DNA of 46,062 bases from Candidatus Woesearchaeota archaeon (GTDB taxonomy: Archaea > Nanobdellota > Nanobdellia > Woesearchaeales > GW2011-AR9), in assembly GCA_016179955.1 (NCBI GenBank), contig JACPCD010000016.1, positions 24,206 through 70,267 of the forward strand. The letters run 5' to 3'. Each line of letters starts with the position of its first letter. Positions within the stretch are counted from its first letter, which is position 1. A model generated the notes under the pieces. It did not search any database. It saw nothing but the letters and a program-made list of their open reading frames with translations, and was not told the DNA's origin. Position numbers and translations under genes: made by a program. Below are positions 1 through 46,062 of this stretch, one piece after another.

Positions 1-723
1 CCCTACCTGCTGAACCGTGCTGCTCTGGAAGGCGGTGTAAACCTGACAGAATTCCAAGACACCATTTACAAGATTGAAGGTGAGGATTTATACTTAATCG
101 GAACTTCGGAGCATCCACTGGTAGCGCTCAAGAAAGACCAGGTCTTGGATGAAAAGACACTACCGTTACGCATCTGCGGAATAAGCGCTTGTTTCCGCAA
201 GGAATTGGGTGCGCATGGCCGAGACACTAAAGGAATTTTTCGCGTACACCAGTTCCACAAAGTCGAACAAATTGTCTACTGTAAGCCGGAAGATTCTGAA
301 CATTTCTTCAAAGAAATCCAGACCAATTCTGAAGCCCTGTTCAAAGAATTAGGTATTCCGTTCCGAGTGGTACAGATTTGCGCCGGAGATCTGGGAAATA
401 AACAAGCAGTGCAATTTGACATTGAAGCCTGGTTCCCCGGCCAGAACGAGAAAAAAGGGAGGTATCGGGAAGTGACGTCCTGCAGCAACTGCACCGATTA
501 TCAGTCAACCACATTAAACACTAAATTCATGCGAGCGGATGGCACGAAAGAATATGTTCATATCCTTAATAATACTGCACTCACCGATACCCGGCCGATC
601 ATCGCCATTTTAGAAAATTTCCAGACCAAACAGGGAACAGTAAAGATCCCCAAAGTATTGTGGCCGTATATGAATGGTATTAAGGAGATTGGGAAGAAAA
701 AGAGCGGCAAACCTAAAAAATAA
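1..723 (+). CDS. serS: Seryl-tRNA synthetase, C-terminal part (5' truncated by window)
   Basis: Charges tRNA-Ser with serine in the cytoplasm. Frame 1 is open from the first base, so the gene begins outside the window. The class II catalytic core is visible: a GTSEHPL segment near residue 34, motif 2 (FRKELGAHGRDTKGIFRVHQ, around residues 65-84) with its catalytic arginines, the SSCSNCTDYQ-like segment before motif 3, and motif 3 as NNTALTDTRPIIAILENFQ. In most SerS the motif 3 segment reads TALAxPR; the TALTDTR here is a mild variant that keeps the arginine. A lysine-rich tail ends at two adjacent TAA stops. The N-terminal tRNA-binding coiled coil is not in view. Confidence 0.95.
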   Translation, partial: PYLLNRAALEGGVNLTEFQDTIYKIEGEDLYLIGTSEHPLVALKKDQVLDEKTLPLRICGISACFRKELGAHGRDTKGIFRVHQFHKVEQIVYCKPEDSEHFFKEIQTNSEALFKELGIPFRVVQICAGDLGNKQAVQFDIEAWFPGQNEKKGRYREVTSCSNCTDYQSTTLNTKFMRADGTKEYVHILNNTALTDTRPIIAILENFQTKQGTVKIPKVLWPYMNGIKEIGKKKSGKPKK

Positions 724-748
724 TAACTCTATTTTCCATTACCACAAA

Positions 749-757
749 ATATAAAAG
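749..757 (+). promoter_or_regulatory. TATA box of the Tat lipoprotein gene
   Basis: ATATAAAAG lies about 26 nt before the ATG at 779. This spacing predicts a leaderless transcript, the pattern repeated before most genes in the window. Confidence 0.55.
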
Positions 758-778
758 ATACCTCTTTATTGTCTCCGT

Positions 779-2035
779 ATGAATTTATCAAGACGAGACC
801 TTCTTAAAGGAAGCCTTGCCGCTGGAACACTTCTTGCTCTCGGATGCTCTCCAAAGAGAGAAAAGCCTGTTGTTAAAGAAACCCTGCTTCATGTTAGGGT
901 TATAGAAGGAAGCCGCAGAGGAGAAAGTGCGTTTAACCCGTCCGTGAGTGACGACGGTCATTTCTGTACCTATTTCGAGGGAAAGCCCCAGATCACGATG
1001 GAATCTGGAGAAGAAGGAAGTTCTACGCATTATGTAATTAACTCTTATGATACCGCAAAGCTGAAGGTCATCGATCGAATCAAAAATAGGGATAGCATGA
1101 CCTTGTCTCCTCCTCCAGGATGGACCTGGGACGCTCGAATAACACCAACGTTAACCTCGCAGTTTCTTGCCGTACCTGTTTATAAATCAATTGAACCGGG
1201 TAATTGGGATCACTATCTTCCTCGAGCAATTTTTGATCAGGATTATCGGCCGGCAGAAGGCGCTATTGCGGTGTATGATCTCGAACGAAGAGTCTTAGCC
1301 AATATTGTTCCTATGACGGAAGGTCATCAGCGCCATCGGGTACGCGAGGTGAAAAGTTCTGGAGATTACTTAGTGGCAGTAACCAAAAATGGATTAGTAG
1401 ATTCGTTCGTTGCCAACGCCATGACCTATAATTTTAGAACACAACAACTTCAACAATTTGCGGGTGGATCTGGTGGAATATGTTTACGCTATGACCGACA
1501 GGTAGACTGCTCGGGTAGTCATGTCGCATTTGCTCGAAGCGAGTTGGTCCATAATGCAGTTGAAGAACGGGACGAGCATAAAGATACACTGTGCGTCATG
1601 GATGCGCGTACCGGACAGGTCGTCAACGCACTAGAGCTCGATTCGAGCTATTTTCTGGATGATAATGCAATACCTGTAGTTAGAGTAAGCGGGGACATTC
1701 TTTTCTATGCAACGACAACACGGGAAAATGGTCGGCAGTATGGGGTTATCACTCTTGAGGATGGCATAAAACATCTGAACAGTCATTTTGTGCACGTTCT
1801 TCAACAACAAGGGCGACTGGCGCCCTATTCTGACGTTGATGTCAATCAACGAGGAAATGTATTCACGGTGAATCAATTTGAACAACGATTGCGTTTCAAT
1901 GGACAGGTAGTCATGCGGCCAGCGCGGGAAGCGTTTACTGATTTGATAGTTGCTGATGAAACGGAAACAGCAGTCTTCGGAACAAAAACCGATCAAAAAG
2001 GTGAAACAGACCAAGTGTATGTGGTTAGTTCTTAA
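779..2035 (+). CDS. Tat-exported lipoprotein, probable beta-propeller
   Basis: No specific family recognised. The N-terminus (SRRDLLKGSLAAGTLLALGC) combines a twin-arginine motif, a hydrophobic stretch and a lipobox cysteine at about residue 23. This suggests folded export by the Tat route and lipid anchoring on the outside of the membrane. The remaining ~395 residues are strand-rich, with repeated segments of the type VYDLERRVLANIVP and VMDARTGQVVNALELD, resembling WD/PQQ-like propeller blades; the fold is inferred. It stands alone between serS and a broken small ORF, with its own TATA box and a leaderless start. Function unknown. Confidence 0.8.
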   Translation: MNLSRRDLLKGSLAAGTLLALGCSPKREKPVVKETLLHVRVIEGSRRGESAFNPSVSDDGHFCTYFEGKPQITMESGEEGSSTHYVINSYDTAKLKVIDRIKNRDSMTLSPPPGWTWDARITPTLTSQFLAVPVYKSIEPGNWDHYLPRAIFDQDYRPAEGAIAVYDLERRVLANIVPMTEGHQRHRVREVKSSGDYLVAVTKNGLVDSFVANAMTYNFRTQQLQQFAGGSGGICLRYDRQVDCSGSHVAFARSELVHNAVEERDEHKDTLCVMDARTGQVVNALELDSSYFLDDNAIPVVRVSGDILFYATTTRENGRQYGVITLEDGIKHLNSHFVHVLQQQGRLAPYSDVDVNQRGNVFTVNQFEQRLRFNGQVVMRPAREAFTDLIVADETETAVFGTKTDQKGETDQVYVVSS

Positions 2036-2052
2036 ATAAAGCTAGTACTAAA

Positions 2053-2313
2053 ATGACAGAATTATATGACATTGTCGTGAAGTTTAATCCCTTTATTGAT
2101 GACCGACAACTATTTCGGACTATGCTCGGTTATCTGTAAGAGAATTTTCCCCGGCACTGCCAGGTCTACGGCAATTTTCAGGGAGCATTCTTTGAAGTGT
2201 GGGGAAAACCAGCAGTGGAAGCGTTCTGCCAACAGTTTCAGCACCAGTATAGTATAAAATCCATCGAGGTCAACGAATCGGCATATCGGCTGGTGCGTAG
2301 GCCGCCATTGTAG
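2053..2313 (+). pseudogene. Small ORF (86 codons) with one internal TAA stop
   Basis: ATG at 2053 opens a frame giving MTELYDIVVKFNPFIDDRQL and a few more residues up to a TAA at 2137-2139. The same frame then continues with protein-like sequence (QVYGNFQGAFFEVWGKPAVE, ...) to a TAG at 2311. Both halves look like one alpha/beta protein of about 85 residues. No family recognised. The simplest reading is a nonsense mutation or base-call error in a real small gene; recoding is possible but unlikely for TAA. No clear TATA box precedes it. Confidence 0.45.
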
Positions 2314-2470
2314 ATATTTCTTTCAGTGTATAGTATAATACCACTGCGGGAAGAGTATGTAAAGTTAAATTTGTGGCGGCGGCAACCCGCGCCATAATAT
2401 TCATTAGTAATGCACAACATTGTTCATTGTCAATGAAAACATTTATAAACAAGGTTACTCTGCTGCGGGT

Positions 2471-3670
2471 ATGATCCTCAAAGAAACGCTGCGGACCACG
2501 GTTACAGCACAAAAAGCAGAATTAGCCTCCCGAGACCAAGGAATCCGCCGAGAGCTGCTCTCAAAAATCAACGTAGACGTGCCTCATGCCATCATTATTT
2601 CCGGCATCCGGCGCTGCGGCAAAAGTACACTCCTGCAGCAGTTGATGAGCACACTGGGCAACTATTACTACCTTAATTTTGATGACCCGCGGATCTTTAA
2701 TTTTGAGTTAGCTGATTTCGAAAAATTAGAGGAAGTCTTCCTGGAAGAGTTTGGAAAAAAAGAAAATTATTTCTTTGACGAAATTCAAACCGTAGCCCAC
2801 TGGGAATTATGGGTGCGAAAATTACTGGATCTGGGGAAAAAGTGCATCATTACTGGTTCGAACGCATCTCTCCTCAGCCGAGAATTAGGGACAAAACTGA
2901 CCGGAAGGCATTTGACCTATGAACTATTCCCTTTTTCTTATGCCGAAATGCTACAACTTGGTTCGGCCAAGCCTGCACTAAAAACTTTTGAGAAATATAT
3001 TGAACAGGGAGGGTTCCCCGAATATCTTCAAAATCATGAGATAACTATGCTGCAGGAACTGCTTAATGATATTATTGCCAGAGATATTATCGTCCGGCAC
3101 GGCCTTAAAGAAGCAAAAACAGTCAAGGAATTGATTATCTACCTGTTGACTAATGTGGGGAAAGAATTTTCATACCATAAACTGGCAAAATATTGCCAGG
3201 TTGGTTCGGTCAACACCATCATTTCTTACATTTCTTATTTGGAAGACAGTTATCTTCTATTTACTATTCCCCGGTTTGATTACTCTTTGGGAAAACAACT
3301 GGTCAGCCCTAAAAAATCGTACAGCATTGATGTGGGGTTTGCCAGAGCTAACTCGGCCTCTTTTTCTGCTGACCGTGGACGGATTTTAGAGAATATTGCA
3401 TTCCTGCACCTGCGCCGAAAATACCCTGAAATTTATTATTACAGAGAAGAGAAAGAATGTGATTTTATAATTAAAGAACAAGGTAAAGCTACCGCTGCAA
3501 TCCAGGTGTGCACGCAGCTTAATGAAGAAAATAAAGAACGGGAAATAGAAGGATTGACAGAGGCCATGAAAAAGCTAAAAATACCCCGGGGCTTAATCCT
3601 CACCTTAAATCAGGAAGACTCCTGGGGAAATATAAGTATTACCCCTCTTTGGAAATGGTTGCGAGAATGA
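2471..3670 (+). CDS. AAA ATPase with DUF4143 domain (AAA_14 type)
   Basis: Archaeal P-loop ATPase of the AAA_14 plus DUF4143 family, with a restriction-endonuclease-like C-terminal region in known members; the family's role is poorly defined. Walker A is GIRRCGKST (residues ~45-53), Walker B YFFDEIQ (~100-106), a sensor-like TGSN (~128). The C-terminal half has the typical YYYREEKECDFII segment. A longer frame opens at 2420, but a TATA box (TTTATAAAC, 2442-2450) lies 25 nt before the ATG at 2471, which supports the shorter, leaderless form of 399 residues. A second, divergent member of the family is at 26475-27650. Confidence 0.88.
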   Translation: MILKETLRTTVTAQKAELASRDQGIRRELLSKINVDVPHAIIISGIRRCGKSTLLQQLMSTLGNYYYLNFDDPRIFNFELADFEKLEEVFLEEFGKKENYFFDEIQTVAHWELWVRKLLDLGKKCIITGSNASLLSRELGTKLTGRHLTYELFPFSYAEMLQLGSAKPALKTFEKYIEQGGFPEYLQNHEITMLQELLNDIIARDIIVRHGLKEAKTVKELIIYLLTNVGKEFSYHKLAKYCQVGSVNTIISYISYLEDSYLLFTIPRFDYSLGKQLVSPKKSYSIDVGFARANSASFSADRGRILENIAFLHLRRKYPEIYYYREEKECDFIIKEQGKATAAIQVCTQLNEENKEREIEGLTEAMKKLKIPRGLILTLNQEDSWGNISITPLWKWLRE

Positions 3671-3730
3671 GACGGAAGCGATGGCCGGACCTCAGCGGAC
3701 GGGCCTAATACCTACTTCCCGCCCATAATT

Positions 3731-3739
3731 CTTATAAAT
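3731..3739 (+). promoter_or_regulatory. TATA box of orc1/cdc6
   Basis: CTTATAAAT is centred 26 nt before the ATG at 3761, implying a leaderless orc1/cdc6 mRNA. The 90-nt gap (3671-3760) was also inspected for origin recognition boxes; no convincing ORB repeats were seen. Confidence 0.6.
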
Positions 3740-3760
3740 CATTCAGCTTTCATTATAACT

Positions 3761-4822
3761 ATGCCTCTGTTCAAGGATATGCTCAAAAGCGGTGAGACAC
3801 TCTTTCGGGATACGGTCGTCTTGGGATATGATTTCCAGCCTAAACTAATCCCGTACCGGGAGCCGGAGCAGATGAAGTTCGCCACCGTAATCCGGCCCCT
3901 GCTGCAAGGCCACAACGGACGAAACTTATTTGTCTACGGGCCGCCCGGAGTCGGTAAAACGACGGCCTGCAAGCACGTGCTGCGGGAGCTGGAAGAAGAG
4001 ACTGGGAGTGTAATGCATTTCTACATCAATTGCTGGAAAGAAAATACTACTTTTAAGATTTTCTACAAGATGTGCGAAGAGTTGGGCCATCACTTTCTCC
4101 AGCAGCAGAAAACCAGTGATTTATTCTCTATCATCAAGGAAAAAGTGAACAAGTCAGCAGCAGTGTTTATTTTCGATGAAATCGACAAACTGGAAGACTT
4201 TAATTTCCTTTATACTGTGCTGGAAGATATTTACCGCAAATCCGTTATCCTCATCACTAATTACCGCGACAGCTATTCGGAATTAGATGAGCGCATCCGC
4301 AGCCGGTTAGCTCCAGAGTTTGTGTTCTTCCGCGAGTACAATGAGCAGGAAATCGCCGGCATCCTGAAACAACGGCGGGAATACGCCTTTGTGCAGGGAT
4401 GCTGGGATGAAGATGCCTTCACGGAAATAGTGGAAAAATGCACTGAAACGAATGACGTGCGTGTCGGTTTATACTTGATGCGGGAAGCCGGAACCATCGC
4501 CGAGGAGCGCAGTTCCCGGATTATCAATGGGGCTCATGTTGCTGATGCCATTACCAAAGTCAATGACTTCCACATTAAGCCGACGGAAGGATTGGATGAA
4601 GAGATGCAGCTGCTTCTTAATTTAGTGCGTGACCACAGCGGGAAGAAAATTGGCGAAGTGTATAGCACGTATATTGAAACGGGGGGAGACATGAGTTACA
4701 AAAGTTTCCACCGGCGGATCATGAAGCTGGAGGAAAACCGGTTTATTTCTACTGAAAAAGTTTCCGGGAAAGAAGGGAATTCTACCTTAGTGCATTATGC
4801 CACAAAGCTGACGGATTTTTGA
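3761..4822 (+). CDS. cdc6: Orc1/Cdc6 replication initiator
   Basis: Binds the replication origin and helps load the MCM helicase. AAA+ features: Walker A GPPGVGKTT (residues 60-68), Walker B VFIFDEID (135-142), sensor 1 ITNY (165-168), and a box-VII/arginine region DERIRSRL (176-183). The last ~80 residues fit the winged-helix DNA-binding domain. At 353 residues it is slightly shorter than the usual ~400, mainly in the N-terminal extension. It starts 26 nt after a TATA box. Archaeal cdc6 genes often sit beside an origin, but no repeat cluster supporting an origin was visible here. Confidence 0.93.
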   Translation: MPLFKDMLKSGETLFRDTVVLGYDFQPKLIPYREPEQMKFATVIRPLLQGHNGRNLFVYGPPGVGKTTACKHVLRELEEETGSVMHFYINCWKENTTFKIFYKMCEELGHHFLQQQKTSDLFSIIKEKVNKSAAVFIFDEIDKLEDFNFLYTVLEDIYRKSVILITNYRDSYSELDERIRSRLAPEFVFFREYNEQEIAGILKQRREYAFVQGCWDEDAFTEIVEKCTETNDVRVGLYLMREAGTIAEERSSRIINGAHVADAITKVNDFHIKPTEGLDEEMQLLLNLVRDHSGKKIGEVYSTYIETGGDMSYKSFHRRIMKLEENRFISTEKVSGKEGNSTLVHYATKLTDF

Positions 4823-4864
4823 ATGCATCACGTCTGCCTGCCGGGTCAAGAAAAAAATCCTAAT

Positions 4865-5275
4865 TTACAACCCCAAAAACACCACCAACGCTATTACTAA
4901 TCCCATCAACGAACCTACTGCCACTTGCGCCGGCGTATGCCCCAAGGCATAGTGCAGCTCCGTCTTCAGCTTGATTTTGCGGAGAATACGATTGATGACC
5001 ATGCCTTCCTCACCCACACTGCGGCGGACATTAAACGCATCCATTAAAACGATAAACGTCAGTACCAAACTCAGGGCAAAGACGGTGGTCGTGCCCTCGT
5101 CCAGATAAATGCTCGTGGCGAGAGCTACAACGAACGCGGCATGTGTCGAGGGCATGCCTCCGGTAACTATCAAATCATGCCAATGCAAGGTCTTATGGCG
5201 AAACCAGAAAATAATCAGCTTGAGCACTTGCGCTCCAAATCCGGCGAGTAGCGTGGCCAGAATTATCTTATTCAT
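4865..5275 (-). CDS. DUF212 (divergent PAP2-like) membrane protein
   Basis: Small integral membrane protein of the DUF212/YuiD family, distantly related to acid phosphatase and vanadium haloperoxidase (PAP2) enzymes. Visible family signatures are GGMPSTHAA (about residues 39-47), MDAFNVRRSVG (~80-90) and GHTPAQVAVGSLMG near the C-terminus; four or so hydrophobic segments cover its 136 residues. The Ser-Thr-His of the first motif resembles the PAP2 catalytic loop. It is divergent from the VTT-family gene and shares its TATA region (5299-5307). Substrate unknown; a lipid-phosphate role is inference. Confidence 0.85.
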   Translation of the reverse strand: MNKIILATLLAGFGAQVLKLIIFWFRHKTLHWHDLIVTGGMPSTHAAFVVALATSIYLDEGTTTVFALSLVLTFIVLMDAFNVRRSVGEEGMVINRILRKIKLKTELHYALGHTPAQVAVGSLMGLVIALVVFLGL

Positions 5276-5298
5276 AGGAGAGGATGAAATACGTGAGA

Positions 5299-5307
5299 TT
5301 TATATAC
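5299..5307. promoter_or_regulatory. Shared (bidirectional) TATA box
   Basis: TTTATATAC lies 28 nt before the minus-strand ATG at 5275 and 30 nt before the plus-strand ATG at 5333. The near-palindromic box could direct both leaderless transcripts. Confidence 0.5.
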
Positions 5308-5332
5308 TTTATTGCGCTTTTCGGAAACTACG

Positions 5333-5985
5333 ATGACGCACCGGCAGCGATTCATAAGCTATTTAGTTCTGGCACTGATCATTCTCGGGTTAGGAACCGC
5401 AATATTGTTCCTGCCCAACATCAAAGAATTAGCCTCGCCAGAATTCCTGCGGGAATACATACTGGGCCTCGGATGGTGGGGCTATTTTGCGTATGTCTTC
5501 ATTGCACTTTTATCAATCCCCCTCCCCATCCCCAGTACACCCGTAGCTTTAGTGGGGGGATATATTTATGGAGCGTTCGTCGGGGTGATGTTAACGATCA
5601 TCGGCACGACGCTGGGTTCGCTGCTGATGTTTTACCTGGTGCGGCAATGGGGCCGATCGCTGGTGGAGAAATTAGTTGATTCGCACCATATCCAGCATTT
5701 CCTGCACATCTTCAAGCGCCGGGGCCAGACGGCAGCATTAATTTCGTATGCCCTTCCGGTCTTTCCCGTATTCTCTTTGTCCTCATTGCCATCTTCCGCG
5801 AAAAGGTCAAGCGTTTCATGTTCAAGGAATTGAAGGAGCTGGAGCAGGAAGTGGAGCACGAAGTGGTTAAAGTAGAGGAAGAAGTGGAAGAGGAGATTCG
5901 AAAGATTGAACAGAAACCGCGGGAAGAAGTTGAGACGAAAGTCAAGAAAATAAATAGGAAACCGCGTCCACCACGCAAAAAATAA
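5333..5985 (+). pseudogene. VTT/DedA-like (SNARE-associated) membrane protein, broken by deletion/frameshift
   Basis: The first frame (5333-5833) gives a typical TVP38/VTT start: a TM segment, then IPLPIPSTPVALVGGYIYGA and TLGSLLMFYLVRQWG, ending in ALPVFPV. At about 5770 it runs into nonsense (FSLSSLPSSAKR...). The real C-terminus resumes in frame 1 from 5770 as ILFVLIAIFREKVKRFMFKE plus a charged coiled tail, ending at TAA 5983-5985. Roughly 60 residues of family sequence between the PVFPV motif and the last TM appear missing, so an out-of-frame deletion (real or in assembly) fits better than a single-base shift. The ATG at 5333 is favoured over the upstream TTG at 5312 by TATA spacing. Confidence 0.72.
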
Positions 5986-5986
5986 T

Positions 5987-6760
5987 TTACTTCCTAAACC
6001 CAAAATCAACCATTAACGGCAGATGGTCAGAAAAATGTAATTTTAGCACTGAATATTTCTTGACTTTTATTTGCGGCGAGGTTAAAATATAGTCCAATCG
6101 GCGGGTGGGATGCCACGCTGGTTCCGTAAAGGGAATGGATTTGGCATGCAAGCTGACCACATCTTTGAGATGAGTCTTGCGCAAGAGATCCTGGATTTCC
6201 TGCAACCCATGAAAAGTATTAAAGTCGCCCATCAATATCACCGGGTTTTTGATGCGGTTGACAATATGGGTCAGCTCTTGCAGCTGTCGTGTCCTGGCGC
6301 GCCGGCCTAAGGCGAGGTGAGCCACCAGCAAGGTAACTTTCCGGGGGCAGAAGACGCTGGCTTCAATCACCATCCGTTTGGTGCCTTCGTGGAATACGTG
6401 GTATTTCACGTCCTGAAGCTTAAACTTTGATATGACGGCATTGGCCTGCTTGTTCAGAATGGGAAGATGATGAAACAATCTCAGCCAGCCTTGCAGCGGA
6501 TACTTTATTTTCTCTATGAAATCATTCAATTTTAATTTTTCTTCCAGAAAGCGGACCTCATCTTCTCGCCGGGCGCGTAGTGAGCCGGTATCGACTTCAA
6601 TTAACGCCAGGATATCGGGCTTTATTTTCCTCAGCGCCGCAACTATCTTTTGATCCAGATGCTTGGGCGGGAAAAATATCTTCCAGAATTTGAGGTATTG
6701 ATACCATTTTCCGGCGATGCCTTCGCAATATTCGATGTTGTAGGTGATGAGCTTGACCAT
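5987..6760 (-). CDS. Endonuclease/exonuclease/phosphatase (EEP) family protein
   Basis: Metal-dependent phosphodiesterase fold (DNase I/AP endonuclease/sphingomyelinase superfamily). Catalytic motifs are all present: YNIEY (N near residue 8), LIEVD, VAHLALG, MGDFNTF, RRLDYIL and the terminal SDHLPL. Length 257 matches single-domain members. The substrate cannot be told from sequence; DNA repair or a small phosphodiester are both possible. TATA at 6780-6790 (CTTTTATACTC on the coding strand) is 25 nt from the start, so it is leaderless. It converges almost end to end with the broken VTT gene. Confidence 0.87.
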   Translation of the reverse strand: MVKLITYNIEYCEGIAGKWYQYLKFWKIFFPPKHLDQKIVAALRKIKPDILALIEVDTGSLRARREDEVRFLEEKLKLNDFIEKIKYPLQGWLRLFHHLPILNKQANAVISKFKLQDVKYHVFHEGTKRMVIEASVFCPRKVTLLVAHLALGRRARTRQLQELTHIVNRIKNPVILMGDFNTFHGLQEIQDLLRKTHLKDVVSLHAKSIPFTEPAWHPTRRLDYILTSPQIKVKKYSVLKLHFSDHLPLMVDFGFRK

Positions 6761-6835
6761 CCAGAGAAAGAAGATTAAAGAGTATAAAAGATTATCCCTG
6801 CACTCAAAAAGTCAGAAGAACCTACTCTTTAAAAA

Positions 6836-8134
6836 TCACTTCAGTATTCCATACCCGATCAGCCGAAACCTATCGCCCACTCTCCGGGAAATGGTAATCC
6901 GGCTGCCCCGCTCGGCACAAATCGGTTTTTTAAGCACACAGGTCGTATTCTTCTTGGACGGGTCAACGACTACCCCTACCGTTGCTGCGGAATTCACGTT
7001 TAACATCAGCACTTCTCCTTTAGCCAGAGGCTTGACGTCCGTCTCCTCTTTCGTTCCCACCACCCGCTCCAATAAATAAGTGTCCAAGGCTACCTGATAA
7101 TGCACCGGGGGTAATTTTCCCGGCAGGCCAACCATGGAACCAGTTAATGAATCCGATTTGACGATGCTGGGGTCTAAAGCAGTTTCTATTGCCATACTGC
7201 CGCCAGGAGATATTTTTAAAACGGGAACCCCGCCGGAAAAGATTTGGGTGATGGTAGTGGTTAATGGCTTCCATATTTTCTTGTTCTTCTCTTCCACCAT
7301 ATAGCCAGGCAGAATATCAACAGTTTCTCCCACCGACAAAATACCCTGCTTTATGGTGCCACCAACCACACCACCTTTCAGATTAGCGGAAGTAGTGCCG
7401 GGCCGATTGACGTCAAAAGATCGTGCGACCAACATCAAGGGGTCTTTGTGAAGGTCTCGAGGGGGAGTAGGAATACTGTCCTGAATGGCCTTCAGCAGCA
7501 TGTCCACGTTGACGTTGGCTCGCGCCGAAATGGGGATGACTGGAACATCTTTATAATCGGTTCCCGCTAAGAATTCCCGAATCTGCCGGTAATTCTCCAG
7601 CGCTTCGTCATGGCTCACTAAATCAATCTTGTTCTGAATCACAATGACGTTTTTGATGCCGCAGATCTGCAACGCCACCAGATGTTCTTTGGTCTGAGGC
7701 TGAGGACATTTTTCATTGGCTGCTACTAACAGCAAGGCACCGTCAACAATGGCGGCACCGCTTAACATGGTGGCCATTAACGATTCGTGCCCGGGAGCAT
7801 CCACTAACGACATTTTCCGTTGGGGCGCAACTGCTTGATTGCACTTGCTGCATTTATCCTTGACAGTGTACCGAGCACACGGTTCACAGTACGAAATGGT
7901 AAAATCAGCATATCCCAAACGAATGGTGATGCCTTTCTTCAATTCTTCCGAATGGGTGTCGGTCCATTTGCCGCTCAGCCGTTCCGTTAAGGTAGTTTTG
8001 CCATGGTCAACGTGGCCGACTAACGCCAAGTTCAATTCCGGCTGGACGGAAAGAGTTTCAGTGGTGGAAGTGTCACTGAAAGCGGCAGCAGCAGGTGTAG
8101 TAGAATTTTCCTCAGTGCTTTTTTTGCGCGGCAT
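6836..8134 (-). CDS. Translation initiation factor aIF2 subunit gamma
   Basis: GTPase subunit of aIF2, which delivers initiator Met-tRNA to the small ribosomal subunit. G1 is GHVDHGKTT (residues 40-48), G3 DAPGH (~112), G4 NKID (~168), G5 region SARAN. A zinc knuckle with CxxC pairs (YCEPC and KCSKC, ~80-98) sits inside the G domain, as in archaeal aIF2-gamma; domains II and III follow. An unusual ~33-residue Ser/Thr/Ala-rich N-terminal extension precedes the G domain. TATA (coding strand CTTTTATAAATA, 8155-8166) gives a leaderless start at 8134. Upstream lies the MITE-like element. Confidence 0.97.
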   Translation of the reverse strand: MPRKKSTEENSTTPAAAAFSDTSTTETLSVQPELNLALVGHVDHGKTTLTERLSGKWTDTHSEELKKGITIRLGYADFTISYCEPCARYTVKDKCSKCNQAVAPQRKMSLVDAPGHESLMATMLSGAAIVDGALLLVAANEKCPQPQTKEHLVALQICGIKNVIVIQNKIDLVSHDEALENYRQIREFLAGTDYKDVPVIPISARANVNVDMLLKAIQDSIPTPPRDLHKDPLMLVARSFDVNRPGTTSANLKGGVVGGTIKQGILSVGETVDILPGYMVEEKNKKIWKPLTTTITQIFSGGVPVLKISPGGSMAIETALDPSIVKSDSLTGSMVGLPGKLPPVHYQVALDTYLLERVVGTKEETDVKPLAKGEVLMLNVNSAATVGVVVDPSKKNTTCVLKKPICAERGSRITISRRVGDRFRLIGYGILK

Positions 8135-8197
8135 TACCTTTCCTGAAAAGAGGCGTATTTATAAAAGTTTAGGGGGAAGTCGAGGGAAAGTCGTCCT

Positions 8198-8206
8198 ATA
8201 GAAAAC
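8198..8206. repeat. Target-site duplication, left copy (9 bp)
   Basis: ATAGAAAAC directly abuts the left terminal inverted repeat of the element at 8207-8347. The identical 9-mer abuts the right end at 8348-8356. Confidence 0.7.
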
Positions 8207-8347
8207 GGCTCTGTAGAAAGTCTCGCTCGCACCCTGCCTCATTGTTTTCATTACTGCAAAAAGTAGTTGAAATGAAGTGGCAGGGCATCACTCGTCTTAC
8301 GAATAGTCGAGTGCTCGCTGGCGATATTCGCGACTTTCTACAGAGCC
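8207..8347. mobile_element. MITE-like non-autonomous element (141 bp)
   Basis: Perfect 16-bp terminal inverted repeats: GGCTCTGTAGAAAGTC at 8207-8222 and its reverse complement at 8332-8347, flanked by a perfect 9-bp direct duplication. No ORF inside. The interior folds strongly: an imperfect ~24-bp hairpin whose base is CCCTGCC (8232-8238)/GGCAGGG (8279-8285), plus CACTCG/CGAGTG and GCGA/TCGC hairpins. The layout is that of a miniature inverted-repeat transposable element mobilised in trans. It sits between the promoters of aIF2-gamma and the UbiB-like gene. The parent transposon family is not identified; a structured RNA is the alternative, but the target duplication favours transposition. 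Confidence 0.75.
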
Positions 8348-8356
8348 ATAGAAAAC
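8348..8356. repeat. Target-site duplication, right copy (9 bp)
   Basis: ATAGAAAAC, identical to 8198-8206. The pair brackets the terminal inverted repeats exactly, as expected for a recent insertion. Confidence 0.7.
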
Positions 8357-8406
8357 AACAACTTTAAAAAACTCCCCTGCATTCTTCCCCTTAAAAGAGG
8401 AAAGAC

Positions 8407-10068
8407 ATGACTTTATACGAATTGATCAAGAACCACCAGCACCGCCAGCGATTGGAAGAAATCCTCAGCGTCTTTGCCGAGCAGGAATTCGGCTACCTCA
8501 TCTCCAAGATAAAACTCCATCACCATCTGCCATTTACCAAAAGGCTAAGGGCACGCATTGCCTTGGAAAAAAAGACTGATATGCCGGTGCGGCTGCGCCA
8601 GGCGTTTGAACAGTTGGGGCCTACGTTCATCAAATTCGGGCAACTCTTGTCGTTACGGCCAGATTTAGTTCCGCCAGCGTACGTTGCTGAGTTCGAGAAG
8701 ATGCAGGATCATGTTCCGGAATTCCCATTTGCCCAGGCCCAAGAGATCATTGAAAAGGAATGCCACCAGCCTTTACATAAAATCTTTACTTCATTTTCCA
8801 AGACGCCGATTGCCTCTGCGTCAATGGCCCAGGTCTACAAAGCAAAGCTTGGAAACAAGATAGTAGCAGTGAAAGTACAGCGGCCGAACATTAAGGCCAT
8901 TATCAACACCGATATAGAGTTAATGTATAAAATAGCCGACTTGCTGGAGTATCACATTCCAGACCTGAAAGAGTACCATCTCAAATCCATCGTCCATGAA
9001 TTTGAGAGATGGACCATCAAAGAACTGAACTTCCGCATTGAAGCGCACTATGCCCAGAAAATTGCCCGGAACTTTAAAGGCAGCGCCATCCTTAAAATTC
9101 CGGAAGTCTACCCTGCTTTAAGCACTGATAAAGTAATGGTGATGGAATACATTGAAGGCATCCCGTTACATGATATCGCTCAACTTCAGAAAAATAATAT
9201 CAACTTGAAGAGAATCTTCCGCCAGGGCTATGAAATTTTTATCAAGCAATTCTTCATTGACGGCGTGTTCCATGCCGATCCTCACCCCGGCAACATTCTG
9301 ATCCTGAAGAACGGGAAAATTGCGCTGATAGATTTTGGCATCGTGGGCTATTTTGACCGGAAATTGCAAGAACAAACGTTAGATTTAGTGCGGGCCATCG
9401 TCAGCACAGATTACGAAGCTGCTACGGCCGTAATCCTCAAGATGAGTTCGGCAGAAGACGTCGATCGGAAGGCTTTCGAAGCCGATATCAAGCAAGTATT
9501 TGAACAGCTGCAATACACGTCCGTGCAGGATATCCAGCTCAGCCAGACCCTGCGGGATCTTACTACTATTATCAACAAGCACCACCTGAGCATTCCCCTG
9601 GAATTCGTGCTGTTTGAGAAAACCATTATCACGCTGGAAGGAACCGCCTTGAGGTACCAGCCAGAATTTAATTTCCTACGTGAAACTAAAACCATCTTAG
9701 ACAAATTACTGGATCGGGCCTATTTTGCCGCTCAAGCTATCCATAAGACCAAACATAAATTATCGGAATACAAGGAGTTGCTGGAAAATTTCCCGGAGAC
9801 GGCAACGGAGATCTTAGAGAAAGCACGGAAATTTAAGGTTAATATTGAAATCGATGATGCTGAAGTCCGCGGCCTTACCCAGGAGATTGAGCGCTCGTCG
9901 GGGAATTTGGCATTAGGGATCATTATTGCGGCCCTGATTATGGGGTCCGCTACCATCATGCAAATCTCCTATACTTCCTACGTGCCCATTATGGGGTTTA
10001 CGCTCGCCAGCATGTTATCATTATGGCTGATCCATCGCACCATTTTCAAGCAAATATACCTGAGGTGA
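8407..10068 (+). CDS. UbiB/ABC1 (ADCK) family atypical kinase
   Basis: Atypical protein-kinase-like ATPase, linked in other organisms to isoprenoid-quinone and lipid homeostasis. Family marks: KFGQLLSLRPDLVP (KxGQ motif, about residues 78-91), alanine-rich nucleotide loop ASASMAQVYKA, VAVKVQRP, HADPHPGNIL and ALIDFG. The C-terminus carries two TM helices (~500-550). Length 553 is normal. A GAGG site lies 6 nt before the ATG; a TATA-like CTTTAAAAAAC (8362-8372) starts just outside the MITE, so this promoter may have been reshaped by the insertion. It is followed after 6 nt by a phasin-like gene, a recurrent pairing. Confidence 0.93.
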   Translation: MTLYELIKNHQHRQRLEEILSVFAEQEFGYLISKIKLHHHLPFTKRLRARIALEKKTDMPVRLRQAFEQLGPTFIKFGQLLSLRPDLVPPAYVAEFEKMQDHVPEFPFAQAQEIIEKECHQPLHKIFTSFSKTPIASASMAQVYKAKLGNKIVAVKVQRPNIKAIINTDIELMYKIADLLEYHIPDLKEYHLKSIVHEFERWTIKELNFRIEAHYAQKIARNFKGSAILKIPEVYPALSTDKVMVMEYIEGIPLHDIAQLQKNNINLKRIFRQGYEIFIKQFFIDGVFHADPHPGNILILKNGKIALIDFGIVGYFDRKLQEQTLDLVRAIVSTDYEAATAVILKMSSAEDVDRKAFEADIKQVFEQLQYTSVQDIQLSQTLRDLTTIINKHHLSIPLEFVLFEKTIITLEGTALRYQPEFNFLRETKTILDKLLDRAYFAAQAIHKTKHKLSEYKELLENFPETATEILEKARKFKVNIEIDDAEVRGLTQEIERSSGNLALGIIIAALIMGSATIMQISYTSYVPIMGFTLASMLSLWLIHRTIFKQIYLR

Positions 10069-10074
10069 ACAAAG

Positions 10075-10320
10075 ATGAATTACAAAAAAATAGTACGGCA
10101 GGGAGCATTGTTAGGGTTAGGAGTGGCAGCTTATGCCAAAGAAGAAGCAGAGAAATTAGGCCGAGAACTGCTGAAAGGCGGACACGTGAACAGCAACGAA
10201 GGCAAGAAATTAGTCCGGGCCATCTATAAAGAAGCAGATACTTCTCGCAGGAACATTACCAACGCGGTAGAGAAAGAACTGAAGCGGTTGGTGAACACCA
10301 GTAAAGGAAAGAAGCGGTAA
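10075..10320 (+). CDS. Phasin-like small helical protein
   Basis: 81 residues: a short hydrophobic start (GALLGLGVAAYA), then amphipathic charged helices. It resembles the PhaF/phasin-like proteins commonly found next to UbiB/ABC1 kinases. Starts 6 nt after the kinase stop, so it is co-transcribed. A role as kinase partner or membrane-surface protein is inferred from the pairing only. Confidence 0.7.
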   Translation: MNYKKIVRQGALLGLGVAAYAKEEAEKLGRELLKGGHVNSNEGKKLVRAIYKEADTSRRNITNAVEKELKRLVNTSKGKKR

Positions 10321-10342
10321 AAAAGCTCAGTGTCGAACGGGC

Positions 10343-10531
10343 TTATTGCTCTTTTTTCTTCAGCCGGGTCATGTAGCCCGCGACGATATTCCGTAGTTTC
10401 TTGCTGGAGATGCTGGCATAACTATTCGTCAGCTGCTTGTTCTGAGAGAAATCGGTGGCGAACTTATCGCCGTGCTTTTTCAGCAGCTCTTTGGTCTTGC
10501 GCTTGATTAAGGTGGTTTTAATTCGGCCCAT
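10343..10531 (-). CDS. Ribosomal protein eS17
   Basis: Small-subunit protein shared by archaea and eukaryotes. The sequence GRIKTTLIKRKTKELLKKHG and the later ISSKKLRNIVAGYMTRLKKK match the family from end to end; 62 residues is the usual archaeal size. TATA (coding strand TTTATAAAAA, about 10553-10562) is ~27 nt upstream. It is a single-gene unit between the UbiB operon and a divergent winged-helix gene. Confidence 0.93.
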   Translation of the reverse strand: MGRIKTTLIKRKTKELLKKHGDKFATDFSQNKQLTNSYASISSKKLRNIVAGYMTRLKKKEQ

Positions 10532-10654
10532 TATAGCCTATGGGAAGGGGGTCTTTTTATAAACATTTTGGTTCAGGACCAGTTCCCGCTACCCCCAGTC
10601 TCCCCAGTATACCTTTTCGTAATATTTATATAGTAATCTCCACTTTAATGATAT

Positions 10655-11053
10655 ATGGTTATCCTCGTAGACCAGTTCAATCTGCCGGACGATATTTACA
10701 AAGTCATCTTCGCCACCGAACAGCAGGAGGTGGTAGGGAAGATGCTGACGGAATACATGTGGAAGAACGGCGGAGAGATTGGCAAGACCGAGATGAGCTT
10801 ATTTGCCACGGCCCTGCATGAAGGAAAAGCTGTCATTAAAGAAAAAGGCAAATCGCCGCTGGACAAAGAGACCAGGATTTCGTACAACAAGCGACAGTTT
10901 TACGATAGAATCCTTACGCCGATGCGCGGGATGGGGTTGATTGATTACGATTTATATAAGAAAACCTATAAGATTTCTGATCGGTTCAATAAGCTGATGA
11001 TCAGGATAGGGTTGATGTGGCTGAGGGAAGTGGAGAAAGGAAAGAGGAAGTAA
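10655..11053 (+). CDS. Winged-helix-like protein of unknown function
   Basis: 132 residues. The middle (EIGKTEMSLFATALHEGKAV ... ISYNKRQFYDRILTPMRGMG) looks like a helix-turn-helix followed by a wing, ending in a basic tail. No named family recognised; DNA or RNA binding is inference. A strong TATA (ATTTATATAG, 10623-10632) 27 nt upstream predicts a leaderless transcript. Confidence 0.7.
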   Translation: MVILVDQFNLPDDIYKVIFATEQQEVVGKMLTEYMWKNGGEIGKTEMSLFATALHEGKAVIKEKGKSPLDKETRISYNKRQFYDRILTPMRGMGLIDYDLYKKTYKISDRFNKLMIRIGLMWLREVEKGKRK

Positions 11054-11074
11054 AAAGTCTAAGAACTATATCCA

Positions 11075-11341
11075 TTATTTCTTCAGATAGTCAAGTTCTT
11101 CCAATAACCTTTGATACATTTTGAGATACCCAGTGCATTTATTGAGAAGCAGTTGTATCTCCTCTCCATTGCTCAATAAGGAACCAAGATCTTCCGGATT
11201 CCTGATCAAAAGCGTCTGGCAGGACTCTAGATGATGTGTCATCTGACAATATGCTTCGTGAAGATCATTCACGAGGGAGGAAATTTCCTGTTCTTTCTCG
11301 TTTATCCTTTCCGGATTTGTTTTCCTGGTGAATAGGCCCAT
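11075..11341 (-). CDS. Small helical protein downstream of metK
   Basis: 88 residues, strongly alpha-helical and probably a coiled coil (NEKEQEISSLVNDLHEAYCQ, later LLNKCTGYLKMYQRLLEEL). Family not recognised. It begins 34 nt after the metK stop on the same strand with no clear TATA between them, so it is probably read from the metK transcript. Confidence 0.65.
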   Translation of the reverse strand: MGLFTRKTNPERINEKEQEISSLVNDLHEAYCQMTHHLESCQTLLIRNPEDLGSLLSNGEEIQLLLNKCTGYLKMYQRLLEELDYLKK

Positions 11342-11375
11342 AAGTTACAATCAGTTAAGAAGCAAGCACGTAAAA

Positions 11376-12563
11376 CTACCTCCTCACTTCCACCACCAGC
11401 CCATTGGCTTGCTGCTTCAACAATTCCACTTTGTCGGTTCTCTCCCACGTAAAATCTGGATCATTGCGGCCAAAATGGCCATACGCTGCAGTCTTACGGT
11501 AAATTGGCCGACGCAACTGCAATTGCTCAATGATGGCTTTAGGACGGAAATCAAAATTTGTACGGACGAGGTCCACGATTTTCTCATCGGCAACTTTACC
11601 AGTGCCAAAGGTATTGACTAAAATGCTGACAGGCTGGGCAACGCCAATGGCATAGGCTACTTGAATCTCGCATTTTGCCGCGAGTCCGGCAGCGACGATG
11701 TTCTTGGCGACATATCTGCCATAATAACAGGCGGAGCGGTCTACTTTACTGGGATCTTTCCCGGAAAAGGCACCGCCGCCATGTCTCCCTTGGCCTCCAT
11801 AGGTATCAACGATAATCTTACGGCCAGTTACTCCCGCATCGCCTACGGGACCGCCAATCACGAACTTCCCGGTAGGGTTAATGAAATATTTGGTCTCGCC
11901 ATCAATCCACTCTTGGCAAATGGGCTTGATTATTTTTTCCACGATGTCCCGGCGAATGGTTTCTAAATTAACGTCTGGATGATGCTGGGTAGAAATAATG
12001 ACCGTATCCACGCGCTTCGGCCGGCCATTTTCATACTGAACGGTTACCTGGGACTTCCCATCTGGACGTAGATACCATATTTCCCCCCGCTTTCTCGCGG
12101 AGGCCAACCGTTGCGTTAACTTATGCGCTAAGATGATGGGCAAAGGCATGTATTCCGGCGTTTCATTGGTGGCGTAGCCAAACATCAATCCTTGATCACC
12201 GGCTCCCTGCTCCTGATAGAGGCCTTCGCCTTCATTGACGCCTTGGGCAATGTCGGGAGATTGCCCGGAAAGAGCAACCAATACGCCGCAGGTGGAGCCT
12301 TCAAACCCATAGTCCGGCTTGTCATATCCAATCTCTAAGATTGTTTCCCGGGCAATTTTCTGAACATCAACATACGTAGACGTAGTTACTTCCCCCGCCA
12401 CGACCACAAAGCCCGTCTTGGTCAAACATTCGATGGCCACCCGGGCGGTGGGATCCTCTTTAATAATGGCATCCAGTATCGCATCGGCAATCTGGTCGCA
12501 TATCTTGTCGGGGTGCCCTTCCGTTACACTTTCGCTGGTAAACAAATAATTTCCGTCGCTCAT
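11376..12563 (-). CDS. metK: S-adenosylmethionine synthetase, bacterial-type MetK
   Basis: Makes S-adenosylmethionine from methionine and ATP. Bacterial/eukaryotic MAT signatures: [20 protein letters not shown] at the N-terminus, [15 protein letters not shown], the glycine-rich loop [16 protein letters not shown] and [16 protein letters not shown] at the end. Length 395 is normal. Most archaea use the unrelated-looking MAT family (COG1812), so this is a bacterial-type gene in an archaeal genome, presumably an old transfer. The start is preceded by a GAGGT site; a weak TATA-like AACATAAAAC lies further upstream. Confidence 0.96.
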
Positions 12564-12611
12564 TTTTTTGTACCTCTCTTGTATTTTTTCTCTCGTAGTT
12601 TTATGTTCAAA

Positions 12612-12869
12612 TTAATCGTAGATTGGAATCACTGTTCTTTGACCTGGAGGCGGGGAAGTCCTAAAGTACAATGGAAATTCGTGCCGTACTTTTTGGTATC
12701 CTTCCGCAAGCAGCGCATCGTCTGGATGCTCGGCATAGACTTCTTCAAGTACTCCAATGACATAATCCAGCCGAGCTGAACCACTCAATCCCTCAAAGAT
12801 TCCCTGATCAAGGCGTGGTGCAACCAAAGGGTGCTGCAATACATCAGAAACCAAACCACTGTTCGTCAT
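12612..12869 (-). CDS. Hypothetical protein (85 aa)
   Basis: Not recognised. A single-helix-rich sequence beginning MTNSGLVSDVLQHPLVAPRL, with YVIGVLEEVYAEHPDDALLA in the middle and a basic/proline C-terminus. The frame extends to 12911, but the TATA (coding strand CTTTATATACC, 12889-12899) is centred 25 nt before the ATG at 12869, so the shorter form is preferred. It is divergent from the XRE-CBS regulator, with a palindrome between them. Confidence 0.6.
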   Translation of the reverse strand: MTNSGLVSDVLQHPLVAPRLDQGIFEGLSGSARLDYVIGVLEEVYAEHPDDALLAEGYQKVRHEFPLYFRTSPPPGQRTVIPIYD

Positions 12870-12912
12870 GGACCTACCAAATGGCGGGAGGTATATAAAG
12901 AATCTTGACAAT

Positions 12913-12932
12913 AATATTCCAATAAGAATATT
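12913..12932. promoter_or_regulatory. Candidate operator palindrome upstream of the XRE-CBS regulator
   Basis: AATATTC-CAATAA-GAATATT: perfect 7-bp arms around a 6-nt spacer, between the divergent 85-aa gene and the XRE-CBS regulator. Dyad size suits an XRE dimer; autoregulation is inferred. Confidence 0.4.
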
Positions 12933-13007
12933 TGTACCACAAAATATTAATAGGAGTTATTTATTACAGGGGGTATTCGGCGGATTAATAGTACCGCTGG
13001 GGGAACC

Positions 13008-13562
13008 ATGGGCATCCATTCATTAACCGACATCAAGAGCCTGCGCAAAAAGTACCATCTGAACCAGAAAGAGCTGGCGCAGCGAGCCAATGTTTCCCAG
13101 AGCTTAATTGCCAAGATTGAAGCGGGAATGGTTGATCCTTCGTTTACCAAAGCCCAGCAGATCTTTGAGGTGCTTCACCACCTGCGGGAAAAGGAAGAGT
13201 TAAAAGCCAGGGAAGTGATGCGGACTAAAGTCCTGTTTGCCCAGGGCAGCGATGCTCTTCGAGAGGTCATCAAAACTATGAAAAGTAAAGGGATATCACA
13301 GATGCCGGTGCTGATGAATGAAAAGGTTGCGGGATTGATTACGGAAGGAACAATTCTGAGGCATCTGGCAGAAAATCCAGAGAAGATCAAGAGATTAAAA
13401 GTGGGGGAGGTGATGGAAGAAACCCCCCCCATCGTCACGGTGAAGACCGGGATGAGGGTATTATTAGAACTGCTCCGAGAGCATCCCATTATCCTGGTAG
13501 CAGAGCGGGGAGAAATCAAAGGCTTGATATCAAAAACGGATTTGCTAGGAAGGGTGGAATAA
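13008..13562 (+). CDS. XRE-type HTH regulator with two CBS domains
   Basis: Archaeal transcriptional regulator fusing an N-terminal XRE/Cro HTH (LRKKYHLNQKELAQRANVSQ, ending SLIAKIEAG, residues ~12-40) to a CBS pair (AREVMRTKVLFAQGSDALRE ... VGEVMEETPPIVTVKTG...). CBS pairs usually sense adenosyl nucleotides; the nearby metK makes a SAM-related ligand conceivable but unproven. 184 residues, typical. The ATG at 13008 has a GGGGGA-like site just before it. A 7-bp-arm palindrome lies about 80 nt upstream. Confidence 0.9.
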   Translation: MGIHSLTDIKSLRKKYHLNQKELAQRANVSQSLIAKIEAGMVDPSFTKAQQIFEVLHHLREKEELKAREVMRTKVLFAQGSDALREVIKTMKSKGISQMPVLMNEKVAGLITEGTILRHLAENPEKIKRLKVGEVMEETPPIVTVKTGMRVLLELLREHPIILVAERGEIKGLISKTDLLGRVE

Positions 13563-13608
13563 AAATTTAAAACACTAAAAAATAATATATTCTTTAAAAT
13601 GAATCAAC

Positions 13609-14472
13609 TCACTCTTTACTCGCCTGGAACGCCAGAATATCTTTAGTGCTGAGCTTCTTGCCTTTCTTCAATTTTTCCTGCACTTCCGCTTTCTTCTGCT
13701 CGACGATATGCTGGAAACTCTGGCCTTCGTCCTCTTTAAACTTCTTCGCCAACTCATTCACTCTCTTCAAAAGCTCTTCCCCTTTCTTTCGCAGCGCTTC
13801 ACACTGCTGCTTCAGACCAAGATACTTCTCTCGCAGCGGCTTTTCCTCCGCACGGGCTTTCTTCAGCTGCTCGTACAACCCCTTTAATTCCTCATGCTTC
13901 TGCTGGGATTGCTGCGCGATGGCTTGAAGGTTCCGGTGCGTTTCCTCCGCGGCCTGCCGCGTATGGGAAAACTCTGCTGAAAGCGCCGAAGATTCTTTCC
14001 ACAGCCGATCCAGCTGCTCGATTTTTTTATATTGAACCTTAAGCTCTTTAATGCGCTTGGTAAGCTTCTGCTCCTCTGAGAAAGGCATCACTTCCGTTTC
14101 GATGGCCCGCTCCATGGCCGCAATCTGGGCCTTGAGGCGCGCGGGATTTTCAGGCCGTGCCATCTTGTGGGTTATTTCTTCTTTTTGCTGTGCGACTTGT
14201 TTCTTTTCACCGGCTTTTTCTTTCACTGCCTGATTCAGCTTTTCCCGCTCACCCTTCAGCGATTTGACCTGGGTAGTAAATGTATCCCGTTCTTCTTTAC
14301 ATTTCTTGATGGTCTCAATAAGCTGGTGCAAGCTGCTTTGAAATTCCTTCAGCTGCTGATAGGCTTTTTCTTTGTCAATAGAAAGAGCTGTAAACTGAGA
14401 ACGGAGCACGGACAAGTCTTTCTTTCCCTGCTGGAATTCCGCTCGTGATTCTTTTGATTCCGTGTCGTCCAT
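13609..14472 (-). CDS. Coiled-coil protein (COG1340-like)
   Basis: 287 residues of nearly continuous coiled coil, with heptads from the start (FQQGKKDLSVLRSQFTALS) to a C-terminal motif KKLSTKDILAFQASKE. This matches the archaeal uncharacterised coiled-coil family COG1340. Located 56 nt downstream of P1 in the uL1-uL10-P1 operon, which suggests a ribosome- or translation-linked role, but this is only positional inference. Confidence 0.75.
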   Translation of the reverse strand: MDDTESKESRAEFQQGKKDLSVLRSQFTALSIDKEKAYQQLKEFQSSLHQLIETIKKCKEERDTFTTQVKSLKGEREKLNQAVKEKAGEKKQVAQQKEEITHKMARPENPARLKAQIAAMERAIETEVMPFSEEQKLTKRIKELKVQYKKIEQLDRLWKESSALSAEFSHTRQAAEETHRNLQAIAQQSQQKHEELKGLYEQLKKARAEEKPLREKYLGLKQQCEALRKKGEELLKRVNELAKKFKEDEGQSFQHIVEQKKAEVQEKLKKGKKLSTKDILAFQASKE

Positions 14473-14528
14473 GCTGTCCCTACAGAAAAATAAAAGAAGA
14501 AAAAATAAAAAACAATCAACACCGGGCC

Positions 14529-14846
14529 TTATCCGAACAGGGCCCCCAGGCCAGCGGCGGCAGCTTCTTCTGCTTTCTTCTCATCTTCTTTTGATTTTTC
14601 TTCCTTCTTCTTGCCTTCCTCAGCAGCTTTCGGCGGCGCAGCGGCTGGAGCAGCTGCTACGGGTGCAGCGACGGCAGCTTTCTTGATAGCGTCGTCAATA
14701 TTGACGCCATGAAGAGCTGCCACTAAAGCTTTTACTCTCGCTTCATCGACAGCAACCCCGGCAGCCGTAAGCACTTTTTTCACGGCATCTTCGGTGATCT
14801 GTTTCCCTGCTTTGTGAAGCAACATTGCACTGTAGACGTATTCCAT
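14529..14846 (-). CDS. Ribosomal protein P1 (archaeal L12)
   Basis: Acidic stalk protein recruiting translation factors. N-terminal helical dimerisation domain ([20 protein letters not shown]), an Ala/Pro hinge, a Lys/Glu-rich segment, and the conserved C-terminal factor-binding tail GLGALFG. 105 residues. A GGAGG site lies before the ATG, 20 nt after the uL10 stop. Confidence 0.97.
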
Positions 14847-14866
14847 GGTTTATACCTCCGTTAATC

Positions 14867-15943
14867 TTATTTTGTACCTCGTAGCGTGCCTTCTTTCTGC
14901 ATTTTTGCTAGGAGGTGCTGAGCTTCATCTCCGGTAACGGTTCCTTGTTTGGGGTGAGATTTTGAATGAGGATCATGTTCCACATAGGCATGCACGTCTT
15001 TGAGCGGTGACGGAAGATCTTTATGGGAGGAGGAAGCAGAAGTGCTTAGTGGTGGAGCTGTTGAAGAGACTAGCTCGGGTGGATGAACTGGCTTATCGGG
15101 AATTTCCAGGTGAGCTTCTTCTTGTAATGATAACGCTTGAGATTCCGCTTTCGCTAAAACTTCCCCGGCAGTAAGATCAGTTAAAATATCCTGCTCTAAC
15201 GCCAATGCTTTAGCGTCGCGGAAGGCCTTTTGCAGCAGCATTTCGGTGGTATCGGCAGTACAATAGGCTGCCTCTACCGCCAGGTTGATAGCCCATTGAG
15301 CCGCCAGGATAAAGTTATTCTCATACTCTGCTTCGTCAATGTGCAGCTGTTTCGCGCCAAAGATAAACCCATTTTCCCACACCACCACCAGGTCCAAGCC
15401 AATTTCCATTGGCCGGATGTCCAGCCGCTTCAACGTTTCGGCTACTTTCTCGGAGATCACCTGGCCTTCTTTGACAATAATGGCATCCTGCAAAATAGCA
15501 AGTTTACCCTGGTCAACTTTGGTTTTGATCCCCACTGCCGCAAGTTCTGAAATAATCGGCCCCGGCGCAAAACTCGTTGGCCCAGCTTTTACCATTATAT
15601 CTTTGGGCGCAGTTTGTCCTGCCTTTGCCGGCGCCTCTGACTTATTTTTTTGGATGATGGAATATAACGTAAAGGGATTGTCCTGGCTGAAAAGCAAGGC
15701 GGGCATGCCCTTAAGCTGCTCCGCTAACTGCTGGATATTTTTTTTGGTGGACTGCTGCAGGGCCCGCTGCAATAATCTTTTCCGGGCCATGACGATGGTA
15801 ACTTTTTTTGCCCGCAAAGTAGTACGCATAGTCTGCAGCTGCGGCGCCGGCAGGTTCTGCATGTTCACCAAGCCCACAATGGGGGAGCGTTCTATTTCCT
15901 GTACCAACTGTTGTACAAACTGTTTCTTGGTTTCGCTGACCAT
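14867..15943 (-). CDS. Ribosomal protein uL10 (P0), with atypical C-terminus
   Basis: Stalk base protein binding 23S rRNA and P1 dimers. The N-terminal rRNA-binding domain (FVQQLVQEIERSPIVGLVNM; MRTTLRAKKVTIVMARKRLL), the domain II insertion (PTSFAPGPIISEL) and P1-binding helices are present. Length 358. The usual C-terminal copy of the GLGALF-type factor-binding tail is absent; instead the protein ends in DEAQHLLAKMQKEGTLRGTK after a Ser/Pro-rich linker. It starts 2 nt after the uL1 stop. Confidence 0.96.
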   Translation of the reverse strand: MVSETKKQFVQQLVQEIERSPIVGLVNMQNLPAPQLQTMRTTLRAKKVTIVMARKRLLQRALQQSTKKNIQQLAEQLKGMPALLFSQDNPFTLYSIIQKNKSEAPAKAGQTAPKDIMVKAGPTSFAPGPIISELAAVGIKTKVDQGKLAILQDAIIVKEGQVISEKVAETLKRLDIRPMEIGLDLVVVWENGFIFGAKQLHIDEAEYENNFILAAQWAINLAVEAAYCTADTTEMLLQKAFRDAKALALEQDILTDLTAGEVLAKAESQALSLQEEAHLEIPDKPVHPPELVSSTAPPLSTSASSSHKDLPSPLKDVHAYVEHDPHSKSHPKQGTVTGDEAQHLLAKMQKEGTLRGTK

Positions 15944-15945
15944 GG

Positions 15946-16584
15946 TTAGGATATCCTGACGGGCTTGCCCATCGTCAATTTGAGGCTGATGTTCTTGATA
16001 TTCTGTGATTCTTCCGGAAGCTGCTTTAGTGCAGTTTCATACACGGCGAGAATATTCTCGATTATCTGGTCTTCAGGCTGATCTTGTTTTCCGACCATGC
16101 ACTGCAGATTGGCCCCTTTCTTGGCCTGCAGCCGGACGGTTAACCGCAACTTTTTGGCGAGCGCTTCAAGATTGGCATTAGGGGGGACGACACAGCCTAA
16201 TTTAGGATTAGGCATTTTTCCCTTGACGCCTAACGATTTCCCGAAGGTTCCAGCTAATTTTCCCATAAGGTTAGCCTGGGCAATGAAATAATCATAACTT
16301 TCCGCCAACTGCTTGGCTTTCTTTTTGTCATAGGCTGCAAATTCAGATTCTTTAATCACCAGGTCGCAGAATTTAGTAGCTGCTTCCGATAATTCCTGAG
16401 CGACAAAAGCAGCGATTTTAATGGTTTTGCCTTTCGGATGGCGTAAGGTGACGAAGAAATCAACCGGACTGCTCTTGATGACGATATTCTTAAGATTGAT
16501 GATTAAATCGTAAGATTGGACAAACTTCTTCTGGGGCTGTTGTTTGAGTTCAGTTAATGCTTTCTGAATTTGTTCTTTATCCAT
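15946..16584 (-). CDS. Ribosomal protein uL1
   Basis: Large-subunit L1-stalk protein and, in archaea studied, translational repressor of its own operon. Family marks: the central GKMPNPKLGCVVPPNANLE segment and flanking alpha/beta domains; 212 residues is normal. Unlike most genes here it has a leader: TATA (CTTTATAAATA, 16640-16650), then ~30 nt of leader with a strong GGAGGAG site. A small CTAC/GTAG hairpin (16592-16606) just before that site could take part in feedback, which I cannot confirm. No uL11 gene precedes it. Confidence 0.97.
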   Translation of the reverse strand: MDKEQIQKALTELKQQPQKKFVQSYDLIINLKNIVIKSSPVDFFVTLRHPKGKTIKIAAFVAQELSEAATKFCDLVIKESEFAAYDKKKAKQLAESYDYFIAQANLMGKLAGTFGKSLGVKGKMPNPKLGCVVPPNANLEALAKKLRLTVRLQAKKGANLQCMVGKQDQPEDQIIENILAVYETALKQLPEESQNIKNISLKLTMGKPVRIS

Positions 16585-16667
16585 ACGCTCCTCCTACTGC
16601 AAGAGTAGTGCAAACGGTAGAAGCGTGGGAAGGGGGCGTATTTATAAAGATTTCGGGCAGGAAGACT

Positions 16668-16970
16668 TCATTCTTCAGGTTCTTTTTCTTTTCCCTCTTT
16701 AACATCTTTCGCCGCTTTCTTGAAAGCCTCGACTTGTTTCTCGCTTAAGGTGCGGTTGCGCAGGTAGAATTCCTTGATATTGCGCAGGAACTGGCTTTTT
16801 CGATAGATTTCATCCGAAAGATTGAGAAATTTATATTTGGCATCAGTTATTTCTTCGCTGATCCGCTTCATCTGGCAGTCTTCACATACCGGGAATTGGC
16901 GGAAGGACAGGATAACTGCCATATTCTTCTTGCATAAGGCGCACTTCTTTTTGAATTTCCGGCGGAACAT
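16668..16970 (-). CDS. Small zinc-ribbon protein (100 aa)
   Basis: Not a named family. The N-terminus is basic and carries two CxxC pairs (KCALCKKN and VCEDCQ, about residues 10-32), i.e. a zinc ribbon, followed by a helical region and an acidic/basic tail. An in-frame extension to 17027 exists, but a TATA-like CTTAATAAAC (coding strand) about 30 nt upstream supports the ATG at 16970. Single gene downstream of a regulator on the same strand. Confidence 0.65.
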   Translation of the reverse strand: MFRRKFKKKCALCKKNMAVILSFRQFPVCEDCQMKRISEEITDAKYKFLNLSDEIYRKSQFLRNIKEFYLRNRTLSEKQVEAFKKAAKDVKEGKEKEPEE

Positions 16971-17030
16971 AAGATTAAGGGTTTGAATGGTGTTTATTAA
17001 GGTTTGGGAGGAAAAAATATCTCCCACCCT

Positions 17031-17282
17031 CTAAATTTTCTTCAGAATTTCTTTTCCTTTACTAGTGACTTGGTATAATTTCCCTATCCTGTCTTTAGGA
17101 TTAAGACACTTTACCAAACTTTTCTGTTCAAGCTCTAATAAAGTTCTTCTTACATGGGTTCTATATAATCCGCTTCCTACATGAAGCTCTGCTTGAGACT
17201 TCTCTTTATCTATAAGAAGCCTAAGAATCTTCAATCTGTTCTTTGATCTTTTTACAAAGGCCACCCAATAGATATCCACCAT
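17031..17282 (-). CDS. Winged-helix transcriptional regulator (83 aa)
   Basis: Compact winged helix: KNRLKILRLLIDKEKSQAEL, the recognition segment GSGLYRTHVRRTLLELEQ, then a wing (RIGKLYQVTSKGKEIL). Similar in outline to archaeal MarR/ArsR-like regulators. It faces the membrane protein/lipoprotein pair divergently, and the space between them holds four GACCA boxes in two 11-nt-spaced pairs, likely its operators. Confidence 0.75.
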   Translation of the reverse strand: MVDIYWVAFVKRSKNRLKILRLLIDKEKSQAELHVGSGLYRTHVRRTLLELEQKSLVKCLNPKDRIGKLYQVTSKGKEILKKI

Positions 17283-17284
17283 GT

Positions 17285-17336
17285 GACCATAGTAAGACCA
17301 CTTTGCTTTTAACCGGATAAGACCAAAATGTGACCA
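17285..17336. promoter_or_regulatory. Four GACCA operator-like boxes
   Basis: GACCA occurs at 17285, 17296, 17321 and 17332. The two pairs each have an 11-nt period (one helical turn); the second pair is a tandem GACCAAAATGT repeat next to a TATA box (about 17341-17348). Likely binding sites for the adjacent winged-helix protein (inferred). Confidence 0.45.
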
Positions 17337-17391
17337 AAATGTTTATATAGCTCGGGAAAATGATTGGATTAATATTTAGGGTACTAATCAA

Positions 17392-18159
17392 ATGACTACA
17401 AAAGAAAAACAGGTTCATGAGCATATCCATCATGAAACCCATATGCAAGTTAGGAAAATCGGGGTTTTATTTATCGTTAGTTGGATATTGGGGATTCTAT
17501 TTATTTTTGGAGGAATAAACGGTTTAGTTAAAGGAATGTTTTCAAATATACTTATCATTCTTGGAGGGATAATAATTTTACCTCCTTTTGGAAAATTTAT
17601 TCAGGAAAAGTTTAATATCCAATTAACCGGATGGTTAAAATTTGCCTTATTTTTGATTATGGTAACTGTTGGTATCTCATTAGAAACTACTTCTGGGGAA
17701 AATATTGGATTTGATATTCCTGAAACAACAGGAATCCAACCAACAGAATCTGTTAAGGTAGAGGAAGAAACTACATCTCTACCAATAAAGACAGAAACGG
17801 GAATGATTGCTACAGTCAACAGTGCTAAAAAACAAAATATAATAGGAGATTGTGGGGAACATGGATGGACTTGTGATAAAGCAGATTTTGGAAAGCTATT
17901 TTTAATCATAGATGTAACAGTAGAGAATAAAGGGACAACGGGGTTCATGGCGACTTATATCTCTACTTCTGATTTTAAAATAAAAGATGGTGATGATTAT
18001 GTTTATAGTTCCACTTATACTTCTTTAGGCCAAGAATTCCCTTCTGGTGAGATCCATGACGGCGATAAAGTAAGAGGCAAGATTGCATTTGAAATTCCAG
18101 AAGATGCGAAAAGATTAAAATTAACGTTTAAAGATTCTTCTATTTATTTAGAATCGTGA
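17392..18159 (+). CDS. Membrane protein with extracellular DUF4352-like domain
   Basis: A His-rich cytoplasmic start, three hydrophobic helices (VLFIVSWILGILFIFGGING, SNILIILGGIIILPP, FALFLIMVTVGISL), a Thr/Glu linker and a C-terminal strand-rich domain. Its ending resembles DUF4352/telokin-like domains, with two cysteines (IIGDCGEHGWTC) that may form a disulfide. 255 residues; AT-rich against its neighbours. It is followed 10 nt later by a small lipoprotein, so the pair likely forms an envelope module under the divergent regulator. Confidence 0.72.
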   Translation: MTTKEKQVHEHIHHETHMQVRKIGVLFIVSWILGILFIFGGINGLVKGMFSNILIILGGIIILPPFGKFIQEKFNIQLTGWLKFALFLIMVTVGISLETTSGENIGFDIPETTGIQPTESVKVEEETTSLPIKTETGMIATVNSAKKQNIIGDCGEHGWTCDKADFGKLFLIIDVTVENKGTTGFMATYISTSDFKIKDGDDYVYSSTYTSLGQEFPSGEIHDGDKVRGKIAFEIPEDAKRLKLTFKDSSIYLES

Positions 18160-18169
18160 GATTGAAATA

Positions 18170-18661
18170 ATGAAGAAAAAAATAATCTTTGGCTTTGTTA
18201 TTTTAGCTTTATTCTTAGTTAGTTGTGAAAGTCAGAAATATCAAGAGATTAGAGATAATAATCCAAAACCAATTATTAAAATCGAAAAACAATCGCCTTC
18301 ACTTTCTGCTGAGGAAACAACAAATAAAAGTATTAAAATAGAAAGCGTTAAGAAAGAAGTTAAGGAAGAGGCTATACCTATTGTTGAAGTTGCAACAGAG
18401 CCAGTTAACCAAGCAACGGAGACAAGGCAAGAGACAACAGATACAATCTCCAATCTTCAAAAAGCGTTAGAAGATGCTAAAAAACAACTTGAAAATCACC
18501 AAAGTAAGACTAGCAAATTAGACGAATGTACAAAATTATGTGCCGGTGAAGAATACGATATTCCTTATGTAAAAGATGAGTGGTATAGTACTTGTTATCA
18601 GATTTATTATTATGCCGGAGAATCTGCTTTAGATGAGCAAATTGCTGATTGTAAAAAATAA
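18170..18661 (+). CDS. Small predicted lipoprotein
   Basis: 163 residues. Signal peptide KKKIIFGFVILALFLVSC with a lipobox cysteine at about residue 19, then a long low-complexity Lys/Glu/Thr stretch, a coiled coil (NLQKALEDAKKQLENHQ), and a short C-terminal part with three cysteines (C-TKLC, later TCYQIYYYAG, DCKK). AT-rich. Function unknown; operon partner of the membrane protein upstream. Confidence 0.68.
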   Translation: MKKKIIFGFVILALFLVSCESQKYQEIRDNNPKPIIKIEKQSPSLSAEETTNKSIKIESVKKEVKEEAIPIVEVATEPVNQATETRQETTDTISNLQKALEDAKKQLENHQSKTSKLDECTKLCAGEEYDIPYVKDEWYSTCYQIYYYAGESALDEQIADCKK

Positions 18662-18681
18662 ATGAGAAACAAAAGAAGATG

Positions 18682-18745
18682 CTAATCTTAATAGAGCGAT
18701 ACTTTGCTTGAGATTAGGCAGAGTAGTGGGGATTCTCTAATCTCA
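18682..18745. terminator. Alternative hairpins between convergent genes
   Basis: Segment TTGAGATTAG (18708-18717) can pair upstream with CTAATCTTAA (18682-18691, one G-U) or downstream with CTAATCTCA (18737-18745, 9 perfect pairs). The two foldings exclude each other. They lie between the lipoprotein stop and the dnaJ stop, so the likely role is termination or 3'-end protection. Confidence 0.4.
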
Positions 18746-19846
18746 CCCAAAAATCTTCTTCAGAAAACTCTGGCTGGGCTTGTCCTCATGCAGCTGCAAC
18801 AATAAATCCTTCTGCTTCCGGCTCAGCTTGCTGGGAACTTCTATCCGTACTTTAACCATCTCATCACCAGAGGCATGGCCGTGCACTGACGGAAGCCCTT
18901 TCCCCCTCATCCTAAAAACAGTCTCAGAAGCGGTACCAGCGGGAATGGTTAACTTTGCTTTTCCGTTGATAGTGGGGACTTCAATCTCATCCCCTAAAGC
19001 GGCCTGAGTAAAAGAAAGAGGAATAGTAATATGCAAATCATTCTCTCGGCGCTCAAAATACGGATGAAGTTTTACCTGCACTTGCACATACAAATCACCC
19101 GCCGGTCCATTCTGCTCGCCAATCTCACCTTCACCTGGAACACGCAGCCGCATCCCTGCTTCAATCCCCGCAGGAATAGTAACCTCTAACTTCTTCTTTT
19201 TTCGCTGCGCGCCTTCTCCTGCACACGCAGCACATGAATCCTGCGGCAATTCGCCACGGCCACGGCAATAGGGACACGGACCAGTCTGCTGAAATAAGCC
19301 AAAGGGCGTGCGCTGCGTCCGTTTCATGTACCCGGAACCATGGCAATGGTGGCAGGATTCAAATTGAGTTGCTCCTCTTCCAGAACATTCGGGACACCGC
19401 TCTAATTTATTCAGGGAAAGAGTTTGAGTGGTTCCCTGAGCCGCCTCTTCCAGTGTTATTTCCGTTTCATACAGCAAATCTGATCCCCGGGAGGAAGAAC
19501 GGCGTCCACTTCCTCCAAATAACTGATCAAAAACATCATCAAAGTTCCCAAAGGCGCCGGAACGGAACTGCGACATGATATCGGAGAAATCAAATCCTTC
19601 AAATCCCGGCCCGCCCTGGAACGAAGAGCTTCCATATTGGTCGTATTGCTGTCGCTTCTTGTCATCACCCAAGACTGAAACAGCTTCATTAATTTTCTTG
19701 AATTCCTCTTCGTACTCTTTTTTCTTATCGTCAGGAGCGCGATCAGGATGGTATTTCAGTGCCAACTTTTTGAACGCTTTCTTGATTTCTTCCTTGGTGG
19801 CATTCTTCTGCACGCCCAATGTTTTATAATAGTCCTTATCCGCCAT
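18743..19846 (-). CDS. dnaJ: Chaperone DnaJ (Hsp40)
   Basis: Co-chaperone stimulating DnaK ATPase. J domain with HPD at residues 33-35, a Gly/Phe-rich region, four zinc-binding repeats (CPECSGRG, CHHCHGSG, CPYCRGRG, CAACAGEG) and the two C-terminal substrate-binding domains. 367 residues: a complete type I DnaJ. Its start overlaps the end of the HD-domain gene by 11 nt, indicating coupled translation. Confidence 0.98.
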   Translation of the reverse strand: MADKDYYKTLGVQKNATKEEIKKAFKKLALKYHPDRAPDDKKKEYEEEFKKINEAVSVLGDDKKRQQYDQYGSSSFQGGPGFEGFDFSDIMSQFRSGAFGNFDDVFDQLFGGSGRRSSSRGSDLLYETEITLEEAAQGTTQTLSLNKLERCPECSGRGATQFESCHHCHGSGYMKRTQRTPFGLFQQTGPCPYCRGRGELPQDSCAACAGEGAQRKKKKLEVTIPAGIEAGMRLRVPGEGEIGEQNGPAGDLYVQVQVKLHPYFERRENDLHITIPLSFTQAALGDEIEVPTINGKAKLTIPAGTASETVFRMRGKGLPSVHGHASGDEMVKVRIEVPSKLSRKQKDLLLQLHEDKPSQSFLKKIFG

Positions 19847-20465
19847 GGGGCTGCCCTCTATCCTCTAGATTTAAATCCTCCGGATGCAAATGTATCTTTT
19901 GCATAATCTGCTGTTCCTGCCGCTTGATTTTTTCGGTGTAGGCCTTCCAGGCGCTCTCTTCCCGAGGATATTGCCGGCGGAGGTATAGTAATCGTTCATT
20001 CAAGGGCACGACCTTATTCTGAAACACCCGCCAGTCCGCATAATGCACCAACAGCTCTTCCCAGGTAGGATTTTCATTGCGGGGATTGCTCACCCGGCGC
20101 AAGGTTTCGGCAAACTCTGGAAAGGTGTCTTTAAAAACGAGATACGCAACATCCCCTTCATACCTGCCGGCATACTTTTGCCGCATACCGTGCCAGAAAT
20201 CAATCTCTTCTTTGGTTATGATGGCATCTTTATGCGGGCCAACGCCAAACTCTTTGATGGCGACCATCTTAAACAGGTCATGGAGCAAGGCTAAGCGACT
20301 TACTAAGGCCACGTCAATTGCCTCGCCGGCATCCTGAACTTTCCGGGCCAGAAAAACTGCCACTTCCTGCACTTTATGACAATGCTGGCAGATGTTTACC
20401 GGTACTTTATAGTCTACAAAATAGCTCCGGCATTGCGTTTCCGTCGGCAGGTTCATGAATGGCAT
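19836..20465 (-). CDS. HD-domain phosphohydrolase inside the chaperone operon
   Basis: 209 residues. HD-superfamily metal site: an early ICQHCHKVQEVAVFLA helix giving the first His (near 28-30), then LLHDLFK with HD at 62-63; further acidic/His residues follow. Such proteins hydrolyse nucleotides or phosphoesters; the substrate is unknown. It lies between dnaK and dnaJ, with a terminator-like hairpin upstream and an 11-nt overlap with dnaJ, so it is locked to dnaJ translation. This position is unusual and hints at a stress-nucleotide or RNA-related role (inference). Confidence 0.8.
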   Translation of the reverse strand: MPFMNLPTETQCRSYFVDYKVPVNICQHCHKVQEVAVFLARKVQDAGEAIDVALVSRLALLHDLFKMVAIKEFGVGPHKDAIITKEEIDFWHGMRQKYAGRYEGDVAYLVFKDTFPEFAETLRRVSNPRNENPTWEELLVHYADWRVFQNKVVPLNERLLYLRRQYPREESAWKAYTEKIKRQEQQIMQKIHLHPEDLNLEDRGQPHGG

Positions 20466-20476
20466 TAAAAAATAAA

Positions 20477-20494
20477 AAAGGTTAAAGAACCTTT
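20477..20494 (-). terminator. Hairpin plus T-tract after dnaK
   Basis: On the minus strand AAAGGTT-CTTT-AACCTTT forms a perfect 7-bp hairpin immediately after the dnaK stop and is followed by a T-rich run (TTTATTTTTT). It could partly terminate dnaK transcription or stabilise the grpE-dnaK mRNA ahead of the HD gene and dnaJ. Confidence 0.55.
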
Positions 20495-22363
20495 CTATTT
20501 TTTCTCTTTGAATTCGGCATCAACGACATTATCATCATTGCCATTGTCGTTATCGCCGTCTTCTTTCGCTGCTTTTCCGGCAGATTTTCCAGCATGGCCT
20601 TGCTTCGCAGCATCCTGATACATCTTGGTGCCAATTTCCTGCACCACTTTGTTCAAAGCATCAATTTTGCCATTGATTTCATCGGCCTCACCAGATTTCC
20701 GGGCGTCCTCGACGTCTTTGATGCCCTCTTCAATCTTCTTCTTCAGGGCCGCATCAATCTTGTCCTTGAATTCATCCAAGACTTTCCGCGACTGATAGAC
20801 CACCGCATCGGCATTATTCTCTGCTTCGATCTTCGCTTTCCGCTGAGTGTCTTCCGCTTCGTGCTGTTTCGCTTCTTCCGTCATCCGGGCAATTTCATCT
20901 TTATTTAAATTACCGCTGCCGGTAATCTGAATCTTCTGCTCTTTCTGCGTGCCTAAATCCTTGGCGGAGACGTGCATGATACCATTGGCATCAATGTCAA
21001 ACGTTACCTCAATCTGCGGCACGCCCCGGGGAGCAGGCGGTATGCCAACCAAGTCAAACTGTCCCAAATGCTTGTTGTCCGCAAACATGGGACGTTCACC
21101 CTGCGCCACGCGGATGGTAACCGCTGGCTGATTATCGGCAGCAGTGGAAAATATCTGCGATTTCTTGGTAGGGATCGTAGTGTTTCTCTCAATCAGCCGG
21201 GTGAATACTCCACCGAGTGTTTCGATGCCTAAGCTTAAAGGAGTCACATCGAGCAACAGCACATCTTTTACTTCTCCCGCTAAGACACCCGCTTGAATTG
21301 CCGCCCCTACGGCCACGGCTTCATCGGGGTTAACCGATTTATCCCCTTCTTTGCCGGTGAGCCGCTTCACTAATTGCTGCACTGCTGGAATTCGAGTAGA
21401 ACCCCCGACAAAAATTACTTTATCGATCTTGTCGGTGCTCATGCCTGCATCTCTTAACGCTGCTTTCGTCGGACCTTCCAGGCGCTTCAGTATCCCGGCA
21501 ATCAATTCTTCAAACTTGGCGCGAGTTAAATCTTCACGGATATGTTTCGGCCCATTCTTATCAGCAGTGACGAACGGTATGCTTATCTCAACTTTGGCTT
21601 TGGTTGACAATTCTATCTTCGCTTTCTCGGCCGCTTCTTTCAGCCGCTGCACCGCCGTCGGGTCATTATTGAGATCTATGCCGGTAGATTTCTTGAAAGT
21701 GCTGATCAGATGATCCATAATGATCTGGTCAATATCATCACCACCCAGCATATTGTCTCCGGAGGTGGCTTTCACTTCAAAGACGCCATCGCCCAGCTCC
21801 AGGATTGAGACATCAAACGTTCCCCCGCCAAAGTCAAAGACCAAGATAGTATGATCTTTCCCTTGTTTGTCCAAGCCGTAGGCTAAGGCCGCAGCAGTAG
21901 GTTCGTTGATGATACGTAAAACGTTCAGCCCGGCAATCTCGCCGGCATTTTTGGTTGCCTGCCGCTGGGCATCATTGAAGTACGCAGGAACGGTAACGAC
22001 TGCATTTCTCACTGGTTGACCCAGATAGGCTTCGGCATCCCGTTTTAACTTTTGCAGGATCATCGCTGAGATTTGTTCGGGCGTATATTCTTTGTCATCA
22101 ATCTCCACTTTCTCGTTGCCACCCATCTTCCGCTTGATAGAGCGAATCGTATGCAAGGGATCGACAATGGCCTGGTTTCTAGCCACTTGCCCGACGATAA
22201 CTTCCTCATCTTTGAGGTGCACTACGCTGGGCGTCGTTCGCGTCCCTTCCGCATTGCTAATGATGGTAGATTTTCCGGCTTCCATCACTGCCATCGCTGA
22301 AAAAGTTGTTCCTAAATCTATGCCAATCGTTGCTCCTGATACATTTTTCTTATTGCTTGCCAT
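20495..22363 (-). CDS. dnaK: Chaperone DnaK (Hsp70)
   Basis: ATP-driven protein-folding chaperone. Nucleotide-binding domain signatures [28 protein letters not shown] and [15 protein letters not shown], then the substrate-binding domain ([20 protein letters not shown]) and helical lid with a Lys/Asp/Asn-rich tail. 622 residues, full length. GGAGG precedes the ATG; 23 nt separate it from grpE. Bacterial-type Hsp70 systems in archaea are usually viewed as acquired by transfer. Confidence 0.99.
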
Positions 22364-22386
22364 TTTTATTCATACCTCCAATAGTA

Positions 22387-22974
22387 TCATTTATCGTTTT
22401 TATTGCTTTGAACATTATGCTTGACTTGATTTTCATTTTTTTTCGGGCCGGCACTGAGCTTAACTTTGGCATGACGGATCACCTGCCCATGCAACGTAAA
22501 TCCTTTCTGGAACTCTTCCAAGATGGTATTTTCCGGCTGTTCTGACTCTACTTTCAGCAACGCTTCATGATACCGCGGATCAAAAATTTTATAATTTGTA
22601 TCAATAACTTTAAGGTCATGCTTTTCCAAAACGGCCATAAATTGAGCATGGATCAGTTTGATGCCAGTCATGAACTCATCCTGTGGGGCGTGCTCCGCAT
22701 TCTTCAGCACCAACTCGAAATGGTCTAAAAGAGGGATTATCTCCAATAAAATATCTCGGCCGGCCATAAGTTGTATGTCCGCCATCCGCTTCTCCATCTG
22801 TTTGCGGTAATTCTCAAAGTTGGCCTGCGTCCGCTTCAGCAGATCCGTCATCTCCTCTAAAGGATTGGATACTGACGCAGTTTCGGTAGCTGCAGTTTCT
22901 TGAGCTGTAGATTTTTGAGTAGTGTTTTCTCCGCTATCTTTAGTGATAGTGTGGTCTTCTTTGTTTTTTCTCAT
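22387..22974 (-). CDS. grpE: Nucleotide exchange factor GrpE
   Basis: Releases ADP from DnaK. A Thr/Ser/Glu-rich N-terminal tail, a long coiled-coil dimerisation helix (LLKRTQANFENYRKQMEKRM) and the C-terminal beta domain (NTILEEFQKGFTLHGQVIRH AKV) are all present; 195 residues. First gene of the chaperone operon; a TATA box (AATATTTATATAC, coding strand, about 23022-23034) lies ~50 nt upstream, leaving a short leader that contains a palindrome. Confidence 0.96.
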   Translation of the reverse strand: MRKNKEDHTITKDSGENTTQKSTAQETAATETASVSNPLEEMTDLLKRTQANFENYRKQMEKRMADIQLMAGRDILLEIIPLLDHFELVLKNAEHAPQDEFMTGIKLIHAQFMAVLEKHDLKVIDTNYKIFDPRYHEALLKVESEQPENTILEEFQKGFTLHGQVIRHAKVKLSAGPKKNENQVKHNVQSNKNDK

Positions 22975-22984
22975 GATAGTTTGG

Positions 22985-22999
22985 TTGGCTTTAAGTCAA
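22985..22999. promoter_or_regulatory. Candidate operator at the grpE transcription start
   Basis: TTGGC-TTTAA-GTCAA is an imperfect dyad (TTGRC-N5-GYCAA) between the grpE TATA box and its start codon, near the predicted start of transcription. The divergent winged-helix gene at 23077 is the obvious candidate repressor. Confidence 0.4.
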
Positions 23000-23076
23000 C
23001 TAAAACTACTTAAAATGTAACTAGTATATAAATATTTCTAGAAAAATTTAAAAATGAGCTCTACTTTAGGTACTGT

Positions 23077-23472
23077 ATGGCTCAGAAAGTAACTTTGGTT
23101 AAAATCCGGAGAATACCCCAAGAAAATGTCAATCAGGAGCTGCAATGGGTGGGAAATTCGTTAGGTTTGTTTAATCTTCGGGATAGAGACAGCAGTTGTT
23201 TCCGGGTATTTATTACGTTGGTAAGAACGGCACGGCGGAACGATTCGCTGTCGTCGGATGAGATTGCGGAGAAACTGCATCTGAGCCGAGGAACAGTGAT
23301 ACATCATTTGACCCGGCTGATGGAGTCGGGCATTGTCGTGAGAGAGCAGAAAGGATATGTGTTGCGGGAAAGCAATTTGCAGAAACTGATCACGGATATC
23401 CGCCGGGACATGGACGAGGTTTTTTCTGAATTGCAGAATGTGGCCAAGGATATTGATGAACGGCTGGGGTAA
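23077..23472 (+). CDS. Winged-helix regulator divergent from the chaperone operon
   Basis: 131 residues. ArsR-type winged helix: SSDEIAEKLHLSRGTVIHHL as the HTH (about 69-88) with a wing (GIVVREQKGYVLRES), followed by an amphipathic C-terminal helix likely for dimerisation. It has its own TATA-like AATTTAAAAAT (23046-23056), 26 nt upstream. Position back-to-back with grpE-dnaK suggests a heat-shock repressor analogous in role to Phr of Pyrococcus; this is inferred from context. Confidence 0.78.
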   Translation: MAQKVTLVKIRRIPQENVNQELQWVGNSLGLFNLRDRDSSCFRVFITLVRTARRNDSLSSDEIAEKLHLSRGTVIHHLTRLMESGIVVREQKGYVLRESNLQKLITDIRRDMDEVFSELQNVAKDIDERLG

Positions 23473-23491
23473 AAATAACAGTTGCAGGAGA

Positions 23492-23517
23492 AAGTTGAAA
23501 CTCAACTCTCACTCAAG
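23492..23517. terminator. Overlapping small hairpins after the winged-helix gene
   Basis: AGTTGA-AAC-TCAACT and AACTCT-CACTCA-AGAGTT are both perfect 6-bp hairpins sharing the AACT bases, followed by an AT-rich stretch, between convergent genes. Likely transcription end region. Confidence 0.35.
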
Positions 23518-23553
23518 AGTTAGTGGAATTATAATTTTATGAGATTAAAATTC

Positions 23554-24057
23554 TTAAGTTTTTTCAAATCGTCCTAATTTTTTATTGTATTCAAAAAATA
23601 TCCACTTTTTTTTATTCTCATCTATTGAACATAATTTTAAATCATATTTAATAACAATTTTTGCAACTTCTTTCAGCACTTCTAATGGTGTTTTAGTAGT
23701 ATAAAAAACAGCTCCAACTTTCCAGTTTTTAGGTAACAATTCGTTATAATAGAAAGTATCTGACATTAGAGCAAGCCTAACTGGTATTCTTCTTCTATTT
23801 GTTGAGCGTGGTGTTCTATATAATTTATGCGTAGCTACGGTATCGGCATCTAAATGATAGGCCGCATAAATATGCCCCTTTGATAAGACAATACCAATGG
23901 CATATCCGTCTAGAGATATTGCCATCCCTGTCCTATAACTGGGATTAATACTGGAGCAACTAATAGTATATTTCCCTTCGGAGGAGATATCTCTCTCGAT
24001 ACTCTTAATAGGATCATAATCTATTCCCACCATCTTTGAAGTTCCCCCACTAAACAC
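23554..24057 (-). CDS. Unrecognised ORF, probable C-terminal part of the helical-repeat gene
   Basis: No family recognised. The first start codon in frame is GTG at 24057 (167 residues), but the frame stays open upstream to 24252 without ATG, GTG or TTG. That extension (including LGPYSAEELRLFEEGDDWTD) looks like real protein and overlaps the last codons of the 716-residue gene at 24219. One extra A in the AAAA run at the junction (about 24222-24225) would fuse the two into a ~940-residue protein reading ...RIVIPSLK-ITYSGYFLTNV.... So either this is a frameshifted 3' part or it starts at a non-standard codon. AT-rich. Confidence 0.5.
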   Translation of the reverse strand: MFSGGTSKMVGIDYDPIKSIERDISSEGKYTISCSSINPSYRTGMAISLDGYAIGIVLSKGHIYAAYHLDADTVATHKLYRTPRSTNRRRIPVRLALMSDTFYYNELLPKNWKVGAVFYTTKTPLEVLKEVAKIVIKYDLKLCSIDENKKKWIFFEYNKKLGRFEKT

Positions 24058-24218
24058 GTTTGTAGCATGAATTATTAAGAACCCTTCTCTACTAATCTTT
24101 CCAACGTCAGTCCAATCATCACCCTCTTCAAATAATCTAAGCTCTTCAGCTGAATAAGGGCCAAGTTCCTGGTTGGTTTCAATGGTTGTTACATTTGTTA
24201 AGAAATACCCTGAGTAAG

Positions 24219-26369
24219 TTATTTTAGCGATGGAATAACAATTCTCATTTTTTCAGACTTGATTATTACTAAGTCCCCTTGATTAAATAGACCTAAAATA
24301 TTTCTTTTTCTTAGTAAAATCATGTGTTGTGCAAAATCAATAATATTTATTTTATCAATGCTCTTGCCTTTCCGTAATTCCATTTGAATAAATTCAAAAT
24401 ATAACTCTAAGATTATGAACTTATTTTTCATATTTGAATTAGAACTCAATAAATAAGTTAATAACTTATCAAACAAAAATTGTTGTTCTTCTATTTTAAA
24501 TTCTTTTAAGAATACAGTATTGACCCAGCGTTGAAAGAATTCTAGCATATCTTCTTTTTTTTGTACTATTATTCTTACTATTTTCCCCCAAATATTCTTG
24601 GTGATTAGATATTGAATTACTGCAAATCCAGGTATAAACAGCCGGGATGGATAATACCCAAAAGAAGTATTTAAGTTAATACCATAAGCATAGAGAGGGG
24701 GATTTATATCTCGCTCAGCAGAAACAATTATCTTTGGGAGATCATTAGCGATAGTATCCCAACCAAGTATATTTTTTAAAATTAACTCCTTGATGGATGG
24801 TAAAGCTGATTCAAAAAGAACGAATCCATCTTCTTTAGTTTCAAGAGCCATTTTTACAATAATGGGCCAAGTTTTCTCATCAATCAAATCATTTATAAAT
24901 GGTAATTTTTGTAACATTTCACCGGCATATGGGTCTGCCGCTTCAATCATTTCAATAATTCCCGGCCAGGTATTTCTATTTATTAAATGCTTAATTCCAA
25001 TAATTTGTTTAAAAATATTAGATGGCGTTGACATCACCATTAATTTAGATATGCCCGAGATTGCCTCATCCCAGGTTATAAAGTCATTCTTCCATAAATC
25101 ATAAGCGAGGGGAATTCCATCCTCAAAAAGAACAAGAACATTTTTTGAGATTTTAGCGATATCTACTATCTCTTTTAGAGCTAGAGGTCTTTTTAAGATT
25201 AATTCTTTGTATTTTGGAAGATGGTATGAAAAGATTATGCCTGAATCTTTCCCACATGCTTCTGTAAGTTCTACTAAATAATCCCATGTTTTTTCGTTTA
25301 TAATATCTTTAATTGCGGGGAATCCATCGTTAAAGAGGGTTTTTGATTCGGTTCTGGCAGCGATAGCCATTCGAGGAAGCCCTCCAATTACTTGTTTCCA
25401 GGTTATTTTCTTTTTCTTTAAATGATCTTTGATAATAGTATTAAATCCATACTCAAAAAGACTCTTAGCAGTATCTCCATATTTTATTGCAATAAAAGAT
25501 AACCCCTTGATAAGTTCATTCCAGGTCAATACCCCGCCTTTCAATAGCTCAAGGAAATTTCCAATTCTAAAAAATAAATATTCTACATTATCACCATAGT
25601 CCATTGTTAATTTTGGAAGATCAGTTACTATTTGATTCCAAGAAATAATATTTTGCTCTAAAAGTTCAGCCATTTCCGGTAGGCAGTATCTAAAAAAGAA
25701 CTCCTTTTTATCGCCAATCTCTTGTTTTATTTTTAATATATCAGGCCAATGTTGAATCAGAAATGTAGTAAAAGTAGGATTTCTACTGGTAGGAAATCCA
25801 AAGGATTCTAGTTCTAGTCTAAATTTATTTTCATTAATACGACTTTTATAAGTAATGCTTTCTAACAATGCAATAAGAGCAGTCACATCAATTATAACTT
25901 TTTTAACTTCTAATTCTAACAAGTCCCAATCTAATTTTGTTTCTTTTTTACCATATCCAAAATATCTTTTTTTTGTTAATATACCCTGTAAACTCCCGGT
26001 ATATAATGAAGTGGCTTTTACAATAGCGTCACTATATAATTGAATGTGTTCTTTAATTGTCTTGGCCTCTGTCTCTTTGCCATTGACATTGAAAGTGATG
26101 TTAAAATCAGTATTGAGGCGTGTTTTTTCTATTTTCTGGAGTAATCTCCCTGCATATTTCTCCGTTCTTCTCTCAGTTCTCCCTATTTTCCTCAATAATC
26201 TCTTAATCTTCCTTTTTGTAGATTTATCTAATGCTATAACAGCTTCTTTTCTTTGCAAAGTTGGGAGTATCTTCTTTCGTTCAAGAAGGATCAACCGCAT
26301 TTCTTTGAGAAAGCCATATTCTTTAAGAAGCCAATTTCGTTCTTCTAAAATGTCATTTATTCTTTCCAT
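24219..26369 (-). CDS. Large tandem alpha-helical-repeat protein (HEAT-like, novel)
   Basis: 716 residues. The N-terminal ~100 are basic coiled coil (RKEAVIALDKSTKRKIKRLL...). From about 230 to 640 there are around eleven imperfect 35-45-residue repeats built on TW-xx-I/V-xx-L ... LFE-x-G-x-P-x-I-K-x-L-I (examples: TWKQVIGGLPRMAIA, TWPGIIEMIEAADPYAG, TWPIIVKMALETKEDG). They suggest a HEAT/ARM-like solenoid; no known family is recognised. TATA (coding strand ACTTAATATAAAC, about 26388-26400) sits 24 nt before the ATG. AT-rich, in an accessory island; its stop overlaps an open frame that probably belongs to the same protein. Confidence 0.75.
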   Translation of the reverse strand: MERINDILEERNWLLKEYGFLKEMRLILLERKKILPTLQRKEAVIALDKSTKRKIKRLLRKIGRTERRTEKYAGRLLQKIEKTRLNTDFNITFNVNGKETEAKTIKEHIQLYSDAIVKATSLYTGSLQGILTKKRYFGYGKKETKLDWDLLELEVKKVIIDVTALIALLESITYKSRINENKFRLELESFGFPTSRNPTFTTFLIQHWPDILKIKQEIGDKKEFFFRYCLPEMAELLEQNIISWNQIVTDLPKLTMDYGDNVEYLFFRIGNFLELLKGGVLTWNELIKGLSFIAIKYGDTAKSLFEYGFNTIIKDHLKKKKITWKQVIGGLPRMAIAARTESKTLFNDGFPAIKDIINEKTWDYLVELTEACGKDSGIIFSYHLPKYKELILKRPLALKEIVDIAKISKNVLVLFEDGIPLAYDLWKNDFITWDEAISGISKLMVMSTPSNIFKQIIGIKHLINRNTWPGIIEMIEAADPYAGEMLQKLPFINDLIDEKTWPIIVKMALETKEDGFVLFESALPSIKELILKNILGWDTIANDLPKIIVSAERDINPPLYAYGINLNTSFGYYPSRLFIPGFAVIQYLITKNIWGKIVRIIVQKKEDMLEFFQRWVNTVFLKEFKIEEQQFLFDKLLTYLLSSNSNMKNKFIILELYFEFIQMELRKGKSIDKINIIDFAQHMILLRKRNILGLFNQGDLVIIKSEKMRIVIPSLK

Positions 26370-26474
26370 CAGCGTTTGAAATAACTGGGTTTATATTAAG
26401 TTTCCCTTATTAGGATTTACATTTAACGTGATTTAATGGGGCAATCATTAATGCTTTTAAATGAAAATAAAATA

Positions 26475-27650
26475 TCAATTCTCTTTTTTTAACTCTTCGA
26501 TTAATCTTTTGACATTGACAAAGGTAAGCTCGCACTGCGAGATTTTCTTCTTGCTTTCTTTTCCAGCATAAAAAACAATGAAGGCTCTGCGGGGTTTATA
26601 TAATTCAATGAACGAAAGTAAGCCTTTTCCAATAGTGTCGTCAGTTGATAATTTAACCTCCAGGGGTATAATTTTTTGATTTAGTTCGAGGACAAAATCA
26701 ACTTCGGCCTGGCCTTTCGTCCGCCAATATTTTGGGAGGAACCCTGATTTTATAAGTTCGCAAAGAACGTAATTCTCAAACAATTTCCCGTCCAGCTCCG
26801 GAGGAAATTGATTGGCAATAATATTTCGAAGGCCAGTATCTATAAAATACACCTTGGGTTGTTTACTGATTTCTTTATTTTTGTTTTGGTAGAAAGGAAT
26901 TATTCTGGTAATCAAATAACTTTTCTCCATGGCATCCAAATATTTCTTAAGCGTCGCAAAAGAAATTGTAAGAACCTTGGCGGCTGATTCATAAGAAAAA
27001 ATTGCTCCATTGTTGAGGGCCAAATATCGTGCACACCCTTCCAAGGTTCTGCTATCCTCGATAGAGAAAGTTTTAGCAATGTCCTTGAGTATCATCGTTT
27101 CAAATAAATCGCGAAGGATGGTTTTTTTAAGTTCAATGTCAGCAGTAAGGACTACTTTAGGATAGCCGCCGTAAAGAGCATGTTCCCAGATATCCCTTTG
27201 AAGGATAGTGGGGGTGACTTCCTTCCGATCCTGAGCCATCAGATATTCGGACAATGAAAAAGGATACAACTTCACGACCGAAACCCTTCCGACCAAGTAG
27301 GATAGGATATCTTTTCCAAGTAAGATTTCAGACGATGAGGTAAGCCACAGTGTCTTTCCCTGCTCAAAAAGGTACTTGAGCTTTATTCCGGCATCTTTGC
27401 CATATTGTACCTCATCGAGAATTGCTACCCCCACGCCTTCCAGATATTGGCGTTCAAACTTCTTAACATCAGCATCAAATAAATTCCGAACGTCAGGGTC
27501 ATCAAAGAGCAGGTACGCAGACTTTCTCGTTTTGGCTTGCTCTTTAAGAAAGGTGGTTTTACCGGCTTGTCTGGCCCCCACCACGGCAATAAGCGTATAG
27601 CTTTGCTGAAGTTTCTGAAAAGAGGGGGCAATAGTTCGTGGAATGTACAT
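26475..27650 (-). CDS. AAA ATPase with DUF4143 domain, second copy
   Basis: 391 residues, same architecture as 2471-3670 but divergent. Walker A GARQAGKTT (about 26-34), Walker B VAILDEVQ (~74-81), sensor TSSSEIL, the AAA_14 extension (YPFSLSEYL), and C-terminal DUF4143 with FVLELNQKIIPLEVK in the nuclease-like fold region. TATA (GATTTAAATATAAC, coding strand) 26 nt upstream. Such genes are common, mobile-looking accessory genes in archaea; role unknown. Confidence 0.88.
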   Translation of the reverse strand: MYIPRTIAPSFQKLQQSYTLIAVVGARQAGKTTFLKEQAKTRKSAYLLFDDPDVRNLFDADVKKFERQYLEGVGVAILDEVQYGKDAGIKLKYLFEQGKTLWLTSSSEILLGKDILSYLVGRVSVVKLYPFSLSEYLMAQDRKEVTPTILQRDIWEHALYGGYPKVVLTADIELKKTILRDLFETMILKDIAKTFSIEDSRTLEGCARYLALNNGAIFSYESAAKVLTISFATLKKYLDAMEKSYLITRIIPFYQNKNKEISKQPKVYFIDTGLRNIIANQFPPELDGKLFENYVLCELIKSGFLPKYWRTKGQAEVDFVLELNQKIIPLEVKLSTDDTIGKGLLSFIELYKPRRAFIVFYAGKESKKKISQCELTFVNVKRLIEELKKEN

Positions 27651-27684
27651 CGGCTAGAGAAATAGGCAGTTATATTTAAATCTT

Positions 27685-27732
27685 ACTAAAGTTAATGTTG
27701 AGTTTAATAAAAGTCGAACTAAAGTTCATGTT
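27685..27732. repeat. Direct repeats ACTAAAGTT(A/C)ATGTT in an intergenic region
   Basis: Copies at 27685-27699 and 27718-27732, 33 nt apart (about three helical turns); the second is the centre of a palindrome GAACT-AA-AGTTC. They lie just upstream of the DUF4143 ATPase promoter (minus strand) and may be operators for the divergent regulator at 27835. The rest of the 184-nt gap (27651-27834) is AT-rich with no gene seen. Confidence 0.35.
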
Positions 27733-27834
27733 TAAGTTAGGAATAGTATAATCTTAGAGTATTCCCCCCATTAAGAAACAACATTGTATCAAAATAGAAA
27801 TATTTAAATAGTAGTTAGTATGTCTAGCTAGTAA

Positions 27835-28173
27835 GTGATTATAATGAAAGAGAAATCATTATTCGTTGAATTTATGGGGGACTCTCCCATGATAAGAATT
27901 ATGGATTACCTCATTACTGAGCGAGAACTGGATTTTTCCATAACTGACATGGCAGAAAACGCAGGCATTGGAAGAGCAACACTGTATCGGTTATGGGACG
28001 ACTTAATCAAGAACGAAATTATACTTCACACCCGGGACATAGGAAAAGCCAGGCTGTTCAAACTAAATGCAGCAAATGCCAAAATAAAGAAGCTTATTGA
28101 AATATACGATATGCTGGTCCTGGAAGAACTAAAAACGCATTCGGGAAGTAAAAAGATGGAAGTGCCGGCATAA
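27835..28173 (+). CDS. Winged-helix regulator (112 aa)
   Basis: Archaeal small winged helix: MIRIMDYLITERELDFSITD, then the HTH MAENAGIGRATLYRLWDDLI and a wing (HTRDIGKARLFKLN). GTG at 27835 is 30 nt after the TATA (TATTTAAATA, 27801-27810); ATG at 27844 is the alternative. Divergent from the DUF4143 ATPase with direct repeats between them, so it may control that gene. Confidence 0.75.
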   Translation: MIIMKEKSLFVEFMGDSPMIRIMDYLITERELDFSITDMAENAGIGRATLYRLWDDLIKNEIILHTRDIGKARLFKLNAANAKIKKLIEIYDMLVLEELKTHSGSKKMEVPA

Positions 28174-28182
28174 ACTATTTTT

Positions 28183-28198
28183 ACTTAATATATTAAGT
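28183..28198. terminator. Perfect 16-bp palindrome after the regulator
   Basis: ACTTAATATATTAAGT, 10 nt after the stop of the 112-aa regulator and preceded by a T run. It could be a terminator hairpin or a protein-binding dyad; sequence alone does not decide. Confidence 0.35.
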
Positions 28199-28240
28199 GC
28201 AGAAATTCTAAAAATGACCCTAAATCATCCCATGATATGC

Positions 28241-28363
28241 TTAGACATTTATCTTATTATGGCAATAATGACAATAGATATTCTTTAGCCCGGAGAAAAG
28301 AAACGCCTTACAGCGGGACTTGCAGGAAGGACATTCGATAATTTTATTAAAAGAAAACTTAAT
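28241..28363 (-). CDS. Possible small zinc-ribbon protein with non-AUG start
   Basis: Minus-strand open frame of ~40 codons encoding KIIECPSCKSRCKAF and IYCHYCHNKINV before TAA: two CxxC pairs 20 residues apart, a zinc ribbon. No ATG, GTG or TTG in frame; the likeliest start is ATT at 28363, just beyond the stop of the membrane-protein gene (28359), suggesting coupled translation, or it is a remnant. Fills part of the otherwise empty 28174-28358 gap. Confidence 0.35.
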   Translation of the reverse strand: MKFSFNKIIECPSCKSRCKAFLFSGLKNIYCHYCHNKINV

Positions 28364-28730
28364 CTGACGCCAATTTCCAAATAGTCTTCATGCCCACTAA
28401 AATAGCGGCGGGAACCACAAAGACCACGATGTTGCTCAAGATGCTGCGCAAGATTAAGCCTACACCCGGAATCAGGCCCAAATTAACAATGCCGGCTAAC
28501 ATCAGGGCAATAGCTGCCACTAAGAATGGCACCGTTTCTTTTGCCGTCAAGTTAAATAGTCCGACTAAAAATCCCAAGATGACTAACGTTGTTACTAATA
28601 TTTCCGGACCAACCACGTTGCGGAAGAATCCCGCGACAATTGCCACCAGTAATCCAATAAAGAAAGCATAATGCGCCACCCGATGGATTTCCATCTTGGC
28701 GGTCTGCGATACACCTCGTTTTGCTGCCAT
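28359..28730 (-). CDS. Small four-TM membrane protein
   Basis: 123 residues, about four hydrophobic helices (FFIGLLVAIVAGFF, LVTTLVILGFLVGLF, PFLVAAIALMLAGIVNLG, NIVVFVVPAAILVG). Family not recognised. The frame reaches 28817, but a GAGGTGAT ribosome-binding site precedes the ATG at 28730. The TATA (GATTTATATAC, coding strand, about 28778-28788) leaves a ~28-nt leader. The leader can fold so that the binding site is paired (28741-28759). Confidence 0.68.
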   Translation of the reverse strand: MAAKRGVSQTAKMEIHRVAHYAFFIGLLVAIVAGFFRNVVGPEILVTTLVILGFLVGLFNLTAKETVPFLVAAIALMLAGIVNLGLIPGVGLILRSILSNIVVFVVPAAILVGMKTIWKLASD

Positions 28731-28740
28731 GTAACTATCA

Positions 28741-28759
28741 CCTCTAAATATTATAGAGG
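28741..28759 (-). promoter_or_regulatory. Leader hairpin covering the ribosome-binding site
   Basis: In the mRNA, CCUCUA-UAAUAUU-UAGAGG forms a perfect 6-bp hairpin whose 3' arm is part of the GAGGUGAU site before the membrane-protein ATG. A translational switch (temperature- or factor-responsive) is plausible. Confidence 0.4.
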
Positions 28760-28849
28760 AAGAAACAATTTTAGTATATAAATCATTCGGTTGGGAAACT
28801 ACCGGCAGGGAATACATTATTATAAGAGCGATCGATTTCTTCTCATTCT

Positions 28850-29107
28850 ATGCCTATCCCCTTCACCCTCGGAAAATGCACTACCCGCGCCGGCTACTCG
28901 GCCAAGCTGAAAAGCCCCCAAAAATTAAAGCTGGCCGCAATAAAAAAGGCTTTCGCCACAGTTTTGGAAACGCCCATCCTGCTGGTAATCAAAACCGACG
29001 CCGGAGAAGTCATTGTCCATAATTACGGAGAATTGCTGTTCAAAGAAGGGAAAGATATGGAGGTGATGGAGAAAGTTGCCAAGGAAGTGTATGAAGCAGG
29101 GCTATAA
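28850..29107 (+). CDS. Hypothetical protein (85 aa)
   Basis: Begins MPIPFTLGKCTTRAGYSAKL; later strands TPILLVIKTDAGEVIVHNYG and an acidic helix. Looks like a compact alpha/beta protein; no family recognised. A TATA-like ATTATTATAAG (about 28813-28823) lies ~30 nt upstream. Stand-alone gene. Confidence 0.65.
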   Translation: MPIPFTLGKCTTRAGYSAKLKSPQKLKLAAIKKAFATVLETPILLVIKTDAGEVIVHNYGELLFKEGKDMEVMEKVAKEVYEAGL

Positions 29108-29171
29108 TGATAATACACATTTTTGATTCTTCGAGAAAGATTTATATACAACAAAGCCCAAGAGTATTTCT

Positions 29172-29387
29172 ATGAGCGAATCCATATCCATCAGCCAAAT
29201 TTATGAGGAACTGAAAAGAATTGAAAAGACAATGGCGACAAAAGAAGACGTACATACCCTTCTCGATTCTCTGGAAATAGCAACTAACCCGGCGACGATG
29301 AAACAAATAATGGAAAGCAAAGAAGACATTAAGAGAGGTCGGGTAAAAAAGATTACCTCTGCCAAAGAGTTGCTTGAAGAGATGTAA
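29172..29387 (+). CDS. RelB-like antitoxin (71 aa)
   Basis: Short helical protein, SISQIYEELKRIEKTMATKE at the start and VKKITSAKELLEEM at the end, the typical small antitoxin that masks a RelE toxin. It ends one nucleotide before the toxin ATG. TATA (GATTTATATAC, 29137-29147) lies ~30 nt upstream. Antitoxin identity rests on size, helicity and coupling to the toxin. Confidence 0.7.
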   Translation: MSESISISQIYEELKRIEKTMATKEDVHTLLDSLEIATNPATMKQIMESKEDIKRGRVKKITSAKELLEEM

Positions 29388-29388
29388 G

Positions 29389-29658
29389 ATGGTTCCGTGG
29401 AGCATACAACGAACCGATACTTTTCTGAAATATCTTCAAAAGCACAAAAATAATCATCAATTGCTTCAAGAGTTAGAGAGCAAAATAAAGCGGCTTCAGG
29501 AAGAACCATTAAGCATAGGGGGAATACTTTCCGGAAAGTTGCATGGGATTCGTTCTACCCGCGTAGCAGGAAAATTCCGGCTTCTGTTCCAAATCGACGA
29601 GAAAGAACAGATAGTATATTTAATAGCCCTGGATCATAGGGGAGAGGTATATGAATAA
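29389..29658 (+). CDS. RelE/ParE-family toxin (mRNA interferase-like)
   Basis: 89 residues with the RelE fold pattern: basic helical start (DTFLKYLQKHKNNHQLLQEL), a GGILSGKLHGIRSTRVAGKF segment carrying Arg/Lys catalytic candidates, RLLFQIDEKEQIVYLIALDH strands. ATG at 29389 is preferred over an in-frame start at 29374, which lies inside the antitoxin. Likely cleaves ribosome-bound mRNA under stress. Confidence 0.8.
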   Translation: MVPWSIQRTDTFLKYLQKHKNNHQLLQELESKIKRLQEEPLSIGGILSGKLHGIRSTRVAGKFRLLFQIDEKEQIVYLIALDHRGEVYE

Positions 29659-29677
29659 AAAACGCCCCAGGCCAGAT

Positions 29678-29762
29678 TTCCGTTCTCCACATAAAGGCCA
29701 AACTCCCATTTTGGGGTTGATAAAGCCACTTGAGGGTTGATAAGGGGCAAAGCCGCTTATTC
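29678..29762 (-). other. T-loop intron of tRNA-Asn (85 nt)
   Basis: Inserted between TTCGA and AT of the T-loop (about 58/59). It contains two near-identical 12-mers GGGTTGATAA(A/G)G on the plus strand (29714-29725 and 29734-29745). A perfect bulge-helix-bulge could not be drawn by eye, so exact splice points may differ by 1-2 nt. Confidence 0.65.
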
Positions 29763-29783
29763 TCGAACTGGCAACCGCGCGGT

Positions 29784-29796
29784 CTCCATCAGAGGT
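29784..29796 (-). other. Anticodon-loop intron of tRNA-Asn (13 nt)
   Basis: ACCTCTGATGGAG between positions 37 and 38, the canonical archaeal tRNA intron site; a small CTC/GAG hairpin could form inside. Confidence 0.7.
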
Positions 29797-29857
29797 TAAC
29801 AGCCGCGTGCTCCGCCATTAAGCTACTGGGGCGTATTCTTGACTTTGAATCAAATTA

Positions 29858-29866
29858 TTTATAAAC
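29858..29866. promoter_or_regulatory. Shared TATA box for tRNA-Asn and phosphoesterase
   Basis: TTTATAAAC is ~30 nt from the tRNA 5' end (minus strand) and 27 nt from the ATG at 29889 (plus strand). One near-symmetric box appears to serve both. Confidence 0.55.
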
Positions 29867-29888
29867 ATTTCTTCTATAGAATTACACT

Positions 29889-30587
29889 ATGGAAATATCG
29901 AAGGGCATCGAGCTGAAAGATACCGCTTTGTGGCTTACAAAAGAAAAGATCCTTATCCTGAATGACCTGCATCTGGGATATGAAGAAAGCCTGCACCGCC
30001 GCGGCGTTTTAGTGCCTAAATTCCAGCTCCAGGAAATTTTTGCCCGGCTGGAGAAGATTCTGGAACAAGTCATTCCTGCCATTGTTATCATCAACGGCGA
30101 CTTGAAACACGAATTTGGCACGGTGCTGCAGCAGGAGTGGAAAGACGTGCTTAGTTTTCTAGATTTCCTGCTGAAACGGAAGTTTGACGTTGTTATCATT
30201 CGGGGGAATCACGACCCCACGCTCAAGTACATTGCCGAGAAGAAAGCAGTGAGCGTCGTCCCGGAATATACGGTTGGGGACAGCATCATCGTCCATGGCG
30301 ATGCCTTAATCCAAACCAAGGCCAAAAGGATTATCATCGGCCATGAGCATCCGGCCATCACCTTGCGGGAAGGCAGCAAGTGGGAAAAATACAAGTGTTT
30401 CCTGAAAGGAAAATGGAAAGGGAAAGAATTGATCGCCGTGCCAAGCTTCAATCCCCTGCTGGAAGGAACAGACATCCTGAAAGAAGAATTGTTAAGCCCG
30501 TTCTTGACGGATATAAAGAACTTCAAGGTTTATATTGTCGGCAAAGGGGAAGTGTTTGATTTTGGGAAAGTCAAACGATTATTATGA
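29889..30587 (+). CDS. Metallophosphoesterase (COG1407-type, ICC-like)
   Basis: Calcineurin-like fold with two-metal site: DLHLG (about 21), INGDLKHEFG (~73), RGNHDP (~113), VHGD (~137) and GHEHPA (~153). The GYEESLHRRGVLVP segment is typical of the archaeal COG1407 group. 232 residues. In many archaea this gene is near DNA-repair helicases; here it is alone, sharing a promoter with tRNA-Asn. Substrate unknown. Its end overlaps the convergent ydcF-like gene by 6 nt. Confidence 0.88.
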   Translation: MEISKGIELKDTALWLTKEKILILNDLHLGYEESLHRRGVLVPKFQLQEIFARLEKILEQVIPAIVIINGDLKHEFGTVLQQEWKDVLSFLDFLLKRKFDVVIIRGNHDPTLKYIAEKKAVSVVPEYTVGDSIIVHGDALIQTKAKRIIIGHEHPAITLREGSKWEKYKCFLKGKWKGKELIAVPSFNPLLEGTDILKEELLSPFLTDIKNFKVYIVGKGEVFDFGKVKRLL

Positions 30588-31067
30588 TATTCCAACTTTC
30601 AGCTGCCGCAAAGATTTCTTTTCATGCGCCCGGAGAGTGCGAAGTTCTTCAGCAGCAATGATAGTGGCCGATTCCACAAAATGCAGCGTGTATCCGGCAA
30701 ATGCCTTCTGGAAGAGGTATCGTGCCCGGGGCAGATGAAAATCAGAGGTTACCACCACTATCTCTGTACTGCGATGGTGAGAAATCATCGTGCGGGAGAG
30801 CCGGGCATCTTCCATGGTATTCGTACTGGGCACAAAGGGAAGTATATCCCTCTTTGGAACTCCCTGTTCCCGCAGATAGTCCTGCAAATAATAGGCATGA
30901 GGTCGTGCCGTCGTATTAAAATTCGGGCCATAAGCTCCCGTGACCATCATCTTGGAGCCAGGACGCTTTCGATATTCTTTGATTCCCTGCTGTAAGCGTT
31001 CCCGGGCAATGGAAGAGAGTTTACCTTTCTCGTTATTACGATGTCCTAAAATGAGTATTATGTTCAT
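30582..31067 (-). CDS. DUF218/YdcF-like protein
   Basis: 161 residues: starts NIILILGHRNNEKGKLSSIA, then MMVTGAYG, STNTMEDARLSR and VVVTSDFHLPRARYLFQKAF, the DUF218 signature set (as in YdcF/SanA), a Rossmann-like fold with possible SAM or phospho-ligand binding. A longer frame runs to 31142, but ATG at 31067 overlaps the fpg stop as ATGA, the arrangement of a coupled operon, so the shorter form is taken. Confidence 0.82.
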   Translation of the reverse strand: MNIILILGHRNNEKGKLSSIARERLQQGIKEYRKRPGSKMMVTGAYGPNFNTTARPHAYYLQDYLREQGVPKRDILPFVPSTNTMEDARLSRTMISHHRSTEIVVVTSDFHLPRARYLFQKAFAGYTLHFVESATIIAAEELRTLRAHEKKSLRQLKVGIS

Positions 31068-31864
31068 CGCTGGCATGTTGGACAGTAATATGTTCCCCGC
31101 CCCCCCAGGTATATTTTCTTGAGGGGATGATGCTTCGGACATGCCGTCCGCCCGTAGACGGCCAAGTATCGCTGGAATCCCCCCGCGCCTTCAATATGCA
31201 CGTAATTCTCCACCGTAGTGCCGTTATGGGTGATGGCCCGGGTTAGTACCTGTTGAATTGCGTGATGAAGCAGTTGTATTTCAGGAGCTTTCAACATCGC
31301 TATCGTCCGGCGAGGATTAATGGATGCGTGGTACAGCGCTTCCTGGGCATAGATGTTTCCCAGGCCGGCAATGAAATTCTGGTCCATCAATGCCACTTTG
31401 ACATTGCCCTTCTTCCGCTGCAATAACTTTTGGAAGAAATCCGGCGTAAATTCCTTCCCCAAGGGCTCAGGACCGAATTCGGCCAGCTTTTGCTGCAGTT
31501 GTTGGATCGTAAGTAGCCGTACCGAGCCAAACTTACGGATATCCGTATAACTCAGGACGGAGCTGTCGGAAAGAAAAAATTTCACGATAGCGTACTTCTC
31601 ATCAGATCCGAGACCCTCACCTTTTGAGGCATAATGAAAATGTCCCGTCATCCCCAGGCGGACCAAGAGGAATTTCTTCCCTCCTAATTCTATGATGATA
31701 GCTTTGGCCCGGCGCCAGATCTTTAGTACTTTGATAGATTTTATAGTTTCAATGTGTTTATCGGCTCTTTGTAACTCCATGACTACCGTAGAGGCAATCT
31801 TCTTCCCCCGCAGGTGTTTCTGCAACTGTTTTACAATCGTCTCGGCTTCCGGCAGTTCTGGCAT
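31064..31864 (-). CDS. mutM: Formamidopyrimidine-DNA glycosylase (Fpg/MutM)
   Basis: Removes oxidised purines and nicks the abasic site. N-terminal PELPEAE with catalytic Pro1 (after Met removal) and Glu2; the conserved lysine in the KKFLLVRLGMTGHF segment; H2TH region MDQNFIAGLGNIYAQEALY. C-terminal zinc finger reads ACPKHHPLKK...GTYYCPTCQR: the first pair is CxxH instead of CxxC. 266 residues. Bacterial-type enzyme. TATA (31886-31894) 26 nt upstream; leads the fpg-ydcF-like operon. Confidence 0.95.
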   Translation of the reverse strand: MPELPEAETIVKQLQKHLRGKKIASTVVMELQRADKHIETIKSIKVLKIWRRAKAIIIELGGKKFLLVRLGMTGHFHYASKGEGLGSDEKYAIVKFFLSDSSVLSYTDIRKFGSVRLLTIQQLQQKLAEFGPEPLGKEFTPDFFQKLLQRKKGNVKVALMDQNFIAGLGNIYAQEALYHASINPRRTIAMLKAPEIQLLHHAIQQVLTRAITHNGTTVENYVHIEGAGGFQRYLAVYGRTACPKHHPLKKIYLGGRGTYYCPTCQR

Positions 31865-31885
31865 GGCGTGTGGATTACAATAAAA

Positions 31886-31894
31886 TATATAAAC
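31886..31894. promoter_or_regulatory. Shared TATA box for fpg and PH-domain gene
   Basis: TATATAAAC is 26 nt from the fpg ATG (31864, minus) and 27 nt from the ATG at 31917 (plus): again one box placed symmetrically for two leaderless mRNAs. Confidence 0.55.
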
Positions 31895-31916
31895 ATTTAG
31901 AATTTAAAGAGTAGGA

Positions 31917-32405
31917 ATGGACGAGCCTGAAGATAAAAAAGTATTGTTGAGCCTGCGCCGCTCCCGCAAGGCGTTTATCCCGGAATATACCTGCGGTTTC
32001 ATCCTGCTGGCCGTATTGGCCGGGTTAAAGATACAACAGATCTCCGTCGGTTCCCCGTTCCAGTTCTTTGTGTTGGGCGTAGCGTTGCTGGCACTCATTG
32101 CGCCGGAAATATCCCGGCAACTGATTCGATACAGCATCAAGCCAGACAAAATTACTATTACCAAAGGCATCATCAAGAAATCACAGAAGAATGTGCATTA
32201 CCTGCCCTTGGGCTTTGTTCCCGACATCAGCCTGAAACAAAGCCGAACCCAGCGCCTGATGAATTATGGCACGGTCTTTGTAGGTGGCCAAGGCTCGGAA
32301 GAGAAATCGTTCGAGATCAAAGATATCAACAATCCCAAGCACGTCCTGAAGATGATCGAAGGGTTGATTGACAAGAACCGCCGGGTTGACCAAAAGGTTT
32401 ATTAA
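31917..32405 (+). CDS. Membrane protein with bacterial-type PH domain (DUF304-like)
   Basis: 162 residues: two hydrophobic segments (YTCGFILLAVLAGLK, FFVLGVALLALIAPEI), then a bPH2-like domain (YSIKPDKITITKGIIKKSQK, later YGTVFVGGQGSEEKSFEIKD and a C-terminal helix). Role unknown; these domains sit on the membrane. Probably co-transcribed with the anchored protein starting 41 nt downstream. Confidence 0.78.
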   Translation: MDEPEDKKVLLSLRRSRKAFIPEYTCGFILLAVLAGLKIQQISVGSPFQFFVLGVALLALIAPEISRQLIRYSIKPDKITITKGIIKKSQKNVHYLPLGFVPDISLKQSRTQRLMNYGTVFVGGQGSEEKSFEIKDINNPKHVLKMIEGLIDKNRRVDQKVY

Positions 32406-32446
32406 CTACCTTTCCTACTCCCAGAAACACCAGAGGTAGATTCACG

Positions 32447-33190
32447 ATGCACCAACAACCCGGAGGAACCCCTCATCACAATTTACGTTTCTATATAGTG
32501 ATGGTAACTTTAGTGGTAGCGGGCATTTTCTTTCTGCTGTATATGAATGATTCCAATGATTTCAGCCTCACCAGTGCGATTATCGGGGTAGGGGGCAATG
32601 ATACTGCCGAGAGCAGCACGACTGCTGCTGATACAACTGCCACCCCCGGCAAGAATGCCAAGGAAGTGGATGTGGTTTTATCCTTTGATCAAATCCCCAG
32701 CGTCCGAAAAGAAGCCCGGGTGCAAGACTTGGAGCTGCGCTTTGATGACTTGACCACTAAGATCAATGTCAACAATGACAAATTGGAACTGAATAATTTA
32801 CAGCAGGTGGTTATGCGCGTGGAGGGCTTTGCAGGAACCATGAACTTTGACCGGGGCGGATTATCGTTAGCAGGAACTGCCCGCAAAATTGAAGTCAATG
32901 ATATTGCTCTTTCCTCCAGCGGTGAAATTAAGATTTCCTTTGATAATCTCAACTACAAATACTTAGGATTAGAGGATATCGATCTGAAAGGCTTAGAGCT
33001 TCCACCCGGAGACGGAGAGCTTAAGGTGGCCGAGAAAGTGCAATACTCCTTGCAGCAAGATAGCCTGAAGATGTATTCGTTTAATGGAAAATTCATCATT
33101 GACCGGGAAGCAGCGACGTTACTTAATCTGGAAGGGGTCGCCCGGGGCATTTCAATTAGCGGCGCTTTGATGAACGCGGATTTAAGTTAA
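32447..33190 (+). CDS. Single-TM anchored extracytoplasmic protein
   Basis: 247 residues: a short cytoplasmic start, one TM (FYIVMVTLVVAGIFFLLYM), a Thr/Ala-rich linker, and a ~170-residue strand-rich domain (DLELRFDDLTTKINVNNDKL ...). No family recognised; repeated beta strands suggest a beta-helix or sandwich. Its stop overlaps the end of the convergent gene at 33187. Confidence 0.7.
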   Translation: MHQQPGGTPHHNLRFYIVMVTLVVAGIFFLLYMNDSNDFSLTSAIIGVGGNDTAESSTTAADTTATPGKNAKEVDVVLSFDQIPSVRKEARVQDLELRFDDLTTKINVNNDKLELNNLQQVVMRVEGFAGTMNFDRGGLSLAGTARKIEVNDIALSSSGEIKISFDNLNYKYLGLEDIDLKGLELPPGDGELKVAEKVQYSLQQDSLKMYSFNGKFIIDREAATLLNLEGVARGISISGALMNADLS

Positions 33191-33459
33191 GATAAGTATT
33201 CTTTGCTCAGATGCTGCCATTTCTGCAGCAGTTCCAGCTTGATGGTGTTATCTCGTACTTTCTTCACTGCCGCCGGACCAGCCCGTTTATCCTGAGCCAA
33301 GGCAGTTTCCACTAAACCCATTTCAGTAGTTAGAAATTTACGCAGTTGTTCGGTGGTAATTAAACGATTTCTTTTGATGTAATCGAGCAGGGGCAGGAAA
33401 TGGGGCTGCTGCTGCTCGTAATCGGGAACCTTCTTCAATAAATCGCTTTTGACGGACAT
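33187..33459 (-). CDS. Hypothetical protein (90 aa)
   Basis: Helical, basic: SVKSDLLKKVPDYEQQQPHF, then a possible winged-helix core LLDYIKRNRLITTEQLRKFL, ending in LELLQKWQHLSKEYLS. Not recognised. GTG at 33468 is an alternative, but a GAGGTG site precedes the ATG at 33459. On the same strand 80 nt after nop10, so perhaps at the end of that transcript. Confidence 0.62.
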   Translation of the reverse strand: MSVKSDLLKKVPDYEQQQPHFLPLLDYIKRNRLITTEQLRKFLTTEMGLVETALAQDKRAGPAAVKKVRDNTIKLELLQKWQHLSKEYLS

Positions 33460-33540
33460 AGCGACCACCTCGAGAACCTTAAAAGGAAGGAAATTAATAA
33501 ATGTTGTGGAGATTATGCCTGGTGGTATATGCCTAAAAAA

Positions 33541-33720
33541 TTAATACAACCCTTTCTGTTGCAGCTCTTCGACCTTTACTTTTCTCCGTAATCCCGCATA
33601 CTTGTCATCCAGTGAGAACTTCGGCGGACGGGGAATGATAGTATTCCCATTGCAGGAAGGACACGCTTTTTTCATAGTATAAATATTACAGGAAAGGCAT
33701 TTATGAATGTGTTCTGCCAT
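33541..33720 (-). CDS. nop10: Nop10, H/ACA RNP component
   Basis: Part of the H/ACA pseudouridylation complex with Cbf5, Gar1 and L7Ae. 59 residues with the Nop10 zinc ribbon (KCLSC and ACPSC, about 8-24) and PRPPKFSLDDKYAGLRRKVK. ATG at 33720 shares a base with the aIF2-alpha TGA stop (TGATG), the classic coupled aif2A-nop10 arrangement. Confidence 0.95.
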   Translation of the reverse strand: MAEHIHKCLSCNIYTMKKACPSCNGNTIIPRPPKFSLDDKYAGLRRKVKVEELQQKGLY

Positions 33721-34499
33721 CACTCACTCTTCTCCCGCACGAACGACGCCGTGGACAGCTTGTCGTTAAAACGTTCCAGGATAGTTTCCATCTTCTCCCG
33801 GGTCTTTTCGGCCGGCTTGTAATCCACGTCTTCAATGACCACCTTATACTTCCCTGCGCCAATGTACAAGAGCTTAAGAGTGGGTGAAATTCTTTCCACG
33901 TCCAGCAGAGTAGCTTTTATTTTCCCGATGCCATCGGAAGCATAGGTCTGCAAGGCAATCTCTCCCTTAAGATGGATCTTATCCGGCTTGAATTTCTCGA
34001 TGACTGCAGCAGAAATTTCTGCCGCCAAGCTACTCTCCATCCCCATCTTTTCCAAATCAACTGTACCGGCAACAATATCCCGGAAACAAAGGTACAAATG
34101 AGAATATTCCTTAAAGATAATAGTCGTAACTTGCACGTATAACTTATCTACGGGCTTCTTGAGCTTCTTGGCCAGGTTTTGAATCACCGTTTCTGCTTTG
34201 AGCTCCTGCTTGATTTCATCCAGCTTTTCCTGCCGCTGGTGGGAATTCACCCGACGCAGCGATAAGTCAATATGGCCTTTTTCCCGGTCAATCCGCAGTA
34301 CCTTACAGACAATGTCCCGGCCAATAGTAACAAAGTCCCGCAAGTTACGAATACGCCCCGGAGAAATCTCAGAGATATGAATCATGCCCTGCTGATGGAA
34401 TTCCAACAGATCAACGAACACCGAATTGGGAAAAATTTTGGTGACTTTGCAAAAGACAATCTCGTCCTCTTCCGGCAGTCCCTGGCGGCTGTAGAGCAT
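33720..34499 (-). CDS. Translation initiation factor aIF2 subunit alpha
   Basis: 259 residues: N-terminal S1/OB domain (DEIVFCKVTKIFPNSVFVDL, HISEISPGRIRNLRD), central helical domain, C-terminal alpha-beta domain binding aIF2-gamma. The frame extends to 34553, but ATG at 34499 begins the conserved MLYSRQGLPEE and a TATA-like TTTTTTAAATA (34525-34535, coding strand) lies ~31 nt upstream. Heads the aif2A-nop10 operon. In many archaea this operon begins with eL42-eS27, here displaced upstream by a toxin-antitoxin pair. Confidence 0.96.
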   Translation of the reverse strand: MLYSRQGLPEEDEIVFCKVTKIFPNSVFVDLLEFHQQGMIHISEISPGRIRNLRDFVTIGRDIVCKVLRIDREKGHIDLSLRRVNSHQRQEKLDEIKQELKAETVIQNLAKKLKKPVDKLYVQVTTIIFKEYSHLYLCFRDIVAGTVDLEKMGMESSLAAEISAAVIEKFKPDKIHLKGEIALQTYASDGIGKIKATLLDVERISPTLKLLYIGAGKYKVVIEDVDYKPAEKTREKMETILERFNDKLSTASFVREKSE

Positions 34500-34582
34500 G
34501 GTACTATGGCAGAAGAAGGGGTATTTAAAAAATCTTCTATTGCAAAGCATCAACTATCGAAGTGACAGCTGAACGAAATAAC

Positions 34583-34987
34583 TTAAATTTCTAGGAATTC
34601 ACTGGCCGTCACAATTTTCACCTTTGCAAATTCTTTCAACTTCAATAAATGGGGATCTCCGCTAATGAGATAACCAACGTTTCCTACTATCGCGGTTTCC
34701 AGCATGGCATTATCATCGGGGTCTTCCACCACTGCTTTTACTTTACCGGGAATATCAACCATGGTTACTATTTCAAGAAAAATGGAGATAAATGCCGCTT
34801 TTTGCCCTTCGGTAAAGTTAAATTTAGGGTACTCCATTACCCGCCTTAATTCATCAATCTGATTTGGAGAGGTTACCAACTCCAATTCTCCGTGGAAACA
34901 TTTCTCAAAAATTATCCGCGGCTTTCCAGACCACCCCAAAGCAGAGATGAGAATATTTGTATCTAAGAAGACTTTCGTCTTGCCCAT
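34583..34987 (-). CDS. PIN-domain toxin (VapC-like ribonuclease)
   Basis: 134 residues. PIN catalytic acids: FLDTN (Asp ~9), the SPNQIDELRRV glutamate region, DPDDNAMLETA and the final SGDPHLL. Matches the group of putative toxin-component PIN proteins. Metal-dependent RNase that would block translation. Its start overlaps the AbrB antitoxin by 25 nt. Confidence 0.88.
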   Translation of the reverse strand: MGKTKVFLDTNILISALGWSGKPRIIFEKCFHGELELVTSPNQIDELRRVMEYPKFNFTEGQKAAFISIFLEIVTMVDIPGKVKAVVEDPDDNAMLETAIVGNVGYLISGDPHLLKLKEFAKVKIVTASEFLEI

Positions 34988-35229
34988 GCCACCGCCTCAT
35001 TGACATCGTCCAGAGTTACTCTCTGCTTCTTGAACTGCTTCTCAATTTCTTTGGATAATTTTTGGAATTCGGCTTTGACATCGGGTATTTCTACTTTCTT
35101 AAACAGTATTCCCCCTTTTACAGGAAAAGGGACAAATCTATCCCCAGGAGTAAACCCCTCATCTATTCTAATATCTTGAGGAACTACCAGTTGTCCTTTG
35201 GGACTCATCTTCACCAGATCTGTTTCCAT
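34963..35229 (-). CDS. AbrB/SpoVT-type antitoxin
   Basis: 88 residues: swapped-hairpin AbrB DNA-binding domain (METDLVKMSPKGQLVVPQDI, ... GDRFVPF...), then a helical toxin-binding tail (AEFQKLSKEIEKQFKKQRVT). GGGAGG lies ~10 nt before the ATG. Promoter has TATA (CTATATAAAC, 35274-35283) next to three GTTAAACA repeats, likely the self-operator. Confidence 0.85.
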   Translation of the reverse strand: METDLVKMSPKGQLVVPQDIRIDEGFTPGDRFVPFPVKGGILFKKVEIPDVKAEFQKLSKEIEKQFKKQRVTLDDVNEAVAWARRKSS

Positions 35230-35251
35230 TTTGATTTACCTCCCGTTGATT

Positions 35252-35275
35252 GTTAAACAGTTAAACAGTTAAACT
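35252..35275. repeat. Three tandem 8-bp repeats, probable antitoxin operator
   Basis: GTTAAACA, GTTAAACA, GTTAAACT at 8-bp period between the TATA box and the start of the AbrB-like antitoxin. Position fits autorepression. Confidence 0.5.
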
Positions 35276-35358
35276 ATATAAACATTTCTATACATACAAG
35301 AAGTTTGCTACAGAAGATAAGATTAACCGGGTGTAAAAAAATAAAATAAGAGAGAAAT

Positions 35359-35532
35359 CTATTCCAACACTTCCAACACCCGTCCGGCAATCTTTGACTT
35401 GCCGCCAGCGGGAAATGCCAACTCTTTCGAACAGACTAGGCAGGTGACGATAGTACTCGCGTTGCCAAAGATAATCTGCTCATTCTTGCAATGAGTGCAA
35501 CGAACCTTGATGAACTTGCTGTTAGGATTCAT
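35359..35532 (-). CDS. Ribosomal protein eS27
   Basis: 57 residues, short for an ORF search. Zinc ribbon with VRCTHCKNEQIIFGNASTIV followed by TCLVCSKELAFPAGGKSKIA: two CxxC pairs as in eS27. Start ATG at 35532 overlaps the eL42 stop (ATGA), so the two are translationally coupled. Predicted to bind zinc on the 30S subunit. Confidence 0.96.
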   Translation of the reverse strand: MNPNSKFIKVRCTHCKNEQIIFGNASTIVTCLVCSKELAFPAGGKSKIAGRVLEVLE

Positions 35533-35837
35533 ATTAACTCCACCCGCTTGGCCCGGATGCCATAGGGCTGCATGCTGGTTTTATTACAGACGCTGCAGGT
35601 ATACCGCAAATCAGTCTTTTTAGTGCTCTTGGCGCCGGTGCGCTTGAACTTAGTAACCGCGGGCTTGGAATAGCGGCCTAAGTTTCCCGTACCACGGGCA
35701 CGGCCTCGTTTCCGGGCGCGATACTTTGAGCCCCGGCTTAAGGAACTGGGGGCCCGTTTCTTGTTTTGAAATACTTTGTGCTCCGTATGAGTTTTACAGT
35801 GCCTGCAGAACCGCTGCATCGTCTTGGGTAACTTCAT
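35529..35837 (-). CDS. Ribosomal protein eL42 (L44e)
   Basis: 102 residues. Typical basic protein with FCRHCKTHTEHKV (zinc site), RKRGRARGTGNLGRYSKPAV in the middle and a second YTCSVCNK zinc pair before the MQPYGIRAKRVELI tail. TATA (TATTTATAAAG, plus strand 35858-35868) ~26 nt upstream, leaderless. Confidence 0.97.
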   Translation of the reverse strand: MKLPKTMQRFCRHCKTHTEHKVFQNKKRAPSSLSRGSKYRARKRGRARGTGNLGRYSKPAVTKFKRTGAKSTKKTDLRYTCSVCNKTSMQPYGIRAKRVELI

Positions 35838-35877
35838 GTGGTGAGTAAGAAAGAGGGGTATTTATAAAGTTTTAGGT

Positions 35878-36222
35878 TCAGAGCAGTGGTAATTTCCCGG
35901 TGATACGGTCTATTTTTTCTTCTGCATCCGGCCCGATGCCTACGCACGTTTTGGTGCCGGGCGCAATGACGGTTCTGCCGGCATCGGTAATTAAAGAAGC
36001 AGTAATCCCGGTATCCTTCGCGTGCTGAAAGTAGTGGAGCAATTCTTTCTCATCCTTGACTTTCAGGACAATCTTCGCCATGCCTTCCTGCATCCAGGCA
36101 TTGACTATTTTTTTATCAGATTTAAGAACTGCGTCCACGGACGCGTGGGCTACCTGCGCCGCTAATTTTCCTTTAGGGAGCTTCAGATCCTGACGGACGA
36201 GGATGACTTGTTTGAATGCCAT
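35878..36222 (-). CDS. pth2: Peptidyl-tRNA hydrolase Pth2
   Basis: Recycles tRNA from prematurely released peptidyl-tRNA. Pth2 signatures: QVILVRQDLKLPKGKLAAQV AHAS at the N-terminus, ITDAGRTVIAPGTKTCVGIG P and the terminal ITGKLPLL. 114 residues, normal length. Own promoter with TATA-like ATTTAAATG ~33 nt upstream; divergent from the Fic/Doc pair. Confidence 0.97.
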   Translation of the reverse strand: MAFKQVILVRQDLKLPKGKLAAQVAHASVDAVLKSDKKIVNAWMQEGMAKIVLKVKDEKELLHYFQHAKDTGITASLITDAGRTVIAPGTKTCVGIGPDAEEKIDRITGKLPLL

Positions 36223-36290
36223 AGTTGTATTTTACAAAAGACAACTGTTATTTAAATGTTTCATTTGATAAGCGCAAAGCTTATAAATTA

Positions 36291-36308
36291 ATACACATTC
36301 GTGTGTAT
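36291..36308. promoter_or_regulatory. Operator palindrome of the Fic/RHH module
   Basis: ATACACA-TTCG-TGTGTAT: perfect 7-bp arms, placed between the TATA box (about 36279-36287) and the ATG at 36312. Ideal for repression by the ribbon-helix-helix protein encoded downstream. Confidence 0.6.
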
Positions 36309-36311
36309 AAA

Positions 36312-36644
36312 ATGTTAACCAAGAAAGATATTATTACCCTGAACCTGGAGTTTCACCAAGGTAACATCAGGAATCAAAACAGCTTAGATTTTGCGCTGGA
36401 TCAGGCCAGCAAAACGAGGGATTGGCTTAAGGCAACGGCGTATCTGACCCGCTCCATCATCGTCGACCATGTATTTGAGGATGGCAATAAAAGAACGGCA
36501 GCCGCAGTCATCGCCGCCATGGTCCATATGCACGATTTTGACTTTAATCAGGAGGGAATAGATAAAATAGTTATTGACCTGGCCAAAAAAAGCCCCCAGG
36601 ACATCCGAAAAATAGCGAGGTTATTGAAACATGCCCTCCAGTAA
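36312..36644 (+). CDS. Fic/Doc-family protein (putative toxin)
   Basis: 110 residues, Doc-sized. The Fic core reads HVFEDGNKRTA (consensus HxFx-D/E-GNxR), the catalytic loop for NMP or phosphate transfer to a protein hydroxyl. The frame reaches 36225, but TATA spacing (28 nt) and the palindrome fix the start at ATG 36312. Its 3' end overlaps the RHH gene by 14 nt; toxin first, antitoxin second is the reverse of the usual order. Confidence 0.85.
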   Translation: MLTKKDIITLNLEFHQGNIRNQNSLDFALDQASKTRDWLKATAYLTRSIIVDHVFEDGNKRTAAAVIAAMVHMHDFDFNQEGIDKIVIDLAKKSPQDIRKIARLLKHALQ

Positions 36645-36873
36645 ATTTTTACAGACCGCCCGGAGAATCATCCGGGAATATCCGGAAATGTTCAGTGCCC
36701 TGGAAGAATACGACCGGACTCGCCGCTTGCCGAAATTGAGGTACAAGACCAGGGCTAATTTTACGCTGGACAGCGACATTGTACGAAAATTTAGGAAACA
36801 TTGCCGGGAGCAGGGAAAGACGATGTCAGGAGTTATTGAGCAGCATATTAAAGAAGAATTGGGGAAGAAATGA
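36631..36873 (+). CDS. Ribbon-helix-helix protein, probable antitoxin of the Fic/Doc toxin
   Basis: 80 residues. C-terminal half is a ribbon-helix-helix (ANFTLDSDIVRKFRKHCREQ, then GKTMSGVIEQHIKEEL); the N-terminal half is basic/helical and would contact the toxin. Overlaps fic by 14 nt. Likely binds the palindrome at 36291-36308. Confidence 0.75.
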   Translation: MPSSKFLQTARRIIREYPEMFSALEEYDRTRRLPKLRYKTRANFTLDSDIVRKFRKHCREQGKTMSGVIEQHIKEELGKK

Positions 36874-36935
36874 GGCCGGTCAGTGGAGGGGACTCTTCAT
36901 TATTTTAGGAAAGGAAATACAGAAATCCTCAAAAT

Positions 36936-37253
36936 TCATTTCCTGCCCAGTTTATAGAATTGCACCGGGACCCAGACATGACTTTCAACGTAGGAAGGAC
37001 GTTCCTTTCCATCAACATAGGCATCGGCATCGCCGGGTCTTTCCATATTAGCAATGTTGATGATAGCATGAGCAGCTACTGAAAGTCTGTCATAGAATTC
37101 CTCGGTTCCGGAAGTAGTGTCTCTTATACTAACTTTTAAATTAACGGGAGCACCTAACGGGGAAGCCCAGACCCATTTTTTTTCTTCTGTATCAAAAAGT
37201 CCTGGCCCCATAGGAATTATATCCGCTTCCAGTCGTCGAAGTTGTTGGGCCAT
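36936..37253 (-). CDS. Hypothetical protein (105 aa)
   Basis: Not recognised. Strand-rich with APVNLKVSIRDTTSGTEEFY and a conserved-looking SHVWVPVQFYKLG end. 17 nt after the stop of the 93-aa membrane protein gene, so the two form a unit. Confidence 0.62.
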   Translation of the reverse strand: MAQQLRRLEADIIPMGPGLFDTEEKKWVWASPLGAPVNLKVSIRDTTSGTEEFYDRLSVAAHAIINIANMERPGDADAYVDGKERPSYVESHVWVPVQFYKLGRK

Positions 37254-37270
37254 TTTAAAAAACGAAAAAC

Positions 37271-37552
37271 TTATCGTATCTTTTTAACTTTATCTCCAAT
37301 GGTGCGTCTGAATTGTTCCGACAGTCTTTCTAATTCTTGATAGCTTCCGTTCTCTTGCTGTAAATAGACAAAATTATCTCCACGCATATTTCTCACCACG
37401 ACATCGGGTCTTCCGTCCTCGTTTAAATCTTGAACGTAAACTGATGCTGGCGTGACGTTTTTTTCTCTAAGATACGCACCCAAATGCAGACCCAGCGCTA
37501 ATCCTAATCCTGTTCCTGCAATTGCAATTAGATGCTTTTGTGCTTCTGACAT
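37271..37552 (-). CDS. Small membrane protein with FG-GAP-like Ca-loop
   Basis: 93 residues: N-terminal TM (HLIAIAGTGLGLALGLHLGA) followed by SVYVQDLNEDGRPDVVVRNM, a DxNxDGxxD calcium-binding loop as in FG-GAP/integrin-type repeats, then a helical tail. GGAG precedes the ATG; a 14-bp palindrome lies just upstream. Co-transcribed with the 105-aa gene. Confidence 0.68.
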   Translation of the reverse strand: MSEAQKHLIAIAGTGLGLALGLHLGAYLREKNVTPASVYVQDLNEDGRPDVVVRNMRGDNFVYLQQENGSYQELERLSEQFRRTIGDKVKKIR

Positions 37553-37564
37553 TTTATAATCTCC

Positions 37565-37578
37565 TCACCAATTGGTGA
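37565..37578. promoter_or_regulatory. 14-bp palindrome between the TrmB-like gene and the next gene
   Basis: TCACCAATTGGTGA, perfect, 3 nt after the TrmB-like stop codon. Its TCAC-N6-GTGA form is reminiscent of the TCAC/GTGA half-sites reported for TrmB-family regulators, though spacing differs. Confidence 0.4.
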
Positions 37579-37580
37579 TT

Positions 37581-38372
37581 TTACTTCCCCGCCTTCCATT
37601 CCTTATCGAACAAGCCGGCAAAGTAATCTACGAAATGAGGCGCTTCTACCCACACGGCGCAGTCATAATTCGGATGCACCTTCTGGTCATCAGTCAGAAA
37701 CAGCAACATTTCCTTCCCGTCCACAATGCAAAAGCGGGCACTCCCCACTTTGTGCTGCCGGATCTTGGCAAACTTGGACATCTCGTCCATGGTTTCTTTA
37801 CTAGCACCCATAGGAACAGAAACGCGCACGTCCACGCCACTCTTGGCAGCTCTGCGTAAATGGCCGCCTAATACTTCGTGCTTCTGGTCTAAACCATTTT
37901 TGGACGTCATAATAGTAATGTTCTTCTTTGCATTCTTGACCATATAGGTCAGATGCTCCTGCACCTTATCCCAGCCGCGGAACGCTCCACTTTTATCGGT
38001 AGGGTCAACTAACTTGATGCCTTCGGTATGCAGCGTGTTCAATTCATTCAAGACTTCACTGTCCTTAAGATTGGAAAGAATCTTATGACGCTGGTCTGCT
38101 TCTTCCACAACTTTCTTCTTTACCCGATCCACCACTTCACTGGGCGGAACCGCTAAATACTTGATAGGTTTCCCTACCTTGACAATGATAAAGCCTTTCT
38201 TTTCCAACGATTCCAGGACGTCATACGCCCGGGAACGGGGAACGTTAGATATATCGGATAATTCTCCGGCAGTGGAAACTCCACGGGACAAGAGCGCTAC
38301 CCAGAGCTTACTCTCGTACGAATTGAGGCCAAAGTCCTTCAGCCGGTTCAAAAAATCTTTTTGGATAATCAT
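37581..38372 (-). CDS. TrmB-family transcriptional regulator
   Basis: 263 residues. N-terminal winged helix (LKDFGLNSYESKLWVALLSR, ELSDISNVPRSRAYDVLESL), typical of TrmB sugar-responsive regulators, then a phospholipase-D-like ligand/dimer domain (KKNITIMTSKNGLD; DVRVSVPMG). GTG at 38402 is an alternative, but ATG 38372 follows a GGAGG site; TATA (AGATTTATAAAG, coding strand, about 38445-38456) leaves a leader. Its target is unknown; sugar or membrane response is family knowledge. Confidence 0.87.
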   Translation of the reverse strand: MIIQKDFLNRLKDFGLNSYESKLWVALLSRGVSTAGELSDISNVPRSRAYDVLESLEKKGFIIVKVGKPIKYLAVPPSEVVDRVKKKVVEEADQRHKILSNLKDSEVLNELNTLHTEGIKLVDPTDKSGAFRGWDKVQEHLTYMVKNAKKNITIMTSKNGLDQKHEVLGGHLRRAAKSGVDVRVSVPMGASKETMDEMSKFAKIRQHKVGSARFCIVDGKEMLLFLTDDQKVHPNYDCAVWVEAPHFVDYFAGLFDKEWKAGK

Positions 38373-38481
38373 GGGGTCGTTTCCTCCGCATATTCCTATC
38401 ACCCCGCACCAGAACCTCTCACTATGGGCTAAAATGGGCTTTCTTTATAAATCTTTCGGTTATTTTAGTACTTTTGAGTAG

Positions 38482-38787
38482 TTATAGTGCTGTGTGGTGC
38501 TCACTGTCGACCGTAAACAGCCGGCTGTCTTTAACTTTAAACAAGCCAATTCTTGCGCCCGCATCCAGCCAGCCGTGGGCATAATTCAAGGCTGCAAACG
38601 CTAGCACTAAATCATTTTTCTGACGATAAAAGTAGAGCGCATCGTCATAATAGCGCGTGGCCATGTCCAAGAAATCAGCAGCAGCTGCTTGTTGAGCAGT
38701 ATTCAGATGCAGCCTGGCTTGGCCTAACGCTTCTTTCGTCAACGAAAAATAATGCTCCAGCGTTTCCGGCGTTACCGTTGAATTCAT
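38482..38787 (-). CDS. DUF357 family helical protein
   Basis: 101 residues. The family signature is strong: DFLDMATRYYDDALYFYRQK and AFAALNYAHGWLDAGARIGLF. Small archaeal four-helix-like protein of unknown function. Lies 6 nt after the rpoK-like stop, last gene of the rrp4-rrp41-rrp42-rpoK operon. Confidence 0.88.
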   Translation of the reverse strand: MNSTVTPETLEHYFSLTKEALGQARLHLNTAQQAAAADFLDMATRYYDDALYFYRQKNDLVLAFAALNYAHGWLDAGARIGLFKVKDSRLFTVDSEHHTAL

Positions 38788-38793
38788 AAAGAA

Positions 38794-39018
38794 CTATTTC
38801 CCAAGCTTGGGCCGTTTCACGGTGATAGGCAAGATACCTTCGTCAAATTCTCGGAGGGCAATTTCAATAGGATCATATTTTATCTTGGTCAGCTCTTCCG
38901 GCGATAATTTCGCTAAGAATGGCGCGCCCATGGATAATTGCAACGCCCGGGAGCCGATCATGCGGGCTTTCTCGTACTTGGTGAAATCTTTCACGTCCTC
39001 TGAAGAGTGTCCTTTCAT
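38794..39018 (-). CDS. rpoK: RNA polymerase subunit K (Rpb6/omega)
   Basis: 74 residues: [20 protein letters not shown], the conserved core of Rpb6/omega, then the [19 protein letters not shown] tail. Assembles and stabilises RNA polymerase. ATG at 39018 overlaps the Rrp42 stop (ATGA), so it is translated as part of the exosome operon, an interesting link between transcription and RNA decay. Confidence 0.93.
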
Positions 39019-39812
39019 GGTACTGCCTTATTGAGCTCCTTCCTTAAAAAACTTCCCTTTTCCAGGGCGAGATCGAGTATGGCAGATATCTGTTCAATGC
39101 TTAACGGAAATTCCCCGCCTTTCTGCAGCGCTGAAATGGTTCCATCGGCGTCTGATGCTACCGTCAGCCTAGCGTCATAGGCCGATTCCTCATCCGCATT
39201 GGGATCAACCAGCAAGGCGTCATTCAACACATAGACTGTAACGGGTAACGGTTCTTTTAACAGCGGCAAGGGCGTGCTGGTCTTATGCTTGTAGTCAATG
39301 GCTCCCGTTTCCAGATTCACCGTCGGAAAACGGGCTGACCTTAATGCAGCCAGAGCCGCAAGCCCCGCGACATCAAAAAGGTTGCCGGCATCGTTAATGG
39401 TAATTATATCAATGATGACAAACCAGGCTTTTTCCGGCGTAAGGCACAGCTTTTTCAGCTTTTTCAAATCAATGGCTTTCGCTTCCCGGATGCCTCTATC
39501 GACTACCCGCGCTAATTCGATGGCTTTCGGCCCCGGCGGACCGGACTCATACTCTGGACTCGACAACGGCAACAGCTCAGCATTGACCATGATGCCGCCT
39601 TCATCCGGAGTATCATTGTACGGTTTATCCTGCGACAACTTTACGCCGGCCATAACCACGGTATCTCCTATCTGCACCCGGGCAGAGCCTTCAGCGGTCC
39701 AGGATATTCCCGTTTCAATCTTGATGGGCTGGCGGTATTCTTCCAGGGCTCGGCCATCAATACGTTTCTGCTGGGCCGCCAGGTCTAATATGGTATCTTT
39801 GTTGTGTATCAT
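39015..39812 (-). CDS. rrp42: Exosome subunit Rrp42
   Basis: Non-catalytic RNase PH-fold partner of Rrp41 in the hexameric exosome ring. 265 residues: [76 protein letters not shown]. Frame extends to TTG 39827, but ATG 39812 is the better start, 7 nt after the Rrp41 stop. Confidence 0.96.
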
Positions 39813-39819
39813 TTTTGAT

Positions 39820-40521
39820 TCATTCAAGGGTAAATTTTTCTTTTAAGGCTTTAACTTGAAGCTGGTAGACTTTTTCGGTGGCTCCTTTTGCCAACTCGAG
39901 CGCTTTCAGCAAATCTGCTTTAGAGATCTCTCCATCCATCTGCAATAAAGTTATTTCCTTGCCATTATGAGTCATCGCAACGGGAATGTCAGAAACAACC
40001 CCTTCGTATGCTTCTTCATCGTACATTAGATCCGCAACCACGGTCCCATCCACTTGACCTACGGCAACGGAGCTTACCATGTCCAGCATGGGAATTCCCG
40101 CGTCCGCGAGAGCAATGGAAGCAGCAGAGATGGCAGCACATCGTGTTCCTGCGTCCGTCTGGGGCAGTTCCACAAAGATATCAACGACTGCATTGGGAAA
40201 AGCCGATAAATCTACCACTGGCTCTAACGCTTTGGTCATGACCATGGCTATCTCCTGAGAACGCCGATTATTTCCTGGCCGGATACGTTCTCCGGATCCA
40301 GAGAACGGCATCATATTATAATGACAGCGCAAGACCCCATGTTTAGGGTTCTGCAAGAATTTTGGATACATCTCTCGCGGTCCATACACGGCGGCAATGG
40401 CCCAGGTCTTGCCAATCTTAAATGAGGCAGATCCATTGGCATTAGGGATTACTCCTGCCTTAGCGTCCATCGGCCGCAGCTCCTCGATACTTCGTCCATC
40501 TAATCGTTTTTTGTAGACCAT
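39820..40521 (-). CDS. rrp41: Exosome subunit Rrp41 (catalytic)
   Basis: Phosphorolytic 3'-5' exoribonuclease subunit. 233 residues: LDGRSIEELRPMDAKAGVIP; phosphate site TDAGTR; RIRPGNNRRSQEIAMVM, the RNA/phosphate arginine region; and LMYDEEAYEGV with the catalytic Asp. ATG at 40521 shares a base with the Rrp4 stop (TAATG). Confidence 0.97.
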   Translation of the reverse strand: MVYKKRLDGRSIEELRPMDAKAGVIPNANGSASFKIGKTWAIAAVYGPREMYPKFLQNPKHGVLRCHYNMMPFSGSGERIRPGNNRRSQEIAMVMTKALEPVVDLSAFPNAVVDIFVELPQTDAGTRCAAISAASIALADAGIPMLDMVSSVAVGQVDGTVVADLMYDEEAYEGVVSDIPVAMTHNGKEITLLQMDGEISKADLLKALELAKGATEKVYQLQVKALKEKFTLE

Positions 40522-41204
40522 TATTGAGTATGCCCCTCCAAGTACCGCTGCATCTTTTCCGTCAAGCCATCCTGATGCGACTTCTGCTCGATACGCTTGA
40601 TGGCCTGCTCGGCTAAAAGCTCACCGTCGGAAGAACCTCGCAGCCACACTAACCCGTTCTGGCCCACGGTGATCTCGCAGCCGGTCTTCTCTTTGATTAA
40701 GGTAATCATGCTGCCCTGCTTGCCGATGACGCGCGGCACTTTCTGGCTGTTGATCTTGATGATTCTCCCGCCAGAAATTTTCTGCAGTCCCGGCTCGCGC
40801 AGGGACAGGTCAATCAGGTTTTGCGACGTGACATTAATGATCTGAGCGATGATGTACTCATCAATATTGATTATTTTAGACAGGTCTTCTTCTTTCTTGA
40901 TGTAGCGGGACGTAGCATCTTTCACGTTGAGCATGGCCTGATAGGCTGTTTCCAAGTCCACTCTCCAGCCGCTGAAGGCTATATCGGTAACCCGACCAAT
41001 AATCTTATCGCCTACTTTCGGCACGTAGGGGCCGCTTAAGGGCGTTATCTTAATGACTCGGCCAGGCAGTGAAACTAAGCCTAAGACTTTGGCATAGATC
41101 TTTTCGCCCCGACGGTAGGTGTTGTCGCCAGGAAGGTAATCCATGCCTTCGGCTAAAACGTCACCAGGTATGACAATATCCTTTTCTTTTACAATAGTAC
41201 TCAT
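40521..41204 (-). CDS. rrp4: Exosome RNA-binding cap subunit Rrp4
   Basis: 227 residues: N-terminal domain (EKDIVIPGDVLAEGMDYLPG), S1 domain (VGDKIIGRVTDIAFSGWRVD), KH domain (GGRIIKINSQKVPRVIGKQG, with a GKQG loop). Forms the cap of the exosome and feeds RNA into the Rrp41/42 ring. First gene of the operon; the intergenic region to 41370 has two possible TATA boxes (near 41229-41236 and 41290-41304) so leader length is uncertain. Confidence 0.96.
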   Translation of the reverse strand: MSTIVKEKDIVIPGDVLAEGMDYLPGDNTYRRGEKIYAKVLGLVSLPGRVIKITPLSGPYVPKVGDKIIGRVTDIAFSGWRVDLETAYQAMLNVKDATSRYIKKEEDLSKIINIDEYIIAQIINVTSQNLIDLSLREPGLQKISGGRIIKINSQKVPRVIGKQGSMITLIKEKTGCEITVGQNGLVWLRGSSDGELLAEQAIKRIEQKSHQDGLTEKMQRYLEGHTQ

Positions 41205-41370
41205 TATATTTTATCCGCACCTGATTATATGGGTAAGAGAAAGCGTGCGGTTTGGCTCTCCTTTCTCGTTCAGTACCCTGAAATGGGCAGTTATTTAAAA
41301 GTTTTTTGGTTTTATTGGAAATTGCACGGGGTCTAAAATTGTTTATATCCACCAACACTAAGAAAACGCT

Positions 41371-41790
41371 TTATTCTTTCCGAGCATCGTAAAATTCCCT
41401 TAGCCTTGTATCAAGATGGCCTAATCGCTCATTTGGTCCTAAATGACTTAATGGTTGACTGCCATATTCTCTTACCAGACCCACCACACATTCCTGAAGA
41501 TCTCGAGGAGACCACATGAGTGTTTCATCTAACATCACCAGTGCTTTTGAAGCGTCATCCAACTGAGGAACTGGTCCATGATAAAGAGGTTTAGGTCTTT
41601 CTCCCGCCTCGGCCATCGCTATAATCTGCGCTGCTTGTTGGCGTAGGTGTTCCTTTCGATTTGGATCATCTTTCATACTAAAATAATACTTCCAAGCTCC
41701 AAGAAAACGAGCATGATAGTTCGAGTCAAGTTCCGCAACCGCACGAAGTTGTCGGGAAAGAGTTTCATACAGGGGAATTTGTTGCGTCAT
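41371..41790 (-). CDS. Hypothetical helical protein (139 aa)
   Basis: Mostly helical: IPLYETLSRQLRAVAELDSN, then YYFSMKDDPNRKEHLRQQAA and a C-terminal arm. Not recognised. TATA (AATTTATATATC, coding strand, about 41813-41824) ~28 nt upstream, leaderless. Single gene. Confidence 0.65.
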   Translation of the reverse strand: MTQQIPLYETLSRQLRAVAELDSNYHARFLGAWKYYFSMKDDPNRKEHLRQQAAQIIAMAEAGERPKPLYHGPVPQLDDASKALVMLDETLMWSPRDLQECVVGLVREYGSQPLSHLGPNERLGHLDTRLREFYDARKE

Positions 41791-41884
41791 TTTAATACAC
41801 CAAAAGAGGCATGATATATAAATTTTGTCAATTTTTCCTGCGCTAAGAGTAACGTTTAAATAGCTTAAGATATTTACACCAAAG

Positions 41885-43159
41885 ATGAAACTATCCTTTA
41901 CTTATTCCCTCATCGTTCTTCTAACTATAATCACAGTACTGGGCGCCTGCACTCCCACACCAACAGCCTCGCCCGCAGACGCATCCGATAACGAGACTAG
42001 GGCAGCAGTACGTAATCTGCCGACGGACCAAGTAATTAACATCATCCTGACCGGAGAACGGGAACGCCAGGAATTCCTGGCTGGACGAGCCAACAAATGG
42101 CAAGGGCCTTTTCCCGTGGGCGATACCGCAGTTTCATTAGAACGGGTGCTGCCTCTCGCGGAAGCAGTTTATAGAGAGCGAGGAGGAACGCTGCCACTCT
42201 CTTCAGAACACCAAGTGGGGGCATCGCCGAGCGCACCCTCTTCTCCATCGCCAGCTGCTCCTCAAGAGGAAGAAGAAGCTCTCGGCCCAGATCCCCAAGC
42301 ACGTTTTTTTACACATACCATCAATGATGTCCGGAAAGAAAGTGTGAGCATTACCACTAAAAATCCTGACACCAATTTTGAAGAACGGACGGCACAATAT
42401 GACGCTTACTTCATTCCCGGCGAAACGTTTAGAATCATCTGCCAGCAGCCCTGCGTGATTCCAGAGAACATTTTAAAGAAAAAAGTAGTGGGAGCAGATG
42501 CGGCTATCCGGGCGCTGATTGACTTAACTGACGTAGATGTATTGCCGATACTTGAGCCGGTAGATATCCATCTCAGCAGCAGTGTGGAATGTGGGAATTA
42601 TCAGGAAAAACTAAGCCGCAATGGTTACGTTTCCCGATTTTCTGGTTCCCGGCCCAGTGGCGTTCCGGGTGTAACCACGGGATCCTACATGTGCCTGTGG
42701 GAATTTGACGATGAACAATTAATTTTGCCGCTCACTGAAGAAAATGCGCTGCGCATTGAAGCACAGGCCGTGTTGGTGCATGAATATTCACACATCTTAT
42801 TCTACCGGCGGTCGTTTGCTTCCCCGGAAGGATTTGTCCAAACGCTGCAAATGTATGTTTCTGGTGCTTGGGATGGCGAAGGGCGTAGCAGAAATAATTT
42901 CCCACGCATGACTGATGCCTGCAATCCCTTGTTGCAAACCAGAGTACCGGATGTGTATGCTCTCTGCAGCCGCTGCGGATTTCAGATGCAAGACTTTCGC
43001 ATCATCTTACAGAGAGTACATGAACTTTATAGTCGAGGAGAAGGGGCAGCAGTCGAAGGAAAAGTAAGCGTGCCCCAGCTGAAGCAGATTATTGATGGCA
43101 TTACGGGCAAGGATAGTGTTGCAGAGTGCGGAGTGGATTGGCTGGGATATGCTGAGTAA
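41885..43159 (+). CDS. Secreted lipoprotein with HEYSH metal motif
   Basis: 424 residues. Signal peptide FTYSLIVLLTIITVLGAC with a lipobox cysteine at about 21, a Ser/Pro/Ala-rich linker, then a domain with several cysteines. LVHEYSHILFYRR near residue 299 is an HExxH zinc-protease-like motif; the third ligand cannot be assigned by eye. TATA (GTTTAAATAGC, 41853-41863) ~27 nt upstream. Possible extracellular protease; family not named. Confidence 0.75.
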   Translation: MKLSFTYSLIVLLTIITVLGACTPTPTASPADASDNETRAAVRNLPTDQVINIILTGERERQEFLAGRANKWQGPFPVGDTAVSLERVLPLAEAVYRERGGTLPLSSEHQVGASPSAPSSPSPAAPQEEEEALGPDPQARFFTHTINDVRKESVSITTKNPDTNFEERTAQYDAYFIPGETFRIICQQPCVIPENILKKKVVGADAAIRALIDLTDVDVLPILEPVDIHLSSSVECGNYQEKLSRNGYVSRFSGSRPSGVPGVTTGSYMCLWEFDDEQLILPLTEENALRIEAQAVLVHEYSHILFYRRSFASPEGFVQTLQMYVSGAWDGEGRSRNNFPRMTDACNPLLQTRVPDVYALCSRCGFQMQDFRIILQRVHELYSRGEGAAVEGKVSVPQLKQIIDGITGKDSVAECGVDWLGYAE

Positions 43160-43183
43160 AAAATTATTTTCTCCTAAAATGCA

Positions 43184-43561
43184 TCAGCAGGGAAATAACC
43201 GCAACCCCACCACTTTTCCGGTAACGAGCGGATATTCATAGTCGTCTTCTAACTGCACCGTTGTTCCTGAGCCCAAAATTTCAACCACCTTTCCAACTAA
43301 ATCGTATTCGGAAGAAACCGCGGCCTGGCGCAACAGCCTTTCCCGGGAACGGCGGTTAAGAAGACGGAATTCAGCCTCATTATGAGCGCCCTGGAGCCAA
43401 AAGCTAAGCCCAAGCGACGGGCGTCCCCGGTAGGTATACATAAAAGAAGACACCCCCTGAATCACCGCATACTGTTCGACCAAATCATCAACGGGCTTCG
43501 CGTTTTTGGAACTGGCAGAGTAGTACGTCCAGGGAGCAGTCTTCGGTGTTTTTCTCGCCAT
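43184..43561 (-). CDS. Hypothetical protein (125 aa)
   Basis: Begins ARKTPKTAPWTYYSASSKN; strand-rich middle (GVSSFMYTYRGRPSLGLSFW), basic RRSRERLLRQAAV, and a beta C-terminus (VQLEDDYEYPLVTGKVVGLR). No family recognised. TATA (AGTTTATAAACT, 43580-43591) is 25 nt upstream, leaderless. Confidence 0.65.
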   Translation of the reverse strand: MARKTPKTAPWTYYSASSKNAKPVDDLVEQYAVIQGVSSFMYTYRGRPSLGLSFWLQGAHNEAEFRLLNRRSRERLLRQAAVSSEYDLVGKVVEILGSGTTVQLEDDYEYPLVTGKVVGLRLFPC

Positions 43562-43674
43562 GAACGGTTAAAACGCCCGGAGTTTATAAACTTTTTTATT
43601 TTAGTTACTAATTAGTAGTTAGATTTATGGATTTGGTAGATATCTTTATATACAACACCCCCCAATAAATTAAT

Positions 43675-43947
43675 ATGGATGATTCATACCAAGTCGGAGA
43701 CATCTGTTCTTACTCTGAAGAACGTTACAACATTAAAGTACGTGTCCTTGAAAACAGAAGCAATAATGACAATGTAAGTTACCTATTACAAGTTCTTGAA
43801 ATTATTTCTCCCCCTGTTCCGAGTTTTCTTTCTCCAAAAATTGGGGCGACTATCGAATGTAGTGAAGCAAGAACGGGGTATGTCTGTAGGGGAGTACCTA
43901 TTCTTGAAAGAATCCTGAAACAGAGTGAACTACCTGCAGTTCTATAA
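43675..43947 (+). CDS. Hypothetical protein (90 aa)
   Basis: Strand-rich: YQVGDICSYSEERYNIKVRV, with SYLLQVLEIISP and a Cys-containing end (IECSEARTGYVCRG). Unrecognised small protein. TATA (CTTTATATAC, 43646-43655) ~27 nt upstream. AT-rich relative to neighbours. Confidence 0.6.
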   Translation: MDDSYQVGDICSYSEERYNIKVRVLENRSNNDNVSYLLQVLEIISPPVPSFLSPKIGATIECSEARTGYVCRGVPILERILKQSELPAVL

Positions 43948-43990
43948 AATTTAAATTATAATTGCGGCAGCATTATAATAATAAGTGAGC

Positions 43991-44212
43991 TTACTGAAGA
44001 ATCACCGTCCCGTGCGTATGCGAATTCAACAGATCAATAAATTCTGGATACAAGCCAGCGGACAATTCCACCGTCGCCTGCCAGCTGCCGTCATTTTTCC
44101 ATTCCTCTTTTAATATCTTGGCACGGGTAGAAACGACCCCATACATTTTTCCCGCATACAGTGCAGGAACAGTAATCGTCACTTTTTTCTGTTTGATTTT
44201 TATGGGCAGCAC
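43991..44212 (-). pseudogene. SBDS (Sdo1) C-terminal fragment
   Basis: Reads LPIKIKQKKVTITVPALYAG, then KMYGVVSTRAKILKEEWKND and SAGLYPEFIDLLNSHTHGTV: domain III of SBDS. It has no proper start of its own; it is separated from the N-terminal part by the 62-bp tandem duplication. Removing one copy restores one 233-residue protein. Confidence 0.75.
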
Positions 44213-44296
44213 CGGCCGGAGCTTCGCTAAAACCTAATCGTCACTTTTTTCTGTTTGATTTTTATGGGCAGCACCGGCCGGAGCTTCGCTAAAACC
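44173..44296. repeat. Exact 62-bp tandem duplication inside SBDS
   Basis: 44173-44234 and 44235-44296 are identical over 62 bp (63 with one shared base beyond). 62 is not a multiple of 3, so it breaks the reading frame of the SBDS gene. Both copies carry the LPIKIKQKKVTI coding segment. Recent duplication or assembly artefact. Confidence 0.9.
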
Positions 44297-44754
44297 TGAT
44301 CAAATTGCTCTTCTGCCGTCTGATGGTCATCGAGATGTATTTTAGCTTGCTCCATCGCCAGCTCGATGCGCATCGGCGGATGCGGCAGCCCCGTCTTGGG
44401 ATCAACTGCCTGCCGGCTGATTAAATACACCAGCTTTTTCCATTTCTGCTCCCGCTCCTGAGCCCGATGCTCTGAGGTTGCTTGGATCTCGCCATCTTTC
44501 AGAATCTTAATGGCAATACTATCCGCGTCAATGGTCTTAAAGGCCTGCTGCAATTGCTGCTGAGATGCCAGCTGGCCTTTTTTGGCGTCGGTGAAAATGT
44601 GGTCAGCCATCAGCACCTCCCGTAAATTACTGAGGCTCCCTTTCTTGAACTCCAGCGCTGCATCCGGATCGACGTGAATCTCAAAAGTTTCGCCAAACTT
44701 CTTGAGCCGAGCCACGGTAATTTTAACTTTATCGGCACCGATTTTATTGCCCAT
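44227..44754 (-). CDS. SBDS/Sdo1 ribosome maturation protein, N-terminal part
   Basis: 175 residues holding SBDS domains I-II: VKITVARLKKFGETFEIHVD and FKKGSLSNLREVLMADHIFTDAKK, then IDADSIAIKILKDGEIQATS and the helical PPMRIELAMEQAKIHLDDHQT. In known species the protein releases the anti-association factor aIF6 from 50S subunits. The ORF ends early at KKVTIRF because of the 62-bp tandem duplication. TATA (ACATAAATAAAG, coding strand) ~30 nt before the ATG. Usually next to psmA and rrp4. Confidence 0.88.
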   Translation of the reverse strand: MGNKIGADKVKITVARLKKFGETFEIHVDPDAALEFKKGSLSNLREVLMADHIFTDAKKGQLASQQQLQQAFKTIDADSIAIKILKDGEIQATSEHRAQEREQKWKKLVYLISRQAVDPKTGLPHPPMRIELAMEQAKIHLDDHQTAEEQFDQVLAKLRPVLPIKIKQKKVTIRF

Positions 44755-44814
44755 GATACACCGCTATAACCCGTATCCTTTATTTATGTTTCGACAAATA
44801 CGAAAAATTTATAT

Positions 44815-44840
44815 AGTCTTAAAGACTTCATTTATGAAGT
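44815..44840. promoter_or_regulatory. Two overlapping palindromes, candidate operator
   Basis: AGTCTT-A-AAGACT (44815-44827) and ACTTCA-TTTA-TGAAGT (44825-44840), both with perfect 6-bp arms, just after a TATA box (ATTTATATAG, 44807-44816) and before the DUF4258-like toxin gene. Probably autoregulated by the AbrB-type antitoxin encoded downstream. Confidence 0.55.
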
Positions 44841-44860
44841 ATAGATATTGGTGATAAAAT

Positions 44861-45073
44861 TTGGTTTATTTTACGGCTATCAAACCAACTAAACATTACC
44901 TGGAAGAACATGAAAAAGATGTCCCCTGGGATAAAGTTGTTGAAATTATTTTCACCACCAAGAATCCTAGAAAGAAAGGAGAGGTATTTGAAATAGAGAA
45001 AGAAGATTATTATATCTTGTTCAAAATAGAAGATAATATTTTGCAGGTAATTAATGCAAAACATAACCGGTGA
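44861..45073 (+). CDS. DUF4258-like putative toxin
   Basis: 70 residues: FTAIKPTKHYLEEHEKDVPW, KVVEIIFTTKNPRKKGEVFE and YYILFKIEDNILQVINAKH, the compact beta-rich DUF4258/MqsR-like toxin pattern with the conserved His. The only in-frame start is TTG at 44861 (a stop precedes it), so it begins with UUG. Overlaps or touches the partner gene at 45070-45079. Confidence 0.65.
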   Translation: MVYFTAIKPTKHYLEEHEKDVPWDKVVEIIFTTKNPRKKGEVFEIEKEDYYILFKIEDNILQVINAKHNR

Positions 45074-45078
45074 GAACC

Positions 45079-45393
45079 ATGAACTGCCCGAAATGTAATT
45101 CAAACATGAATGAAGTGGAAGTAAATGTGCAGGGAGCTAAAAATAAAGCGTTGAGTTATCAATGTTCCAAATGCGATTATTTTGAGTTTGAACCGAAGTC
45201 TTCTAAAAAGGTAGTGGAAGAACTGCGGGAAACTCCTTTGAAGATAAAACAAAAGATAGTAACCTTGTCGCAAGACCGGTTAGGGATGTATTTTAACAAC
45301 AATATAGTGAGAAGTTTAGATTTGAAAAGAGGCGAAGAAATTTATGTATCAGTTCCTGATAAGAAACATATTGTAATAGAAGTCAGGAGTTAA
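45079..45393 (+). CDS. Zinc-ribbon plus AbrB-type antitoxin
   Basis: 104 residues. N-terminal zinc ribbon with MNCPKCNSNMNEV and YQCSKCDYFEF (YgiT/MqsA-like), then an AbrB/SpoVT-like C-terminal domain (KIVTLSQDRLGMYFNNNIVR, ... GEEIYVSVPDKKHIVIEV). GTG at 45070 is an alternative start. Follows the putative toxin by a few nt. Zinc ribbon fused to AbrB suggests the antitoxin binds both the toxin and the promoter palindromes. Confidence 0.75.
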   Translation: MNCPKCNSNMNEVEVNVQGAKNKALSYQCSKCDYFEFEPKSSKKVVEELRETPLKIKQKIVTLSQDRLGMYFNNNIVRSLDLKRGEEIYVSVPDKKHIVIEVRS

Positions 45394-45418
45394 GGTATGG
45401 CCTGCTTCCAAAGAATAT

Positions 45419-45456
45419 GAAAGAACTCTCGATATGATTTAGCAGCGAGTTCTTTC
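45419..45456. terminator. Hairpin between convergent genes
   Basis: GAAAGAACTC (45419-45428) and GAGTTCTTTC (45447-45456) are perfect 10-bp arms with an 18-nt loop, between the antitoxin stop and the proteasome-alpha stop. Likely a bidirectional terminator or mRNA end structure. Confidence 0.5.
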
Positions 45457-45476
45457 GTAATGGTATAAAACTGATC

Positions 45477-46062
45477 CTATTTCACCAGCTTCTTCAATTC
45501 GTCATTGCTGAGCTTGGTGAAGCGGCGGTCTTTGACATTAATGTACGCAGCATCCACCCGGTCATAGTTGAACTCTGCTTTTAGGAATTCTTTTAAAGCT
45601 TGCAGACCTAATTTCAGCCCTTCCTCAACAGACAGAGTTGGTTTATATCGTTTCTCCAGCATTTCACCTACTTCCACTTCCCCTTCACCGATAACTGCTG
45701 CTTTGTATTGAAAATAGAGACCATAGGGCTCGGTCAGATACAATTTTATTTCCCCGTCATCCTCTACTCCTGCGATCAGCATGGACACCCCAAACGGGCG
45801 CAGGCCAGCCGACTGGGTGCAGACCTGTTTTAAGTCGCTAATTTCCTTGACAATGGACAAAACGTCAATTTTAGAATCGTACGTGACGGCATGCTGCTGC
45901 GCCCGCAACTGGGCTCTATCTACCAGAACCCGGGCATCGGCAATCAATCCCGCGGCAGTAGCCCCAATATGGTCATCAATACGAAACATCTTTTCAATGG
46001 CTTCAGGAACGATTAGGCTGCTGGTAATCCGCTTATCCGTAATAAAAACCACGCCATCTTTA
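45477..46062 (-). CDS. psmA: Proteasome subunit alpha, C-terminal part (5' end beyond window)
   Basis: 20S core outer-ring subunit. The frame is open to the last base (KDGVVFITDKRITSSLIVPE), so the N-terminal gate helix is outside. Visible: IEKMFRIDDHIGATAAGLIA DARVL, the YDSKIDVLSIVKEISDLKQV helix and RPFGVSMLIAGVEDDGEIKL; the C-terminus ends TKLSNDELKKLVK. In archaea psmA often starts the SBDS-exosome superoperon, here just separated from it by a TA pair. Confidence 0.95.
   Translation of the reverse strand, partial: KDGVVFITDKRITSSLIVPEAIEKMFRIDDHIGATAAGLIADARVLVDRAQLRAQQHAVTYDSKIDVLSIVKEISDLKQVCTQSAGLRPFGVSMLIAGVEDDGEIKLYLTEPYGLYFQYKAAVIGEGEVEVGEMLEKRYKPTLSVEEGLKLGLQALKEFLKAEFNYDRVDAAYINVKDRRFTKLSNDELKKLVK

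What the first reader, a model, noticed from the sequence alone, without database searches (positions are those of the whole stretch)
8198..8356. MITE-like element with exact TIRs and 9-bp target duplication between two key promoters
16-bp perfect terminal inverted repeats (GGCTCTGTAGAAAGTC), 141 bp, no ORF, highly structured interior, flanked by ATAGAAAAC on both sides. The perfect target duplication suggests a recent insertion between aIF2-gamma and the UbiB-like kinase, close enough to influence both promoters.
Basis: seen in the sequence. Interest (0 to 1): 0.75.

Follow-up and report, generated by a model that had tools for sequence, protein, structure and literature searches.

The report
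Promoter-seeking miniature transposon with structured core
The 141-bp block is a small, gene-less transposon of Woesearchaeota archaea whose relatives, moved by at least two unrelated enzyme families, insert almost to the base just upstream of a gene's TATA-box promoter and leave that promoter intact; it also carries a conserved hairpin core that appears inside different transposon ends.

Summary
It is a real insertion: orthologous loci in three related genera lack it but keep the flanking promoter.

It is a MITE. Five more copies of its core lie in the same genome; 78 matches occur in 18 of 380 relatives. Its ends (GGCTCTGTAGAAA and variants, 9-bp TSD) are of the type found on autonomous IS5-like insertion sequences in relatives. 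The same ~110-nt core also sits inside IS66-type ends (GTATGTGCATAGC, 8-bp TSD). Core helices show clear compensatory changes.

Unexpected: in both families a TATA box, preceded by a BRE and facing away from the element, starts 6 bp outside the duplication (37/41 IS5-type, 46/62 IS66-type sites; hold-out 26/34, control windows 0-6/34). Target genes are mostly leaderless. The element thus lands just upstream of the BRE and spares the promoter, here that of the UbiB-like kinase.

Recruitment by TBP/TFB, as in yeast Ty3, is favoured but untested. Bacterial TnGBS/ISLre2 elements do something similar at sigma-A promoters; I found no archaeal report in the open library. The function of the core is unknown.

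The parts
8207..8347 (.). IS5-type MITE, 141 bp
   Evidence: TIRs, TSD and copies; empty orthologous sites
8207..8222 (+). left terminal inverted repeat GGCTCTGTAGAAAGTC
   Evidence: same TIR type as IS5-like ISs L146, L147, L145, L151
8332..8347 (-). right terminal inverted repeat
8198..8206 (.). target site duplication, left copy ATAGAAAAC
8348..8356 (.). target site duplication, right copy ATAGAAAAC
   Evidence: a single copy in the empty sites (ATAAAAAC in L304)
8222..8332 (+). conserved structured core (models R1, R2) shared with IS66-type elements
8225..8232 (+). 5' strand of core helix P1b, pairs with 8311-8318 around a constant 2x2 internal loop; this copy carries a C-G in place of the usual T-A
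8311..8318 (+). 3' strand of helix P1b
8232..8285 (+). P2 hairpin (CCCTGCC 8232-8238 / GGCAGGG 8279-8285, variable apical part)
   Evidence: six pairs with double changes in 24 sequences
8321..8331 (+). P4 small hairpin GCG/CGC
   Evidence: compensatory pair types at this hairpin across 44 sequences
8357..8362 (+). BRE-like AACAAC immediately outside the TSD
   Evidence: consensus of all sites; conserved in empty sites
8363..8370 (+). TATA box TTTAAAAA of the UbiB-like gene, starting exactly 6 bp outside the TSD
   Evidence: conserved in L304, L305, L307
8407..10068 (+). UbiB/ABC1-like kinase gene whose promoter was targeted
8158..8165 (-). TATA box of the divergent aIF2-gamma gene (31 bp from its ATG, so probably leaderless); not the targeted promoter
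   Evidence: seen in sequence
6836..8134 (-). aIF2-gamma gene

Best explanation
The block is a non-autonomous transposon (MITE). It is inferred to be mobilised in trans by an IS5-like DDE transposase (PF01609 / NF033579) that recognises GGCT...GAAA ends and duplicates 9 bp. Transposases of this group, and independently IS66-family transposases acting on GTATGTGCATAGC ends with 8-bp duplications, place their elements directly upstream of the BRE of archaeal core promoters, with the inner cut 6 bp from the TATA box (shown statistically). The promoter and its mostly leaderless gene therefore stay intact. The most likely cause is recruitment of the transpososome to TBP/TFB bound at the promoter, comparable in outcome to yeast Ty3 (inferred). 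Between the ends lies a ~110-nt core that has been moved between at least two, probably more, unrelated end frames. Its helices are maintained by compensatory change, so it is probably under selection as a folded strand, RNA or extruded/single-stranded DNA (structure shown, strand and function inferred).
For: MITE: exact TIR and TSD, five further core copies in the own genome, 78 core matches in 18/380 genomes, empty orthologous sites in three genera. IS5 parentage: full ISs with the same type of ends and 9-bp TSDs, L147 (994 bp) and L152 (1019 bp, TIR GGCTAATATGAAACCCTC as in many MITEs); both exceed the NF033579 cut-off. IS66 parentage of type B: L201/L202 carry GTATGTGCATAG ends and PF03050 transposases (NF033517 for L202), and MITE L222 resembles one IS66 end. 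Targeting: exact TATA octamers at offset 6 number 23 (IS5-type) and 12 (IS66-type), at most 3 at any other offset. Hold-out of 34 sites: 21 exact at offset 6, 26/34 within offsets 5-7 versus 0-6 in control windows. 14/14 full IS5-like copies and both IS66 copies have a TATA-like octamer (at least 7/8) at offsets 5-7 on one side. A BRE-like AA at outward positions 2-3, on which sites were not selected, appears with 0.8-1.1 bits; the far side has no motif. In 45/59 sites an ORF starts outward, mostly 28-34 nt from the TATA start. Core: 92.7% of cells paired, nine of twelve pairs with double changes, 0/500 shuffles as high, slid controls far lower.
Against: No autonomous IS with exactly the window's TIR was found in the own, 81%-complete genome: the intact IS5-like copy there (L141) ends in GGCGTTATTGAAAAGTC, so cross-mobilisation is inferred from relatives. 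16 of 62 IS66-type sites lack a TATA box at the expected place. Direct recognition of BRE/TATA DNA by the transposases is not excluded. The G.T versus A.C counts did not tell which strand folds. The element in the window lies between two divergent promoters, so neighbouring genes do not transcribe it.
Confidence: 0.87

Rival explanations
1. The promoter preference is recognition of DNA rather than of bound proteins: the transposases read the BRE/TATA sequence or its bendability and cut at a fixed distance.
For: The IS5-type TSD itself shows a preferred base next to the BRE (C55 A35, 0.77 bits); sequence or bend preference would also give a sharp register.
Against: Two unrelated transposase families with 8- and 9-bp staggers both put the inner cut 6 bp from the TATA box. 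The motif is one-sided and is the whole directional promoter followed by a gene at leaderless distance, which is simplest if a bound complex is the landmark.
Confidence: 0.35
2. Selection alone: insertions elsewhere are lost, and those upstream of promoters survive because they do no harm.
For: Compact genomes have little other neutral space; the elements examined lie between genes.
Against: A peak one base wide (23 and 21 exact hits at offset 6, at most 3 at any other offset) cannot come from survival, because sites a few bases further upstream would be equally harmless.
Confidence: 0.04
3. The block is a host structured RNA (riboswitch, leader or sRNA) and not a transposon.
For: z = -8.8 folding; covarying core conserved across genera.
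Against: Precise TIR plus TSD at dispersed loci, empty orthologous sites, no Rfam match at gathering score, core orientation to the targeted promoter is mixed, 18 to 9, and in the window it lies upstream of both flanking promoters.
Confidence: 0.04
4. The covariation of the core reflects quasi-palindrome correction (template switching) rather than selection for a fold.
For: Long DNA palindromes are prone to it (established knowledge); the TIRs themselves must stay complementary for the transposase.
Against: A 2x2 mismatched internal loop (T-C, C-T) is kept in 41-42 of 44 copies, and unpaired motifs such as GTCTNACGA are among the most conserved parts; correction would erase mismatches and not conserve loops.
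Confidence: 0.15

Closest known systems
Prokaryotic MITEs in general (Correia, Sulfolobus elements and others; review PMC10969869)
   Same: Short, no ORF, TIRs, TSD, stable stem-loop, several copies, ends shared with ISs, intergenic.
   Different: Conserved core found in two or more unrelated end frames, and a one-base register upstream of the core promoter; no Woesearchaeota MITE was found described in the searched library.
IS5-family insertion sequences (NF033579 group; IS903-like ends with 9-bp TSD, from general knowledge)
   Same: GGC... ends, 9-bp duplication, DDE_Tnp_1-type transposase in relatives.
   Different: The element has no transposase; promoter targeting is not a described IS5 trait in the papers searched.
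TnGBS, ISLre2 and ISKra4 Mutator-type transposons of bacteria (PMC3942029)
   Same: Insert at a fixed distance (15-17 bp upstream of the -35 box) from sigma-A promoters; an interaction with the RNA polymerase initiation complex was proposed.
   Different: Different transposase superfamily and bacterial promoter; that paper only noted that archaeal ISH6 duplicates an AT-rich motif that might lie in promoters.
Ty3 retrotransposon (PMC8632968)
   Same: Harmless insertion at a base-precise place next to a TBP-containing complex.
   Different: Retroelement integrase, Pol III genes, 2-3 bp upstream of the start site; TBP contact is solved there and only inferred here.
IS66 family
   Same: GTATGTGCATAGC ends and 8-bp TSD of the type-B relatives of the core; PF03050 transposase.
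   Different: The window element has IS5-type, not IS66-type, ends.

Membership tests
MITE | Short element with TIRs and no transposase gene | tested here: met
   141 bp, 16/16 TIR, no ORF of 60 aa or more
MITE | Target site duplication and precise insertion | tested here: met
   9/9 duplication; empty orthologous sites in G011, G005 and G007
MITE | Several dispersed copies | tested here: met
   six core copies in the own genome, 78 matches in 18 genomes; the exact window TIR occurs only in this element in the own genome
MITE | Autonomous element with matching ends | tested here: met
   L147, L152, L151, L146 in relatives; none with exactly this TIR in the own incomplete genome
IS5-family mobilisation | IS5 transposase between the same type of ends with the same TSD length | tested here: met
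   L147 140.3 and L152 145 bits against NF033579 cut-off 140; L146 110.8 and the own-genome copy 91.6 bits are below it
IS5-family mobilisation | Transposition of this element by that transposase | not testable with these tools
   needs an assay
IS66-family MITE | IS66 ends and 8-bp TSD | tested here: not met
   true for four own-genome relatives of the core but not for the window element
Known RNA family (Rfam 15) | Score at or above the gathering cut-off | tested here: not met
   no match in the window or on the elements (the only hit is a tRNA elsewhere in L037)
Conserved structured nucleic acid | Compensatory changes beyond controls | tested here: met
Promoter-targeting transposon (TnGBS-like behaviour) | Insertion at a fixed distance upstream of promoters | tested here: met
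Promoter-targeting transposon of the Mutator superfamily | p-MULT transposase | tested here: not met
   transposases are IS5-like (PF01609) and IS66 (PF03050)
Ty3-like tethering | Transposase contact with TBP/TFB | not testable with these tools
   needs binding or in vitro integration assays

The most novel reading that the evidence does not exclude
Two unrelated archaeal DDE transposase families independently read the TBP/TFB pre-initiation complex and insert immediately upstream of it, and a self-folding ~110-nt core travels as a passenger by exchanging its transposon ends between these families.
Probability: 0.45. Interest if true: 0.85.

Novelty: new variant of a known kind. Interest (0 to 1): 0.7.

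Why it matters
Targeted transposition at TBP-containing complexes is known from eukaryotic retroelements, and a bacterial version exists at sigma-A promoters. A base-precise version at archaeal BRE/TATA promoters in two DDE families would give a third, simpler system in which TBP and TFB are the most plausible landmarks, and one that can be tested in vitro. The insertion sites also act as natural promoter mapping in uncultured DPANN archaea: they point to BRE, TATA and mostly leaderless starts. The core is a conserved folded sequence found in several sets of transposon ends, which raises the question of what selects for it.

Tried and rejected
Rfam gave no match at gathering score on the window or on the elements (weak chance hits only). 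No exact core-pattern match in viral contigs. PF13737 found one degenerate hit in G001 (L131) without matching ends. The 49-bp 'palindromes' in G013 are assembly gaps (NN) inside full elements, not short MITEs. Single GGCT..GAAA hits next to genes were checked for a nearby transposase; several proved to be MITEs with a degenerate second end and no transposase was recognised beside them. Helix P3 is not supported by covariation. G.T versus A.C counts to find the folding strand were inconclusive. A fixed orientation of the core to the promoter was not found (18 to 9). Survival bias was rejected as the sole cause of the TATA register. L135, an IS5-like copy at a contig edge of the own genome, has ends GGCTCTGTCCTAA that do not match the window's TIR. 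How the core changes its ends was not resolved.

Full report
What is there. The 141-bp block at 8207-8347 has 16/16 inverted ends (19 nt with one mismatch) and is flanked by ATAGAAAAC at 8198-8206 and 8348-8356. It folds far better than shuffles (z = -8.8) and holds no ORF of 60 aa or more. It lies between an aIF2-gamma gene (minus strand, 6836-8134; TATA box 31 bp from its ATG, so probably leaderless) and a UbiB/ABC1-like kinase gene (plus strand, 8407-10068).

It is a family. A blastn of the own genome found related sequence elsewhere, which resolved into four 135-bp elements at C6, C19, C33 and C11. They share the inner ~110 nt with the window element but have different ends: GTATGTGCATAGC with perfect 8-bp duplications (CTTTCTTC, TATTTCAA, GGCAAAGT, GTTGTTTT). 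A sixth copy (C4) has GGCTTTGTAGAAAAGT ends. Covariance models of the core found 51 copies in 11 of 145 relatives (R1) and 78 matches in 18 of 380 (R2). A pattern scan of 84,980 species genomes hit only Woesearchaeota, Nanoarchaeota and otherwise unclassified archaeal MAGs; viral contigs gave none. Most copies outside the own genome carry IS5-type ends (GGCTAATATGAAACCCT, GGCTTTGTAGAAACCCT, GGCTTAGTAGAAAAGT) with 9-bp duplications. Some carry the GTATGTGCATAGC ends, and a few in G035 and G193 carry further end types.

The movers. Full insertion sequences with the first type of ends are IS5-like. L147 is 994 bp with a 9/9 TSD. L152 is 1019 bp with GGCTAATATGAAACCCTC ends and a 9/9 TSD. L151, L145, L144 and L146 were also found. 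L147 and L152 pass the NF033579 cut-off; L146 and the intact own-genome copy (L141, 934 bp, ends GGCGTTATTGAAAAGTC) have it as best model but fall below its cut-off, and the own-genome copy passes PF01609. The second type of ends belongs to IS66-family ISs: L201 and L202 (1526 bp between ends), PF03050, and NF033517 for L202. MITE L222 resembles one IS66 end with the inner part lost. The GTATGTGCATAG end is present in 63 of 380 genomes, over 100 times in one of them. No IS with exactly the window's TIR was found in the own genome, so the donor of the transposase is inferred.

Empty sites. The divergent aIF2-gamma/UbiB pair is conserved in G011 (L304) and G005 (L307), and the UbiB orthologue in G007 (L305). 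There the sequence reads ATAAAAACAACAAGTTTAAAAAACTC (L304), CAAAAACAACAAGTTTAAAAAATC (L305) and TTAAAACAACAGCTTTAAAAAC (L307), against ATAGAAAAC-[element]-ATAGAAAACAACAACTTTAAAAAACTC in the window. The element is absent and the promoter is conserved.

Where they insert. I collected 70 insertion sites with duplications. An exact TATA octamer starts 6 bp outside the duplication 23 times for IS5-type and 12 times for IS66-type sites; no other offset has more than 3. I then fixed the prediction and tested 34 further IS66-type sites with duplications, from genomes picked only for carrying the GTATGTGCATAGC end: 21 exact octamers at offset 6, and 26/34 sites within offsets 5-7, against 0-6 in control windows of the same width. 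One of the 34 (L245) repeats a site already in the first set (L235). After removing repeats, 37/41 IS5-type and 46/62 IS66-type sites fit. All 14 full IS5-like copies and both IS66 copies have a TATA-like octamer of at least 7/8 at offsets 5-7 on one side. The aligned sites show a directional motif reading away from the element, (C/A)(A/G)nAAnnTTTATAAA, which is a BRE plus TATA box; the far side shows nothing. In 45 of 59 testable sites an ORF starts outward, most of them 28-34 nt from the TATA start, the distance expected for leaderless genes; two other sites are followed by tRNA-like sequence (by eye). In the window the motif is AACAAC-TTTAAAAA (8357-8370), the promoter of the UbiB-like gene.

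The core. On 24 diverse copies, two helices (P1b and P2) form standard pairs in 92.7% of cells, and nine of twelve pairs have double changes; 0 of 500 shuffles reach the number of double-change cells, and slid structures score far lower. P1b keeps a 2x2 internal loop almost unchanged and shows T-A to C-G (three copies, the window's among them), A-T to G-C and C-G to T-A changes. P4 also covaries; P3 does not. Which strand folds could not be decided. In the window the element lies between two divergent promoters, so its core is not transcribed from its neighbours, and the core is found in both orientations to the targeted promoter (18 to 9). A role as a leader or riboswitch of the adjacent gene is therefore unlikely; a role for the element itself is more likely, either as folded DNA or in a transcript of its own (inference).

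Mechanism. Shown: transposon insertion, family membership by ends and duplication, and a one-base register to the core promoter in two transposase families. Inferred: the landmark is TBP/TFB. The two families differ in stagger (8 and 9 bp) but keep the same distance from the inner cut to the TATA box. Direct DNA recognition remains possible. Survival bias cannot give a one-base peak.

What is known. MITEs with stable stem-loops near genes are ordinary (PMC10969869). Bacterial TnGBS, ISLre2 and ISKra4 transposons insert 15-17 bp upstream of the -35 box, with a proposed contact to the RNA polymerase initiation complex; for archaea that paper only remarks that ISH6 duplicates an AT-rich motif (PMC3942029). 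Ty3 integrase contacts TBP and Brf1 (PMC8632968). I found no description of TATA-registered insertion by archaeal IS5 or IS66 elements, or of Woesearchaeota MITEs, in the open library; subscription papers are not covered.

Noticed in passing
L125, L126, L229, L231 (G038, G005, G282): Some MITE copies have swollen to 233-553 bp by further hairpins (roughly 40-60 nt each, e.g. ACTTTGAAT...ATTCAAAGT) placed in tandem inside the interior, while ends and TSD stay nearly or fully intact. Origin unexplained.
   Followed up: no
L206 (G027 C118): A core-family element with IS66-type ends contains a tandem duplication of about 57 bp of its core.
   Followed up: no
G215, many contigs; also G011 C26, C98, C100, C120: Many contigs begin or end within a few tens of bases of a MITE end, so the elements probably break these assemblies and copy numbers are underestimated.
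   Followed up: no
L203, L207, L211-L219, L267-L286 and others: The GTATGTGCATAGC ends also enclose several other structured interiors unrelated to the window core, e.g. GCATC..AAGTCAAAAT...ATTTTGAAGATGC and GGATTATGCTACTGCC.
   Followed up: partly
L114, L117, L118, L119, L129: IS5-type ends also enclose other interior families (e.g. GTCGTC..TTGGCC...GGCC..GACGAC) with 9-bp duplications.
   Followed up: no
L304 1290-1440: In G011 the UbiB promoter region, empty of the MITE, holds another long hairpin (ATGCAAAAATAGCC...GGCTATTTTTTGCAT) between TATA box and start codon.
   Followed up: no
L335, L345 (G035); L336, L346 (G193): The core also appears between further end types (G.G.TTATCATC and GGTGCGTTTAAAAT), suggesting that end exchange happened more than once.
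   Followed up: no

What the first reader, a model, noticed from the sequence alone, without database searches (positions are those of the whole stretch)
29663..29832. tRNA-Asn(GUU) with a canonical 13-nt intron and an 85-nt T-loop intron
The minus strand folds into a perfect tRNA only after removing 13 nt in the anticodon loop and 85 nt from inside the T-loop (between TTCGA and AT). All stems, loop lengths and the Asn anticodon fit (72-nt product). Gene finders that expect one intron at 37/38 may miss it. T-loop introns are known from some Thermoproteales; in a DPANN-like genome this would be notable.
Basis: partly seen in the sequence, partly recalled or inferred. Interest (0 to 1): 0.85.

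Follow-up and report, generated by a model that had tools for sequence, protein, structure and literature searches.

The report
Transposed T-loop intron in archaeal tRNA-Asn
The only asparagine tRNA gene found in this small-celled archaeon (a Woesearchaeota relative) is cut by two introns, and the one in the T-loop belongs to a family of look-alike introns, built around a scattered hairpin repeat, that interrupts at least 14 different tRNA genes of the same genome.

Summary
Minus strand 29832-29663 encodes tRNA-Asn(GUU) with a 13-nt intron at 37/38 and an 85-nt intron in the T-loop. The T-loop boundary should move by one base, from 58/59 to 59/60. Both junctions form a textbook bulge-helix-bulge (BHB). 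No second tRNA-Asn was found in the assembly (about 81% complete).

The gene is one of at least 18 in this genome with a 59/60 intron, none of which ARAGORN finds unspliced. Fourteen of those introns share a hairpin core (ATAAG...CTTATCAACCC) although they sit in different tRNAs. The same core also forms the 37/38 intron of the initiator tRNA, lies in intergenic sites, and lies antisense between an intact tRNA and tandem copies of its 3' end. In 14 of 15 introns chosen without reference to it, the T-loop/intron helix pairs 4/4, with TTCG:CGAA and TTCA:TGAA covarying. 59/60 introns recur across the order (28 of 96 relatives by a strict pattern), with different lineage-specific sequences.

Best reading: spliced BHB introns from an intron-transposition burst, as described for Thermoproteales, here in a DPANN order and linked to a mobile-looking repeat. 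Splicing and mobility are inferred; no RNA data were available.

The parts
29797..29832 (-). tRNA-Asn(GUU) exon 1 (positions 1-37)
   Evidence: acceptor GCCCCAG, D-arm GCTT-AATGGCG-GAGC, anticodon stem CGCGG, loop CTGTTA; anticodon GTT
29784..29796 (-). canonical intron at 37/38 (13 nt, ACCTCTGATGGAG)
   Evidence: BHB central helix CTGT/ATGG 4/4 with two wobble pairs; ARAGORN i(38,13)
29762..29783 (-). tRNA-Asn exon 2 (positions 38-59: A CCGCG CGGTT GCCAG TTCGAG)
29677..29761 (-). T-loop intron at 59/60 (85 nt)
   Evidence: central helix TTCG(54-57)/CGGA 4/4 with one wobble, bulges AG|A and AA|T, outer helix = T-stem; ARAGORN calls tRNA-Asn only after its removal
29734..29760 (-). conserved hairpin core of the repeat/intron family, ATAAGCGGCTTTGCCCCTTAT+CAACCC
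   Evidence: 22 pattern matches in the genome, 64 in 19 of 96 genomes, 0 for the reversed control; hairpin 95% paired, 11 two-sided changes
29679..29682 (-). intron strand of the T-loop BHB central helix (CGGA), pairs with 29767-29764 (TTCG)
29663..29676 (-). tRNA-Asn exon 3 (positions 60-73: T CTGGC CTGGGGC G)
29656..29662 (-). T-rich 3' trailer, possible terminator
   Evidence: direct reading; inference
29857..29866 (-). TATA-box-like TTTATAAATA about 30 nt upstream of G1
   Evidence: similar TTTATAAATCAATTG upstream of tRNA-Asn in G007, L117 and L124

Best explanation
The locus is a functional, apparently single-copy tRNA-Asn(GUU) gene whose precursor carries two protein-spliced (BHB) introns, at 37/38 and at 59/60 in the T-loop. 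The splicing endonuclease EndA cuts at the bulges on either side of the 4-bp helix that T-loop bases 54-57 form with the 3' end of the intron, and RtcB joins the exons. The T-loop intron is one copy of a family of very similar introns that spread among many tRNAs of this lineage. Its hairpin core is a dispersed repeat that also sits, intron-free, downstream of tRNA 3' ends and between genes, which suggests gain at the DNA level through a small mobile repeat that enters tRNA T-loops and persists there because a 3' end complementary to TTCR makes it removable. Shown by sequence: gene structure, BHB pairing and covariation, copy family, endA and rtcB genes. Inferred: splicing in the cell, DNA-level mobility, order of events.
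For: tRNA restored after excision. BHB pairing 4/4 in 14 of 15 introns chosen without that motif, P<=1e-5, with exon base 57 and its intron partner covarying (TTCG with CGAA, TGAA or CGGA; TTCA with TGAA). At least 18 tRNA genes with 59/60 introns; ARAGORN finds 0 of 18 unspliced and 14 of 18 after removal of this intron, though a few of those calls give an unexpected isotype or place. Intron 5' ends 78% identical on average across 14 tRNAs, against 34% for the adjacent upstream sequence. The initiator tRNA-Met has the same core as its 37/38 intron with TGAG matching its CTCA loop. No second tRNA-Asn. endA: one gene, closest in the PDB to 5x89 and to the N. equitans alpha subunit 3iey_A. rtcB present. 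tRNA-Asn of G007, G027, G005, L117 and L124 has no T-loop intron; G036 and G044 have unrelated introns at the same site.
Against: No RNA evidence of splicing. The single PF01974 gene in G000 and nearly all relatives suggests a homo-oligomeric enzyme; such enzymes are described as limited to canonical BHBs (PMC4033280). The T-loop introns do have the full 4-bp helix and 3-nt bulges, but an inner helix h' is weak or absent. Ala(GGC) pairs only 3/4. The assembly is about 81% complete, so a second tRNA-Asn could be missing from it. No transposase or integrase has been tied to the repeat, and two strict core patterns were absent from IMG/VR viral contigs.
Confidence: 0.87

Rival explanations
1. The gene is a pseudogene: a MITE-like palindromic repeat inserted into the T-loop and destroyed it, with no splicing.
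For: The insert contains a dispersed repeat that also occurs outside tRNAs. The Asn intron looks composite (a second partial copy AAGTGGCTTTATCAACCCC).
Against: BHB pairing and covariation in nearly all copies; intact acceptor and T stems in all 18 genes; at least 14 different isoacceptors, including Asn, Cys, Ile and elongator Met, would be lost together; no other tRNA-Asn.
Confidence: 0.05
2. The T-loop introns are ancient vertically inherited 59/60 introns. Their similarity within the genome reflects gene conversion or functional constraint on the hairpin, not mobility.
For: 59/60 introns occur across the order (28 of 96 relatives) and in 2 of 44 sampled genomes of other orders. A hairpin of the same design (ATAAGGAT..ATCCTTATCAACC) occurs in a 59/60 intron in another order.
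Against: Orthologous tRNA-Asn genes differ in presence and in unrelated intron sequence. The core also occurs at 37/38, antisense beside tRNA 3' ends, and between genes.
Confidence: 0.2
3. The repeat is the footprint of a tRNA-3'-end-targeting integrative element with tRNA-derived att repeats, and the introns arose when recombination left element sequence between T-loop and 3' exon, as proposed for Caldiarchaeum.
For: Intact tRNA followed by 1-4 tandem copies of [tRNA 3' end + trailer + antisense element] (Leu C18, C42, Pro-like tRNA of G002, Asn of G027 and G005). Sugahara et al. 2012 (PMC3293823) proposed integration as the source of a tRNA intron.
Against: Units are only about 65-120 bp and no integrase was identified or searched for. 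The element has opposite orientation in the T-loop introns and in the arrays, so a simple deletion does not convert one into the other.
Confidence: 0.3

Closest known systems
Archaeal BHB tRNA introns at the non-canonical position 59/60 (listed in Yoshihisa 2014, PMC4090602)
   Same: Same position, same BHB architecture, often together with a 37/38 intron.
   Different: Found here in a Woesearchaeota-type DPANN genome and very abundant (at least 18 genes); most share one hairpin repeat.
[quoted passage not shown] 2010, as summarised in PMC4090602 and PMC4033280)
   Same: Near-identical introns in different isoacceptors and at more than one position; genes with up to three introns.
   Different: Different phylum; the core also occurs outside introns (intergenic, and antisense with duplicated tRNA 3' ends), which I did not find described for Thermoproteales in the papers read.
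tRNA-Thr intron gain by mobile-element integration in Caldiarchaeum (Sugahara et al. 2012, PMC3293823)
   Same: Link between duplicated tRNA fragments, a repeat and intron gain.
   Different: There one tRNA and a 1.8-kb element encoding a recombinase; here many tRNAs and a gene-less repeat of about 50-80 bp with tRNA 3'-end, not 5'-end, duplications.

Membership tests
Archaeal BHB tRNA intron (EndA-type) | 4-bp central helix flanked by two 3-nt bulges containing the splice sites | tested here: met
   both introns of tRNA-Asn; 14 of 15 sister 59/60 introns 4/4
Archaeal BHB tRNA intron (EndA-type) | excision restores a canonical tRNA | tested here: met
Archaeal BHB tRNA intron (EndA-type) | splicing endonuclease and RtcB ligase encoded | tested here: met
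   EndA; RtcB
Archaeal BHB tRNA intron (EndA-type) | spliced product observed in RNA | not testable with these tools
   no RNA data
Transposed tRNA introns (Thermoproteales type) | highly similar introns in tRNAs of different isotypes | tested here: met
   78% mean identity over the first 34 nt in 14 tRNAs vs 34% upstream
Transposed tRNA introns (Thermoproteales type) | intron gain after lineage split (empty orthologous sites) | tested here: inconclusive
   tRNA-Asn of G007, G027, G005, L117, L124 has no T-loop intron, but gain versus loss was not polarised on a tree
Group I intron | catalytic core, over 200 nt | tested here: not met
   85 nt; no Rfam match
IS200/IS605-type palindromic element (PATE/REP) | subterminal hairpin, fixed target on one side, no target duplication | tested here: inconclusive
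   hairpin abuts TTCRAN in the sense copies, but antisense and intergenic copies lack that flank
IS200/IS605-type palindromic element (PATE/REP) | Y1 transposase in the genome | not tested

The most novel reading that the evidence does not exclude
A gene-less palindromic mobile element of Woesearchaeota-type archaea targets the T-loop of tRNA genes and behaves as an intron-transposon: sense insertions carry a 3' end complementary to the conserved TTCR of the T-loop, so they are spliced out by EndA and RtcB and tolerated; antisense insertions survive only beside duplicated tRNA 3' ends. This would be the DNA-level vehicle of archaeal tRNA intron gain.
Probability: 0.35. Interest if true: 0.85.

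Novelty: new variant of a known kind. Interest (0 to 1): 0.68.

Why it matters
How archaeal tRNA genes gain introns has been argued mainly from hyperthermophilic Thermoproteales, with no identified vehicle. Here a DPANN lineage shows a recent-looking burst of one intron family at one tRNA position, with candidate intermediates (same core at 37/38, between genes, and antisense beside duplicated tRNA 3' ends) and relatives lacking the intron, so the vehicle becomes testable. Practically, a gene finder without T-loop intron models misses every one of the 18 genes, so tRNA counts and tRNA-based genome-quality scores for such DPANN genomes may be too low.

Tried and rejected
A CRISPR-like array (first thought for the 65-82 bp tandem copies): rejected, because the repeated unit contains tRNA 3' ends and the spacers are not unique. 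Group I intron or another known RNA family: no Rfam match. Viral carriage of the core: two strict patterns gave 0 hits in IMG/VR. MFE folding of the whole precursor is uninformative (z -0.33). Reading the intron as 58/59: rejected on BHB geometry and on the variability of base 59 among sister introns. Patterns requiring the YGRARR 3' motif are circular for BHB statistics, so introns found only that way (Thr-TGT, C30, Leu-CAG) were left out of the test.

Full report
Observation. The minus strand from 29832 to 29663 reads as a 170-nt tRNA gene. Taking out 13 nt after A37 and 85 nt after G59 leaves GCCCCAGTAGCTTAATGGCGGAGCACGCGGCTGTTAACCGCGCGGTTGCCAGTTCGAGTCTGGCCTGGGGCG, a complete tRNA-Asn(GUU). 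ARAGORN finds no tRNA in the window as it stands and Rfam none even at a permissive threshold. After the T-loop insert is removed ARAGORN calls tRNA-Asn(gtt) with a 13-nt intron, and after both removals tRNA-Asn(gtt).

Splice sites. Archaeal tRNA introns are cut at a bulge-helix-bulge: 4 bp between two 3-nt bulges (PMC4090602). For the 37/38 intron, loop bases CUGU pair with intron AUGG. For the T-loop intron, UUCG (54-57) pairs with CGGA near the intron 3' end, the bulges are AG|A and AA|U, and the T-stem is the outer helix. That fixes the position as 59/60, a site already listed for archaea (PMC4090602). In sister genes the base after TTCRA varies (A, C, G, T), as position 59 does in tRNAs, while U60 is constant.

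A family, not a single case. BLAST of the gene against its own genome hit the start of the T-loop intron at many other places, most preceded by GGTTCRAN and followed by a T-stem and acceptor half. A strict pattern for the core gives 17 places with up to 3 mismatches and none for the reversed control. In all, 18 tRNA genes have a 59/60 intron: Asn(GTT), Ala(CGC), Ala(TGC), Ala(GGC), Met(CAT), Val(GAC), Arg(CCT), Arg(TCG), Arg(TCT), Gly(GCC), Cys(GCA), Ile(GAT), His(GTG), Thr(TGT), Thr(GGT), Leu(CAG), and two of uncertain isotype on C30 and across the C37/C38 contig break. Isotypes of the multi-intron genes were partly read by eye. Many also carry a 37/38 intron and some a third in the D-arm. 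ARAGORN detects none of the 18 unspliced and 14 after removal of the 59/60 intron; a few of those calls give an unexpected isotype or place, presumably because other introns remain. RF00005 scored only 12 tRNAs over its cut-off in this genome.

Selection for splicing. Among 15 of these introns chosen without using the 3' motif, 14 have a 4/4 central helix; other 4-mers of the same introns would give 0.24 (P<=1e-5). The exon base 57 and its intron partner covary: TTCG with CGAA, TGAA or CGGA; TTCA with TGAA. A disrupted pseudogene would not be expected to keep this. No second tRNA-Asn exists in the assembly, which is about 81% complete. The machinery is present: one EndA gene with N- and C-terminal domains, best PDB matches 5x89 and the Nanoarchaeum equitans alpha subunit 3iey_A, and RtcB. 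Nearly all of 40 relatives have one clear EndA gene, so a beta subunit is either absent or too divergent to see.

The core. Fourteen of the 18 introns begin with the same module, NATAAG-hairpin-CTTATCAACCC (Thr(TGT) in the variant form AGTAAG..CTTACCAACCC), 78% identical over 34 nt although the adjacent upstream sequence is 34% identical. The hairpin keeps pairing through two-sided changes (95% of cells paired, 11 double changes, covariation score 0.171 vs 0.031 shuffled). The module has 22 pattern matches in this genome and 64 in 19 of 96 relatives, control 0. Besides T-loop introns it forms the 37/38 intron of the initiator tRNA-Met, with a 3' end (TGAG) that fits the CTCA loop there. It also lies between genes, and in antisense next to duplicated tRNA 3' ends downstream of intact or intron-bearing tRNAs: three copies after tRNA-Leu on C18, one on C42, three after a Pro-like tRNA in G002, and one after intact tRNA-Asn in G027 and G005. 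Beside Ala(CGC) a sense copy precedes a degenerate duplicate 3' exon. Antisense copies in the Leu array end CTGAAAA like the Arg(CCT) intron, so full intron units occur there.

Relatives. The named relatives of the neighbouring metallophosphoesterase are mostly Woesearchaeota/Nanoarchaeota MAGs. With a strict pattern (TTCGA only, 36-66 nt) 28 of 96 relatives hold 48 candidates against 9 for the reversed control; 28 of the 30 loci fetched refit as tRNAs with 5/5 T-stem and 7/7 acceptor pairs. Sampling the phylum, 23 of 104 genomes of the order and 2 of 44 of other orders have a match. The sequences fall into lineage-specific families. tRNA-Asn itself shows turnover: no T-loop intron in G007, G027, G005, L117 and L124; unrelated introns at the same site in G036 and G044.

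Interpretation. The well-supported part is that tRNA-Asn here is made by removing two BHB introns. The inferred part is how the T-loop intron came: intron transposition as described for Thermoproteales (Fujishima 2010, via PMC4090602 and PMC4033280), here with a repeat that exists outside introns and beside duplicated tRNA ends, reminiscent of the integration model of Sugahara 2012 (PMC3293823). The T-loop motif TTCGAA is palindromic, so either strand offers a similar site; that could explain sense and antisense copies, but this is conjecture. No enzyme has been tied to it.

Literature. No paper held in the library combined tRNA, intron, T-loop and DPANN; the only paper with Woesearchaeota and tRNA introns concerns group I introns. 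Subscription papers are largely missing from the library, so absence there is weak evidence of novelty.

Noticed in passing
L184:1567-1596 (G000:C23:38759-38788): The rtcB gene (tRNA-splicing ligase) is interrupted by 30 nt with an in-frame TAA inside its conserved motif: CMPDGH|FVGE*SQRDQ|WGYGFPIGG. Exact removal restores the motif and coincides with a BHB (GGTC/GACC, four Watson-Crick pairs, bulges AT|T and AG|T, inner helix TCGTT/AACGA). It looks like a pre-mRNA intron in the ligase needed to splice it; no report of this was found in the library.
   Followed up: partly
L035:1-330, L038:400-620, L039:480-720, L157:290-500, L131: tRNA genes followed by tandem units of [tRNA 3' end + trailer + antisense hairpin element], 65-82 bp each in the clear arrays, in several genera. 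For type II tRNAs the duplicated part starts in the variable arm (GCAC|CGCG-CATAAG). Mechanism unexplained.
   Followed up: partly
L162:150-440 (G000:C33): Initiator tRNA-Met has a 40-nt 37/38 intron made of the same hairpin core plus a 32-nt intron at 53/54; ARAGORN finds nothing in the unspliced gene and calls tRNA-Met(cat) after both are removed.
   Followed up: yes
L123:1270-1450: A Woesearchaeota tRNA-Asn-like gene with a D-loop insert appears to lack the segment from the anticodon loop to the T-loop (CTGT then CTATTTGG..TGAAAG|T CTGAC); possible split or permuted gene, deletion or misassembly.
   Followed up: no
window 29172-29658 (+): Overlapping small ORF pair converging on tRNA-Asn; the second is a ParE-family toxin (PF05016), the first a likely antitoxin without a Pfam hit.
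   Followed up: no
G000:C37 end / C38 start (L059, L060): The assembly breaks inside a T-loop intron copy, splitting a tRNA gene over two contigs; the repeat may fragment other DPANN assemblies at tRNA genes.
   Followed up: partly
G105:C46:296-348 (L178): A 59/60 intron with the same hairpin design (ATAAGGAT..ATCCTTATCAACC, changed on both stem sides) in a genome of another order of the class.
   Followed up: partly
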